Below, piece after piece: positions 1 to 46,635 of a DNA stretch of 46,635 nt. Each line of letters starts with the position of its first letter. The stretch's first letter is position 1. The stretch covers positions 1 to 46,635 of the forward strand of contig JAFULF010000036.1 in NCBI GenBank assembly GCA_017483225.1, given 5' to 3'. Position numbers and translations under genes: made by a program. The notes below the pieces were generated by a model, which was not told the DNA's origin, did not search any database, and saw only the letters and a list, made by a program, of their open reading frames with translations. This DNA comes from Alistipes sp. (GTDB taxonomy: Bacteria; Bacteroidota; Bacteroidia; Bacteroidales; Rikenellaceae).

Positions 1-63
1 CCCCGTTAAAACCATCTTTGACGAGGGTGCGATGCCCACATTTTGGGCAAACTTTTTATCCAT
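1..63 (-). pseudogene. 5' end of a zinc-ribbon transposase-like gene, running off the window
   Basis: Reading leftwards from an ATG at 63-61, the start is M-D-K-K, but the recognisable zinc ribbon (C-P-K-C-G followed by LVKDGFNG) lies in a different frame, two bases out. That ribbon resembles the N-terminus of IS1/IS1595-type transposases. A TATATTTG promoter box on the same strand (81-88) sits 17 bases before the ATG. The copy at the other end of the window has the same spacing and also a frame break just after MDKK. It is probably a decayed insertion-sequence gene; a frameshift-dependent start cannot be excluded because the rest lies outside the window. Confidence 0.5.
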
Positions 64-151
64 TTCTAACGCAAATAGTGCAAATATATAAAAATCAATC
101 GATTGCCCCGATTTTATCTACTAATTTTGACCAATAAGCCGCAAACACCCA

Positions 152-1120
152 CTATTTATGCTCCGCCAGAAACTCCTTGGTAACAACAACCCTTATTGCG
201 TGAGGCACCACCTCGATATCTATCGGAGTCTCGCCCATTCGCTCGCCATCGCACTCCAACATTGCCGGCGGCACGGAGAGGATGCGAACATGGGAGCCTT
301 GTGCGTGCTTCACGTGACCTATCGAGTATATGCCGCCATTGAAGAGTCGCTTGACACGGAAGACGATATGCCACCAATGCACCGGCTTAATCAGCGTGAG
401 GTCAATAAGCCCGTCATTCGCCACGGCGTGAGGCAACTGCTGGATACCGCCGCCATTATACTTACAGATTCCGAGGGCGATACTGAACAGCAGGTTGTTA
501 TATATCTCCTCGCCATCCAGCTCAATGCGCATACCCGACGACTTATAGGCGAAGAAGGCCCGCACGATGCTCAACAAGTAGAGCCAGCGGCCATTGTAAC
601 CCTTTGCCTTCCAGTGGTTAAATATCGAGATGACGTAGGCATCGAAGCCCACACCGGCAACATTGGCCATATAGCGTGTCTGTCGGAACTTCGACTCCGT
701 ATATGTCACCTTTGCAACATCTTGCAGGAAGGAGTGCTCCTCGCAGATGGCATGAATAGCCTCGGAGTAGTGCAACGGCGTGCCGAAGGAGCGCACCCAG
801 TCATTGCCCGTACCTACGGCAATGACCGCCAGCAGGATATCATTTGGTTCCACCTCGCTCTGGATGAACAGACCATTGACCACCTCGTTCAGCGTGCCGT
901 CACCACCCACGACGATAATGCGTCGGAAGCCTCGACGAACAGCCTCCACGGCGAGCTCCGTAGCGTGGAACTTATGCTCGGTAAATACCGACGTATGCTC
1001 CACGTTATGGTCACGCAACAACTTGGCTATCTGCGGATAGTCCGTCAGCCCGTGGCCACCTCCGGCCACGGGATTGACGATGACGAACCACTCCTTGCCC
1101 ACTCTCTGCTCCTGTTCCAT
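152..1120 (-). CDS. Diacylglycerol kinase-family lipid kinase
   Basis: 322-residue cytoplasmic lipid kinase of the DagK/YegS/LCB5 family, which phosphorylates diacylglycerol or related lipids with ATP. The N-terminal catalytic domain shows NPVAGGG (about residues 16-22), the nucleotide-binding GGDGTLNEVVNG (72-83) and GTGNDW further on. The C-terminal half is the usual beta-sandwich with an ECDGERMG segment near residue 290. The length fits the family. The start lies one base after the end of the pepD-type gene upstream, so the two are probably cotranscribed on the minus strand. The substrate cannot be decided from sequence; a role in phospholipid turnover or undecaprenol/sphingolipid metabolism is possible in Bacteroidota. 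Confidence 0.88.
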   Translation of the reverse strand: MEQEQRVGKEWFVIVNPVAGGGHGLTDYPQIAKLLRDHNVEHTSVFTEHKFHATELAVEAVRRGFRRIIVVGGDGTLNEVVNGLFIQSEVEPNDILLAVIAVGTGNDWVRSFGTPLHYSEAIHAICEEHSFLQDVAKVTYTESKFRQTRYMANVAGVGFDAYVISIFNHWKAKGYNGRWLYLLSIVRAFFAYKSSGMRIELDGEEIYNNLLFSIALGICKYNGGGIQQLPHAVANDGLIDLTLIKPVHWWHIVFRVKRLFNGGIYSIGHVKHAQGSHVRILSVPPAMLECDGERMGETPIDIEVVPHAIRVVVTKEFLAEHK

Positions 1121-1121
1121 A

Positions 1122-2576
1122 CTACTTCTCAGGTGCGTTTTTCAGCGTGTGGAGCAGGAAGTCGTAGAACTTTGCCACGGAAGCAATCTCAACCTTCTCA
1201 TCCGGAGAGTGAGGGTAGCAGATTGTCGGGCCAAACGAAATCATATCCAGATTAGGATATACGCCACCGATGATACCGCACTCCAAGCCTGCGTGGATAG
1301 CCATAACCGCAGGTTTGCAGCCATACAGAGCCTCGTAAGAGTCGGTCATCGCCTTCAAGATAGGCGATGCCATATTCGGCTTCCAGCCGTCATAATCGCC
1401 GGAGAGCTCTACCGTAGCACCCGCCAACTCGAAGACTCCCTTGATAGCCTCGCCCAGAGCGTGCTTCTCGCTGTTCACCGAGCTGCGGAGCAGGCACTGA
1501 ATCTTCACGCACTCGCCATTTGACACCACACGTGCCAAATTTGATGAGGTCTGCACCAGACCCTCCATAGCCACCGACATCTTGACAACGCCGTTAGGCG
1601 CACCTACGACAGCCTTTGCCAACGCCGTAGCCACCTCCGCAGGGATAACCTCCGCAGGCACCTCCGTAGGGGTCACGGTGATAGATACACCATCCTCGAT
1701 GCCGTCGTACTCGGCAGCGACCACCTTCTCGTGTGCCGCCACCTCTGCCTCGAAGCTCGCCGCATCGGCCTCCTTGACGAGCACCGTAGCCACCGCCTCA
1801 CGAGGGATAGCATTGCGCAGGCCACCGCCATCTACCGAGGCGAGCAGCAGCGAGAGGTCGCTATGCAGCAATATGCGGAACAACTCTCGATTGGCATTTG
1901 CTCTCTGGTAGCCAATCTGTATGCCGGAGTGTCCGCCTTTCAGACCCTTGACCTCCAACAGGTAGGCCTTATACCCCTGCGGAGTCGCCACAGCCGTATA
2001 AGGGAGGGTGATGTTCGCATCCAGACCACCCGCACAGCCCACATAGAGCTCGCCCTCGGTCTCGGAGTCGAGGTTCAGCAGGATGTCGCCTTTGAGCAGG
2101 CCGCCCTTCAATCCGAAGGCACCATCCATACCCGTCTCCTCGGTAGCCGTGAAGAGGGCCTCAATCTCGCCGTGAGGGATGCTGTCATCCTCCAAAACTG
2201 CCAAGATAGCCGCTGCGCCGATACCGTTATCTGCACCCAGCGTTGTACCATTGGCCGTAACCCACTCGCCGTCGATATAGGCCTCGATAGGGTCGTTCTC
2301 GAAGTCGAAGAGCTTATCGTTATTCTTCTGTGGCACCATATCGAGGTGTGCCTGCATTATGACACCCTTCTTACCCTCCATACCGGGGGTTGCAGGCTTG
2401 TAAACATATACATTATTCGCATCATCGACGCTATGCTCCAAGCCCTGAGCCTTGGCGAAGTTTACCACATACTCACGAATCTTCTCTTCGTGGTGCGACG
2501 GGTGCGGAATGTTGCAAATGGCTGCAAAATGTTTCCATACAAGCGCAGGTTTCAGCGCTCCGAAATCCTTATTCAT
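1122..2576 (-). CDS. pepD: Aminoacyl-histidine dipeptidase (M20 family, PepD-like)
   Basis: 484-residue zinc metallopeptidase of the M20 family, PepD/cytosol non-specific dipeptidase branch, which splits dipeptides such as Xaa-His in the cytoplasm. Metal-binding motifs appear in order: MQAHLDMVPQK (first His and Asp), LGADNGIGAA (bridging Asp), ATEETGMDGAFGL (catalytic and metal Glu), NLDSETEGELYVGCAGG, and the C-terminal HAGLECGIIGG. Full length for the family. It follows the sulfatase gene after 19 bases and precedes the lipid kinase by one base, so it sits in a minus-strand run. No signal peptide is visible, consistent with a cytosolic enzyme. Confidence 0.93.
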   Translation of the reverse strand: MNKDFGALKPALVWKHFAAICNIPHPSHHEEKIREYVVNFAKAQGLEHSVDDANNVYVYKPATPGMEGKKGVIMQAHLDMVPQKNNDKLFDFENDPIEAYIDGEWVTANGTTLGADNGIGAAAILAVLEDDSIPHGEIEALFTATEETGMDGAFGLKGGLLKGDILLNLDSETEGELYVGCAGGLDANITLPYTAVATPQGYKAYLLEVKGLKGGHSGIQIGYQRANANRELFRILLHSDLSLLLASVDGGGLRNAIPREAVATVLVKEADAASFEAEVAAHEKVVAAEYDGIEDGVSITVTPTEVPAEVIPAEVATALAKAVVGAPNGVVKMSVAMEGLVQTSSNLARVVSNGECVKIQCLLRSSVNSEKHALGEAIKGVFELAGATVELSGDYDGWKPNMASPILKAMTDSYEALYGCKPAVMAIHAGLECGIIGGVYPNLDMISFGPTICYPHSPDEKVEIASVAKFYDFLLHTLKNAPEK

Positions 2577-2595
2577 ACTCTTAAAGTTTTAATTA

Positions 2596-4170
2596 TTATT
2601 TATTTACGTTATTCTCTCTTTGCTGTTTCTGCTCCGCCTTCATCATCCTCTTGTAGTGGTCGTACTCATCGAAGATTATTCCATTACAGATATCCTCCCA
2701 CACCTTCGGGTGGCGGGTTTTGAGGTAGTAGCGCAGGCGATTCTCCTCCTTATATCGGTCGGTCAGGCGGCGTGACGTGCGGTCGGCAAGGCCGCAATCG
2801 GGATTCTTGCTCTGCCAATCGGCCATATAGCCACGCATACGCTCCAACACCCCCGCATAGTGCGGCTTCTCGGCGAGGTTGTCGATACAGTGCGGGTCGG
2901 CGATGTAGTCGTACAGCTCCTCAACGGGCTTGGTCGGCGCCATAAAGAGCATCTGCGAGGCGTTGAGCGACCCCTGCTCTTTGAGTTTGCGCATAATATG
3001 GAGTGACGGACGGTGCAAATCCATATACATCTGCGCCCTATCGTATGGGTGCTCCGGAAAGTAGTTGCGGATATAGGTATATCGGCTGTCGTGCACGGCA
3101 CGGAAGCACTCTATAATGTCGTCGAAGTTGTCGGATGCGGTGTAGAGGTACTCGTGCGGAGTGCTCTGCTCCTGCGGCGGCAACAGTGCGCCGAGCACCT
3201 TGCCCTGATAGTAGTCGGGCTGCTCGACACCCGCAAGGTGGAGGAACGATGCCGGCAGGTCGAGCTCGCTCACAAGCTCATCCACAACCCCCGGCTTGAC
3301 ACCCCTGCCACTCACGATAAGAGGTACACGTGTTCCGGGCTCGTAGAGGTACGACTTGGCTCGCACGTCGCACCGCCCATTGTCGGCGACGAAGAAGACG
3401 ACGGTATTATCCATCAGCCCTCGCTGCTCGAAGTCGTTGAGTATCATACCCACCTCCTTGTCCATATACTCCACCTGGTCGAGCAGTGTGGCTATGTCGT
3501 GGCGCACGACAGGGTGGTCGGGCATATATGGCGGAACCTCAACCTGCTGCGGATTGACAGGGTCGTCGGAGCAGCGGCGGATACGGTTCCAGTGGTCGCC
3601 TCGGTGGGTGATGTAGAGGGATATCTGACAGAAGAACGGCACATCCTCCGGCTCCACCTCGTGCAGCTTATCGAAGAGCCCGAATCGGGTCTTGCCGTCG
3701 TACTCGCCCACATTCTCCCAGCGGAAGTTGCAGTCTATCTTGCGGCTGCTCTGCACGTCGTTGTCGGCGATATTCTTGTTCTCGTAGCAATCCTTATGGC
3801 CCAAGATGCAGGTATAGCCCGCATCACGCAGGTAGGAGGTCACGGGCAGGATACCCTCCGGTAGAGGGGTGTTGCGGTTGCTGCGGTGGTTGTGTGTACC
3901 CGACACGGTCTGATGCAGTCCCGTCATCATCGCCGACCTTGTAGGGGAGCTGATAGAGGAGCAGCAGCGGGCGTTGGTGTACATCACACCGCTCCGAGCC
4001 AGAGCGTTCAGGTTGGGGGTCTGAACACCCTTGCAGCCATAACATTCGAGGTCGAGGCTCATATCCTCCGCAATTATAAACAAGATATTGGGTCTCTGCG
4101 GCACCTCCGCCTGCTCTCCACACCCGACCAACGCAAGGCCCGCCGAGAGAACGCCTGCCAATCTCTTCAT
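2596..4170 (-). CDS. Sulfatase, Ser-type, lipoprotein
   Basis: 524-residue type I sulfatase (alkaline phosphatase superfamily) that hydrolyses sulfate esters, probably of host or dietary glycans. The N-terminus is a lipoprotein signal with LVGC (Cys17), so the mature enzyme is lipid-anchored outside the cytoplasm. The metal-binding segment ILFIIAEDMS follows, then the maturation motif S-S-P-T-R-S at residues 74-79. Serine instead of cysteine at 74 implies formylglycine formation by an anSME-type enzyme, which is not encoded here. HKDCYENKNIA, FFVADNGRCDVRAKSYLYEPG and similar segments complete the active site. No SusC/SusD pair or glycosidase is adjacent, so the substrate is unknown; its neighbours are housekeeping genes. 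Confidence 0.92.
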   Translation of the reverse strand: MKRLAGVLSAGLALVGCGEQAEVPQRPNILFIIAEDMSLDLECYGCKGVQTPNLNALARSGVMYTNARCCSSISSPTRSAMMTGLHQTVSGTHNHRSNRNTPLPEGILPVTSYLRDAGYTCILGHKDCYENKNIADNDVQSSRKIDCNFRWENVGEYDGKTRFGLFDKLHEVEPEDVPFFCQISLYITHRGDHWNRIRRCSDDPVNPQQVEVPPYMPDHPVVRHDIATLLDQVEYMDKEVGMILNDFEQRGLMDNTVVFFVADNGRCDVRAKSYLYEPGTRVPLIVSGRGVKPGVVDELVSELDLPASFLHLAGVEQPDYYQGKVLGALLPPQEQSTPHEYLYTASDNFDDIIECFRAVHDSRYTYIRNYFPEHPYDRAQMYMDLHRPSLHIMRKLKEQGSLNASQMLFMAPTKPVEELYDYIADPHCIDNLAEKPHYAGVLERMRGYMADWQSKNPDCGLADRTSRRLTDRYKEENRLRYYLKTRHPKVWEDICNGIIFDEYDHYKRMMKAEQKQQRENNVNK

Positions 4171-4183
4171 AGCTTATACTCTT

Positions 4184-5203
4184 TTATTCTACCGACTCTT
4201 CACTATCTCTATCTGCCCGACGCAGCGTATTCTCCAACTTGTCCTGCTTGTCGAAGGCATCCACAATATGCTTCACAAGCGGATGTCGCACGATATCCGA
4301 GCGGTCGAACTCCACGAAGCCTATGCCGTCGATGCCACGCACAGTCTGCATCGCCCGTGTCAGGCCGCTATCGCTGCGACGAGGCAAATCGACCTGCGTA
4401 ACGTCGCCCGTGACGATAAACTTCGCATTGCGGCCCATACGTGTCAGGAACATCTTTATCTGTGAGCGTGTGGTATTTTGCGCCTCGTCCAGAATCACGA
4501 AGGCGTTATCCAGCGTGCGACCACGCATATAGGCCAGCGGAGCAATCTGCACGGTGCCGTCCTCCATAAACTTTTGCAACTTCGCCGCAGGAATCATATC
4601 GTTGAGGGCATCGTAGAGGGGTTGCAGGTATGGGTCGAGCTTCTCCTTCAAGTCACCTGGCAGGAAGCCGAGCTTCTCGCCGGCCTCCACGGCCGGACGG
4701 GTGAGGATGACACGCTTGACCTGCTTGTCACGCAGAGCACGCACGGCAAGGGCTATCGCCGTATAGGTCTTGCCCGAACCGGCAGGGCCCGTGGCAAAAA
4801 TCAGGTCGCTCTTGTCGTACAGCTCCACCAGACGGCGCTGGTTCGCCGTGCGGGCTTTGATTATCACACCATTGTTGCCATAGACAATCGCCTCGCTATC
4901 ACGCTTGGGGGCACTCTCGGCCGGAGCATCTCCCGTGGTGAAGCCCGCAGCAAACGACTGCTCGACAACCTCCTTCGAGATGTGTCCGTAGCGGTCGTAG
5001 TAATCTATAAGCCCCTGCATACGGCGCTCGAAACGCTCGATGTCGCCACGTGCACCAAGCACTTTGAGAGTGTGGCCTCGGGCGATGATTTTCAGCTTCG
5101 GATGCAGTGCCTTTATCTGCTCCAAGTAGAGGTTCTTCGCCCCGTAGAGTTCCCGTGTATCTACGCCCTCGATAAATATCTCTTTCCCTTCGGTATCCAT
5201 CAT
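4184..5203 (-). CDS. phoH: PhoH family ATPase
   Basis: 339-residue cytoplasmic PhoH-like P-loop ATPase, a family linked to RNA metabolism and phosphate-starvation responses with incompletely defined activity. An N-terminal KH-like region (about residues 25-75) precedes the ATPase domain with Walker A GPAGSGKT (139-146) and Walker B VILDEAQNTT. Downstream GDVTQVDLPRRSDSGL is the conserved PhoH/RecD-like sensor segment. Length is typical. It lies between the beta-barrel protein gene (10 bases upstream) and the sulfatase (13 bases downstream) in a compact minus-strand run, although these functions are unrelated. Confidence 0.93.
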   Translation of the reverse strand: MMDTEGKEIFIEGVDTRELYGAKNLYLEQIKALHPKLKIIARGHTLKVLGARGDIERFERRMQGLIDYYDRYGHISKEVVEQSFAAGFTTGDAPAESAPKRDSEAIVYGNNGVIIKARTANQRRLVELYDKSDLIFATGPAGSGKTYTAIALAVRALRDKQVKRVILTRPAVEAGEKLGFLPGDLKEKLDPYLQPLYDALNDMIPAAKLQKFMEDGTVQIAPLAYMRGRTLDNAFVILDEAQNTTRSQIKMFLTRMGRNAKFIVTGDVTQVDLPRRSDSGLTRAMQTVRGIDGIGFVEFDRSDIVRHPLVKHIVDAFDKQDKLENTLRRADRDSEESVE

Positions 5204-5213
5204 TCGCTATCGG

Positions 5214-5855
5214 TTAAAAAAGGTATCCAATACGCAGTTGAACATTATGAATCGTCGATTTAATCTCCCGATCCTCGGTTGCCGAGTCGTAGGAGATATA
5301 GTTAGTCGTGTCGGAGGGGATTATAGTACGCGGGTCTATGAGGGCCCGCAGGTCTATGAGAAAGTGTCGCCAGAGGCAGAGCCCTATGCCCACGGCATAC
5401 GACACCGTCGGGTAGAGGCGACCAAACATAACCTTCTCGCCGTTGTGGTCGTTATACGTCGGATTGTCCATCACCGTCAGCACCGGACCGGTATTAAGGC
5501 GAAAGACGGAGCCGAAGCGCAGCGAGAAGAGCACCGGAATCTGCAACGTATTGGTCTTCATCTGCGCAGCAAACGAGTGCTCCGCATCCTTTATATCGAC
5601 CTTGGCATAGGTGTATATGATTTCGGGCTGTATGGCAAATGTATTTCCGAATTTGAGAGCCATATGCAGACCTCCCTGCCACCCTATGTGGTGCTTGATG
5701 CTCGCCGTGGACTCCCCCATATCGAACTTGGTGATGGGATAGGAGCCTCCCGCCACAAGACCCCACTCGGTACGCAGTCGGGTCTGTGCCGACACCTCCG
5801 TCAGCCCTGACAGCGTGGCGATTAAAGCGATTATTATTAGAAACTTGCGAACCAT
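5214..5855 (-). CDS. Outer-membrane beta-barrel protein (PorT-like)
   Basis: 213-residue protein with a signal peptide (hydrophobic stretch to about residue 20, cleavage near VSAQ) followed by alternating beta strands and a terminal aromatic residue (RIGYLF), the usual signature of small outer-membrane beta-barrels. The pattern of strands with WGLVAGGSYP and HIGWQGGLHMALKF resembles the porin_family/PorT group of Bacteroidota. It is the first gene of the minus-strand run and is divergently oriented from der. Function is unknown; a structural or secretion-accessory role is possible. The start follows a region of very AT-rich DNA. Confidence 0.75.
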   Translation of the reverse strand: MVRKFLIIIALIATLSGLTEVSAQTRLRTEWGLVAGGSYPITKFDMGESTASIKHHIGWQGGLHMALKFGNTFAIQPEIIYTYAKVDIKDAEHSFAAQMKTNTLQIPVLFSLRFGSVFRLNTGPVLTVMDNPTYNDHNGEKVMFGRLYPTVSYAVGIGLCLWRHFLIDLRALIDPRTIIPSDTTNYISYDSATEDREIKSTIHNVQLRIGYLF

Positions 5856-5964
5856 ATCGTAATATAAAACGTATATTAAGCCAATTTAATTCAATATTCA
5901 ACCTCAAAATTAAATATTTTTTCGCAAACGACCGAAAAAGAGCGAGGTAATATTTCCTAAAATT

Positions 5965-5994
5965 TTGCAGAGCCGACTATTTGCACTACCTTTG
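5965..5994 (+). promoter_or_regulatory. Promoter of der
   Basis: TTG at 5965-5967 and TACCTTTG at 5987-5994 are separated by 19 bases, matching the Bacteroidota sigma-ABfr consensus. The der start codon follows 44 bases after the -7 box. Confidence 0.75.
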
Positions 5995-6038
5995 CCACCG
6001 TATAAAGGCGTAAAATAAGCAATAAAACAGATATAGTT

Positions 6039-7343
6039 ATGAGTTTGGTAGCGATAGTAGGACGTCCGAATGTGGGCAAGAGTACCCTGTTCAACCGCCT
6101 CGTGGGTCAGCGTCAGGCGATTGTCGATGCTGCGGCAGGTACAACACGTGACCGTCACTACGGCAAGACCGACTGGAACGGTCGGGAGTTCTCGATTATC
6201 GACACGGGAGGTTACTCGGTAAACAGCGACGACATCTTCGAGGATGAGATTCGTCGTCAGGTGATGCTCGCCATCGAGGAGGCGGATGTGATTCTCTTTC
6301 TGGTGGAGGTGGGCACCGGTGTCACCGACCTCGATATGATGATGGCCGAGATTTTGCGCCGTGCCAAGAAGCGTGTGATTCTGGTCTGCAACAAGGTTGA
6401 TAACTACGAACTTATCTATAACTCGCACGAGTTCTACGCTCTGGGCCTCGGCGACCCGTTCTGCATCAGCTCGATGTCGGGAAGTGGCACCGGCGACCTT
6501 ATGGATGAGATTCTGCGCCACCTGCCCGAGGATTGCACGGCAGACCAGCTCGAAGACCTGCCTCGCATAACCATCGTGGGCCGTCCGAATGTCGGCAAGT
6601 CGTCGATGACCAACGCCCTGCTTGGCGAGGAGCGCAACATCGTGACAAACATCGCCGGCACAACACGTGACTCCATCCACACCCGATACAACAAGTACGG
6701 TATGGATTTCTATCTGGTAGATACGGCGGGTATGCGTAAGAAGGGCAAGACGATGGAGGACTTGGAGTTCTACTCCGTGATGCGCTCCATACGTGCCATA
6801 GAGGCCTCGGATGTCTGTGTGCTGATGCTCGATGCACAGCAGGGCCTCGAATCGCAAGACCTCAACATCCACAACCTCATCGTGCGCAACCGCAAGGGGT
6901 GCGTCATCGTGGTCAACAAGTGGGACTTGGTCGAGAAGGACAACAATACGATGAAGGAGTGGCGTGAGTTCCTCGAAAAGAAGCTCGCCCCGTTCAACGA
7001 TATTCCGATTATCTTCACCTCGGCACTGCACAAGCAGCGCATCTTGGAGGTGTTGCAGACGGCAATACGTGTCTGCAAGTCACGTAGCCGCAGAATCCCT
7101 ACCTCGGAGTTCAACGACTTCATCCTGCCGATTATCGAGGAGACACCTCCACCATCGACCAAAGGCAAGTATATCCGCATCAAGTATGCGATGCAGCTGC
7201 CGACACCTACGCCGCAGTTTGTATTCTTCTGCAACCTGCCGCAGTACATACGCGAGAACTATCGTCGCTTCCTCGAAAACCACATCCGAGAGCAGTACGA
7301 CTTCTCCGGCGTACCTTTGCAGATATACTTCCGACAGAAGTAA
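6039..7343 (+). CDS. der: Ribosome biogenesis GTPase Der (EngA)
   Basis: 434-residue double-GTPase that binds the 50S precursor and is needed for large-subunit maturation. The first G domain begins with GRPNVGKS at residues 8-15, has DTGG (G3) and NKVD (G4); the second repeats GRPNVGKS near residue 182 with DTAGM and NKWD. A C-terminal KH-like domain of about 90 residues follows (VFFCNLP...[25 protein letters not shown]). This arrangement is unique to Der. It is transcribed alone from its own promoter and ends at a strong hairpin shared with the convergent trxA. Confidence 0.97.
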
Positions 7344-7359
7344 CCGAGAGGAGAGAACG

Positions 7360-7396
7360 AAAAAGGCTGTTTAACATTGCGTTAAACAGCCTTTTT
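7360..7396. terminator. Bidirectional terminator between der and trxA
   Basis: A perfect stem, AAAAGGCTGTTTAAC (7361-7375) pairing with GTTAAACAGCCTTTT (7381-7395), closes the 5-base loop ATTGC. A-runs and T-runs flank it on both strands, so it can end transcription from both convergent genes. Confidence 0.92.
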
Positions 7397-7413
7397 CATT
7401 GTCAGACAACAAA

Positions 7414-7728
7414 TTAGAGCAGGGCCTCAATCTTGGCACGCAGGTCATTCTTGCTGATTGCGCCAACGTGCTTATCCACAACGGCACCACCCTTAACGAA
7501 GACAAGCGTAGGGATGTTGCGCACACGGTAGAATGCCACGATATCGTCGTTGCTATCTACGTCGCACTTGCCGATATTGACACGGTCGCCATACTCCTCC
7601 GAGAGTTTGTCAACGATAGGAGCAATCGTGCGGCAAGGGCCACACCACTCTGCCCAGAAATCAATTACCAACGGCTTGCTGTCGCCCAGCAGAGCCTCAT
7701 AGTTCTCATTTGAAATTTTAATAGCCAT
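7414..7728 (-). CDS. trxA: Thioredoxin
   Basis: 104-residue single-domain thioredoxin, the cytosolic dithiol reductant. The redox motif WAEWCGPCR is present, as is the cis-proline segment (NIPTLVFVKGG). There is no signal peptide, so it acts in the cytoplasm. It follows dnaE by 29 bases on the minus strand and probably shares its transcript; the stem at 7360-7396 terminates it. Confidence 0.97.
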   Translation of the reverse strand: MAIKISNENYEALLGDSKPLVIDFWAEWCGPCRTIAPIVDKLSEEYGDRVNIGKCDVDSNDDIVAFYRVRNIPTLVFVKGGAVVDKHVGAISKNDLRAKIEALL

Positions 7729-7757
7729 AGCGTTTTTGTTTTTATGTGTATAAATTG

Positions 7758-10700
7758 TTATGCAATATCGTATTCGAGGTTGTACTGCTCGATAAACTCC
7801 TTGAACTCCTCCGTCAGCTTCACCTTGCGCTTCTTGGCGTGCAGTTTCAACCCCACACCCTCCTCCAAATCGTTGAGTTGCAGGTTGAGCGCAGCGGTGC
7901 CTCGTGAGTGCTTCGCCACACTCGTCAGCGAGGCGATGAACTCCTTGGTAATCATCTCGGTAGGGATGGTCAGCGTCAGAGCCTTGATGCTCTCCGCCAC
8001 CTCATTAAGCTGTGTCATCGTCGAGATGTTGAACCTTATTCTGGTTGTAGGGTTCTCACGATTGACATCCTCCTTCTTATAGAAGGTAGAAATCACAACA
8101 CGGCCACGAATCAGGAGGTAGTAGCCCTCGAACATCATCGGGCGGAATCGCTCATAATCCTTACCATAGAGGCGGAACTTCTCCTCGCCGCTATAATCCT
8201 CGACCGTCATCACGCCAAACTGCTGCTTGCCATCGGAGGTGGTGAGGTGTTGCACCGCCGTAACAACTCCGGCAATAACAATCTCCTTGCCATCGAGCGC
8301 CGCAAGGTCGTTCATCTGGCTGATGCTCGTGTTGCACATCTTCTGCAAGATGAGCTTATACTCGTCGAGCGGGTGCTCCGAGAGGTACATTCCGATAACA
8401 TCCTTCTCCTTGTTCAGCCATACGAGGCGGTGCCACTCGGCACATACGGGCACCGTAGGCCTCTGCAAATCGACGTGCAGGCCGCCACCAAAGAGGCTCT
8501 GCTGTGCATTGAGCTTCTCGGCGATGAATCGCTGTCCGTAGCGCATCATCTGCTCGATGAAGTTCAACCCCGAGGCATCACGCTCATCGGGAGCGAAGAA
8601 CTTACAGCGGGAGATGTCGCACAGCGAGTCAAAACCTCCTGCGTAAGCGATATTTTCCAGACACTTGCGGTTTACCACCGAGTAGTTCACTCGCTCGAAG
8701 AAGTCATAGATATCCTTGTAGTTGCCATTCTTCTCTCGCTCCTCGATTATGGAGAGTGCCGCCGCCTCGCCCACGCCCTTAATCGCCGCCAAACCGAAGC
8801 GGATATCGCCCTGCTTGTTTGACGAGAAGCGCTGCATAGACTCATTGACATCCGGGCCCATTACTTTGATGCCCATATGCTTACACTCACTCATATACGT
8901 CGTGAGCGTGCCTATGTTGTTGAGGTTGCTCGACAGCAACGCCGCCATATACTCCGACGGGAAGTTGGCCTTCAAGTATGCGGTCTGGTATGCCACCCAC
9001 GAGTAGCAGGTTGCGTGCGACTTGTTGAAGGCGTATGAGGCGAAGGCCTCCCAATCCTTCCAAATCTTCTCCAACACACTCTTGTCGTGGCCGTTGGCAA
9101 CACCGCCTTTGAGGAACTTCGGACGCAACTCATCCAGCTTCGAGCGAATCTTCTTACCCATAGCCTTTCGCAGGGTATCCGCCTCGCCTCGTGTGAAGCC
9201 GCCGAGCAGACGTGACAAGAGCATCACCTGCTCCTGATATACCGTAATGCCGTAGGTATCTTTCAGATACTTCTCCATTATCGGGATATCATAGACGATA
9301 GGGCTGCGGCCGTGCTTGCGGGCAATAAAGTCCGGAATATAGTCCATAGGGCCGGGACGATAGAGTGCATTCATCGCAATAAGGTCCTCGAAGACACTCG
9401 GCTGCAACTCTCGCAGGTACTTCTGCATACCCGCCGACTCGAACTGGAACGTGCCGACGGTGCGACCCTCGCAGTAGAGTTTATATGTCGTCTTATCGTC
9501 AATAGGGATGTGGTCGATATCGACCTCCACGCCCTTTATTCGCTTGATATTCTCGACGGCATCCTTCATAATGGTAAGGTTCTTCAACCCGAGGAAGTCC
9601 ATCTTGATAAGTCCCGTATCCTCAATAACGGAGCCTTCGTACTGCGTCACGAGCATCTTCTGGCCCGTCTCCTTATTGTCGGCGGTAGATACCGGCACCC
9701 AATCGGTAATATCGTCACGGCAGATGATGGTACCGCAGGCGTGGGTGCCCGTACCACGCACGTTGCCCTCCAAGCGAAGGGCGTATTTGATGGTGTCGTG
9801 CAGTATCGGGTCATCCGAGTTGGCTGCCGCCTGCAACTCCGGCACGGCTGCGATGGAGTTCTTCAAGTTGACCTTCAACATCTTCTCCTTATTCTTCGGG
9901 TCGGGGATGCGCTCCGGAATCAACTTACAGAGGGCATCCGACTCCTGCAAAGGCAACTTCTGCACTCGGGCAACATCCTTCAACACCATCTTGGTAGCCA
10001 TCGTACCGTAGGTGATGATGTGGGCAACCTTCTCCTTGCCGTACTTCTTCGTCACCCAATCCAGCACTCGGTCACGACCCTCGTCATCGAAGTCGATATC
10101 GATATCGGGAAGCGAGATACGGTCGGGATTGAGGAATCGCTCAAACAGCAGGTCGTATTTTATAGGGTCTATCTGCGTGATGCCGAGGCAGTATGCCACA
10201 GCGGAGCCCGCCGCAGAGCCACGGCCGGGGCCTACCCACACACCCAGCTGCTCTCGTGCCGCAGCGATAAAGTCCTGCACGATAAGGAAGTAGCCCGGGA
10301 AACCCATAGTCTTCATAATATGCAACTCAAATTTGAGTCGCTCGGCCACCTCGTCACTCAACGGGTCGCCATAGCGCTTGACTGCGCCCTTCATTGTCAG
10401 GTGGGCGAGGTAGTCCGCCTCGAACTTGATGCGGTAGAGGCGGTCGTAGCCTCCCAGCTTATCAATCTTCTTCTGCGCCGAGGCCTCGTCCATCACCACA
10501 TTGCCATTCTCGTCCTGCGTGAACTCGTCGAACAAATCCTTCTCCGTGAGGCGGGCACGATACTCCTGCTCCGTACCGAACTCGGCAGGAATCTCGAACA
10601 TAGGCATAATCGGGTTGTGGTCTATGGAGTAGTGCTCCACCTTCTCGCAGACCTCAACCGTATTCTCCAACGCCTCGGGGTACTCCGCAAAGAGCTCGCT

Positions 10701-11765
10701 CATCTCGGCACGGGTCTTCATCCACTCCTGCTTCGAGTAGAGCATTCGCTTCGGGTCGTCGAGGTCACGCCCCGTATTCAGGCAGATGAGGCGGTCGTGC
10801 GCCTCCGCATCCTCCTCGTCGATGAAGTGAACGTCGTTGGTGCAGACGAGTTTTATGTTGTGCTTGGCCGCCAACTCCGCAATATGCTTATTGGCCTCCA
10901 CCTGCAACGGATAGACCTCGTGGTTGGCCCGCTCGACGGTCGCCTTATGCAGTTGCAACTCCAAGTAGTAGTCCTCTCCGAAGAGCTCCTTGTACCAAAG
11001 CACCGCCTCCTCGGCACCCTTCAAGTCACCCTCGTTGATACGCTTTGGCACTTCGCCACCCAGACACGCCGAGCAGCAGATAAGACCCTCGTGGTACTTT
11101 TGCAGTTCGGCACGGTCGGTACGTGGACGGTAGTAGTAGCCGTCAGTCCACGCCTTCGAAACTATCTTGATAAGGTTTTTATAGCCTTTGAGATTCTTTG
11201 CAAGCAGGATGAGGTGCCAACCGCTCTGGTCGCTCTTCTCCGACTTGGAGAGTATACCATTGCGGGCCACATAGACCTCGCAGCCCAAGATAGGCTTGAA
11301 GTCGGGCACAGCCTCCTCGGCGATAATCTTCTCACGCCCCTTCACGGCATCGAAGCCGAACTCCTGCTCCATCTGCTCCACCTCGGCGATACGTCCTTTC
11401 AGGGAGTCGTATGCCTCGGCATCCTCGATTGTCGCAGCCTCTTTCAGCGCATCCAGACGCTCACGGGTCTGCTTCTCCTCGGCCCGCAACGAGTCGAGGT
11501 ACCCCGACAGCGACTCCTGCTCCGTCGAGAGCTTCATCATCTTGTCGAGCAGCCCCTTCAACCCCTTTATGCGCTTATGTTTCTCGTCGTTCTTCTTGCA
11601 GACATAGTTCCAAAACTCCTTTATGCCGAACATATTGCCGTGGTCGGTGACGGCCAAGCCTCGCTGACCGTCTGCAATAGCCTTATCCACAAGCCTTTTG
11701 ATGCTTGCTTGGCCATCCAATATCGAGTATTGGCTATGAACGTGAAGATGGACAAAGTCGTACAT
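7758..11765 (-). CDS. dnaE: DNA polymerase III alpha subunit
   Basis: 1335-residue replicative polymerase catalytic subunit. The PHP domain starts with FVHLHVHSQYSILDG, the palm carries LPDIDIDFDDEGRD (catalytic aspartates), and finger, helix-hairpin-helix and OB-fold regions follow to the C-terminus. It is longer than E. coli DnaE (1160 residues). Much of the excess is a charged, coiled-coil-like insertion at about residues 60-155 inside the PHP domain, between NYVCKKND and FKPILGCEVYVAR. From memory, Bacteroidota DnaE proteins have an insert here, but this one seems long. A TATATTTG box lies just upstream. It heads a dnaE-trxA transcript. Confidence 0.97.
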   Translation of the reverse strand: MYDFVHLHVHSQYSILDGQASIKRLVDKAIADGQRGLAVTDHGNMFGIKEFWNYVCKKNDEKHKRIKGLKGLLDKMMKLSTEQESLSGYLDSLRAEEKQTRERLDALKEAATIEDAEAYDSLKGRIAEVEQMEQEFGFDAVKGREKIIAEEAVPDFKPILGCEVYVARNGILSKSEKSDQSGWHLILLAKNLKGYKNLIKIVSKAWTDGYYYRPRTDRAELQKYHEGLICCSACLGGEVPKRINEGDLKGAEEAVLWYKELFGEDYYLELQLHKATVERANHEVYPLQVEANKHIAELAAKHNIKLVCTNDVHFIDEEDAEAHDRLICLNTGRDLDDPKRMLYSKQEWMKTRAEMSELFAEYPEALENTVEVCEKVEHYSIDHNPIMPMFEIPAEFGTEQEYRARLTEKDLFDEFTQDENGNVVMDEASAQKKIDKLGGYDRLYRIKFEADYLAHLTMKGAVKRYGDPLSDEVAERLKFELHIMKTMGFPGYFLIVQDFIAAAREQLGVWVGPGRGSAAGSAVAYCLGITQIDPIKYDLLFERFLNPDRISLPDIDIDFDDEGRDRVLDWVTKKYGKEKVAHIITYGTMATKMVLKDVARVQKLPLQESDALCKLIPERIPDPKNKEKMLKVNLKNSIAAVPELQAAANSDDPILHDTIKYALRLEGNVRGTGTHACGTIICRDDITDWVPVSTADNKETGQKMLVTQYEGSVIEDTGLIKMDFLGLKNLTIMKDAVENIKRIKGVEVDIDHIPIDDKTTYKLYCEGRTVGTFQFESAGMQKYLRELQPSVFEDLIAMNALYRPGPMDYIPDFIARKHGRSPIVYDIPIMEKYLKDTYGITVYQEQVMLLSRLLGGFTRGEADTLRKAMGKKIRSKLDELRPKFLKGGVANGHDKSVLEKIWKDWEAFASYAFNKSHATCYSWVAYQTAYLKANFPSEYMAALLSSNLNNIGTLTTYMSECKHMGIKVMGPDVNESMQRFSSNKQGDIRFGLAAIKGVGEAAALSIIEEREKNGNYKDIYDFFERVNYSVVNRKCLENIAYAGGFDSLCDISRCKFFAPDERDASGLNFIEQMMRYGQRFIAEKLNAQQSLFGGGLHVDLQRPTVPVCAEWHRLVWLNKEKDVIGMYLSEHPLDEYKLILQKMCNTSISQMNDLAALDGKEIVIAGVVTAVQHLTTSDGKQQFGVMTVEDYSGEEKFRLYGKDYERFRPMMFEGYYLLIRGRVVISTFYKKEDVNRENPTTRIRFNISTMTQLNEVAESIKALTLTIPTEMITKEFIASLTSVAKHSRGTAALNLQLNDLEEGVGLKLHAKKRKVKLTEEFKEFIEQYNLEYDIA

Positions 11766-11789
11766 AATATAATCGAGTGTTATCGCTTA

Positions 11790-11797
11790 CAAATATA
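11790..11797 (-). promoter_or_regulatory. -7 box of the dnaE promoter
   Basis: On the minus strand this reads TATATTTG, the Bacteroidota -7 element, 24 bases before the dnaE start codon. No convincing -33 TTG was found at the ideal distance. Confidence 0.5.
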
Positions 11798-11885
11798 TGA
11801 AGATTTTTCGATTATTCGTGGCGTGATAGTTGCAATTTTCAAACAAAATCTCTAATTTTACCTTACAAACCTAAAACTCAGAATT

Positions 11886-12092
11886 ATGCAGGTAGAAGAA
11901 TGGGTTGTTGTAGCCGAGTACAACACGTCGCTGGAAGCCGAAATGGCGAAGAGTATCCTCGTCTGCGCCGGCATTGATGCCGAGATTCGTAACGAGTATA
12001 TGTCCACCCTCTATCCGAGTGTGGTACCCTCCGAACTTGTGGTTCCGAAGAAGGATGCCGAGCAAGCCGAGGCTCTATTGAGAAACAGATAG
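11886..12092 (+). CDS. DUF2007 domain protein
   Basis: 68-residue protein that is essentially a single DUF2007 (putative signal-transducing) domain: WVVVAEYNTSLEAEMAKSIL, then GIDAEIRN and a C-terminal LVVPKKDAEQAEALL. Such domains have a ferredoxin-like fold related to PII/GlnB-type proteins; no activity is established. It is divergent from dnaE and its stop codon abuts the end of the convergent aroE (positions 12092/12093) with no room for a terminator. Function unknown. Confidence 0.85.
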   Translation: MQVEEWVVVAEYNTSLEAEMAKSILVCAGIDAEIRNEYMSTLYPSVVPSELVVPKKDAEQAEALLRNR

Positions 12093-12818
12093 TTACATCC
12101 TGTTCCAGATGCGCCATGAGGCCTCTGCCTGACAGCGAAACATCTCGCTGCCTCCTACCGTCTTTGCCCCTTGCGCTGCGCCCCGCAACAGAAACTCCGT
12201 GGGGTCGGGATTATATATAAGGTCAAAGAGTATGTGCTCCTCGCCGAGTGCCTCGTATGGCAACTGCGGTGCCTCGTCCGTATGTGGATACATACCCGTA
12301 GGCGTGGCATTGACGATGATGTGGTACTCCTGCAAGGTCGCCGGAGTAATCTGCTCGTAGGTCACGTCGCCACGCTCCGCCGAGCGGGAGACCGTACAGC
12401 ACTCCACACCGCACTCTCGCAGCACGTAGAGGACTGCCGCCGCTGCGCCACCGCTACCCAGCACCAGAGCCCGCCTGCCTCTCAAATCGCCAAAGCGGGA
12501 CAGCGTGGCACGGATACCCTCAACATCGGTATTATAGCCGTGCATAGCACCCTCCGAGTCGAACTTCACGCAGTTCACGGCACCGACACCCCTCGCCTCC
12601 TCGCTGATTGACGCAAGGTATGGGATGATAGCCTTCTTGTAAGGTATGGTGACATTCATCCCCGACAGCCGACCCCGCAACGACTCCACCTCGGCAATAT
12701 CCGCCAACTCGCACAGCGAGTAGTCGGCATCTATCGCCTCGGCCGCAAACTTGGCAGAGAAGTAGGCGGCGGATGCGGAGTGTCCGAGCGGACGACCTAT
12801 GAGTGCGTAGTGCTTCAT
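12093..12818 (-). CDS. aroE: Shikimate dehydrogenase
   Basis: 241-residue NADP-dependent enzyme reducing 3-dehydroshikimate to shikimate in the chorismate pathway, in the cytoplasm. The N-terminal substrate-binding motif is GRPLGHSASAAYF; the catalytic Lys/Asp region is GMNVTIPYKKAIIPYL and GYNTDVEGI; the Rossmann motif is VLGSGGAAAAV. It is shorter than E. coli AroE (272 residues) but, as far as I recall, normal for Bacteroidota. It lies 3 bases after the YqaA-like gene and is far from the other aromatic genes at 35.8-39.8 kb. Confidence 0.93.
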   Translation of the reverse strand: MKHYALIGRPLGHSASAAYFSAKFAAEAIDADYSLCELADIAEVESLRGRLSGMNVTIPYKKAIIPYLASISEEARGVGAVNCVKFDSEGAMHGYNTDVEGIRATLSRFGDLRGRRALVLGSGGAAAAVLYVLRECGVECCTVSRSAERGDVTYEQITPATLQEYHIIVNATPTGMYPHTDEAPQLPYEALGEEHILFDLIYNPDPTEFLLRGAAQGAKTVGGSEMFRCQAEASWRIWNRM

Positions 12819-12821
12819 CCC

Positions 12822-13430
12822 TTACAGCAACTTACCGACCAGCCAGAAGGAACCGATAAGCAGCACCGTAAAGGCGATGGCCAGAATATTGAAATACTTG
12901 TCTATGAAGCTCTTTATCGGTGCGCCGAACTTCCAAATCAGACCTGCAAAGAGGAAGAAGCGCAGGCCTCGCGAGATAATGGAGGCGACGATAAACATCG
13001 GTATATTGATATGGAACAGACCGCCGGCAATGGTAAACAGTTTATATGGCAGCGGCGTGAATCCCGCCGTAAATACCACCCAGAAGTCGTACTGGTCATA
13101 GAGAGCCTTAACATCGTTGAACTTCTCCAACGAGAATACGTGGTTGAAGAAGAAGTTTGCCAAGGCGGTGAACTCTCCCGATGGGGTCTGCCACGCAAAG
13201 AAACCCAGCGCATAGCCCGCCAAAGCACCGAGCACCGAACCCACAAGGCATACGGCGGCATATCGGAACGACTTGGCGGTGGTGCCTATACAGAGTGCGA
13301 TGAGCAGCACATCGGGCGGCACGGGGAAGAACGACGACTCGGCAAATGCCAACACAAACAGGGCGAGTGTTCCCCAGCGTGATTCGCTCCACGAGAGCAC
13401 CCAATCATACAACCTCTTAACGATATTCAT
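12822..13430 (-). CDS. YqaA/DedA-family (VTT domain) membrane protein
   Basis: 202-residue integral membrane protein of the SNARE-associated/VTT (DedA-like) superfamily, YqaA branch. Hydrophobic helices and re-entrant segments are clear, including FAESSFFPVPPDVLLIALC near the N-terminus and the conserved G-x-x-R-like segment AGFTPLPYKLFTIAGGL in the centre, then SIISRGLRFFLFAGLIWKFG. DedA relatives are proposed lipid scramblases or transporters of undecaprenyl phosphate or phosphatidylethanolamine; which applies here is unknown. It leads the pair with aroE. Confidence 0.88.
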   Translation of the reverse strand: MNIVKRLYDWVLSWSESRWGTLALFVLAFAESSFFPVPPDVLLIALCIGTTAKSFRYAAVCLVGSVLGALAGYALGFFAWQTPSGEFTALANFFFNHVFSLEKFNDVKALYDQYDFWVVFTAGFTPLPYKLFTIAGGLFHINIPMFIVASIISRGLRFFLFAGLIWKFGAPIKSFIDKYFNILAIAFTVLLIGSFWLVGKLL

Positions 13431-13468
13431 TACCTCTTATTTTTATTCCGTAATTCTGTTACTTCGGG

Positions 13469-13476
13469 CAAAGATA
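13469..13476 (-). promoter_or_regulatory. -7 box for the yqaA-aroE transcript
   Basis: On the minus strand this reads TATCTTTG, 38 bases before the YqaA-like start codon. It is divergent from the phage-cluster promoter about 110 bases away; the 13431-13774 gap holds the two promoters, a hairpin and short repeats. Confidence 0.55.
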
Positions 13477-13585
13477 CAAATATTTTTAGAAAAAATCGGA
13501 TTTTCTTTCTCGACACAACCCTCTATAATCAAAGCATTTGCAGAGAGTGCGGCGGTGGGGTGGCAAAAATTTTCGGCTGTACCTC

Positions 13586-13617
13586 TTGACAAACGGCTTT
13601 TCGGAGTTATATATTTG
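13586..13617 (+). promoter_or_regulatory. Promoter of the phage-structural operon
   Basis: TTG at 13586-13588 and TATATTTG at 13610-13617 are 21 bases apart, a very good match to the primary Bacteroidota promoter. It is the only convincing promoter seen for the eleven genes up to 22795 and would give a 5' leader of about 150 bases. Confidence 0.7.
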
Positions 13618-13643
13618 CACCGTCAATTGGGTGTTCGCCCGGC

Positions 13644-13679
13644 AGTTTTCGACACAAAATCTTTCATTGTCGAAAAACT
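13644..13679 (+). repeat. Inverted repeat (hairpin) in the operon leader
   Basis: AGTTTTCGACA (13644-13654) and TGTCGAAAAACT (13668-13679) pair with one bulged A around a 13-base loop. It lies downstream of the promoter, so it could be an RNA hairpin or an operator; no T-run follows, so it is not an obvious terminator. Confidence 0.5.
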
Positions 13680-13764
13680 TATCAACAAAACAAATCACAG
13701 ACAATGTAGGCGATAGCGGGAGTTATTCTCGACTATCAACACATTCTCAACAAACTTATCAACT
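13679..13764 (+). repeat. Three short TTATCAACA-like repeats before the first phage gene
   Basis: TTATCAACA (13679-13687), CTATCAACA (13733-13741) and TTATCAACT (13756-13764) lie on the same strand within 86 bases, just before the start codon at 13775. Each is one to three mismatches from a DnaA box (TTATCCACA). They may be regulator sites or chance AT-rich leader sequence. Confidence 0.4.
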
Positions 13765-13774
13765 TTTCTGCACT

Positions 13775-14179
13775 ATGAACCGCCAATCACTTTCAACGGC
13801 GGTGCAGGGGCTCGCCTCATCCAAAGGCTACGACTTCCACACCGCATCTGCGGAGTACCTCCCTGCACTCGCATCAACCAAGCCGACAATCGTTATGCTG
13901 CACCCGAAATTCCTAAGCATCGAGGGGCACAAGCACGGCAAAATCTCGCACTCGCTAACGCTCCACGCCCTGCAAGGCGGCGCAAAACTCTCCCACGCAG
14001 AGCGAGTTACGTTGCTCGACACGCTCGAAAACGATGTGCTCGACATCCTCACCTCACTCTCCAACGAGAGCTACGTCGTCGCCGTCGAGGATATCTGCTT
14101 CACCCCCTCGACACTGAAACTAAGCGTATCGGGGGATGTGGCAATAACGGCAACCTGCATCGTAACCTGCTTCTTCTAA
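13775..14179 (+). CDS. Small phage-type protein, possibly tail/neck completion
   Basis: 134-residue protein that I do not firmly recognise. The ATG at 13775 is chosen because upstream codons in this frame overlap the promoter region. It has an N-terminal alpha/beta part with a charged IEGHKHGKISH turn, a helix (LSHAERVTLLDTLENDVLDIL) and a C-terminal set of beta strands ending in two Phe residues. That layout resembles small tail-terminator or neck proteins of tailed phages, but this is inference from layout and neighbours. It is the first gene of the operon, 16 bases before the next. Confidence 0.6.
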   Translation: MNRQSLSTAVQGLASSKGYDFHTASAEYLPALASTKPTIVMLHPKFLSIEGHKHGKISHSLTLHALQGGAKLSHAERVTLLDTLENDVLDILTSLSNESYVVAVEDICFTPSTLKLSVSGDVAITATCIVTCFF

Positions 14180-14195
14180 CCCAAAACTCCCCGAT

Positions 14196-15176
14196 ATGTA
14201 TTTTGAAACAACCCCCTCTGATTTTACCCCGATAAGCAGTGGTCTGCCATTCGACTTCTGCTGCGAGCAGACGTGCGACATCGAGGCCGTAATCATCAAC
14301 GACCTATCTCGGGCCGAGGTGGCTCGTCTGCAAGTCAAGAACGTATATTCCGGCACCATCGACATCGCCCCATACATCCCCAAGCCGAATGCTCTCACCC
14401 CCGTAAATGTCGGCAAGAGTCGCTTCCAGAATATCGCCACGGGGCTATACCACGTCGAACTATACCGTCAGGGCGAGACAACCCCGCAGTGCTCATCCTC
14501 CTCGGTGCGGGTATCCTCTAACGGCTACCTCTCCGACGAGATGCCCTTCCTGACAACAACCCTTGCAAAGGAGCGCACCATCTCGACGGGCGAGTACGAC
14601 AACATCGCCGTATATAGTTACGTGGGTGCGGAGATTTCCGCCCGCATAACCACCGATGCGGGCGACGACGTGACGCTGACCAACACGGCGATAACCGGTG
14701 TCTCGCACCTGATTTTTGCCACGCAGTACCTCTCGGCAGAGGCTACCACCGCCACAATCGAAATCTGCTGCGACGACGAGTATGTGGAGCAGTTCTCATA
14801 CACGCTTCTGCCCAAGCGCACGACGGGTATGCGCATAGCGTGGCGCACCACCACGGGCAGCATCGAGCACTACACCTTCCCCGTGGCGACACACCTCTCC
14901 GTCGCCGCCTCACGCAACCTGACGCTGACAAAGAACAACGTCGAGAAGGTGCTGGACGGCAGCCTCGTCAAGCAGCAGCACCTCATCTCGGACTTCGAGC
15001 CCCGCAGCACGCTGAGTGCTCTCTCCGAGATTCTGGCAGCATCCGAGGTGTGGTGCATATCGCCCGGGCAGTACCGCACAAGGGTTGTCGATGTTGCCCT
15101 GAAATGCAGCCTCTTCAACGAACCCGGGCACATTGAGATAGATGTCGTGACCGACAGAAAGGAGGCCTGCGTATGA
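14196..15176 (+). CDS. Beta-rich phage tail-associated protein (hypothetical)
   Basis: 326-residue protein, predicted almost entirely beta by its alternating hydrophobic pattern and many Thr/Ser/Val residues, without signal peptide or membrane segments. It has an N-terminal FDFCCEQTCDIEAVIIND segment and repeated short strands suited to a baseplate, fibre or hub component. I do not recognise a named domain. Its stop overlaps the next start as ATGA (15173-15176), so the two are translationally coupled, which supports joint assembly with the larger tail protein that follows. Confidence 0.6.
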   Translation: MYFETTPSDFTPISSGLPFDFCCEQTCDIEAVIINDLSRAEVARLQVKNVYSGTIDIAPYIPKPNALTPVNVGKSRFQNIATGLYHVELYRQGETTPQCSSSSVRVSSNGYLSDEMPFLTTTLAKERTISTGEYDNIAVYSYVGAEISARITTDAGDDVTLTNTAITGVSHLIFATQYLSAEATTATIEICCDDEYVEQFSYTLLPKRTTGMRIAWRTTTGSIEHYTFPVATHLSVAASRNLTLTKNNVEKVLDGSLVKQQHLISDFEPRSTLSALSEILAASEVWCISPGQYRTRVVDVALKCSLFNEPGHIEIDVVTDRKEACV

Positions 15177-17551
15177 TTCGCCTCTTCATAGACAACATCG
15201 AGTGCGATGTTCCGCAGCAGATAGACATTCCGCTCGACATCTCCTCGTCGAACCTCCGCAACGTGCAGAGCGCACGCTCGGGCCGAACCATCGAGTTGGA
15301 GTTGAAGGGCACGCCGTCAAACATCTCCATCTTCGGCCGGTCGGGCCACCTCTACGCCACGAAGCGATTCAACGCCGAGCAACACACCGCCCGCATCGTC
15401 GTCGATGGCTCCACGCTCCTCGAAGGTACGGCAAATCTGCTCCAATGCCAATCCGAGCGGGGCGGCGACCTCCGCTACCGCATCCGCATCACCGGCGGCG
15501 GTGCCGAGTGGGCAAAGCAGGCGGCACACGACAAGGTGCGTGACTGCGGCATAGAGTTCTCGATGAGGCTCACGCACGACGAGATTGCCAAGAGCTGGGA
15601 GGGGGAGCAGGCGGTGCGCTTCCTGCCCGTCAGTCGCAACAGATACAGCGCAACCTACACCTCCGCCACCATCCCCAACGAGCACATTATGACCATAGAT
15701 GACTACCACCCCTTCATCTCGGTCAAGGCGGTCGTGGAGCGAATATTCACCAAGGAGGGCTACACGGTGGAGAGTGAGTTCTTCGACTCGGAGCTCTTCC
15801 GCTCGCTCTATTTCAGTGGCGAGTACTCCTCCGCCGACACCTACGCACAGCGAGCAAAAGCCTCCTTTCGAGCACGTCGTCAGGCTCCCGTTACAGCCTC
15901 GGCCGACTCCCTCGGCAGGGTCTTCGCCTCGCCGGGCGTGCTGAACTACTCGGTGGGCAACGTCGTCGATACCGCCAACCCGCTTGCTGTGGATTGTAAC
16001 GGCAAAACGATGTCGGACACCTTCGTCAATAACGATGTCTTCTTCACGGACGAGTATGGCTACATCTGCTTCTCGCCGCCATCGGCGATGAACGTGGGAT
16101 TTATCCTCCACTTGGAGTACGAAACGCCGTTCAGAATCCTCTCCCGAGAGCGACTCAAAGGCTTCGACAAGGTGGAGTTCCTCTCCGGCGTATCGCTCGA
16201 CTTTGCGCTGACGAACACCTACATCGACTTCCGAGAGAGGATTGCGGCAGCGGGCAGCTACAAGCTCTTCATCTTCGACTTTGCGGCGGGCGAACAGTAC
16301 CGATTGACCATCAAAGACCAGAGTGGCAACGTATGCTCCACGCTAGTTGCCACGGCGCAAAGCACGATAGTAAATATGCCCGACACTGAGGGTCTTACCG
16401 CCTCCTGCGAGAGGTTGGAGGGAGGCTCATACGTGCCATACGAGGGAGATTGGACTCTATACGAGTCGTTCATCCCCGAGAGTGGCACAAAGCAGGTGAG
16501 TGTCGATTTGCGCATCCCACCACAGCAGATGTACGCCGGAGAGATGTTCTACTTCGACAAGATATTCTTCGGCGGTGCCGACCCGGGTATGGAGATTACG
16601 CTGGGAACGGGGTGCTCCTTGCAGCCATACTTCTCCACCACCCCCGGCTACGGCTCCACGGTGACCTTCAAGGATATAACCCACAACAACATTTGGCTGA
16701 TAGACCTGCTGGATGCCGTGCGACAGATGTTCAATCTGGCGATATACACCGACACCCGCCAAAAGAGGGTCTATATCGAGCCGATGGAGGAGCTCTTGGG
16801 CAAGTGGGCGACGAAGGATTGGAACAACCGTATAGATGCCTCACAGCCCGTCGTAATCTCGGATGCCGGCATAGATGCTCCGCAATGGAGGGTGTTGAAG
16901 TATCGTGATGGCGACAAGGCCTCCGAGCAGTTCAATGCAGAGCACGATACGACGCTGGGCCGTTGGTGTATCGAGAATCCCCTCTACGGAGCCGTGGCAT
17001 CCACCCGCAACGACGTAAATCCTCTCTTCACCACGGGCGTAAATCGCACGGGGCTCTACTCCATAGCCCCCTCCGCCTCGATTATGCAGGTGGGCGACAG
17101 CAACGACAGCGGGTCGATGGAGACCCCATTCACCACCCACATCATAAGGTATATGGGTATGCAGCCCCTGCCCGAAGGGGAGATGTGGGGCTATCCGACA
17201 AGCAGCAACCTCTACCCTCTTGCCGGCTTCCACCACGTTGGCGATGGGGAGAACGACACCTTTTCGCTCTGCTTCGAGGAGCGTGACGGCTGCGAGGGGC
17301 TGCACCGCTACTACGATGCCGCAATGGGTCGTGAGGCGGAGGGACACTACCTGACCCTTACACTGCGCCTCTCGCCACTGGATGTGGAGCGGCTGCTCTA
17401 TCCGCAGAGGGGTGAGGCCTCGCTGATGAGCCTCTTCCGCCTGACACACGAGGGCGAGCAGTCGCTCTTCCTGCTGGATAGGCTGCAAGAGTACTCGCCC
17501 TCAACACAGGAGGCACGGTGCCGCTTCCTGCGACTGACCAAAGACTATTAG
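15173..17551 (+). CDS. Large phage tail/baseplate hub-like protein
   Basis: 792-residue protein, the largest of the cluster. The N-terminus (about residues 8-110: a segment with LDISSSNLRNVQSARSGRTI, then KGTPSNISIFG and a VVDGSTLLEGTANL strand) matches a pattern I know from Bacteroidota phages, including crAss-like ones, where a tail protein begins with an embedded short-peptide scaffold domain; I cannot name the family with certainty. The middle is rich in beta strands and small loops. Near residue 510 is a helical segment (NIWLIDLLDAVRQMFNLAIY). It is coupled by ATGA to the preceding gene. Role inferred: baseplate hub or tail tip. Confidence 0.6.
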   Translation: MIRLFIDNIECDVPQQIDIPLDISSSNLRNVQSARSGRTIELELKGTPSNISIFGRSGHLYATKRFNAEQHTARIVVDGSTLLEGTANLLQCQSERGGDLRYRIRITGGGAEWAKQAAHDKVRDCGIEFSMRLTHDEIAKSWEGEQAVRFLPVSRNRYSATYTSATIPNEHIMTIDDYHPFISVKAVVERIFTKEGYTVESEFFDSELFRSLYFSGEYSSADTYAQRAKASFRARRQAPVTASADSLGRVFASPGVLNYSVGNVVDTANPLAVDCNGKTMSDTFVNNDVFFTDEYGYICFSPPSAMNVGFILHLEYETPFRILSRERLKGFDKVEFLSGVSLDFALTNTYIDFRERIAAAGSYKLFIFDFAAGEQYRLTIKDQSGNVCSTLVATAQSTIVNMPDTEGLTASCERLEGGSYVPYEGDWTLYESFIPESGTKQVSVDLRIPPQQMYAGEMFYFDKIFFGGADPGMEITLGTGCSLQPYFSTTPGYGSTVTFKDITHNNIWLIDLLDAVRQMFNLAIYTDTRQKRVYIEPMEELLGKWATKDWNNRIDASQPVVISDAGIDAPQWRVLKYRDGDKASEQFNAEHDTTLGRWCIENPLYGAVASTRNDVNPLFTTGVNRTGLYSIAPSASIMQVGDSNDSGSMETPFTTHIIRYMGMQPLPEGEMWGYPTSSNLYPLAGFHHVGDGENDTFSLCFEERDGCEGLHRYYDAAMGREAEGHYLTLTLRLSPLDVERLLYPQRGEASLMSLFRLTHEGEQSLFLLDRLQEYSPSTQEARCRFLRLTKDY

Positions 17552-17587
17552 ACGTAATTCACAATCAACCGGACACAAACCTCAACT

Positions 17588-17842
17588 ATGAACAGACACG
17601 AGCAGAGAACACTCACAACACTGAAAATCAAGATGCAGAGCCTCAATGCCTCGCAAATCATCGACCACCTATGGAGCGAAGGGATACTCTCCCGAAAGGA
17701 GATTGAACGGATAGGAATCCGCAATGAGTTTAAGCGTCGCACGACCAACGGGGAGAGTCGATGTCGGGCTATGGAGTCTCTGGCGACAGAGTTCGGATGC
17801 TCATACGAGAAGGTGCGTGCCACAATCTACAAAAAAGAGTAA
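17588..17842 (+). CDS. Small HTH-type phage protein
   Basis: 84-residue basic protein. The C-terminal part (about residues 55-84: a charged lead, then AMESLATEFGCSYEKVRATI) reads as a helix-turn-helix, with resemblance to Mor-type activators and to homeodomain-like small terminase subunits. An N-terminal helix includes LNASQIIDHLWSEGILSRKE. A DNA-binding role is inferred. It lies between the hub gene (36 bases) and the protease gene (5 bases). If the cluster packages DNA, this is the only candidate small-terminase-like gene; if it is domesticated, it may be an autoregulator. Confidence 0.6.
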   Translation: MNRHEQRTLTTLKIKMQSLNASQIIDHLWSEGILSRKEIERIGIRNEFKRRTTNGESRCRAMESLATEFGCSYEKVRATIYKKE

Positions 17843-17847
17843 AAAGA

Positions 17848-18723
17848 ATGAAAGAGAAGATTAAAATCTCGGCAAATGCCACTACCTGCATCATCGACAT
17901 CGAGGGCACGATAGGGGTGCCCGAGGAGTGCCAATTCGAGAGCGCCGGCGAGCGTGTCGCCACCTACGAGAGGTTTCGTGAGCAGGTGGCCCGAATCTCC
18001 GAGATTGAGCAGCCATCGGTCATCGTCAACATCCGCTCGGCGGGCGGAGATGTAAACGATGCACTGCTCATCTACGAGGCACTGACGACACTCGATGCCC
18101 ACATCGTCACCCGCTGCTACGGCTACACCGCCTCCGCCGCAACAATCATCGCACAGGCGGCAAGCGAGGGTTATCGTGAGATATCGCAGTCGGCACTCTA
18201 CCTCATCCACCGTTCAAGTTGTGCCGTGGAGGGCAACTGCGAGAGCCTCTCGGCGCAGGTGGAGCTTCTGCGCAAGACCGACGAGCGGCTGGCGGCCCTC
18301 TATGCCGAGCGCTCCGGAGGCGATGTTGCCACCTTCGAGGAGCTGATGAGCCAAAACAACGGCAATGGCCGCTGGCTCTCGCCCGAGGAGGCTGTGGAGG
18401 CAGGACTCGTCGATACCATCATCGGCACAGAGCAGAAGACGGAGCAGAAGCGTACCCTCGCAGGCCGCATCTCGGAGTGGCTGGGCATAGGCAGGAAGGA
18501 GCAGGAGCCGACCCCTCGCCCGCTGCCTGCCGACCACAACATCCTGCACGACCCGCTCATCGAGCAGCAGCAACGTCGCTCCGCCATAGCTCTCGACCAA
18601 GGGCAGAGGGGCGCAAAAACCACCTCCACAAAGAGCGTGGAGGACCCCGGCATTGAGGATAGCCAGCTATCGCAAAATGCCACAGCGTACAGCCGTGATG
18701 CTATGAGTTTTCACAGACTCTAA
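17848..18723 (+). CDS. ClpP-like prohead (head maturation) protease
   Basis: 291-residue protein. The start at 17848 was chosen because the longer frame overlaps the preceding HTH gene and adds a sequence unlike the family. The ClpP/S49 fold occupies about residues 10-190: SAGGD (64-68) forms the oxyanion turn, Ser96 in GYTASAAT is the nucleophile and His121 in LYLIHRS the base. From about residue 190 there is a 100-residue hydrophilic tail rich in Glu, Gln, Lys and Arg, which could serve as scaffold. In phages such proteases trim the scaffold during capsid assembly. It sits directly before the capsid gene, the classical order. Confidence 0.85.
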   Translation: MKEKIKISANATTCIIDIEGTIGVPEECQFESAGERVATYERFREQVARISEIEQPSVIVNIRSAGGDVNDALLIYEALTTLDAHIVTRCYGYTASAATIIAQAASEGYREISQSALYLIHRSSCAVEGNCESLSAQVELLRKTDERLAALYAERSGGDVATFEELMSQNNGNGRWLSPEEAVEAGLVDTIIGTEQKTEQKRTLAGRISEWLGIGRKEQEPTPRPLPADHNILHDPLIEQQQRRSAIALDQGQRGAKTTSTKSVEDPGIEDSQLSQNATAYSRDAMSFHRL

Positions 18724-18780
18724 CAGGCGGCACACGACCCGAAATCAACCATTCAACAAACCATTAAAAACTTTAAGACA

Positions 18781-19740
18781 ATGTTAATCGAAAATCCAAA
18801 GACCTACAAAGGCAACGAAGTTGAAACCATCTTTTTCCGTCCATCGTTCTGTGGCAAGTCAGCCGAGGAGTTGGGCATCCGAGTACTCTACAATATGCCG
18901 ATGCCTACCACCGTGCAGGTGTGGAGCAAGCCCGACAACGTGTTGCAGACATTTGCAAGCGGTTGGAGCGGCGGCAAGAACGCCACAAAGTTGCAGAAGA
19001 CAATCAATATGCACAAGGTAAAGGCGGAGACGGCCTTCTCGGCCGACGACTACTTCTCGATGGTCTTCGAGAAGATTACCGGCAGTGCCGATGTCAATAT
19101 GGGCGACCTGACCGGCACCGAGTTGGAGAAGGCCGAGACGGAACTGTTCCGTCAGGCAATCGCCGAGGGTGTGCGTGCCACGATGTGGCTCGGTGACACC
19201 GATGGTGTCATCTCCTCGTTCAAGACCTTCAACGGCTTCCTCAAAGCAATCCACGATGCGATTGACAGCGAGCCGGACATCATAGCGGAGAACATATCCA
19301 GCAGCAACGGAGCCATCGACGTTATGCAGGCGACGTGGAATAACGCCACAGCCGACTTGAAGGCACTCCGCTCGGAGGAGAACCTCGTCTATCTCGTATC
19401 GTCCGACCTCTACAACAAGTACATCGAGGAGCTGGATGCCAAGGGTACCGACTCGGCATACCGAGAGAGCATTGATGGCCGTTCAGTGCTCCTCTACCAC
19501 GGCATTCCTGTCGTAGAGGTACCGCTGAGCAAGTACGTGCACAACTACGGCAACAGCTTCTGCATCCTGACCGACCGTCGCAACTTCGTCCTGGCACTCA
19601 ACACGGCAGATATACCTGAGAATGAGGTTCGTATGTGGTACAACCCCGACGAGATGGAGAATCGCCAGCGTGCCGTATTCCTCGCCGGCACCGAGATTCT
19701 TGACCTCAAACTCGTGTCGGCAAGCATCTCTGAAAACTAA
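18781..19740 (+). CDS. Major capsid protein (HK97-like fold)
   Basis: 319-residue protein judged a phage major capsid protein from its layout: N-arm with LGIRVLYNMPMPTTVQVW, a beta stretch with SGWSGGKNATKL, a helical spine, a peripheral domain containing VYLVSSDLYNKYIEEL, and the closing beta segment with ALNTADIPENEVRMWYNP and a C-terminal TEILDLKLVSASI. No long N-terminal delta (scaffold) domain precedes the N-arm, so scaffolding may come from the protease tail. It follows the protease by 57 bases with a clear ATG. Recognition is by pattern memory of Bacteroidota phage capsids, not alignment. An encapsulin-like use cannot be excluded. Confidence 0.75.
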   Translation: MLIENPKTYKGNEVETIFFRPSFCGKSAEELGIRVLYNMPMPTTVQVWSKPDNVLQTFASGWSGGKNATKLQKTINMHKVKAETAFSADDYFSMVFEKITGSADVNMGDLTGTELEKAETELFRQAIAEGVRATMWLGDTDGVISSFKTFNGFLKAIHDAIDSEPDIIAENISSSNGAIDVMQATWNNATADLKALRSEENLVYLVSSDLYNKYIEELDAKGTDSAYRESIDGRSVLLYHGIPVVEVPLSKYVHNYGNSFCILTDRRNFVLALNTADIPENEVRMWYNPDEMENRQRAVFLAGTEILDLKLVSASISEN

Positions 19741-19754
19741 ACCGTCGCTACGCT

Positions 19755-20240
19755 ATGTACGGTAATGATAAGAGAAAGCCCATCGGGGGTATAGCGTCCT
19801 GTGCGCTATACCCCGCCGATGCCGCCCGCATAAGTGCCGTGACCCGGCAGGGGTGCAAGGTGACTTTCAACAAAGCACCGTATGAGTTCGAACTCTTTGA
19901 CGAGCACTCGTCGCTGAGCGAGCAGATGGTTGCCGAGAACGGCATCTTGAAGGTGACACACCGCCTGACCCTTGTCGCCGACCGCAACCTCGCCTCGGCG
20001 TGGCTCGAAGCCCCCTTCACAAATCAGGCGATAGACAAGGGGCTGGTGGCAGAGGTGACGCTGACCGACGGCCGACACCTGCTTGTGGGGTGGTCCCACA
20101 GATTTCAGGCTGAGCAACCGCTGCGCCTCTCGTCGCTACGTTCCGACTCCGGCACTCGGGCAAACGAGACCCCGACACTCACCCTCACACTCGAAAGCCG
20201 TGACAACACCTTTGCAATGCCTGTCATACAGGAGTCTTAA
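19755..20240 (+). CDS. Probable phage tail-tube or virion protein
   Basis: 161-residue protein with a beta-rich core. The segment KVTHRLTLVADRNLASAWLE followed by DKGLVAEVTLTDGRHLLVGW and AEQPLRLSSLRSDSGTRANE matches a small conserved virion protein I associate with Bacteroidota phage clusters, placed near the capsid gene; tail tube or head decoration are the likely roles. The name is not certain. The start ATG at 19755 lies 14 bases after the capsid stop. No signal peptide or membrane helix. Confidence 0.55.
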   Translation: MYGNDKRKPIGGIASCALYPADAARISAVTRQGCKVTFNKAPYEFELFDEHSSLSEQMVAENGILKVTHRLTLVADRNLASAWLEAPFTNQAIDKGLVAEVTLTDGRHLLVGWSHRFQAEQPLRLSSLRSDSGTRANETPTLTLTLESRDNTFAMPVIQES

Positions 20241-20260
20241 ACCTTAACAACCGAAAAACA

Positions 20261-21484
20261 ATGGAGAATAAAATAAACAAAAGCGTAGTGTGTGGTGTCG
20301 CCGAGCCTCTGCCCGACATCTCCTTCACCCCTCTCTCAACCGTCGAGAGCCGTGACTTCTGGCGCTGGGGCAGCGACAACCGACTTCCACAACTGCTGGC
20401 GACCATATCCCGTCGCTCGCCAACACACCGCCGCATCATCAACGACAAGGCGGACTACATCTCCGGCAAGGGCTTCAACTTCGACCACACGGAGCCGCTG
20501 CTCGGCCGAATGGTGGAGCGCATAAACGGCTGCGGAGAGACGCTGCGACAGGTGCTGAACAAGGTCGCCTTCGACAAGTCGCTCTTCGGCAACGCCTTCG
20601 TAGAGGTTGTCACCGATGCCGAGCACTCGTTCCTCTCGCTCTTCCATCAAGATGCAACACACTGCCGTGTGGCAAAGGGGTCGCAACACATCCTGCTGCA
20701 CCACGACTGGGACTCGTTCACCAAGAGGGATGCCGTGGCACTGCCACTCTACCCACGCTTCGAGGAGCAGCCCGACGGAACGCTCCGCTCGATTATCCAC
20801 TACAAGGATTACGAGCCCTGTTTCAGCCACTACGGCGTGCCGCCATACATCGCCGGAATGAACGTCTCGGCCATAGCCTACAAGACCGACCGCTGGAACA
20901 TCTCCCGACTGGATAACTCGTTCCAACTATCTGGAATGATGGTGGTTGACGAGGCGGTGGACAATGCCCACGATGCCGAGAATCTGGTACGCTCGGCCGA
21001 GGCACGCTTCTCCGGACAGCCGGGGCAGGTGCTCTTCATAGTCAAGAGCGGCAGCGACAAGGACCACTCCCGCTTCATCCCTATCGAGTCGCAGAACGAC
21101 GGCGACTGGAAGGCTCTGCACGACCAAGCCACCGGCGATATCGTCGTCGCCCACTCGTGGTTTCGCTCGCTCAGCGGCCTCGACTACTCGTCGGGCTTCA
21201 ACTCGGAGCGCATCCTCCACGAGTACGAGATTGCCCTGAACACGGTAATCCTCGGCGAGCAGGCAGAGTTGTTGGAGCCTATCACCCACGCAATGAGTGC
21301 CATCCTCGGCATCGACTGCTCCTCGTTGGAGATTATCAACCGTCCGCCGACACGCTCGAAGCCTATCTATATGAAGGTTTGGGAGGCACGCAAGGCCGAC
21401 GGTCTGGACTACGATCCGGAGGATGAGCGTCAGCAGCTCTTTCTCTCGGAGATAAGCAAGTACAACATCACAAAAGTAGGATAG
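20261..21484 (+). CDS. Phage portal protein
   Basis: 407-residue protein with portal-type features: an N-terminal segment with DNRLPQLLATISRRSPTHRRIINDKADYISGKGF (the usual 'long helix' reading), a wing region that continues to about residue 250, and a C-terminal helical part with EIALNTVILGEQAELLEP and the crown. In phages it forms the dodecameric ring through which DNA enters the head and docks terminase. It sits 20 bases after the preceding gene and 2 bases before the connector gene. Its position downstream of the capsid gene is unlike the common portal-protease-capsid order. Confidence 0.7.
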   Translation: MENKINKSVVCGVAEPLPDISFTPLSTVESRDFWRWGSDNRLPQLLATISRRSPTHRRIINDKADYISGKGFNFDHTEPLLGRMVERINGCGETLRQVLNKVAFDKSLFGNAFVEVVTDAEHSFLSLFHQDATHCRVAKGSQHILLHHDWDSFTKRDAVALPLYPRFEEQPDGTLRSIIHYKDYEPCFSHYGVPPYIAGMNVSAIAYKTDRWNISRLDNSFQLSGMMVVDEAVDNAHDAENLVRSAEARFSGQPGQVLFIVKSGSDKDHSRFIPIESQNDGDWKALHDQATGDIVVAHSWFRSLSGLDYSSGFNSERILHEYEIALNTVILGEQAELLEPITHAMSAILGIDCSSLEIINRPPTRSKPIYMKVWEARKADGLDYDPEDERQQLFLSEISKYNITKVG

Positions 21485-21485
21485 T

Positions 21486-21959
21486 ATGAAAAACTTTATT
21501 ACACCCGACCGTGTTCTCTCGCTCGCCTTTGGCGATGGCGACTTCCTCTCGGCAGAGGTGGTTGGCGAGGCGGACATCGCCCTCGCACAGCACCGATATA
21601 TCCTCCCGATTATCGGGGCAGACCTCTGCGAGAAGGCTCTCGACGGGGAGTATGCCGACCTTGTTGACGACTATATCGCTCCCGCCCTCGCCTTTGCCGT
21701 CAGGGCACTCATCCAGCCTGCACTCAACGTGCGCTGTGGCGGAACGGGCCTCGTAGCCCCCTCAACGCCAGTGTCAGAGGCGGCCTCTACCTCGGCAGCG
21801 CAGGCTCTGCAACGCTCGTTGGAGCGACGACGTGATGCCCTGCTGAAACGCCTCTCCGACCACCTGTCGCAGAGCGTGACACTCTATCCGGAGTACGACC
21901 CTCGGGCGGATGCAATGCAAAAATGTGCAACTTATGGAGGCATTATTCAGATATATTAA
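21486..21959 (+). CDS. Head-tail connector-like protein (DUF6712-type)
   Basis: 157-residue mainly helical protein. The N-terminal FITPDRVLSLAFGDGDFLSAEVV leads into IALAQHRYILPIIGADLCEKAL, the layout of gp6-type head-tail connectors often annotated DUF6712 in Bacteroidota phages. The middle is an Ala/Ser-rich linker and the C-terminus a helix (LQRSLERRRDALLKRLSDHL). In phages it adapts the portal to the tail or neck. It directly follows the portal gene and overlaps the holin gene by 26 bases in another frame. Confidence 0.6.
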   Translation: MKNFITPDRVLSLAFGDGDFLSAEVVGEADIALAQHRYILPIIGADLCEKALDGEYADLVDDYIAPALAFAVRALIQPALNVRCGGTGLVAPSTPVSEAASTSAAQALQRSLERRRDALLKRLSDHLSQSVTLYPEYDPRADAMQKCATYGGIIQIY

Positions 21960-22377
21960 CGCTACGGTGATGGGCATAGCGGCACTCTTCGCCCCCGTCC
22001 GCCCGATAATCATCTGCGCCTTGGTCTTTGTCGTCATCGACTTCGTGACGGGAGTTGCGGCAAGCCGAAGCGTGGCACGTAATCAGGGGCAGAGGTGGTA
22101 CTTCGAGAGTTGCGAGGCGTGGCGCACGGTGCGCAAGGCGGGCTTCGTCATCACGGCGATTGCTATGACGTGGCTCTTGGAGTCGTGCGTGCTCGACTTT
22201 ATGCAACTCCACCTGACACGTCTCTTTGCGGGGATGATATGCGGTGTGGAGATGTGGTCGTTCCTCGAAAACGCCTCCGTACTCTCGGATGCCCGCCTCT
22301 TCGGGTGGATGCGCCGATATGTCCACCGCCGTATAAACAAGGAGATTGGAGATGAAATCGGAGAAGATTTTGAATAA
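21934..22377 (+). CDS. Phage holin-family membrane protein
   Basis: 147 residues from the ATG at 21934, which is preferred to the upstream in-frame ATG at 21910. It has three hydrophobic helices (VMGIAALFAPVRPIIICALVFVVIDF; VITAIAMTWLLESCVLD; then the FAGMICGVEMWSFLEN segment) and a basic C-terminus, fitting the phage_holin_4/toxin-secretion holin group. The D-F-V-T-G-V motif after the first helix is typical. Holins let endolysin reach peptidoglycan. It overlaps the connector gene by 26 bases upstream and the endolysin-like gene downstream (22352-22377). Confidence 0.8.
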   Translation: MEALFRYINATVMGIAALFAPVRPIIICALVFVVIDFVTGVAASRSVARNQGQRWYFESCEAWRTVRKAGFVITAIAMTWLLESCVLDFMQLHLTRLFAGMICGVEMWSFLENASVLSDARLFGWMRRYVHRRINKEIGDEIGEDFE

Positions 22378-22795
22378 CAAGAGGAGTCTGCCCAGAGGGC
22401 TGCGCAACTGCAACCCGGGCAACATACGCCACTCGACCGTGCGCTACAAAGGGGAGGTTACTCCGTGTAGCGACAAGGCCTTTCGGCAGTTTGAGTCCAT
22501 GGCGTGGGGCTACCGTGCAATGTTCGTGCTGCTGCACACCTACGCCAAGAAGCACGGCTGCTACACAATACGCTCTATCATAAGCCGTTACGCCCCACCT
22601 TCGGAGAACAATACGGAGGCCTACATCCGCCGTGTGTCGCTCGGCGCAGGCATCGACGACACGACAAGGATAGAGACGCTTGACCACCAAAGTATGATAC
22701 CCATCGTATGCGCAATGTCGGAGGTAGAGAACGGCGTTACTGCCCTGCGTAGCGAGGTGGAGGAGGGGTGGCGACTTTTTAGAGCAGATTTCTGA
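22352..22795 (+). CDS. Phage lysozyme-like/structural protein P5-like
   Basis: 147 residues from the ATG at 22352. It is preceded at 7 bases by AAGGAG, an unusually good Shine-Dalgarno for this organism. The N-terminal GLRNCNPGNIRHS motif and FRQFESMAWGYRAMF are the hallmarks of the 'structural protein P5' group, a lytic-transglycosylase-like peptidoglycan-degrading fold also used as endolysin. No signal peptide, so release would depend on the holin. It is the last gene of the phage-type operon and its stop is 22 bases before comEC. Confidence 0.75.
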   Translation: MKSEKILNNKRSLPRGLRNCNPGNIRHSTVRYKGEVTPCSDKAFRQFESMAWGYRAMFVLLHTYAKKHGCYTIRSIISRYAPPSENNTEAYIRRVSLGAGIDDTTRIETLDHQSMIPIVCAMSEVENGVTALRSEVEEGWRLFRADF

Positions 22796-22805
22796 CGATT
22801 TTTGC

Positions 22806-22813
22806 TATCTTTG
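22806..22813 (+). promoter_or_regulatory. -7 box of comEC
   Basis: TATCTTTG lies only 4 bases before the comEC ATG (22818), so the transcript would be nearly leaderless. The -33 region is T-rich, without a clear TTG at the proper distance. Confidence 0.5.
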
Positions 22814-22817
22814 TGGT

Positions 22818-24293
22818 ATGAATATCGAGTTTTCGACAGACCATATCAGGGAACGAATCAGGCGAATGCCGATGGCGGTGGTGTCACTATCACTCGCCCT
22901 CGGCATTCTCTTTTCGGAGTATGTTGAGATTTCGGTGTGGCTGTGGGTGGTGCTTGCGCTCTGCTCTGCCGCCATAGCCCTGCGCTATCGTGCCATAGGA
23001 ACGAGTGCCGTATGCATCTCGCTCTTCGCCCTTGGTGCTCTGCTGCACACCCTCTCCCAACCCGACCCTCTGCCATACGGCGAGCGGCTTCGTCTGCAAC
23101 TCGCCTTCGACGGCGAGAGCCGCCTGCGGGAGGGCTACTGCTCGGCAACGGCACGCATCTCCTCGTGCAACGGGAGCAGGTGTCGCAGTGGCGTGGTCGT
23201 CTATACCGACACCACCCTCCTATTCAACGCCGGCGACCGAGCCGAGGTCATCGCCACCCTGCACCCCTTCAAGAGCCACCACCGAAGCTATGCCTCGCTG
23301 ATGTACCACAGAGGGTATGTCGGCAGCGTAAACATCTCCCTCGGTCAGATAGAGTCCGTCACCTACTCCACAAGTCACTCCCTGCACGAGAGGGCAGTCT
23401 TACGCCTGCGCTCCCTCCTGCCGAGGGGCGATGCCCGAGCCGTCGTGATGGCTATGGGCGCAGGCTCCAAGGCCGAGATTGACACGGAGCTCACCGCCTC
23501 GTACTCCCGCACCGGAGCCTCCCACCTGCTCGCCGTGTCGGGGCTCCACGTAGGCATAGTCTTTATGCTTATAAATCTACTGCTTACGCCTCTGGTGCTG
23601 GCACCTGCGGGCAATATCATCCGCTCGCTCCTTGCCATACTTGCCATCTGGGCGTATGTCGGGCTGTGCGGTATGGCTCCGAGTGCCATACGTGCGGCGA
23701 TTATGTTCTCGCTGCTACAACTGTCGCTCAACTCCACCCGTGAGTACCTCTCGGGCAACATCCTTGCCGGCACAGCCTCGCTGATGCTGCTCTTTAACCC
23801 CAACCTGATTTTCGACATCAGCTTCTGCCTCTCGTTCACCGCCGTCGCCGGAATCATCTTCTGGGGAGTTCCTCTGCTGCGCCTGCTTCACATCCGCATA
23901 CCCATCGTGCGGCAGGTGGTCGAACTGCTCGTCATAGGCCTTGTGTCGTCACTTGCAGTCCTACCGCAAGTATCTCATACCTTTGGCATTATCCCCATCG
24001 TGGGTCTGCTTCTCAATCCCGCCGTAATCCTCACGGCAAACCTCATACTTCTGCCCACCATCCTCTCGCTCCTTACGCCCCTGCACCTTGCCGGCGGGCT
24101 GTTACGGGTAGCGGAGTGGGCGGCCCTGTTGCAGAACTACCTCGTCGGCAAGTGCGCATCGCTACCCTTTGCAAGCATAGATTACTCGTTCAGCATCGCC
24201 GAGATGGCTGCAACATACGCCCTCTTCTTTGTCGCAACGCTCCTCTCGCTCGGCTTCCGCCGAAGCAAAAAGGTTCGGCTGCCGAAGATTTAG
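22818..24293 (+). CDS. comEC: ComEC/Rec2 family competence protein
   Basis: 491-residue polytopic inner-membrane protein of the ComEC family, which imports single-stranded DNA during transformation. It has an N-terminal DUF4131-like part (a short helix pair and an OB-like stretch up to about residue 170) and the Competence domain with GASHLLAVSGLHVGIVF and about ten further hydrophobic helices. There is no C-terminal metallo-beta-lactamase domain, and it is short compared with Bacillus ComEC (776 residues). It directly follows the phage-type lysin gene, with its own -7 box. Natural competence is not shown by this gene alone. Confidence 0.92.
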   Translation: MNIEFSTDHIRERIRRMPMAVVSLSLALGILFSEYVEISVWLWVVLALCSAAIALRYRAIGTSAVCISLFALGALLHTLSQPDPLPYGERLRLQLAFDGESRLREGYCSATARISSCNGSRCRSGVVVYTDTTLLFNAGDRAEVIATLHPFKSHHRSYASLMYHRGYVGSVNISLGQIESVTYSTSHSLHERAVLRLRSLLPRGDARAVVMAMGAGSKAEIDTELTASYSRTGASHLLAVSGLHVGIVFMLINLLLTPLVLAPAGNIIRSLLAILAIWAYVGLCGMAPSAIRAAIMFSLLQLSLNSTREYLSGNILAGTASLMLLFNPNLIFDISFCLSFTAVAGIIFWGVPLLRLLHIRIPIVRQVVELLVIGLVSSLAVLPQVSHTFGIIPIVGLLLNPAVILTANLILLPTILSLLTPLHLAGGLLRVAEWAALLQNYLVGKCASLPFASIDYSFSIAEMAATYALFFVATLLSLGFRRSKKVRLPKI

Positions 24294-24328
24294 AGAGGCC
24301 ATATTCGGAAAAGTTCCAAATTTATTGC

Positions 24329-24336
24329 TAAATTTG
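24329..24336 (+). promoter_or_regulatory. -7 box of the methyltransferase gene
   Basis: TAAATTTG ends 4 bases before the ATG at 24341, again an almost leaderless arrangement. A TTC at 24304-24306 may serve as a weak -33 element (spacing 22). Confidence 0.5.
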
Positions 24337-24340
24337 CACT

Positions 24341-25501
24341 ATGTTCACACTCGAAGAGTTCTCGACGCTCTGTCAGGAGCAGGTGCAGTGCGCCATTGCA
24401 GAGAATATCGACCGCACGCCGACCGATATCGCTCTGGACCGTCGTGTGCCTGCCGCTGCCGCCGTTGCCACGCAAGTCAAGCGACTGCAAAGGGCTCGGA
24501 GCAAGCTCCCATCCTACTACGCCGTGAGGGCGATACTCCCTCCACGTGCCTACGAGCAGTCGTCGAGCGAGGAGTGCGCCGCACGCAAGCGCCTCTGCGG
24601 GGAGTCGGTGCTCGACCTCACCTGCGGGCTCGGTGTCGATACTATGGCACTTGCACGACGTTTCAGGAGGGTGGTCGCCTTGGAGCGTGACGAGGTGTTG
24701 GCCGCCGTGACACGTCACAACCTGCAACGCCTCGGCATCGAGAATGTGACCATCATAAACTGCTCGGCGGAGGAGTTCTTGTCCACGTGCGAGCAACACT
24801 TCGACTGGTGCTTTGCCGACCCTGACCGCCGTGGCGAGGCGGGCGAGAAACTTGTGCGCTTGGAGGATTGCTCCCCCAATATGGTTGCCCTGCGCAGCGA
24901 CATAGAGCGCATTGCCGACCGCATCTGCATCAAGTGCTCGCCGCTGTTCGACACCGCCGAGGCACAACATCTCTTTGGCGACTGCTCGGTGGAGAGCGTA
25001 TCGCTGGCGGGAGAGTGCAAGGAGGTCAATATCTATATCGACGGCACCACCCCGACACTTGCCGCTGAGGCCATCGGTCTGGGACGTGTCGAGGTGCCTT
25101 GGGCGGAGGTGGGCAACTACGCTCCGGGCGAGCCACCGACCGACCTTGAAGCATACCGCTACCTCATCCTCCCCGATGTTGCCCTGCAACACTCACGCCT
25201 GACGGCCTACGCCCTCGCAGGCAGGGCCGACGTATGGTCAGCAACGGGCATTGCCCTCTCGACGGAGGCTCCGCAGGGGGTTCCGGGCCGCATCTTCGAG
25301 ATTGGCTCCATACTCGACCTCGGCAACAAACAGACAAAGAGGAGGCTGCGTGGTGCCAAGGTGGAGATTTATCGCCGAGATATGCCCCTCTCCAACGGAG
25401 AGCTGTGCCGCCGCTTCGGAATGCGTGAGGGTGGCGAGCAGAGGTGGTGCTTTACAAAAATTGGCACCCGCTCGGTTGCAATAGAGATGAAAAAGATGTA
25501 A
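24341..25501 (+). CDS. SAM-dependent methyltransferase with THUMP-like domain
   Basis: 386-residue class I methyltransferase. The Rossmann motif is VLDLTCGLGVDT (about residues 90-101); the family motif is FADPDRRG in place of the NPPY of amino-methyltransferases. C-terminal to it (from about residue 295) lies a THUMP-like/ferredoxin-like domain with a SATGIAL and GRIFEIGSIL segment, which I associate with the PG_1098-type family. The substrate is probably an RNA base but unknown. It starts at a near-leaderless promoter and ends 10 bases before the DUF2520 gene. Confidence 0.83.
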   Translation: MFTLEEFSTLCQEQVQCAIAENIDRTPTDIALDRRVPAAAAVATQVKRLQRARSKLPSYYAVRAILPPRAYEQSSSEECAARKRLCGESVLDLTCGLGVDTMALARRFRRVVALERDEVLAAVTRHNLQRLGIENVTIINCSAEEFLSTCEQHFDWCFADPDRRGEAGEKLVRLEDCSPNMVALRSDIERIADRICIKCSPLFDTAEAQHLFGDCSVESVSLAGECKEVNIYIDGTTPTLAAEAIGLGRVEVPWAEVGNYAPGEPPTDLEAYRYLILPDVALQHSRLTAYALAGRADVWSATGIALSTEAPQGVPGRIFEIGSILDLGNKQTKRRLRGAKVEIYRRDMPLSNGELCRRFGMREGGEQRWCFTKIGTRSVAIEMKKM

Positions 25502-25506
25502 CTTTG
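25476..25506 (+). promoter_or_regulatory. Promoter of the DUF2520 gene
   Basis: TTG at 25476-25478 and TAACTTTG at 25499-25506 are 20 bases apart, inside the end of the methyltransferase gene. The ATG (25512) follows 5 bases after the -7 box, so the mRNA would be nearly leaderless. Confidence 0.6.
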
Positions 25507-25511
25507 TCGCT

Positions 25512-26288
25512 ATGAAAGTGGTAATTATAGGAAGTGGAAATGTTGCGGAGTCGCTCGCACGTGCCGTGAGAGAGAGCGAAAACACTCTCGTTCAGCTCTT
25601 TGCACGCAACGAGGAGCGTGGCCGCAAGGTCGCCGAGATAGGCGGTACGCAGTGGTGTAACAACCCCTCGGCACTCGCCGTGGCGGACATATACCTCATA
25701 TCGGTCAGCGACCGAGCCGTCAAGGAGGTCGCCGAGTCGCTGACCTTCCCCGAGGGTGCCATCGTGGCACATACGGCGGGGTGTGGCACGCTCGATATGC
25801 TCCCTGCGCAATCTCGCCGAGCGGTCATCTACCCCTTCCAGACCTTCACTGCGGGGCGCATAGTCGATTTCCGCAAGGTCTATCTCTTCATTGAGGCGGA
25901 GGAGCCGCAGACCTTCGACGAGGCGTACCGCTTCGCCACCACCCTCTCCGACAATGTGGAGAGAGCCGATGCGGCAGTACGGGCGAAGATACACCTCACG
26001 GGGGTTCTCGCCTCCAACTTCGTGAACAACCTATACAGCACCGCCGCCGAGGTTTTGAGCAGTGCCTCACTACCCTTCGATGTTGTGGCACCCGTGATTG
26101 AGGAGACGGCAGCCAAGGCTGTGGCATCGGGCAACCCCGCCTCGGTGCAGACAGGCCCCGCTATGCGTGGCGATATGCCCACCTTGGAGCGTCACAGAGC
26201 ACTCATAGGCGAGGATGAACTGCTGCGAACAATTTACGATACGATAAGCAAAAATATATGGAGAATAAAAGAAACTTCAAAGAGATAA
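25512..26288 (+). CDS. Rossmann-like/DUF2520 domain oxidoreductase
   Basis: 258-residue protein. The N-terminal NAD(P)-binding Rossmann fold starts with VVIIGSGNVAESLARAV (residues 3-19), like ProC/F420-dependent oxidoreductases; ISVSDRAVKEVAE and VAHTAGCGTLDML follow. The C-terminal half (about residues 128-255) is DUF2520, all helical, with HLTGVLASNFVNNLYS and TGPAMRGDMPTLERH. The reaction is unknown. It overlaps the next gene by 31 bases, so the two are translationally coupled. Confidence 0.9.
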   Translation: MKVVIIGSGNVAESLARAVRESENTLVQLFARNEERGRKVAEIGGTQWCNNPSALAVADIYLISVSDRAVKEVAESLTFPEGAIVAHTAGCGTLDMLPAQSRRAVIYPFQTFTAGRIVDFRKVYLFIEAEEPQTFDEAYRFATTLSDNVERADAAVRAKIHLTGVLASNFVNNLYSTAAEVLSSASLPFDVVAPVIEETAAKAVASGNPASVQTGPAMRGDMPTLERHRALIGEDELLRTIYDTISKNIWRIKETSKR

Positions 26289-26818
26289 TCGCCGAGGTCG
26301 AGGCCCTCATCTTCGATGTGGATGGCGTGATGACCGACGGCAAGATTATCCCGACAGAGAGCGGGGACTTCCTCCGCTGCTACTACGCCAAGGATGGCTA
26401 TGCACTCGCCTATGCGGTCAAACAGGGGTGCAACGTCTGCGTCATCTCGGGAGGCTTTGGCAACAACCTCGAATCCCGTATGCAGCGTCTGGGCATAAAG
26501 CACTACTACCTCGGATGTATGGATAAAATCGCAGCGATACACGACTTCGTCGCCAAGACGGGTGTCGATTTGAGCAAGGCGATATATATGGGCGACGATA
26601 TTCCCGACTTGGAGTGTATGCGTCTGGTAGGTATTCCGGTAGCTCCGGCAGATGGCTGCTCGGAGGTGTTGGAGACGGCCACCTACATCTCGGAGTACCG
26701 AGGTGGCGAGGGCGCCGTGCGAGATATCATCGAACAGGTGTTGCGTGTCAAGGGCATCTGGGCCCTCGACTCGAAGGGGGTGATTGCCGCCGATGCCGAC
26801 AAGACCGCCTCACGATAA
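26258..26818 (+). CDS. KdsC-like HAD phosphatase
   Basis: 186-residue HAD-superfamily phosphatase of the KDO 8-phosphate phosphatase group. Motif I is LIFDVDGVMTDG, motif II is VISGG, and motif III/IV is YMGDDIPDLECM. It lacks a cap domain, as the tetrameric C0 group does. It may produce KDO for lipopolysaccharide core synthesis, but related members act on other sugar-acid phosphates, so the substrate is not fixed. It overlaps the DUF2520 gene by 31 bases. Confidence 0.88.
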   Translation: MENKRNFKEIIAEVEALIFDVDGVMTDGKIIPTESGDFLRCYYAKDGYALAYAVKQGCNVCVISGGFGNNLESRMQRLGIKHYYLGCMDKIAAIHDFVAKTGVDLSKAIYMGDDIPDLECMRLVGIPVAPADGCSEVLETATYISEYRGGEGAVRDIIEQVLRVKGIWALDSKGVIAADADKTASR

Positions 26819-26828
26819 ACCGCTGCCT

Positions 26829-27299
26829 ATGCAGGAGATTGAGCGCAAATATCTGGTTCGTGACGACTCCTTCAAGCAGGAGGCCTTCGCCTGCACTCGC
26901 ATAGCGCAGGGGTACCTCTGTATGCGCAAGGTGACGGCGAGGGTACGCATATACGGAGAGCGTGCCTACATAACCTTCAAAGGGAAGAGCCGTGACGGCG
27001 GATTGAGCCGCTTCGAGTACGAGAGCAGCATCCCGCTACGCTGTGCCGAGGCTCTGCTGGCCCGCTGTCGGGGCATCATCGAGAAGTATCGCTATCTGGT
27101 CAAGGTGGGCAACCACACGTGGGAGGTGGACCTCTTCGAGGGAGATAATGCCGGATTGGTGATTGCCGAGGTGGAGCTGCAATCGGTAGAGGAGAGACCC
27201 CTGCTACCTACTTGGGTGTGGAAGGAGGTCACGGGAAACAGATACTACCACAACTCCTTCCTCGTTCAACATCCGTACAAGGAGTGGGGAGGCGTGTAG
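26829..27299 (+). CDS. CYTH domain protein (triphosphate tunnel metalloenzyme)
   Basis: 156-residue CYTH-domain protein. The signature EIERKYLV sits at the very N-terminus when the start at 26829 is taken, which is why it was preferred to the in-frame upstream ATG. Alternating charged beta strands (RVRIYGERAYITFKGKSR, TWEVDLFEGDNAGLVIAEVEL) build the tunnel that binds triphosphates with Mg2+. Bacterial members often hydrolyse inorganic triphosphate or ribonucleoside triphosphates; the substrate here is unknown. It lies 10 bases after the HAD phosphatase gene. Confidence 0.88.
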   Translation: MQEIERKYLVRDDSFKQEAFACTRIAQGYLCMRKVTARVRIYGERAYITFKGKSRDGGLSRFEYESSIPLRCAEALLARCRGIIEKYRYLVKVGNHTWEVDLFEGDNAGLVIAEVELQSVEERPLLPTWVWKEVTGNRYYHNSFLVQHPYKEWGGV

Positions 27300-27336
27300 A
27301 GAAATTTGTAATTGCTAATATAAAATATACCGAAAT

Positions 27337-27906
27337 ATGTTTCTAGAAAATGCCAGCCAAAAGGGTTGGATTGAAGTAGTATGCGGCTCGATGTTCTCGG
27401 GCAAGACCGAGGAGTTGATTCGCCGTATGCGCCGTGCCGAGTTTGCACACCAGAAGGTGGAGATTTTTAAGCCGAGCATTGATGTACGCTACTCGGAGGA
27501 GGAGGTCGTGTCGCACAACGCCACCACCATCCGCTCGACACCCGTCGAGTCCTCGCAGACCATCCTGCTGATGTCGTCGGATGTCGATGTGGTGGGTATC
27601 GACGAAGCTCAATTCTTCGACGACGGCATCGTCGATGTGTGCCGACAGTTGGCAAATCGTGGTGTGAGAGTCATCGTTGCGGGTCTGGATATGGACTATC
27701 TCGGAAAGCCTTTCGGCCCTATGCCGGCACTGATGGCTACGGCCGAGTATGTCACCAAGGTACACGCAATATGTGTCCGCTGCGGCAATCTGGCACACCA
27801 TTCGCACCGTCTGACCAAGAACGACGCTCTGGTGATGCTCGGCGAGAAGGACACCTACGAGCCTATCTGCCGTCACTGCTTTGCCGAGCTGACAGGTAAG
27901 GAGTAG
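27337..27906 (+). CDS. tdk: Thymidine kinase
   Basis: 189-residue type II thymidine kinase, salvaging thymidine to dTMP in the cytoplasm. The P-loop is [14 protein letters not shown] (near residue 18), the Walker B/DEAQF motif is IDEAQFFDD, and the structural zinc site is CVRCGN with CRHC near the C-terminus. Length and order match the family. It begins 37 bases after the CYTH gene. The 115 bases to moxR contain only a short palindrome at 27988-28002. Confidence 0.96.
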
Positions 27907-27987
27907 AAAAAAGCACCATTTACAACACCCGCAGAACAATAACGGCGGGGTTGTGTGCGTTTATACAGACAGCGTGTGTGAAATAAA

Positions 27988-28002
27988 TTATTTCCGAAAT
28001 AA
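27988..28002. promoter_or_regulatory. Short palindrome upstream of moxR
   Basis: TTATTTC-C-GAAATAA is a perfect 7-base inverted repeat with a one-base centre, 19 bases before the moxR start. It could be an operator; no TAnnTTTG box was found in this gap. Confidence 0.3.
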
Positions 28003-28021
28003 ACGATAAAAACAAGATACA

Positions 28022-29020
28022 ATGAGTGAGGTAATCAACATCAAAGAACTCAATGAACGCATCGAGCGAGAGTCGCTCTTTGTGGAGACATTACGCAACG
28101 AAATGGGCAAGGTCATCGTCGGTCAGGGCCACCTGATTGACACGCTGCTCATCGGCCTGCTCTCCAACGGTCACATCCTGCTCGAAGGTGTGCCGGGACT
28201 TGCCAAGACCCTTGCAATCACCACATTGGCAAAGGCCGTCGATGCCGACTTCTCCCGTATTCAGTTCACTCCGGACCTGCTCCCTGCCGATATCGTGGGT
28301 ACGCTCATCTATTCGCAGAAGAGCGAGGACTTCAACGTCAAGAAGGGCCCCGTGTTTGCCAACTTCATCCTTGCCGACGAGATTAACCGCTCGCCTGCGA
28401 AGGTGCAGTCGGCGCTGTTGGAGGCGATGCAGGAGCATCAGGTGACCATAGGCGACAAGACCTATCGCCTGCCGGAGCCGTTCCTCGTGCTTGCCACGCA
28501 GAACCCGTTGGAGCAGGAGGGTACCTACCCGCTGCCTGAGGCGCAGGTGGACCGCTTTATGCTCAAAGCCAAAATCTCCTATCCGAAGCGCTCGGAGGAG
28601 CGAGAGATTGTTCGTATGAACCTCTCCGGCGCAGGTATGCCGCAGCCGAGCAAGGTAATCACTCCGGAGGATATCGTCAAGGCCCGCCGTGTGGTTGAGG
28701 AGGTATATATGGACGAGAAAATCGAGAAGTATATCGTGGATATCATCTTCGCAACCCGTGAGCCTGCGGAGTACAACCTCCAAAAGTTGCAGTCGCTCAT
28801 CGCCTATGGCGGCTCGCCACGTGCCAGCATCTCGTTGGCAAAGGCGGCCCGTGCCTACGCCTTCATCCGTCGTCGTGGATATGTCATTCCGGAGGATGTG
28901 CGTGCCGTATGCCACGACGTATTGCGTCACCGCATCGGACTCACCTACGAGGCCGAGGCGGAGAATATCACCAGCGAGGAGATTATCACCGAGATACTTA
29001 ACAACGTCATCGTACCATAA
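28022..29020 (+). CDS. MoxR family AAA ATPase
   Basis: 332-residue MoxR-type AAA ATPase, a chaperone that acts with VWA-domain proteins. The Walker A is LLEGVPGLAKT (near residue 56), the Walker B is ILADEINRSPAKVQSALLEAMQE and sensor residues follow (LATQNPLEQEGTYPLPEAQ). The C-terminal lid carries SPRASISLAKAARAYA. It is the first gene of the aerotolerance (Bat) operon; its stop overlaps the DUF58 start by one base. Confidence 0.95.
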   Translation: MSEVINIKELNERIERESLFVETLRNEMGKVIVGQGHLIDTLLIGLLSNGHILLEGVPGLAKTLAITTLAKAVDADFSRIQFTPDLLPADIVGTLIYSQKSEDFNVKKGPVFANFILADEINRSPAKVQSALLEAMQEHQVTIGDKTYRLPEPFLVLATQNPLEQEGTYPLPEAQVDRFMLKAKISYPKRSEEREIVRMNLSGAGMPQPSKVITPEDIVKARRVVEEVYMDEKIEKYIVDIIFATREPAEYNLQKLQSLIAYGGSPRASISLAKAARAYAFIRRRGYVIPEDVRAVCHDVLRHRIGLTYEAEAENITSEEIITEILNNVIVP

Positions 29021-29907
29021 TGGCTCGACAGAACGAAAGCGAGATTCTGAAACGGGTACGCAAAATCGAAATCAAGACCCGAGGGCTGTCGAATGAGATT
29101 TTCGCAGGAAAATACCATACGGCATTCAAGGGGCGTGGTATGTCGTTTGCCGAGGTGCGAGAGTATCGCATCGGCGACGATGTGCGAGATATCGACTGGA
29201 ATGTCACGGCACGCTCACGCAAGCCCCACATCAAGGTCTATGAGGAGGAGCGAGAGCTGACGATGATGCTTATGGTCGATGTCAGCGGCTCACGCAGCTT
29301 CGGCACCACCTGCCACACCAAGCAGGAGGTCATCACCGAGATTGCCGCCACGCTCGCCTTCTCGGCGGCACAGACCGGCGACAAGGTGGGTTGCATCTTC
29401 TTCTCCGACAAGGTCGAGAAGTTCATCCCGCCCAAGAAGGGTCGCAGCCATATCCTGATGATTATTCGCTCGCTCATAGAGTTCTCGCCCGAGTCGTCGG
29501 GAACGGCTCTGTCGGAGGCTGTGCGCTACCTTACCAACGTGAACAAGAAGCGTTGCACCGCCTTCCTGCTCTCCGACTTTATGAACCCGAAGGGCGACCA
29601 CACCCCGCTGGAAGATGCGCTGAAAATCGCCTCCTCCCGCCACGACATCGTGGGCATACGTGTTCACGACCCTCGTGAGGCGACAATGCCCGACGTGGGT
29701 ATCGTCGAGTTGCGGGATGCCGAGAGCGGAGAGCGTGTCTGGGTGGATACCTCCTCGGCGGCAGTGCGTGACCACTACGCCTTACGGTGGGAGGAGGAGC
29801 ACGAGCGCACGAGCTCTATGCTCAAACACTACCGTGTGGACTCTATCGAGGTCTCAACCGACGGCGACTATGTTGCCGAACTGATTAAACTCTTCAAACA
29901 GAGATGA
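29020..29907 (+). CDS. DUF58 domain protein
   Basis: 295-residue DUF58 (VWA-like) protein. The characteristic motif YRIGDDVRDIDWNVTARSRKP is followed by a VWA-type MIDAS sequence (MMLMVDVSGSRSFG). Cytoplasmic, without signal peptide. It is always next to MoxR in this kind of operon and is thought to be a partner or substrate of the ATPase. Start overlaps the moxR stop (TAATG) and its stop overlaps the next start by 4 bases. Confidence 0.93.
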   Translation: MARQNESEILKRVRKIEIKTRGLSNEIFAGKYHTAFKGRGMSFAEVREYRIGDDVRDIDWNVTARSRKPHIKVYEEERELTMMLMVDVSGSRSFGTTCHTKQEVITEIAATLAFSAAQTGDKVGCIFFSDKVEKFIPPKKGRSHILMIIRSLIEFSPESSGTALSEAVRYLTNVNKKRCTAFLLSDFMNPKGDHTPLEDALKIASSRHDIVGIRVHDPREATMPDVGIVELRDAESGERVWVDTSSAAVRDHYALRWEEEHERTSSMLKHYRVDSIEVSTDGDYVAELIKLFKQR

Positions 29908-30920
29908 TTTCAAAAGTAAGACATACCATCTTTTTGCTCGCTCTGGTGCTGCTGTACGGCTCGGTCACTACCGCCTCGGCACAGAGTCGGGCACCACGTG
30001 TGACGGCCCGCATCACCCCCGACAGCATTATGATTGGCGACCGCTTCACCATCACCATCGAGGTAGAGAAGGATTTGGTGCAGAGCCTCGCCTTCCCACA
30101 CTTCGAGAGGCCGGAGGGCGAGGGCGGCGGCTCGTTGGAGTGCATCGAGGATGCTCCGGCAGACACCGTCAAGAGGGAGGGCCGCTCGCTGCTCCTGCGC
30201 AAGCGGTACGTGATGACCGCCTTCGACGAGGGCATATACTCGCTGGGGCGACCACAGGTGCTCTACGCCGACAAGAATATCGTCGATACACTCTATGCGC
30301 CCGACTCGTTGCGCATCGTGGTCAACACCTTCCAAATCGACTCCCTGTCGGGTAATCTGAACGAGATTCGTGACCTCAAACCACAGAAGACACTGCGATT
30401 CCGCTTCGGCGAGGTGTCGGGATACCTCGGGTACTCGTTCCTCGCAGCCATTATCATCGTGCTCTGCGTCTTTGCCCTTATCCGATACCTGGCAAAGCGG
30501 GGCCGCAAGATTTCGGACCTCTTCCGCCCTACTCCTCCGCCACCACCACACATCGTGGCGATAGAGGCGTTGGAGGCGTTGCTGCATCAGAAGCTGTGGC
30601 AGAACAACAAGCACAAGCAGTACTACTCGGCGCTGAGCGACATCCTGCGCACATACCTCGATGGCCGATTCGACATCGGGGCGATGGAGATGACCACCGA
30701 CGAGATTGTCGATGCCATCCGTGATGTGGAGTTGCCGCAGAAGAGCGCAATGGATTTAATAGCCGTGTTGCGTGATGCCGACCTCGTGAAGTTCGCCAAG
30801 GCGATGCCGGAGGCTGCCGAGAATGAGGCGGCGTACAACAAGGCCTACTACTTTGTCGAGGAGACGAAGCCCGTGGAGGAGAGCGACGAGCAGGATAAAG
30901 AGAAGGAGGCAGAGGTATGA
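29904..30920 (+). CDS. BatD-like membrane protein
   Basis: 338-residue protein with a signal peptide (cleavage near ASAQ, about residue 27), an N-terminal beta-rich periplasmic domain (VTARITPDSIMIGDRFTITI), one membrane helix near residues 173-193 (GYLGYSFLAAIIIVLCVFALI) and a cytoplasmic C-terminal domain with a helical region (ALEALLHQKLWQNNKHKQYY), like the DUF4381/BatD-related proteins in other Bat operons. A short proline run (PTPPPPPH) links the parts. The final 15 residues are Glu/Lys-rich. Coupled to its neighbours by 4-base overlaps. Exact role unknown. Confidence 0.75.
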   Translation: MISKVRHTIFLLALVLLYGSVTTASAQSRAPRVTARITPDSIMIGDRFTITIEVEKDLVQSLAFPHFERPEGEGGGSLECIEDAPADTVKREGRSLLLRKRYVMTAFDEGIYSLGRPQVLYADKNIVDTLYAPDSLRIVVNTFQIDSLSGNLNEIRDLKPQKTLRFRFGEVSGYLGYSFLAAIIIVLCVFALIRYLAKRGRKISDLFRPTPPPPPHIVAIEALEALLHQKLWQNNKHKQYYSALSDILRTYLDGRFDIGAMEMTTDEIVDAIRDVELPQKSAMDLIAVLRDADLVKFAKAMPEAAENEAAYNKAYYFVEETKPVEESDEQDKEKEAEV

Positions 30921-31690
30921 GAACAAAGAGTTTGATAGTGGCCGCCATAGTAGGCCTTGCGCTCTGCTGTGCAGAGAGCGTCTCGGCGCAGAGGATGCCG
31001 GAGCGACGACTGGTGCGCAAGGGCAACCGCCTCTACGAGCGAGAGCAATATGAGAAGAGTATCGAGAACTACAACCGAGCCTTGGAGGTGGACCCTGCAT
31101 CGTTTGAGGCGACCTACGACCTCGGCTCCGCACTCTTCCGTGCCGAGCGTTACGACAAGGCGGAGCAGACCCTCTCGAAGGTTGCTGCCGACTCGTTGCG
31201 CACAGATAGCGACCGAGCGGATGCCCTCTTTAATCTGGGCAACACCCACTTTGCACAGAAGAAGTATCAGGAGGCGTTGGATTGCTACCGCAAGGCTATG
31301 AGGCTGAATCCCGACGACGAGGATGCGAAGTACAACTACGCCTATACCAAACTGCTGATGGAGGCGCAACAGAACCAACAGAACCAGCAAGAGCAGCAGA
31401 ACGAGAATCAGCAGAACGAGAATCAGCAGAACGAGAACGAGCAGAATCAGGAGCAACAAAACCAACAGAACGACCAAAACTCCGACAACAAGGAGCCGCA
31501 GCAACCGAAGCCGCAGGAGCAATCCGGCGACCAGCAGGAGCAGCAGGGCGAGTCCGAGCCTCGTGAGGGGGCAATCTCTCCGCAGGAGCAGGCGGCGATG
31601 CTCGATGCCATACAGGCGCAGGAGGATAAGACACAGGAGAAGTTGAAGGAGAAGAAGGGCTTCCTGATACGAGGCAGAAAGAATTGGTAA
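30917..31690 (+). CDS. batC: BatC-like TPR protein
   Basis: 257-residue exported TPR protein. A signal peptide ends near SVSAQ (about residue 25); two to three TPR motifs occupy residues 33-145 (for example KGNRLYEREQYEKSIENYNR and FNLGNTHFAQKKYQEALDCY). From about residue 150 to 220 it is a Gln/Asn/Glu low-complexity region with repeats of QQNEN, followed by a charged helical end. This is the BatC layout. Here the gene stands before batA rather than after batB. It overlaps the previous gene by 4 bases and is separated from batA by 36 bases. Confidence 0.85.
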   Translation: MRTKSLIVAAIVGLALCCAESVSAQRMPERRLVRKGNRLYEREQYEKSIENYNRALEVDPASFEATYDLGSALFRAERYDKAEQTLSKVAADSLRTDSDRADALFNLGNTHFAQKKYQEALDCYRKAMRLNPDDEDAKYNYAYTKLLMEAQQNQQNQQEQQNENQQNENQQNENEQNQEQQNQQNDQNSDNKEPQQPKPQEQSGDQQEQQGESEPREGAISPQEQAAMLDAIQAQEDKTQEKLKEKKGFLIRGRKNW

Positions 31691-31726
31691 GCGGGGTGGC
31701 AGAGGTAAGGCTATCTTGCTCAAAAT

Positions 31727-32725
31727 ATGACAACTATGGAGTTTGCAAATCCTAAAATATTGTGGTTACTCACCATCTTGGCACCCCTTGTGGCATACTA
31801 CATCTATCGTGAGCGCCAAGGTGGAGCGACCATCCGCATATCATCCGTCGAGGGTGTGAAGCGGGCACCTCGCACGGTGCGCTACTACCTACGCCACGTG
31901 CCATTTGTGCTACGTCTTGCGACGTTGGCACTTCTTGTCGTTGCTATGGCACGACCACAGAGTGCCGAGCACCACACACGCACCAATGCCGAGGGTATTG
32001 ACATCGTCTTGGCCATCGACGTTTCGGGCTCGATGCTGGCTCGGGACTTCCGTCCGGACCGCATCTCGGCAGCGAAGGAGGTCGCAGCATCGTTTGTCGC
32101 CGACCGCTATGGCGACCGCATCGGATTGGTGGTATTTGCCGGCGAGTCCTTCACGCAGAGCCCGCTGACCACCGACCAGAGCACGCTGCAAACCCTCCTC
32201 TCCCGTATTCGCAGCGGTGTCATAGAGGATGGCACGGCGATAGGCAACGGTCTGGCAACGGCGATAAACCGCCTGCGTGAGAGCGACTCGAAGAGCAAGG
32301 TGGTCATCCTGCTCACGGATGGTGTGAACAATCGTGGACAGATTGCCCCACTGACCGCCGCACAGATTGCCGCCGAGCAGGGCATCAAGGTCTATACCAT
32401 CGGTGTCGGCACCAGAGGCGAGGCACCATACCCCGTATTTGACGATAACGGCAACGTGGTGCAGACGGTAATGATGAAGAGCGAGATTGACGAGAAGATT
32501 ATGCGTGAGATTGCCTCGGCGACGGGCGGCGAGTACTTCCGTGCCACCGACAAGCAGGCCTTGAAGGCGATATACGACCAGATAAACACCCTCGAAAAGA
32601 GCCGTGTCGAGGTCGATGAATATACCATCTTTCACGAGGAGTTTCTGCTCTTTGTCATTGCTGCTCTCGTGGCACTCTTTGCAGAGTTCATCCTCCGAAG
32701 TCTAATCCTGAAACGTATTCCGTAA
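31727..32725 (+). CDS. batA: BatA, VWA domain membrane protein
   Basis: 332-residue membrane protein of the Bacteroides aerotolerance system. An N-terminal membrane helix pair (FANPKILWLLTILAPLVAYY and the VPFVLRLATLALLVVAMA segment) is followed by a VWA domain with the MIDAS motif AIDVSGSMLARDFRPDR and a C-terminal helix (LLFVIAALVALFAEFILRS). An alternative start at 31736 (MEFANPK) is possible and fits many relatives better. Its stop overlaps the batB start by one base (TAATG). Confidence 0.9.
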   Translation: MTTMEFANPKILWLLTILAPLVAYYIYRERQGGATIRISSVEGVKRAPRTVRYYLRHVPFVLRLATLALLVVAMARPQSAEHHTRTNAEGIDIVLAIDVSGSMLARDFRPDRISAAKEVAASFVADRYGDRIGLVVFAGESFTQSPLTTDQSTLQTLLSRIRSGVIEDGTAIGNGLATAINRLRESDSKSKVVILLTDGVNNRGQIAPLTAAQIAAEQGIKVYTIGVGTRGEAPYPVFDDNGNVVQTVMMKSEIDEKIMREIASATGGEYFRATDKQALKAIYDQINTLEKSRVEVDEYTIFHEEFLLFVIAALVALFAEFILRSLILKRIP

Positions 32726-33744
32726 TGTTCAGATTCGCAAATCCACATATATTATGGCTGCTACTGGCGATTCCTGCGATGGTGCTCACACTCATCGTTC
32801 TCGCCCGCCTGCGCCGTCGCTCCCTCGCCCGCTTCGGCAATCCCGAGTTGCTGCGGGAGCTGATGCCCGATGTGTCACGTGCAAGGGTGCACCTTAAATC
32901 GGCACTCTTCATCTGCGCCGTCACCCTCGTAATCTTTGCTGCGGCACGCCCGCAGTTCGGCTCGAAGCTGAGGGAGGAGAAGGCGAAGGGTATCGAGATG
33001 ATGCTCGTGGTCGATGTCTCGAACTCGATGCTGGCGGAGGACTTCGCACCCAACCGCTTGGAGCGCACACGCTACGCCATCGACAAACTCTTCTCCTCGT
33101 TGAAGCAGGATAGGGTGGGTCTGGTGGTCTTTGCCGGCGAGGCGAAGGTGCAGCTGCCTATCACGACCGACTACCGTATGGCCCGCAGTTTTACCAAACG
33201 CCTCTCTCCGTCGCTTGTGTCGGTGCAGGGTACCGACCTCGGCGAGGCGATATCGCTCGCCACGATGTCCTTCTCGCAGCAGAGCAGCACGGGGCGTATG
33301 ATGATACTCATCACGGATGGTGAGGCGCACGACAGCGCAGCATTGGAGGCGGCACGCCGTGCTGCCGAGCAGGGCATACGCATATTCGCCATAGGTATAG
33401 GCACGCCGGAGGGCGCTCCGATAAAGATTGATGGCAACTTCATCAAGGACGAGAATGACGAGATGGTGGTCAGCCGACTCAACGAGCAGATATTGCAGCA
33501 GATTGCCGAGACGTCAGAGGGCGGATATATCCGAGCCTCCAACGCCGCCTTCGGCCTCGACGAGATTGTCGGCGAGATAGACAAAATCGAGCAGGGGGAG
33601 TTATCCTCACTGCGCTTCGAGGAGTACAACGAGCAGTTTGTGTGGATTGTGGCCGCTGCGGCTGCGTTGCTGCTACTCGAATCGCTCCTGCTTGCACGCC
33701 GCAACCCTCGTCTGCGCCGATTCAACATCTTCCGTGAGCAATAA
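32725..33744 (+). CDS. batB: BatB, VWA domain membrane protein
   Basis: 339-residue paralogue of the preceding gene, with the same plan: membrane segment (NPHILWLLLAIPAMVLTLIV), second helix, VWA domain with MIDAS VVDVSNSMLAEDFAPNR and a C-terminal helix near residue 310-325. The Bat proteins protect against oxidative or envelope stress by an unresolved mechanism. It is the last gene of the operon; a -7 box for the next gene follows within 20 bases. No batD/batE-type gene follows here. Confidence 0.9.
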   Translation: MFRFANPHILWLLLAIPAMVLTLIVLARLRRRSLARFGNPELLRELMPDVSRARVHLKSALFICAVTLVIFAAARPQFGSKLREEKAKGIEMMLVVDVSNSMLAEDFAPNRLERTRYAIDKLFSSLKQDRVGLVVFAGEAKVQLPITTDYRMARSFTKRLSPSLVSVQGTDLGEAISLATMSFSQQSSTGRMMILITDGEAHDSAALEAARRAAEQGIRIFAIGIGTPEGAPIKIDGNFIKDENDEMVVSRLNEQILQQIAETSEGGYIRASNAAFGLDEIVGEIDKIEQGELSSLRFEEYNEQFVWIVAAAAALLLLESLLLARRNPRLRRFNIFREQ

Positions 33745-33758
33745 TTCAAAAAAAGAGT

Positions 33759-33766
33759 TATCTTTG
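33759..33766 (+). promoter_or_regulatory. -7 box of the FKBP-type isomerase gene
   Basis: TATCTTTG, 78 bases before the start codon at 33845. No strong -33 element was seen at the ideal distance. Confidence 0.45.
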
Positions 33767-33844
33767 CGAGCGCATTTGATATCTGTCGTGCATAGGCCGA
33801 CAGCAAACAGACTAAAAATTAACAATATAAATATATAATAAGGT

Positions 33845-34414
33845 ATGAAAGTAGAAAACAGCAAAATGGTAGCGGTGAACTACACTCTCACCGTTGATGG
33901 TCAGGTAGCTGACGCTTCGCAGCCGGGTAAGCCGTTGGAGTTTATCTGTGGCGCAGGTATGCTGCTCCCTAAGTTCGAGGGCGCAATTCTGGGCAAGGAG
34001 CCAGGTGAGAAGGTTGCCTTCACGTTGGAGCCAAAGGATGGCTACGGAGAGGTTATCGCAGAGGCGATTGTAGAGTTGCCAAAGAATATCTTTATGATTG
34101 AGGGTAAGATTGCCGAGGAGATTCTCTTCGTTGGCAATATCGTTCCTATGAGCGATGCCGAGGGTCACCGTATGAACGGTATCATCCGTGAGGTAAAGCA
34201 GGAGAGCGTTGTTATGGACTTCAACCACCCGATGGCAGGCAAGACCTTGAACTTCGAGGTTGAGGTTGTGTCGGTTCGTGACGTTACCCCTGAGGATTTG
34301 GCCTCGAAGGGCGGTTGTAGCTGCGGATGCGGCGAGCACGACTGCAACTGCGAGGGCGATTGTGGCGACCACCAGTGCGGCGAGCACGGTTGCGAGGGCG
34401 AGTGCTGCCATTAG
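33845..34414 (+). CDS. slyD: SlyD-like FKBP-type peptidyl-prolyl isomerase
   Basis: 189-residue cytosolic prolyl isomerase/chaperone of the SlyD type. The FKBP half has FICGAGMLLPKFEGAILGK and the IF (insert-in-flap) domain lies around residues 75-125 (GYGEVIAEAIVELP, GNIVPMSD, DFNHPMAGKTLNFEVEV). The final 34 residues are a metal-binding tail with 10 Cys and 4 His (for example CSCGCGEHDCNCEGDC). SlyD tails bind nickel and supply it to hydrogenase or urease; no such enzyme is seen here, so storage of nickel, zinc or copper is only inferred. Followed by a long imperfect hairpin. Confidence 0.93.
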   Translation: MKVENSKMVAVNYTLTVDGQVADASQPGKPLEFICGAGMLLPKFEGAILGKEPGEKVAFTLEPKDGYGEVIAEAIVELPKNIFMIEGKIAEEILFVGNIVPMSDAEGHRMNGIIREVKQESVVMDFNHPMAGKTLNFEVEVVSVRDVTPEDLASKGGCSCGCGEHDCNCEGDCGDHQCGEHGCEGECCH

Positions 34415-34437
34415 AAGCGATATCCCGAGATTGGAGC

Positions 34438-34477
34438 AAGAGGGGCTGTCCGACAAACTTACCGGGCAGTCCCTCTT
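34438..34477 (+). terminator. Probable terminator after slyD
   Basis: A 15-pair stem (AAGAGGGGCTGTCCG with CGGGCAGTCCCTCTT, two G-T pairs) around the loop ACAAACTTA. The trailing T-run is poor (TTATTCTGG). Two other hairpins in the window (39865-39901, 46311-46347) have a similar loop. Confidence 0.6.
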
Positions 34478-34512
34478 ATTCTGGCAGTTTGTCATTGCGC
34501 AACGAGAAAGGC

Positions 34513-34629
34513 TATTAAGGGTGATTAAAGGTGATTAAGGGAAACGCAGGCATTGGGGGAAGGTTGTAAGAGCCCACAGCGTTTCGGCGCAACATTAACA
34601 ACCTTTAACCTTCCTTAACTCCCTTAATA
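34513..34629. repeat. Large imperfect inverted repeat
   Basis: The left arm (about 34513-34541) contains ATTAAGGGTGATTAAAGGTG and the right arm (about 34599-34629) its near-complement built from the same TTAAGG units (CCTTTAACCTTCCTTAAC). Nested inside, GAAACGC (34541-34547) pairs with GCGTTTC (34579-34585). It fills much of the 307-base gap 34415-34721, which otherwise holds only the slyD terminator. Function unknown. Confidence 0.6.
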
Positions 34630-34721
34630 CTTTGCGCCCCTCAGAGTGCAACGACAAAGTTGAACCTCTTCCTATGTAAGGAGATGGGGCTTTCCCCCTA
34701 AACTGAATAAACCGCAGTCCT

Positions 34722-35570
34722 ATGTTTATATCCATTCGCTCATTGCTGGCGTGCGCAGATAGTTCGTCTGCGCTGTGGGGTCATCTGCACGACCTGAGTT
34801 TTGTGCGTGGGGAGGATGGCCGCCCCATATTCCGCACGGGCAACTCCGCCGTAATCTTCAAGGTGACGTACCGCAACCAAACGTGGAAGATGAAGTGCTA
34901 CGTGCGCCCCAAGCGTAACCTGCGGGCAATATATCGTGAAAACTTCTTCCCGAAGGAGTTGTGCATCCCCGACATTATGGGTCGCAGGGTCGATGTGGTT
35001 TTGGAACCGTGGGTGGAGGGCGAAACCCTCAACAAGGCCATCGCCACCGCTGTCGCCACGGGCGACCGTACAAGGCTGGCAGAACTCGCCTCGTCATTCG
35101 ATGCTCTGGCTCTGCGTCTGCTCCAAGGGGAGTGGGCACACGGCGACCTGAAACCGGAGAACATCATCGTCAATGAGCAGGGGATCCACCTGATAGACTT
35201 CGATGCCATATATCGCCCCGGCTTCGAGCCGGAGGATTGCAACGAAATAGGCACACTCAACTTTCAACATCCGGCACGTGGCAGGCGCTTCGACAAGAGT
35301 ATCGACGACTACCCGATAGCCCTCATATCCACCGCCCTGCACGCTCTGGCCGTGGAGCCTTCGCTCTACGACCGCTACCCGACGGATGATGCCCTGCTGA
35401 TAGAGCTCCGCTCGGCAGTCGAGGGGTGCGACAAGGCCCTCTCGGAGATTAAGCAGATATTCACGGAGCGAGGTATGACGACCCACTACCGCATAGCACA
35501 GCTGCTCCACTCGGCGGAGGCTCCCCTGAGCGGAGTGCGGGGGCTGCTCAAAAGGGTGTGCCGAAAGTGA
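34722..35570 (+). CDS. Protein-kinase-like protein
   Basis: 282-residue protein with protein-kinase-like motifs: a candidate ATP-binding Lys58 in WKMKCYV, the catalytic loop HGDLKPENIIV (residues 140-150, catalytic Asp142, Asn147) and HLIDFDAIY (DFD at 159-161 in place of DFG). A GTLNFQHPARGRRF segment follows like a P+1 region. An Ile/Val-rich N-lobe is short and no glycine-rich loop is clear; the activity is unproven. No signal or membrane segments. It stands alone after an inverted repeat, with no partner or substrate gene next to it. Confidence 0.75.
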   Translation: MFISIRSLLACADSSSALWGHLHDLSFVRGEDGRPIFRTGNSAVIFKVTYRNQTWKMKCYVRPKRNLRAIYRENFFPKELCIPDIMGRRVDVVLEPWVEGETLNKAIATAVATGDRTRLAELASSFDALALRLLQGEWAHGDLKPENIIVNEQGIHLIDFDAIYRPGFEPEDCNEIGTLNFQHPARGRRFDKSIDDYPIALISTALHALAVEPSLYDRYPTDDALLIELRSAVEGCDKALSEIKQIFTERGMTTHYRIAQLLHSAEAPLSGVRGLLKRVCRK

Positions 35571-35639
35571 GGTTTACGCTAAAAGTTGAACGTGAGAGGA
35601 AAAAATCAGCCTCCAAGGGGTGAAAAAGTGATATTTTTC

Positions 35640-35671
35640 TTGTTTATTACGGATAAAAATGTTTATCTTTG
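35640..35671 (+). promoter_or_regulatory. Promoter of the Phe/Tyr operon
   Basis: TTG at 35640-35642 and TATCTTTG at 35664-35671 are 21 bases apart. It gives a leader of about 180 bases before pheA, which holds the leader peptide and attenuator. Confidence 0.75.
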
Positions 35672-35694
35672 CATAGAGAACAGACAATGAACGT

Positions 35695-35754
35695 ATGATT
35701 TTGAGCAGTAGCAATCAGTTTGGTTATCGATTTTACTTTTACCTCTTTGCATAA
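35695..35754 (+). CDS. Phe/Tyr-rich attenuator leader peptide
   Basis: A 19-codon open frame (MILSSSNQFGYRFYFYLFA) with four Phe and three Tyr, six of them clustered in residues 11-18. It lies after the promoter, and its stop is immediately followed by the antiterminator strand (35757-35766). That is the classical design in which ribosome stalling on scarce Phe-tRNA (or Tyr-tRNA) decides whether the downstream terminator forms. A four-codon frame (M-N-V-stop, 35687-35698) overlaps its start. No Shine-Dalgarno is evident, as usual here. Too short to be seen by standard gene calling. Confidence 0.8.
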   Translation: MILSSSNQFGYRFYFYLFA

Positions 35755-35756
35755 AA

Positions 35757-35847
35757 GCGGCCGAGACCTCATTGCTTACCTCGAAATTACGAAACAGTTA
35801 ATAAGTTGATGAACAATATCTCGGTTGCCTCGCAATCGAGATTTTTT
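35757..35847 (+). promoter_or_regulatory. Transcription attenuator of pheA
   Basis: Terminator: ATCTCGGTTGC (35818-35828) pairs with GCAATCGAGAT (35832-35842; one G-T pair) around the loop CTC, then six T's (35842-35847). Antiterminator: GCGGCCGAGA (35757-35766), directly after the leader stop codon, pairs over 10 bases with TCTCGGTTGC (35819-35828), two of the pairs being G-U. The two structures are mutually exclusive. A ribosome that finishes the leader covers the antiterminator strand and lets the terminator form; one stalled at the Phe/Tyr codons leaves it free. Confidence 0.82.
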
Positions 35848-35857
35848 AATATTAGGA

Positions 35858-36700
35858 ATGAAACGTATAGCCATACAAGGAATATCGGGATGTTTCCACG
35901 AGGAGGCCGCCGAGCGTTACTTCGGCAGCATCATCCCCGTAGAGTGTCGTACATTCGACGATATGTTCGTCGCTATGGAGCGTGACGAGGCAGATGGTGC
36001 CGTCATAGCCATCGAGAACAGCATCTCCGGCGGATTGTTGCAGAACTTCGAGCTGCTGCGCCGCTACCCCTACACCATCAAGGGCGAGCAGTACCTGCGC
36101 ATCAAGCAGAACCTCGTGGCACTGCCCGGACAGAGCATAGAGCAGATTCAGGAGGTACACTCCCACTATATGGCCATCAACCAGACCCGCCAATTCTTCG
36201 GTGCACACCCCCACATCCGCCTCTCCGAGTCGGAGGATACGGCGGCCTCGGCGGCAGAGATTGCCCACAAGCAGTTGTCGGGGGTCGGAGGTATCGCCTC
36301 CGAGTTGGCGGCCCGCAAGTATGGCTTGGAGATTCTGGCGGCAAGCATCGAGACCGACAAGCACAACTACACCCGCTTCCTGATTCTCGACCCGAGCATC
36401 AAGATTGAGGAGGAGTGCATCGACAAGGCTTCGCTCTGCTTCACGCTCGACCACCGCTCCGGGAAACTTGCGCAGGTGCTCTCCGTGCTCTCCTACTACG
36501 ATATGAACCTCACCCGCATACAGTCACTCCCTATCATCGGCAAGGAGTGGCAGTACTTCTTCTACGTGGATTTGCGTTTTGACGACTACGAGCAGTACCG
36601 TCAGGCGATAGCGGCCACACGACCCCTGCTGGGCGAGTTGAAGATTTTGGGCGAATATCCGGCCGCAAAGATGGATTTTGCCGAAACAATAAGTTACTAA
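35858..36700 (+). CDS. pheA: Prephenate dehydratase
   Basis: 280-residue monofunctional prephenate dehydratase, making phenylpyruvate for phenylalanine. The ATG at 35858, right after the attenuator T-run, is chosen over the upstream in-frame ATG at 35825, which lies in the terminator. Catalytic part: GISGCFHEEAAERYF, AIENSISGGLLQNFELL, and the VGGIASELAARKYGLEIL segment. A C-terminal ACT domain (LCFTLDHRSGKLAQVLSVLS, RIQSLPI) follows; the classical ESRP is replaced by IQSLP, so feedback inhibition may differ. Substrate and pathway agree with the following three genes. Confidence 0.94.
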   Translation: MKRIAIQGISGCFHEEAAERYFGSIIPVECRTFDDMFVAMERDEADGAVIAIENSISGGLLQNFELLRRYPYTIKGEQYLRIKQNLVALPGQSIEQIQEVHSHYMAINQTRQFFGAHPHIRLSESEDTAASAAEIAHKQLSGVGGIASELAARKYGLEILAASIETDKHNYTRFLILDPSIKIEEECIDKASLCFTLDHRSGKLAQVLSVLSYYDMNLTRIQSLPIIGKEWQYFFYVDLRFDDYEQYRQAIAATRPLLGELKILGEYPAAKMDFAETISY

Positions 36701-36704
36701 CGAT

Positions 36705-37904
36705 ATGATTATCAAGGCAGCAAAACGAGTAGCAACGGTCGAGGAGTACTACTTCTCCCGCAAACTCGCACAAATAGAGCAGATGAACCTTGCACGAGAG
36801 GAGAAGATTATCAACCTCGGCATCGGTGCACCCGACGGTATGCCTCCGAAGCAGGCCGTCGAGCGGCTGTGCGCCGATGCGATGTGTAGCAATACCCACG
36901 CCTACCAGAGCTACAAGGGCACGCCCGAGCTGCGCAAGGCGTTTGCCGAGTGGTACAGCCGCCACTACGGCGTCACTCTCGACTGGGCATCGGAGATTCA
37001 GCCGCTGATAGGCTCCAAGGAGGGCATCCTGCTGCTCTCGATGGCACTGCTCGACGAGGGCGACAAGGTGTTGGTGCCGAACCCCGGCTACCCGACCTAC
37101 ACCTCCGCCTCAAAGCTCACGGGTGCGGAGATTGTAAACTACCCGCTCCGAGAGGATAATGGCTGGTACCCCGACTTCGAGGCGTTGGAGAAGATGGAGT
37201 TGGAGGGGGTGAAGATTATGTGGGTGAACTACCCCAATATGCCGACCGGCGCACCCGCAACACGTGAGGTGTATCGCCGCCTGATAGAGTTCGGCCGCCG
37301 ACACAACATACTGATAGTGAACGACAACCCGTACAGCTTCGTGCTGAACGACAAGCCGTTGAGCATCCTCGCCGAGGCGGGGGCTATGGAGTGCTGCGCC
37401 GAGCTGAACTCGTTGAGCAAGGCGCACAATATGTCGGGCTGGCGAGTAGGTATGATTGCCGGCGCAAAGGAGCTGATAGAGCTGGTGCTGCGTGTCAAGA
37501 GCAATATGGACTCGGGTATGTTCCGCCCCTTGCAGACGGCCGCTGCCGAGGCCCTCGCCTGCGACAAGGAGTGGTACGAGGAGTTGAATGGCGAGTATGC
37601 CGCCCGCAAGGAGATTGCATCGCAGATTTTCGACCTGCTCGACGTATCCTACAACCCGCAATCGCAGGGGCTCTTCCTCTGGGGACGACTGCCGGAGCCT
37701 CTCATCGAGAGGGCACACAGCATCGACCCCGACAAGTGTGCGGCGGAGGTTATCTCCGACATCATCTTGGAGCAGTGCGGAGTCTTTATCACTCCGGGAT
37801 TTATATTTGGCAGTGCGGGGCGCAACTACCTGCGTATATCGCTGTGCGCCAACAGGGCGACCCTGCAACGTGTCGTCGAGAAGATTAAAACATTGAAACT
37901 ATGA
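36705..37904 (+). CDS. Aminotransferase (aromatic, class I/II)
   Basis: 399-residue PLP-dependent fold-type I aminotransferase. Features are NLGIGAPDGMPPKQAVERL, the YQSYKGTPELRKAFAEWY helix, NPGYPTYTSASKL, NYPNMPTGA and the Schiff-base lysine in SLSKAHNMSGWRVG. Context between pheA and tyrA implies transamination of phenylpyruvate and 4-hydroxyphenylpyruvate to Phe and Tyr; the sequence itself resembles LL-diaminopimelate/aspartate-type enzymes, so specificity is inferred. It starts 5 bases after pheA and its stop overlaps tyrA (ATGA). Confidence 0.9.
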   Translation: MIIKAAKRVATVEEYYFSRKLAQIEQMNLAREEKIINLGIGAPDGMPPKQAVERLCADAMCSNTHAYQSYKGTPELRKAFAEWYSRHYGVTLDWASEIQPLIGSKEGILLLSMALLDEGDKVLVPNPGYPTYTSASKLTGAEIVNYPLREDNGWYPDFEALEKMELEGVKIMWVNYPNMPTGAPATREVYRRLIEFGRRHNILIVNDNPYSFVLNDKPLSILAEAGAMECCAELNSLSKAHNMSGWRVGMIAGAKELIELVLRVKSNMDSGMFRPLQTAAAEALACDKEWYEELNGEYAARKEIASQIFDLLDVSYNPQSQGLFLWGRLPEPLIERAHSIDPDKCAAEVISDIILEQCGVFITPGFIFGSAGRNYLRISLCANRATLQRVVEKIKTLKL

Positions 37905-38743
37905 AGATTGGAGTAATAGGTCTGGGACTCATCGGAGGCTCTATGGCGGTGGATTTGCGCCGCCGAGGCTTCGCCGAGAGCGTGGCAGGCGTGGATAACG
38001 ACCCGCTACACGCCGAGGTGGCTCGCAACATCGGCCTTGTCGATGAGGTGCTGTCGCTCGACGAGTGTTGCTCGACGTGCGACCTTATCATTGTTGCCGT
38101 GCCTGCCGATGCGGCGTGCGGCGTGTTGAGCAGCGTTCTGGACCGCATAGGCGACCACCAGACCGTGATTGACGTGTGTTCCACGAAAGAGGCTATATGC
38201 CGTGTGGCTACGGCACACAGCCGCCGCAGTCGCTACGTGCCGACTCACCCTATGGCGGGTACCGAGTACTCCGGCCCGTGGGCTGCCAAGGAGAATATGT
38301 TCGACGGCAACGCCGTGATTCTGTGCGATATAGAGCACTCGGCCGAGGATGCCGTGGCGGTTGTCGAGCGGCTGTACGACACGCTCAATATGCGCTCGAT
38401 ACATATGCACTCGGCGGCGCACGATGTGCACGTGGCACACGTGTCGCACATATCGCACATCTCCTCCTTCGCTCTGGCCCTGACGGTGCTGGATAAGGAG
38501 CGTGACGAGAAGCATATCTTCGACCTCGCCTCGGGAGGTTTCGCCTCCACAGTGCGTCTGGCAAAGAGTAATAAGGATATGTGGCGGGCAATCTTCACAC
38601 AGAATCAGGAGAACATCCTCACGGTGCTGGATAACTATATCGAGAAGCTGCACCTGTTCCGCACGGCGATAGCCGAGAGCGACAATGAGTCGGTCGAGGG
38701 GCTGATAACGGAGGCAAATAAGATTAAGAGAATATTAAAATAA
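37901..38743 (+). CDS. tyrA: Prephenate dehydrogenase
   Basis: 280-residue NAD(P)-dependent prephenate dehydrogenase, forming 4-hydroxyphenylpyruvate for tyrosine. The Rossmann motif GVIGLGLIGGSMAVDLRR (residues 4-21) is followed by the VPADAACGVLSS, DVCSTKE and THPMAGTEYSGP segments (the conserved catalytic His is in THPM). C-terminal helical dimerisation part with ASGGFASTVRLAKSNKDMW. No ACT domain. Translationally coupled to the aminotransferase by a 4-base overlap. Confidence 0.93.
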   Translation: MKIGVIGLGLIGGSMAVDLRRRGFAESVAGVDNDPLHAEVARNIGLVDEVLSLDECCSTCDLIIVAVPADAACGVLSSVLDRIGDHQTVIDVCSTKEAICRVATAHSRRSRYVPTHPMAGTEYSGPWAAKENMFDGNAVILCDIEHSAEDAVAVVERLYDTLNMRSIHMHSAAHDVHVAHVSHISHISSFALALTVLDKERDEKHIFDLASGGFASTVRLAKSNKDMWRAIFTQNQENILTVLDNYIEKLHLFRTAIAESDNESVEGLITEANKIKRILK

Positions 38744-38755
38744 AACTATACTACT

Positions 38756-39841
38756 ATGGCTAAACAGATGAACATTGTCAATGCGCACGACTGGGACTTC
38801 TTCAATCAGGAGGAGCGCCCCATAATTATCGGAGGCCCATGCAGCGCAGAGAGCGAGGAGCAGGTATTTGCTACGGCAAAGCAACTTAAAGAGAATGGCG
38901 TGAATGTCTTTCGTGCCGGCATTTGGAAACCACGCACCCACCCAAACACCTTCGAGGGTGTAGGCAGCGAGGGTCTGCCGTGGCTGCAACGCATACAGAA
39001 GGAGCTGGGGATGAAGGTCTCCACGGAGGTCGCAGGTGCACGCCATATAGAGGAGGCGTTGAAGGCCGGTGTCGATTTGTTCTGGGTGGGCGCACGTACC
39101 TCGGCAAACCCATTCCTGATGCAGGAGATTGCCGATGCACTCAAAGGCGTGGATATCCCTGTGCTTGTCAAAAACCCCGTAAACCCCGATATAGAGCTGT
39201 GGCTTGGTGCCTTGGAGCGTCTGAATCAGGCGGGACTCACCCGTCTGGGAATCATCCTGCGAGGCTTCACCCCGTTTGAGAAGATGCGCTACCGCAATAA
39301 CCCGCAGTGGCAGCTCTTCATCGACATCCGCCAGCGCTATCCCGATATGCTCGCCATCTGCGACCCAAGCCATATGGCCGGCAAGCGTGAGTATATCGCC
39401 GAGATTTCGCAGAAGGCCCTTGACTTGGGCTTCGACGGCCTGATGATAGAGTCCCACATCTGCCCGGAGGTGGCATTCAGCGATAAGGAGCAGCAGCTCA
39501 CCCCTGTGGATATGAGGGCGATGCTCGACTCGATGGTCGTGCGTCATAGCGGCACCTCCGAGGATGAGAGCCTCAACGATATGCGTATGCTTATCGACGT
39601 GCTCGATGACTCGTTGCTCGACATCCTGCGCCAACGTATGGTCGTGGCACGCAAAATCGGCGAGTATAAGAAGTCGCACAATATCGCCGTGCTCCAACAG
39701 GGCCGTTGGGATAAGATTTTGGAGAAGGTGGTGCGCAAGGCCGATGATGCCGGCCTCGACCGCCACTTTATCGAGGAGGTGTTCAAGGCTATCCACCAAA
39801 CCTCCATCGACTGCCAGACAGAGATTATGCTGCGTGAGTAA
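38756..39841 (+). CDS. Bifunctional DAHP synthase / chorismate mutase
   Basis: 361-residue fusion. Residues about 1-265 are a DAHP synthase of the KDO8P-synthase-like type: IIGGPCSAESEEQVF, FRAGIWKPRTHPNTFEGVG, STEVAGARHIEEAL, AICDPSHMAGKREY. The C-terminal 95 residues are an AroQ-type chorismate mutase (LIDVLDDSLLDILRQRMVVARKIGEYKKSHNI). It supplies chorismate and converts it to prephenate for pheA and tyrA, completing the route from PEP and E4P, except for the shikimate genes elsewhere (aroE is at 12.1 kb). It follows tyrA by 12 bases and ends before a perfect hairpin. Confidence 0.93.
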   Translation: MAKQMNIVNAHDWDFFNQEERPIIIGGPCSAESEEQVFATAKQLKENGVNVFRAGIWKPRTHPNTFEGVGSEGLPWLQRIQKELGMKVSTEVAGARHIEEALKAGVDLFWVGARTSANPFLMQEIADALKGVDIPVLVKNPVNPDIELWLGALERLNQAGLTRLGIILRGFTPFEKMRYRNNPQWQLFIDIRQRYPDMLAICDPSHMAGKREYIAEISQKALDLGFDGLMIESHICPEVAFSDKEQQLTPVDMRAMLDSMVVRHSGTSEDESLNDMRMLIDVLDDSLLDILRQRMVVARKIGEYKKSHNIAVLQQGRWDKILEKVVRKADDAGLDRHFIEEVFKAIHQTSIDCQTEIMLRE

Positions 39842-39864
39842 TCCGCTGCTACACAACTACTAAC

Positions 39865-39901
39865 AGGAGGGCTGCTCGCAAACTTGTCGAGCAGCCCTCC
39901 T
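39865..39901 (+). terminator. Hairpin at the end of the Phe/Tyr operon
   Basis: A perfect 14-pair stem (AGGAGGGCTGCTCG with CGAGCAGCCCTCCT) around CAAACTTGT, followed by GCCATTTTC. The T-run is weak, but position after the last gene supports termination. Confidence 0.75.
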
Positions 39902-39967
39902 GCCATTTTCGACAGAGCCTTCTGAGGGTGTTCGGGCTTGCACACAAACGAAGCCCCAAAAACAAAA

Positions 39968-39990
39968 CAGACGACTTAAAAAGTCGTCTG
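39968..39990 (-). terminator. Short perfect hairpin with T-run on the minus strand
   Basis: CAGACGACTT and AAGTCGTCTG form a 10-pair stem closed by AAA (plus strand). On the minus strand it is followed by TTTTGTTTTT, a terminator signature, but no minus-strand gene ends here. It may be part of the IS debris that begins just to the right. Confidence 0.5.
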
Positions 39991-39998
39991 CTCTGCAC

Positions 39999-40020
39999 TC
40001 TCTTTTTGACCATTAAGCCC
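39999..40020 (-). repeat. 22-base segment repeated at 46494
   Basis: On the minus strand this starts GGGCTTAATGGTCAAAAA and matches 46494-46516 over its whole length except one extra A there. Both copies lie at the edge of an IS remnant, in opposite orientations. Confidence 0.6.
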
Positions 40021-40047
40021 AAATTCTTCAACTCTGTAATCCAGACT

Positions 40048-40209
40048 ATGCAGAACAATTACGGAACGATAGCCAACTTCTTTGAGAACCGCTCAACCAA
40101 CGCCTCGGCAGAGAGTTTTAACGCAAAAGTCAAGGCTTTCAGAAATCAGTTCCGTGGTGTCAGCGACATACCGTTCTTTATATTTAGACTGAAAACTATT
40201 TTTGCATAA
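40048..40209 (+). pseudogene. C-terminal remnant of an ISAon1/ISL3-like transposase
   Basis: The frame encodes NNYGTIANFFENRSTNASAE, then SFNAKVKAFRNQFRGV and a LKTIFA end, the closing part of ISL3/ISAon1-type DDE transposases as I remember them. No upstream part of the gene exists here; homology appears to begin near 40018, beside the repeat at 39999-40020, and the upstream frame to 39928 looks unrelated. It is thus a decayed end of an insertion sequence. A probable terminal inverted repeat follows at 40224. Confidence 0.7.
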
Positions 40210-40223
40210 CTTTTTTAACGCTC

Positions 40224-40240
40224 CACCGACTTTTGCAGGT
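40224..40240 (-). repeat. Probable IS terminal inverted repeat
   Basis: On the minus strand it reads ACCTGCAAAAGTCGGTG, 14 bases after the transposase remnant. Close relatives occur at 44708-44724 (16 of 17 bases) and, weaker, at 46516-46531. Confidence 0.5.
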
Positions 40241-40267
40241 GATCCGGAATTTTACAGTGAGCCCAAA

Positions 40268-40334
40268 GGGCTGCTATCGCCTCCGTCATCGTCACGGCCT
40301 GCCTCGCCCCACCCCACCCCACCCGTCTTCGGAT
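40268..40334 (+). repeat. Dispersed repeat, copy A
   Basis: A C-rich element containing GCTATCGCCTCCGTCATC and, further on, CTGCCTCGCCCCACCCCACC and GTCTTCGGAT. The copy at 46370-46431 is in opposite orientation, about 85% alike with a short deletion in the CCCCACC run. It overlaps no gene that can be supported. Function unknown. Confidence 0.65.
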
Positions 40335-40341
40335 ATGCATA

Positions 40342-40371
40342 CAAAAAAAACCGATATCAATCTGATATCGG
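40342..40371 (-). terminator. Terminator of tRNA-Leu
   Basis: On the minus strand CCGATATCA-GAT-TGATATCGG is followed by eight T's. It lies immediately downstream of the tRNA. Confidence 0.9.
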
Positions 40372-40376
40372 TTTTG

Positions 40377-40463
40377 TGGTGCCCAGGACGAGACTCGAAC
40401 TCACACGACCTAATGGTCACTACCCCCTCAAAGTAGCGTGTCTACCAATTCCACCACCTGGGC
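40377..40463 (-). tRNA. tRNA-Leu (GAG)
   Basis: 87 bases including an encoded CCA (40377-40379). The acceptor stem is GCCCAGG/CCTGGGC, the D-arm carries GGAATTGGTAGAC, a long variable arm marks a type II tRNA and the T-arm has GTTCGAGTC. The anticodon loop UUGAGGG gives anticodon GAG. Confidence 0.93.
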
Positions 40464-40577
40464 AATAAGGTGCTATCTTTCTCAACAGCGGTGCAAAGAT
40501 ATGTAGAATTTTTTATTCACGCAAATAAAATTCATTTTTTTTGTTCTTATCTGTTTCGTCGGGGCAAAATGGCGACG

Positions 40578-40585
40578 TAAATTTG
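40578..40585 (+). promoter_or_regulatory. -7 box of the HAD phosphatase gene
   Basis: TAAATTTG, 73 bases before the start codon. A TTG at 40551-40553 is 24 bases upstream, slightly beyond the ideal distance. Confidence 0.45.
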
Positions 40586-40658
40586 CATTACTCACTTTTT
40601 GTTACTACTTTTGATAAATTTTAACCCGCACGTTACAACGAAACAATATCAGAATACT

Positions 40659-41525
40659 ATGGCACAATTTGACAAGTATCGCTCCATCTACTCCCACGAG
40701 GAACTTATGGCACGTCTGCGCCGCCTGAAACACGTTGCGCTCGATATGGATGGCACAATCTATATGGGTGCGACCCTCTTCCCATACACCAAGCCGTTTT
40801 TGGCCGGCTTGAAGGAGGGCGGCATCCGCTATTCATTCCTGACCAACAACCCTTCGGCAAGCATCGCCGACTACTTGGCGAAGTTGGCCCGTCTGGGCGT
40901 TGAGGCTACGGAGGAGGAGATGTACACCACCGCCTTGGCGACGATTGACTACATCAAGACGCACCACCCACAGGCGAAGCGTCTGTTTATGCTCGGCACC
41001 CCTTCGATGATTTCGGAGTTTGAGAAGGCGGGCTTCGAGTCGGCGACCGATGACGCTGCGGACCGTCCTGACGTGTTGGTGGTAGCCTTTGACAAGACAC
41101 TCGCCTACGACCGTCTGTGCCGTGCGGCGTGGTGGATTTCGCAGGGTGTGCCTTATATCGCCACAAACCCCGACCGAGTATGCCCTACCGACCAGCCTAC
41201 CGTGCTCGTCGATTGCGGCTCGATATGCGCCTGCCTGACCCACGCAACGGGTCGCACGCCGGATATTACGCTCGGAAAGCCGGACCCAAATATGCTCTCC
41301 GGCATCCTCAACCGCTACGGAATGGCTCCTGACGAGGTGGCGATGGTTGGCGACCGCATCTACACCGATATAGAGATGGCTCACAATGCAGGCGCATTCG
41401 GTGTGCTTGTGCTGTCGGGTGAGACCACCTTGGAGATTGCCGATGCAGCACCAAAGCAGCCACACCTGATTTGTGACAGCATAGAGGTCCTCGGACAACT
41501 TATCAGCGAGGCACACAAGGAGTAG
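40659..41525 (+). CDS. HAD-IIA family phosphatase (NagD/PGP-like)
   Basis: 288-residue hydrolase of HAD subfamily IIA. The ATG at 40659 is preferred; the longer frame would begin inside the leader. Motif I is VALDMDGTIYMG, motif II FLTNNPSAS, the C2 cap lies in the middle, motif III LGKPDPNM and motif IV MVGDRIYTDIEMA. Members hydrolyse nucleotide monophosphates, 2-phosphoglycolate or pyridoxal phosphate; the substrate here is unknown. Cytosolic. It is transcribed alone and ends at the hairpin 41557-41585. Confidence 0.9.
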   Translation: MAQFDKYRSIYSHEELMARLRRLKHVALDMDGTIYMGATLFPYTKPFLAGLKEGGIRYSFLTNNPSASIADYLAKLARLGVEATEEEMYTTALATIDYIKTHHPQAKRLFMLGTPSMISEFEKAGFESATDDAADRPDVLVVAFDKTLAYDRLCRAAWWISQGVPYIATNPDRVCPTDQPTVLVDCGSICACLTHATGRTPDITLGKPDPNMLSGILNRYGMAPDEVAMVGDRIYTDIEMAHNAGAFGVLVLSGETTLEIADAAPKQPHLICDSIEVLGQLISEAHKE

Positions 41526-41556
41526 GCGCAACCTGCTCGATGATGAGATATAGCGT

Positions 41557-41585
41557 AAAGAGTTCGGCGCAATGCCGAACTCTTT
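41557..41585 (+). terminator. Terminator of the HAD phosphatase gene
   Basis: AAAGAGTTCGGC and GCCGAACTCTTT form a perfect 12-pair stem closed by GCAAT, followed by an AT-rich tract. Confidence 0.85.
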
Positions 41586-41683
41586 ATATTTTATAGTATG
41601 GTATGGCCCGCTTGCAGGCTACCGCCTTCACCCCATTGCCATCTCGACCTCGCTCCCTCCCTCCCTCGCCTCTGCCATAAAAC

Positions 41684-41712
41684 AAAAAAAAGCGACAGAT
41701 TACTCTGTCGCT
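41684..41712 (-). terminator. Terminator of tRNA-Pro
   Basis: On the minus strand AGCGACAGA-GTAA-TCTGTCGCT continues into a run of T's (eight in all). It lies just downstream of the tRNA. Confidence 0.9.
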
Positions 41713-41726
41713 TGCAATTTACTTTG

Positions 41727-41801
41727 TCGGGGTACCAGGATTCGAACCTGGGACCCTCTGGTCCCAAACCAGATGCGCTAACCGGACTGCGCTACACCCC
41801 G
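41727..41801 (-). tRNA. tRNA-Pro (UGG)
   Basis: 75 bases. The acceptor stem is CGGGGTG/TACCCCG (ending in one G-U), the D-arm has GCGCAGTCCGGTTAGCGC, the T-arm GGTTCGAATCC, and the loop UUUGGGA gives anticodon TGG. No CCA is encoded. Confidence 0.93.
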
Positions 41802-41966
41802 TAGTTGTTTTGCGAGTGCAAAGGTAGGTAAAAAAATCTTATCTGCAAATTTTTTCATAATTTTTGTTGATTTTTTGATGATTTCGACCCCTTGACCCTA
41901 AAAAATGAGGACATTTGAGGGGTTGGCACACCATTTATCAGGCAAAAACACTACCTTTGTATATAT

Positions 41967-43889
41967 ATGAGAAGGTTTCTCTACATAGCCATCCTGACAC
42001 TCATCGCCTCCTGCACCAAGGATGTGACGGCTCCGCTGCGCCACGACCACCAAGACCGTGCGGCACTTGTGGCCATATACGAGGCGTTGGGTGGCGACGA
42101 GTGGAACGACAACACCAACTGGTGCACGGATACGCCCATAGAGGATTGGTACGGCGTGTCGCTGTGCAACAACCGAGTCTGTCGCCTCGACCTCTTCAAC
42201 AACAACCTCGTCGGCGAGCTGCCTTTGGCGTTGGTGGAGCTGGACGGGCTGCTGTGGGTCAATTTTGGGCTGAACAACATATCGGGAGGCATACCTGCGG
42301 AGTATGCGCAGATGAAGCAGCTGCGGCTGCTCGGAGTCTATAACAACCGTCTATCCGGAGATATTCCGCCGGGGCTGACCGAGATTGAGGGGTGGCGTTA
42401 CACTTGGGGCTACACCGTATATGCCAACCGCTTTAACCGCTACAACCTCTACGACTGCGGCATCAAGGCGCCGGAGTGGAGCGTGGAGGGCTTAGACGGC
42501 GAGCAGATAGAGGTGGGGGCAGAACTGTGCGCCAAGAACCGATACACCGTGCTGTTTCAGTGGGATACCGACGAGCGAAACGCCTCCTTCCTGACCTCTA
42601 TGATACGCCTATACGAGCGATACCGAGAGCGTGGGTTGGAGGTCATCGGATGGTCTGCCGACGAGGCTGCGATGCGTGGAGCCATCGAGGCGCAGGGCAT
42701 CTCGTGGCGCAACTTCTGCGCCTCGGAGCAGAACCCTATATCGAAGCACAACTACCTCTACTACCCTCTGGGTGTATATCCTGCCGTCACGGTATTTGAT
42801 TCGGAGGGCAACCTCTTTTTCAGCGACTGCGTAGAGAGCCGCACGGCACTGCCCGCCGCACTCGAAAAGGAGTTTGAGTCGGAGGCATCGTCATACACCT
42901 CCACAGACTACTCGAAAGATGGCGAGGTGACCCTCTTACAGAGGGCCACGCAGGGCGAGGGTATAGATATCGTATTGCTGGGCGATGCATTCTCGGACCG
43001 ACTTATCGAGGACGGCACCTATGACGACGTTATGAGTCGGGCTGTCGAACACCTCTTCACCGTGGAGCCTTACCGCTCATTCCGCCACCTGTTCAACATC
43101 TACTCCGTGAAGGTCGTGTCCAAGCACGAGGTCTATGGCAACGGTCGAGATACCGCCTTGGAGTGCTACTTCGGCGAGGGCACATTTGTCGGCGGCAAGG
43201 ACAGCACCTGCTTCGACTACGCCGCCCGTGCTATCGGGGTGGGCCGCCTTGACGAGGCGTTGATTATCGTTATGATGAACTCGCACGACTACGCCGGCAC
43301 CTGCTGGATGTACTACCCCGAGGCAGGCGATTACGGCTCCGGCGCCGCCGTGGCGTACTTCCCTCTGGGCGAGGATGAGGAGATGTTTGCCGCCGTGCTG
43401 CACCACGAGGCGGGAGGTCACGGCTTCGCAAAGCTCGACGACGAATACTACTACGAGGATTTGGAGTATATACCTGCCGACGAACTCGCCGACAGAGAGA
43501 GCGTAGAGCCATTCGGCTGGTACAAGAATACCGATGTGGAGAGTGACCCCGCAAAGGTCAAGTGGAGCGTCTTCCTCTCCGACGAGCGCTACGCCACAGA
43601 GGGCCTTGGAGTATTCGAGGGGGCCTCGACATACCGCTACGGCATCTATCGCCCGAGCAACGAGAGCATAATGAATGGCAACACGGGCAACTTCAACGCC
43701 CCGTCACGCCAAGCCATCTACTACCGCATACACCGTCTTGCCTATGGCGAGGCGTGGGAGTACGACCACGAAGCATTTGTCGCATACGACCGAACAAATC
43801 GCCCAGAAGGCAGCACACCTGCCACGCTGGGTGCAGGTCCTCGCCGCCGCTACCCTCCGCTATCACGGCCGCAGGTGGTGCGCAAGTAG
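41967..43889 (+). CDS. Lipoprotein: LRR, thioredoxin-like and M64 peptidase
   Basis: 640 residues. Lipoprotein signal with LIASC (Cys16). Residues about 30-150 are leucine-rich repeats (LDLFNNNLVGELPLALVEL, LGVYNNRLSGDIPPGL). About 185-300 resembles a TlpA/thioredoxin fold (YTVLFQWDTDE, ERGLEVIGWSADE, GVYPAVTVFDSEGNLFFSDC), but the usual CxxC is missing. From about 325 an M64 (IgA-peptidase-like) domain follows: VLLGDAF, then the zinc site HEAGGHGFAKLDDEY with His480, Glu481, His485. The ATG at 41967 follows a TACCTTTG box at 41952. The combination is unusual; it probably acts on the outside of the cell. Substrate unknown. The end is a Pro/Arg-rich tail of uncertain value. Confidence 0.85.
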   Translation: MRRFLYIAILTLIASCTKDVTAPLRHDHQDRAALVAIYEALGGDEWNDNTNWCTDTPIEDWYGVSLCNNRVCRLDLFNNNLVGELPLALVELDGLLWVNFGLNNISGGIPAEYAQMKQLRLLGVYNNRLSGDIPPGLTEIEGWRYTWGYTVYANRFNRYNLYDCGIKAPEWSVEGLDGEQIEVGAELCAKNRYTVLFQWDTDERNASFLTSMIRLYERYRERGLEVIGWSADEAAMRGAIEAQGISWRNFCASEQNPISKHNYLYYPLGVYPAVTVFDSEGNLFFSDCVESRTALPAALEKEFESEASSYTSTDYSKDGEVTLLQRATQGEGIDIVLLGDAFSDRLIEDGTYDDVMSRAVEHLFTVEPYRSFRHLFNIYSVKVVSKHEVYGNGRDTALECYFGEGTFVGGKDSTCFDYAARAIGVGRLDEALIIVMMNSHDYAGTCWMYYPEAGDYGSGAAVAYFPLGEDEEMFAAVLHHEAGGHGFAKLDDEYYYEDLEYIPADELADRESVEPFGWYKNTDVESDPAKVKWSVFLSDERYATEGLGVFEGASTYRYGIYRPSNESIMNGNTGNFNAPSRQAIYYRIHRLAYGEAWEYDHEAFVAYDRTNRPEGSTPATLGAGPRRRYPPLSRPQVVRK

Positions 43890-43997
43890 GGTGCAAGTAG
43901 GGCGCAGGGCGTAAACTTCCACCTTTTTTGCGCCGAGAGTAGGAATATTGGCAAAGATTTGCTAAATTTGCATAACAACAACATATAGGCTTGAATT

Positions 43998-44210
43998 ATG
44001 AAGGGCAGGGTAAAATGGTTTGACAACAAGAAGGGCTACGGCTTTATTGTATCGGAGCAGGGCAAGGAGACCTTTGTCCACTTCTCCGCCATAATCAAAG
44101 AGGGCTTCAAGGGGCTTACCGACGGAGTGTGGGTAGAGTACGAGGTGGTCGAGGGCAAGCAGGGCGAACAGGCTGCCAATGTGACCATTATCGAGAAGCC
44201 TGCGGAGTAG
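43998..44210 (+). CDS. Cold-shock domain protein
   Basis: 70-residue single cold-shock domain, an RNA/ssDNA chaperone. RNP1 is KGYGFIVSE and RNP2 ETFVHFSAI. Start at 43998; a TAAATTTG box at 43963-43970 is 27 bases upstream. The hairpin 44231-44265 follows. Confidence 0.95.
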   Translation: MKGRVKWFDNKKGYGFIVSEQGKETFVHFSAIIKEGFKGLTDGVWVEYEVVEGKQGEQAANVTIIEKPAE

Positions 44211-44230
44211 AATCGCCGCATAGGAGGCAA

Positions 44231-44265
44231 AAAAGGTCGCTATCATTGCGTGATAGCGACCTTTT
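44231..44265 (+). terminator. Terminator of the cold-shock gene
   Basis: AAAAGGTCGCTATCA and TGATAGCGACCTTTT form a perfect 15-pair stem around TTGCG. Confidence 0.93.
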
Positions 44266-44372
44266 CTGTATATCGAAAAAACTTTTTGTCTTATTTGTAT
44301 GACATTGTGTTGTATAATTCTTGGATTTTATTTAACTTCGCATAACGAAAAACGATAAATCAAAAACAACTT

Positions 44373-44663
44373 ATGCAACCACAACCTTCTCACTCCTTTG
44401 ACAATGAGGATGGCGACCAGATATACTCCAAAGCCGTAAAGGCAGGCCGTCGCACATACTTCTTCGATGTTCGTGCCACACGTGGCAACGACTACTTCCT
44501 GACCATAACCGAGAGTCGCAAGATGGCAGGCGAGGGAGGTGCACGTGTATTTGACCGCCACAAGATTTTTCTCTACAAGGAGGATTTCGAGAAGTTTGCC
44601 GACACACTCGACGAGATGCTGACCTACATCCAGCAAAAACGAGAGGGCGACAAGGAGGAGTAA
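44373..44663 (+). CDS. DUF3276 / PUR family protein
   Basis: 96-residue protein with the DUF3276 (PUR-alpha-like, nucleic-acid-binding) fold: IYSKAVKAGRRTYFFDVR, DYFLTITESRK, FDRHKIFLYKEDFEKFADTL and a helix (LDEMLTYIQQKRE). Single-copy and widespread in Bacteroidota. It may bind single-stranded nucleic acid; a physiological role is not known. Upstream TTTAACTTCGCATAAC may serve as promoter. Confidence 0.9.
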   Translation: MQPQPSHSFDNEDGDQIYSKAVKAGRRTYFFDVRATRGNDYFLTITESRKMAGEGGARVFDRHKIFLYKEDFEKFADTLDEMLTYIQQKREGDKEE

Positions 44664-44707
44664 CCATCGCAGGAGGGAGGGGCTATCCCTGATGATGCAA
44701 ACCGCCC

Positions 44708-44724
44708 CATCGACTTTTGCAGGT
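44708..44724 (-). repeat. Stray IS terminal-repeat-like sequence
   Basis: On the minus strand ACCTGCAAAAGTCGATG, 16 of 17 bases shared with 40224-40240. No transposase coding sequence is next to it; probably a leftover end. The gap 44664-45032 otherwise holds tRNA-Gln and its terminator. Confidence 0.4.
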
Positions 44725-44815
44725 GAGCCACAAGCCTCGGGCGACAAGCCGACAAGCCCCATCCAATACTGCCGAACCACATCGCACATATACAAGGAAG
44801 AGAGCTATAAAGAAC

Positions 44816-44846
44816 AAGACCCTCACTATATTAGCGAGGGTCTTTT
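44816..44846 (-). terminator. Terminator of tRNA-Gln
   Basis: AAGACCCTC and GAGGGTCTT pair around an AT-rich loop; it is directly downstream of the tRNA on the minus strand. Confidence 0.8.
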
Positions 44847-44848
44847 AG

Positions 44849-44919
44849 TTGGGCTACCAGGATTCGAACCTAGAATGACAGGACCAGAATCTGTAGTGTT
44901 ACCATTACACCATAGCCCA
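44849..44919 (-). tRNA. tRNA-Gln (CUG)
   Basis: 71 bases: acceptor TGGGCTA/TAGCCCA, D-arm GTGT/ACAC with AATGGTA, anticodon loop UUCUGGU giving CTG, T-arm GGTTCGAATCC. The base of the anticodon loop is an A-C mismatch (31/39). No CCA encoded. Confidence 0.9.
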
Positions 44920-45032
44920 ATTGCGAGTGCAAAAGTAGAACTTATTTTTGCTTTTTCAAAGATTTTTTCAAAAAAAGTTCTATTTTTGTTAAAAAAAATT
45001 GTCAAAAGGATAAATATCATTCTAAAAGTACA

Positions 45033-46292
45033 ATGAATATAAAATTAAGATTGACGGTTATGAACTTCTTGCAGTTCGCCGTCTGGGGCTCATATCTGAC
45101 CTCAATGGGTACCTATCTCTTCAAAATCGGCCTGGCGGAGAATATCGGCATCTTCTACGCAATGCAGGGCATCGTGTCGCTCTCTATGCCGGCACTTATA
45201 GGTATTGTTGCCGACCGCTGGGTGCAGGCACAACGTCTGCTGGGCATCTGCCACCTCACCGCTGCCGCATTTATGGTCGCTACGGGATATTACGCCCTGA
45301 ATGCCGCCGAGGTTGCCTTTGCACCTCTGTTCACGCTCTACTCGCTCAGCGTGGCGTTCTATATGCCGACACTCGGACTCTCCAACTCCGTGGCATACTC
45401 GAGTCTGGCACGTGCGGGCCTCGACACCGTGAAGCACTTCCCGCCTATCCGTGTGTGGGGCACCATAGGATTTATATGCGCTATGTGGTGCTGCGACCTT
45501 GCGGGATTCCAATCGACAGCGTGGCAGTTCATACAGAGCGCCGCTATCGGCATCCTGCTCGGAGCCTACGCCTTCACAATGCCTGAGTGCCCTATCTCCA
45601 AGGGCGGAGAGAAAAAGTCGCTCGCCGAGGCTCTCGGCCTGAATGCCTTTGCGCTCTTCAAGCAGAAGAAGATGGCCCTCTTCTTCATCTTCTCGATACT
45701 GCTTGGCGTGTCGTTGCAGATAACCAACGGCTTCGCCAATCCGTTTATCTCCGACTTCGGAGGCGTTGCCGAGTATGCCGACACCTTCGGCGTGAAGCAC
45801 GCCAACATCCTCATCTCGCTCTCGCAGGTGTCGGAGACCCTCTGCATCCTGCTCATACCATTCTGTCTGCGCCGCTTCGGCATCAAGAATGTGATGCTGA
45901 TGGCTATGGGTGCGTGGGTGTTGCGCTTCGGCCTCTTCGGTCTGGGCAATCCGGGCAGTGGCGTGTGGATGTTCCTGCTCTCGATGATTGTCTATGGCGT
46001 TGCCTTCGACTTCTTCAATGTCTCCGGCTCACTCTTCGTGGATAAGGAGACCGACCATAAGATTCGCTCCTCTGCACAAGGCCTCTTTATTATGATGACA
46101 AACGGCATCGGTGCCACTATCGGCACCCTCGGAGCACAGCGGGTCATCAACCATTTCGTCGGCGACACCACCGGAGTAGCACGTATGGAGGGCTGGGCAC
46201 ACTCCTGGCTCATCTTCGCAGCCTATGCTCTTGTGGTGGCACTTCTGTTTGCCGTAGTGTTCCGATACAAGCATACGCCGGAAGCGAAGTAG
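45033..46292 (+). CDS. MFS nucleoside:H+ symporter family transporter
   Basis: 419-residue inner-membrane permease with about twelve hydrophobic helices, of the NHS (NupG/XapB-like) branch of the major facilitator superfamily: NFLQFAVWGSYLTSMGTYL in helix 1, then FYAMQGIVSLSMPALIGIVADRW with the cytoplasmic loop. It likely imports nucleosides with protons; specificity is inferred. TATTTTTG boxes at 44943 and 44981 are candidate promoters. A hairpin terminator follows 18 bases after its stop. Confidence 0.9.
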   Translation: MNIKLRLTVMNFLQFAVWGSYLTSMGTYLFKIGLAENIGIFYAMQGIVSLSMPALIGIVADRWVQAQRLLGICHLTAAAFMVATGYYALNAAEVAFAPLFTLYSLSVAFYMPTLGLSNSVAYSSLARAGLDTVKHFPPIRVWGTIGFICAMWCCDLAGFQSTAWQFIQSAAIGILLGAYAFTMPECPISKGGEKKSLAEALGLNAFALFKQKKMALFFIFSILLGVSLQITNGFANPFISDFGGVAEYADTFGVKHANILISLSQVSETLCILLIPFCLRRFGIKNVMLMAMGAWVLRFGLFGLGNPGSGVWMFLLSMIVYGVAFDFFNVSGSLFVDKETDHKIRSSAQGLFIMMTNGIGATIGTLGAQRVINHFVGDTTGVARMEGWAHSWLIFAAYALVVALLFAVVFRYKHTPEAK

Positions 46293-46310
46293 AGAGCATA
46301 TATCATAAGC

Positions 46311-46352
46311 AAAGAGCGTGTCCAACAAGTTTTCGGACACGCTCTTTCTTTT
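46311..46352 (+). terminator. Terminator of the transporter gene
   Basis: AAAGAGCGTGTCC (46311-46323) and GGACACGCTCTTT (46335-46347) pair around AACAAGTTTTC, then CTTTTC. Confidence 0.85.
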
Positions 46353-46369
46353 CAGAAGTTGTATAACAA

Positions 46370-46431
46370 GTCCGAAGACTGGTGGGGTGGGGCGAGGCAG
46401 TTCGTGACGATGACGAAGGCTATAGCAACCC
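46370..46431 (-). repeat. Dispersed repeat, copy B
   Basis: Reverse-complement relative of 40268-40334, sharing CTGCCTCGCCCCACCCCA and GTCATCGTCACG; copy B lacks four bases in the CCCCACC run. Confidence 0.65.
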
Positions 46432-46493
46432 GTTGACTCTCGCCTTGCAGAGAGGGGGGGGGCTCTGTCCGACAATGATACAACAATAAAAAA

Positions 46494-46516
46494 GGGCTTA
46501 ATGGTCAAAAAAGAGA
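46494..46516 (+). repeat. Copy of the 22-base segment at 39999
   Basis: Starts GGGCTTAATGGTCAAAAA; identical except one extra A. It abuts a possible IS end (ACCTGCGAAAG, 46516-46526) that resembles the terminal repeat at 40224-40240. Confidence 0.55.
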
Positions 46517-46573
46517 CCTGCGAAAGGGGGTAAAATGTTGAGATATAGTATATTTGCAGTATTTATAATTATT

Positions 46574-46635
46574 ATGGACAAAAAGGTGCTCTCGTTGCGG
46601 GAGTTCTGATGTGGTCCGTAAGGGCATTTGGCGGA
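46574..46635 (+). pseudogene. 5' end of a zinc-ribbon transposase-like gene, running off the window
   Basis: The ATG at 46574 gives M-D-K-K, but then stops after a few codons (TGA at 46607). One frame over, the sequence reads C-S-R-C-G-S-S-D-V-V-R-K-G, a zinc ribbon of transposase type. Deleting one G restores the reading frame. The TATATTTG box (46549-46556) is 17 bases before the ATG, exactly as in the other copy at 1-88. Probably a decayed IS gene, cut by the window edge. Confidence 0.5.

What the first reader, a model, noticed from the sequence alone, without database searches (positions are those of the whole stretch)
13586..22795. Intact phage-structural operon without terminase, integrase, replication or tape-measure genes
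Seen: eleven intact, tightly packed or overlapping plus-strand genes between yqaA-aroE and comEC, with recognisable protease, capsid, portal, connector, holin and lysin features plus tail-type proteins. No large terminase, integrase, repressor, replication gene or long tape-measure frame is present, and no pseudogenes. One host-type promoter leads the block. Composition by eye matches flanking genes. Known: prophages normally carry packaging and integration genes; gene transfer agents and domesticated particles keep structural genes under host control. Inference: a domesticated capsid/tail system or GTA-like particle, perhaps with terminase elsewhere. A compact cryptic prophage is the main alternative.
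Basis: partly seen in the sequence, partly recalled or inferred. Interest (0 to 1): 0.9.

Follow-up and report, generated by a model that had tools for sequence, protein, structure and literature searches.

The report
Candidate gene-transfer particle in Alistipes
Alistipes and related gut bacteria appear to have tamed an ancient virus into a particle-making gene set, with the DNA-packing motor kept at a second place in the chromosome, which may let them pass pieces of their own DNA to one another; this has not yet been shown at the bench.

Summary
The window (an Alistipes-type genome, family taken as Rikenellaceae) carries an intact 11-gene phage-structural and lysis operon at 13586-22795 without terminase, integrase, replication or tape-measure gene. 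It is not a cryptic prophage. Its capsid gene, mostly single-copy, is in 181 of 200 family genomes (105 of 109 good ones) and in 4 of the other 292 genomes sampled from the order. Six core genes lie in order on one strand in 92 of 92 flank-complete loci, whole in 84; none holds the tape measure. A large terminase with intact motifs sits elsewhere in the chromosome, beside a LexA/CI-type repressor in 43 of 43 loci examined; it is in 181 of 200 family genomes, and its tree agrees with those of the structural genes and host DnaE far beyond chance. One genome also holds an apparently complete related prophage with integrase, both terminases and tape measure. Best reading: a two-locus, tape-measure-less gene transfer agent; my searches found none described in Bacteroidota. 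DNA packaging and transfer are inferred, not shown.

The parts
13586..13617 (+). Bacteroidota-type promoter (TTG-N-TATATATTTG) of the operon
   Evidence: Best-scoring promoter-like site of 13400-24400, though that scan as a whole finds no more sites than shuffles (6 against 4.7). A site of the Bacteroidota pattern occurs in 39 of 56 stretches upstream of g1 homologues (duplicates included; shuffled control 2%).
13646..13676 (.). Inverted repeat TTTTCGACA...TGTCGAAAA in the leader; probable regulator site or leader hairpin
   Evidence: In 10 genomes searched, 6 have a match; in five of them the only place is the operon leader, and G000 has one further match on C40. The control (pattern read backwards) matched in 2 of 10, G000 and G020. 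The leader folds better than shuffles (z -3.8).
13679..13774 (+). Leader with further TTATCAACA-like sites before g1
   Evidence: 35 Alistipes leaders: mean 3.06 sites of TT[AT]T[CT][AG]ACA per 200 nt against 0.03 in shuffles. The motif was drawn by eye from these same leaders. In the window three exact sites lie in the leader, at 13646, 13668 and 13679; further ones differ by a base.
13775..14179 (+). g1, 134 aa, connector or tail-completion candidate
   Evidence: No informative family match. A 138-aa gene stands at this place in the G006 prophage but the g1 profile does not hit it.
14196..15176 (+). g2, 326 aa, tail-type protein
   Evidence: No family match. Homologue directly before g3 in the prophage (profile E 1.1e-18).
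15173..17551 (+). g3, 792 aa, tail-type protein
   Evidence: Weak phrog_33698 match (0.0066; 3.4e-8 for the prophage homologue). Homologue directly before the tape measure in the prophage (8.5e-71).
17588..17842 (+). g4, 84 aa, small protein before the protease
   Evidence: Weak homologue (4.3e-5) between tape measure and protease in the prophage. In some Alistipes the g4 match lies in the protease frame.
17848..18723 (+). g5, ClpP-like head maturation protease
   Evidence: phrog_94 3.8e-38, PF00574 1.6e-26
18781..19740 (+). g6, major capsid protein
   Evidence: phrog_1623 2.2e-10 (virion structural protein) and place after the protease. Alignment A1 of 18 rows.
19755..20240 (+). g7, 161 aa, head-tail connector candidate
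   Evidence: No family match. Weak homologue (1.4e-5) between capsid and portal in the prophage.
20261..21484 (+). g8, portal protein (PBSX type)
   Evidence: phrog_11226 8.8e-22, TIGR01540 1.4e-16. Lowest median dN/dS, 0.097.
21486..21959 (+). g9, DUF6712 head-tail connector candidate
   Evidence: PF20459 1.7e-12
21910..22377 (+). g10, holin
   Evidence: PF05105 2.6e-9, phrog_199 1.2e-5
22346..22795 (+). g11, P5-type endolysin-like protein
   Evidence: phrog_873 2.3e-43; no Pfam match
22818..24293 (+). comEC, host gene directly downstream (flank, not part of the element)
   Evidence: Same-strand comEC follows in 31 of 91 distinct Alistipes loci.

Best explanation
This is the structural and lysis locus of a domesticated, vertically inherited gene transfer agent of the family Rikenellaceae. 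Shown: the operon encodes protease, capsid, portal, connector-type, tail-type, holin and lysin proteins. A large terminase with intact ATPase and nuclease motifs is encoded at a second locus (own genome G000:C16, about 61590-63020). There it is divergent from a repressor with LexA/CI autocleavage residues and follows a conserved 96-aa protein. Both loci are widespread in the family, mostly single-copy, and agree with the host tree; the structural operon is under purifying selection. Inferred: in some cells the operon promoter makes capsids, and relief of the repressor (perhaps by RecA after DNA damage) makes terminase. Terminase then fills the capsids with chromosomal fragments, without a pac-specific small terminase. 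Holin and lysin open the cell, and particles carry the DNA to relatives. With no tape measure, the tail is either very short or its length is set in another way.
For: Family-wide and mostly single-copy: capsid 181 of 200, 105 of 109 good genomes, 17 of 22 genera; terminase 181 of 200, 105 of 109, 18 of 22 genera. In samples of the order: capsid 4 of the other 292, terminase 7 of the other 196. The two genes are absent together in 13 of 200 where 1.8 are expected. Operon: six core genes detected, in order and on one strand in 92 of 92 loci, whole in 84; terminase nearby in only 2 of 92. Terminase motifs conserved. Repressor beside terminase in 43 of 43 loci, the 96-aa gene in 40 of 43; repressor Ala-Gly, Ser and Lys each kept in at least 40 of 42. 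Median dN/dS 0.10-0.27 by gene over 4 to 28 disjoint pairs. Trees of 28 genomes: structural set and terminase share 16 of 25 splits (shuffled mean 0.22, maximum 3), structural set and DnaE 14 of 25 (mean 0.18, maximum 2). Phage origin: related prophage with integrase, small and large terminase and tape measure. Small terminase PF03592 in 1 of 61 genomes, prophage-type tape measure in 4 of 61.
Against: There is no evidence of particles, packaged DNA or transfer. The tape measure is missing, so a DNA-delivering tail is not assured. No recognisable small terminase was found outside the prophage, and no receptor-binding protein is known. 19 of 200 genomes lack the capsid gene, among them two good Alistipes genomes (G138, G199) that still have terminase; G043 and G204 have the reverse. 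8 of 92 flank-complete loci have a core gene that is partial, split or mostly gone, L157 most clearly; in L169, L226 and L232 only the end of the protease profile was matched; some may be assembly errors. Tree agreement of two host-inherited loci does not by itself prove that they work together. The repressor tree agrees less (9 of 25 splits with the structural set, 8 of 25 with DnaE). g10 was detected in 78 of 92 loci and g11 in 77. g1, g2, g3, g4 and g7 have no informative family match, and profiles of g2, g3 and capsid have no convincing relative among solved structures.
Confidence: 0.77

Rival explanations
1. A domesticated phage particle kept for something other than gene transfer, such as killing kin or rivals, altruistic lysis, or carrying a protein cargo; the unlinked terminase would then serve another purpose.
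For: No prophage-type tape measure in any of 92 loci, PF03592 small terminase in only 1 of 61 genomes, the prophage carrier, no known receptor-binding gene; lysis genes detected in most loci. Killer and container particles of phage origin are known (recalled).
Against: Portal, protease and connector-type genes are under purifying selection, and a portal is expected only for DNA passage (recalled). An active-looking packaging motor co-occurs and co-diverges with the structural genes.
Confidence: 0.16
2. A cryptic, decaying prophage that happens to look neat in this strain.
For: Phage-derived genes without integration or replication functions. 8 of 92 relatives have a damaged core gene.
Against: Capsid in 181 of 200 genomes of the family, six core genes whole in 84 of 92 flank-complete loci, median dN/dS 0.10-0.27, and agreement with the host tree.
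Confidence: 0.02
3. A capsid-forming satellite or a split prophage that depends on a helper phage and still moves between cells.
For: Structural genes without tape measure; one genome (G006) holds both this operon and a related prophage.
Against: Of 92 flank-complete loci only L039 and L160 hold a match to the prophage-type integrase (L136, a longer copy of a counted locus, also has one). Agreement with the host tree. 60 of 61 Alistipes genomes lack the PF03592 small terminase.
Confidence: 0.05

Closest known systems
FpGTA of Faecalibacterium (PMC12946183; passages and section 9 read)
   Same: Gut bacteria; about 10 kb structural operon; components split over two loci; holin and endolysin included; operon I in all twelve Faecalibacterium genomes its authors examined; no tape measure named in the section read; capsids without visible tails, thought podovirus-like.
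   Different: FpGTA keeps small and large terminase inside the capsid operon, with tail and lysis genes at the second locus. Here lysis genes sit with the capsid and the terminase sits apart beside a LexA/CI-type repressor. Bacillota (recalled for the phylum of Faecalibacterium) against Bacteroidota. FpGTA has particle, DNA and proteomic evidence; this element has none.
RcGTA and relatives, Rhodogtaviriformidae (PMC9662315 sections 3 and 4 and passages; PMC7947584 passages)
   Same: Structural genes of tailed-phage origin, vertical inheritance over a large clade, endogenised, often several loci.
   Different: RcGTA has small terminase g1 beside large terminase g2, a small terminase without specific DNA-binding domain, and a tape measure (PMC7947584 passages). 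A direct sequence comparison with RcGTA was not made.
The related prophage in Alistipes genome G006 (contig C31, about 18.9-55 kb)
   Same: Homologues of g2, g3, g5, g6, g8 and g9, weak ones of g4 and g7, in the same order, and a homologous terminase (54% identity to the own-genome copy).
   Different: The prophage has integrase, small terminase and tape measure, with terminase upstream of the structural genes. The profiles of g1, g10 and g11 did not hit it. GC: prophage 44.6%, G006 operon 48.3%, host stretch beside the prophage 42.0%, so GC does not decide residence.

Membership tests
Gene transfer agent (definition in PMC9662315, section 3) | Uses proteins derived from tailed-phage ancestors to form tailed-phage-like particles | tested here: met
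   By protein similarity only, which the definition allows: protease, capsid, portal, holin, lysin and terminase matches; particles not seen.
Gene transfer agent (definition in PMC9662315, section 3) | Mostly encapsidates random pieces of host DNA | not testable with these tools
   No particle data. Two scaffolds filed as phage from human fecal samples are congener-type chromosome around this operon; how they were chosen is not known here and they may have been filed because they look like phage, so this is neutral.
Gene transfer agent (definition in PMC9662315, section 3) | Genome fully endogenised, often across several loci | tested here: met
   No integration or replication genes recognised in the operon; terminase on another contig or far away (for example G176, one contig, capsid at 1.26 Mb and best terminase match of three at 3.27 Mb).
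Gene transfer agent (definition in PMC9662315, section 3) | Genome not or not fully packaged, head too small | not testable with these tools
   Head size unknown. The two loci could not travel together in a small head where they lie far apart (inference).
Gene transfer agent (definition in PMC9662315, section 3) | Mostly vertical inheritance, congruent with host tree | tested here: met
   28 Alistipes genomes: structural set against DnaE 14 of 25 splits shared (shuffled mean 0.18), one conflict at support 95 or more; terminase against DnaE 14 of 25 with one conflict. DnaE is the only host marker used.
Gene transfer agent (definition in PMC9662315, section 3) | Encapsidated DNA is delivered to other cells | not testable with these tools
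   Needs experiment.
Functional temperate prophage | Integrase, replication and packaging genes together; patchy presence (recalled) | tested here: not met
   None recognised in the operon; present in 181 of 200 family members.
Capsid-forming phage satellite (features recalled) | Own integrase and mobility between hosts | tested here: not met
   A prophage-type integrase match lies in only 2 of 92 flank-complete loci; agreement with the host tree.
Rhodogtaviriformidae (RcGTA family) | Homology and clade membership with the RcGTA head-tail cluster | not tested

The most novel reading that the evidence does not exclude
A family-wide gene transfer agent of Bacteroidota in which the packaging step is gated separately from particle building. 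The terminase sits apart under a LexA/CI-type, self-cleaving repressor, so DNA damage would decide whether capsids are filled with chromosome. The ancestral tape measure and pac-type small terminase have been removed, leaving a minimal particle whose small terminase role has passed to the conserved 96-aa protein.
Probability: 0.33. Interest if true: 0.93.

Novelty: new variant of a known kind. Interest (0 to 1): 0.88.

Why it matters
Gene transfer agents have been studied in detail mainly in alphaproteobacteria, with a first gut example reported in Faecalibacterium in 2026 (PMC12946183, passages and section 9 read). An ancient one covering most of a family of gut bacteria would mean that a common group of animal and human commensals carries a built-in route for exchanging chromosomal DNA. 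A named strain, Alistipes muris DSM 112343, carries the operon, so the idea is directly testable. The related prophage gives a before-and-after pair that suggests which genes domestication removed (integrase, small terminase, tape measure) and which moved (terminase). The split between capsid locus and repressor-linked terminase locus is an unusual design for controlling packaging.

Tried and rejected
Cryptic prophage, satellite and mobile island were considered and rejected on distribution, intactness and tree agreement.

A DnaA-controlled leader was considered because TTATCAACA resembles the DnaA box (box recalled). Two canonical TTATNCACA sites (and one TTTTCAACA) lie in the 3.2 kb around dnaA in this genome, whereas the 56 leaders (up to 320 nt each, duplicates included) hold 149 TT[AT]T[CT][AG]ACA against 1 TTATNCACA, so DnaA is unlikely. 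The regulator of the leader sites stays unknown.

The first DnaE tree was useless (77 columns, because only one matched piece per gene was used) and was redone with whole frames (1262 columns). At support 90, one search gave 0 conflicting split pairs between structural set and terminase, 3 between structural set and repressor, and 2 between terminase and repressor; at support 95 these were 0, 0 and 1.

Weak matches of g8 to Shiga toxin B subunits (E 0.0065 to 0.09) and of g4 to CARD (0.0016, below cut-off) are taken as chance. Rfam found nothing in 13400-23000. Solved structures: none for g2 and g3 and only chance-level matches for capsid; terminase matched a large terminase at 3.1e-5. The human fecal phage records MT838805 and MT838736 were looked at as possible packaged host DNA and judged neutral.

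Rows dropped before counts: 120 distinct capsid loci were reduced to 92 with at least 5.5 kb upstream and 4.2 kb downstream (78 Alistipes-type, 1 IMG/VR contig, 13 of other genus codes); the prophage locus L027 was left out, and the window itself was not in that set. In one search, 122 distinct loci of 144 gave 28 disjoint pairs with capsid dS 0.1-1.5. In some searches, 28 genomes with all three sets were used. In some searches, the terminase loci L068, L071 and L081 (prophage or other phage) were left out, leaving 43; columns count up to 42 because one is cut by a contig end.


Full report
What is there. The window is contig C27 of a 1.86 Mb genome in 42 contigs, 90% complete. I therefore take the genus as Alistipes-type and family code f1 as Rikenellaceae, order Bacteroidales (lineage). 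Eleven plus-strand genes run from 13775 to 22795 behind a Bacteroidota-type promoter at 13586-13617. Protein families identify a ClpP-like head maturation protease, a capsid protein, a PBSX-type portal, a DUF6712 protein, a holin and a P5-type endolysin. Five genes (g1, g2, g3, g4, g7) have no informative family match. I call them tail or connector proteins only because of their place.

Distribution. The capsid gene occurs in 48 of 49 genomes of the same genus and in none of 32 genomes of other families in a first sample. With a profile it occurs in 181 of 200 genomes of the family, 105 of 109 good ones (at least 90% complete, at most 5% contaminated) and 17 of 22 genera. Two matches were listed for G006, G147, G179, G190 and G238, one for the others that match. 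In 295 genomes drawn from the order it rang in 7, of which 3 are of this family; so 4 of the other 292 matched, all weaker or partial. Most misses of that call are not listed by name, so a few of the 292 may themselves belong to the family. The named scan confirmed 217 places, of which 80 were kept; among them Alistipes muris DSM 112343 (L116) and Alistipes sp. Marseille-P5061 (L139).

Conservation of the operon. Of 120 distinct loci, 92 had enough flank. In all 92, g2, g3, g5, g6, g8 and g9 were detected, all detected genes of g1-g11 lay in the same order, and all on one strand. In 84 of 92 each of the six was covered to at least 70% of its profile in one frame. The other eight are L157 (most of g3 and of the protease gone), L021 (portal in two frames), L159 (g3 in two frames), L133, L169, L226 and L232 (partial protease) and L236 (partial g9). 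Holin was detected in 78, lysin in 77, g4 in 64, g1 in 46 and g7 in 45; g1, g4 and g7 are short, fast-changing genes for which the profiles are weak. A relative of the prophage tape measure was in 0 of 92, and terminase within the stretch in 2 of 92. A same-strand comEC follows in 31 of 91 Alistipes loci, and comEC or its neighbour is near in 44 of 91, so the chromosomal place is partly conserved.

Selection and inheritance. Over 4 to 28 disjoint pairs per gene the median dN/dS ran from 0.10 (portal, 26 pairs) to 0.27 (g1, 4 pairs; g2, 20 pairs); single pairs reached 0.61. The neighbouring host methyltransferase gave 0.14 in 8 pairs and comEC 0.27 in 3 pairs. Trees of 28 Alistipes genomes were compared by shared splits, with 1000 label shuffles as control. 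The concatenated structural genes and DnaE share 14 of 25 splits (shuffled mean 0.18, maximum 2), with 11 strongly supported splits in common and one conflict at support 95. The element has mostly been inherited with the host.

The missing terminase. A Pfam search for Terminase_6N rang in 57 of 61 Alistipes genomes, twice in six of them and once in the rest; in the own genome it lies on contig C16, not C27. Profile A2 found the gene in 181 of 200 family genomes, 105 of 109 good ones, and in 7 of the other 196 genomes in a sample of the order, one of them strong (G279, 657 bits), with the same caveat on unlisted misses. Some of the 181 are fragments, or weaker matches that may be other phages' terminases (for example G115, G166, G106). 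The proteins keep Walker A and B motifs and acidic nuclease motifs (motif names recalled). On shared contigs the two loci can lie far apart: G176 (one contig), 1.26 Mb and 3.27 Mb; G188, 1.11 Mb and 3.75 Mb; G198, 0.77 Mb and 0.11 Mb; G110, 66 kb apart. In two genomes of genus code g52 (G129, G187) they are 9 to 10 kb apart. Terminase and structural trees share 16 of 25 splits with no conflict at support 95; terminase and DnaE share 14 of 25 with one conflict. The two genes are absent together more than chance allows: 13 of 200 genomes, 1.8 expected, Fisher p 7e-12 (from the rows, which show the same handles as far as I compared them). Shared incompleteness of draft genomes explains part of this, but genus codes g42 (2 of 2) and g44 (4 of 4) lack both. 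Against this, G138 and G199 have terminase without capsid, among others, and G043, G204, G032, G238 and G250 capsid without terminase.

The terminase locus. In 43 of 43 terminase loci examined, seven of them from other genus codes, a homologue of the own-genome repressor (helix-turn-helix plus Peptidase_S24) stands divergently beside terminase, and a gene of about 96 aa stands between them in 40 of 43. The repressor keeps the Ala-Gly bond (40 and 42 of 42), Ser135 (40 of 42) and Lys178 (40 of 42) expected of LexA/CI self-cleavage (the roles of these residues are recalled). Its own tree shares 9 of 25 splits with the structural set and 8 of 25 with DnaE. The 96-aa protein has no family but is conserved. 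It stands where small terminase stands in the prophage, so it is a candidate for that role or for a regulator.

Where it came from. Genome G006 carries the operon and, on contig C31, an apparently complete related prophage: integrase (PF00589 3.5e-24), small terminase (PF03592 4.8e-22), large terminase, then homologues of g2 and g3, an 893-aa tape measure (phrog_167 1.1e-5, phrog_3336 3.2e-4), a weak g4 homologue, protease, capsid, a weak g7 homologue, portal and g9, in the same order. Genes at the places of g1 and holin are there but are not hit by the profiles; a single-strand binding protein was named by eye. Prophage-type tape measure was found in 4 of 61 Alistipes genomes, including G006 itself, and PF03592 small terminase in 1 of 61, the prophage. 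A 250-aa gene that follows terminase in the prophage remains upstream of g1 in three loci of other genus codes (L226, L231, L241) and one IMG/VR contig (L169, near-identical to L226), which looks like an earlier stage of trimming.

Regulation of the operon. The promoter pattern is present in 39 of 56 stretches upstream of g1 (duplicates included; shuffled control 2%). Between promoter and g1 lie repeated TT[AT]T[CT][AG]ACA sites, 3.06 per 200 nt in 35 Alistipes leaders against 0.03 in shuffles; the motif was chosen on these leaders, so the ratio is inflated. In 10 genomes an inverted pair of them matched in 6, always at the operon leader, with one further match in G000; the backward control matched in 2 of 10. 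The sites are not canonical DnaA boxes. What binds them is unknown.

How it most likely works. Shown by sequence: particle parts, lysis parts, a separate packaging motor and a self-cleaving-type repressor, conserved and inherited with the host. Inferred: capsids fill with chromosomal fragments once the terminase repressor is relieved, cells lyse, and relatives take up the DNA. Not known: tail type, receptor, head size, trigger, and whether transfer occurs at all.

Against the formal definition. PMC9662315 (section 3 read) lists six features. Phage-derived proteins, endogenised loci, and host-congruent inheritance are met here by sequence. Random packaging, incomplete packaging of its own genome, and delivery need experiments. 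I therefore call it a candidate GTA.

Novelty. A full-text search for Alistipes with gene transfer agent gave 2 papers. I read the matching passages of one (PMC4568480): the two terms stand in separate places, the GTA term naming portal-protein annotations on virome contigs and Alistipes being one of the genera matched by unassembled reads. The other was seen only in the listing. Further searches on gene transfer agents with Bacteroidota, Cryptobacteroides, Rikenellaceae or Bacteroidales/Bacteroidetes listed 20 of 23, 20 of 857, 20 of 93 and 15 of 42 papers, and one on Alistipes prophages 15 of 59. No listed title or abstract start names a Bacteroidota GTA. The library lacks most subscription papers and all preprints, so this is no proof. 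PMC12946183 (passages and section 9 read) calls its Faecalibacterium element the first found in the human gut microbiome.

Noticed in passing
L068:4879-19885, L027, L069 (genome G006, contig C31, about 18.9-55 kb): An apparently complete prophage of the same lineage as the operon, with integrase, small and large terminase and tape measure; it coexists with the operon copy on contig C16.
   Followed up: partly
window 13646-13774 and leaders of other Alistipes operons: Array of TT[AT]T[CT][AG]ACA sites in both orientations in the operon leader; the binding regulator is unknown.
   Followed up: partly
L067:8905-9195 (G000:C16 about 60904-61194): Conserved protein of about 96 aa between repressor and terminase in 40 of 43 terminase loci, no family; candidate small terminase or regulator.
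   Followed up: partly
L167-L174 (IMG/VR), L061 and L062 (MT838805.1, MT838736.1): Viral-contig and phage collections hold pieces that look like this chromosomal operon; L061 runs on into comEC and other host genes, L169 is 99% like the genome locus L226 in capsid. The flanks of the others were not read.
   Followed up: partly
L175 (IMG/VR, 13 kb): A 40% capsid relative with protease, portal and g9 homologues followed by other genes; looks like a separate phage and could help root the element.
   Followed up: no
L223 and L225 (genus code g52): Terminase lies 9 to 10 kb from the capsid gene here, perhaps a remnant of the linked ancestral arrangement or a secondary relinking.
   Followed up: no
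L157 (A. senegalensis MAG), L021, L159, L133, L169, L226, L232, L236: Loci with a core gene partial, split over frames or mostly gone; decay in some lineages or assembly errors.
   Followed up: partly
G138 and G199; G043 and G204: Good Alistipes genomes with terminase but no capsid gene, and the reverse; loss or assembly gaps.
   Followed up: no
G000:C28:74875-75081 and G000:C36:9116-9322: dnaA matches on two contigs of the own genome with equal score and the same frame length; probably the same stretch assembled twice.
   Followed up: no
G279:C3:206608-207990: A strong terminase relative (657 bits) in another Bacteroidales family (f61); could be a prophage or a sister element.
   Followed up: no
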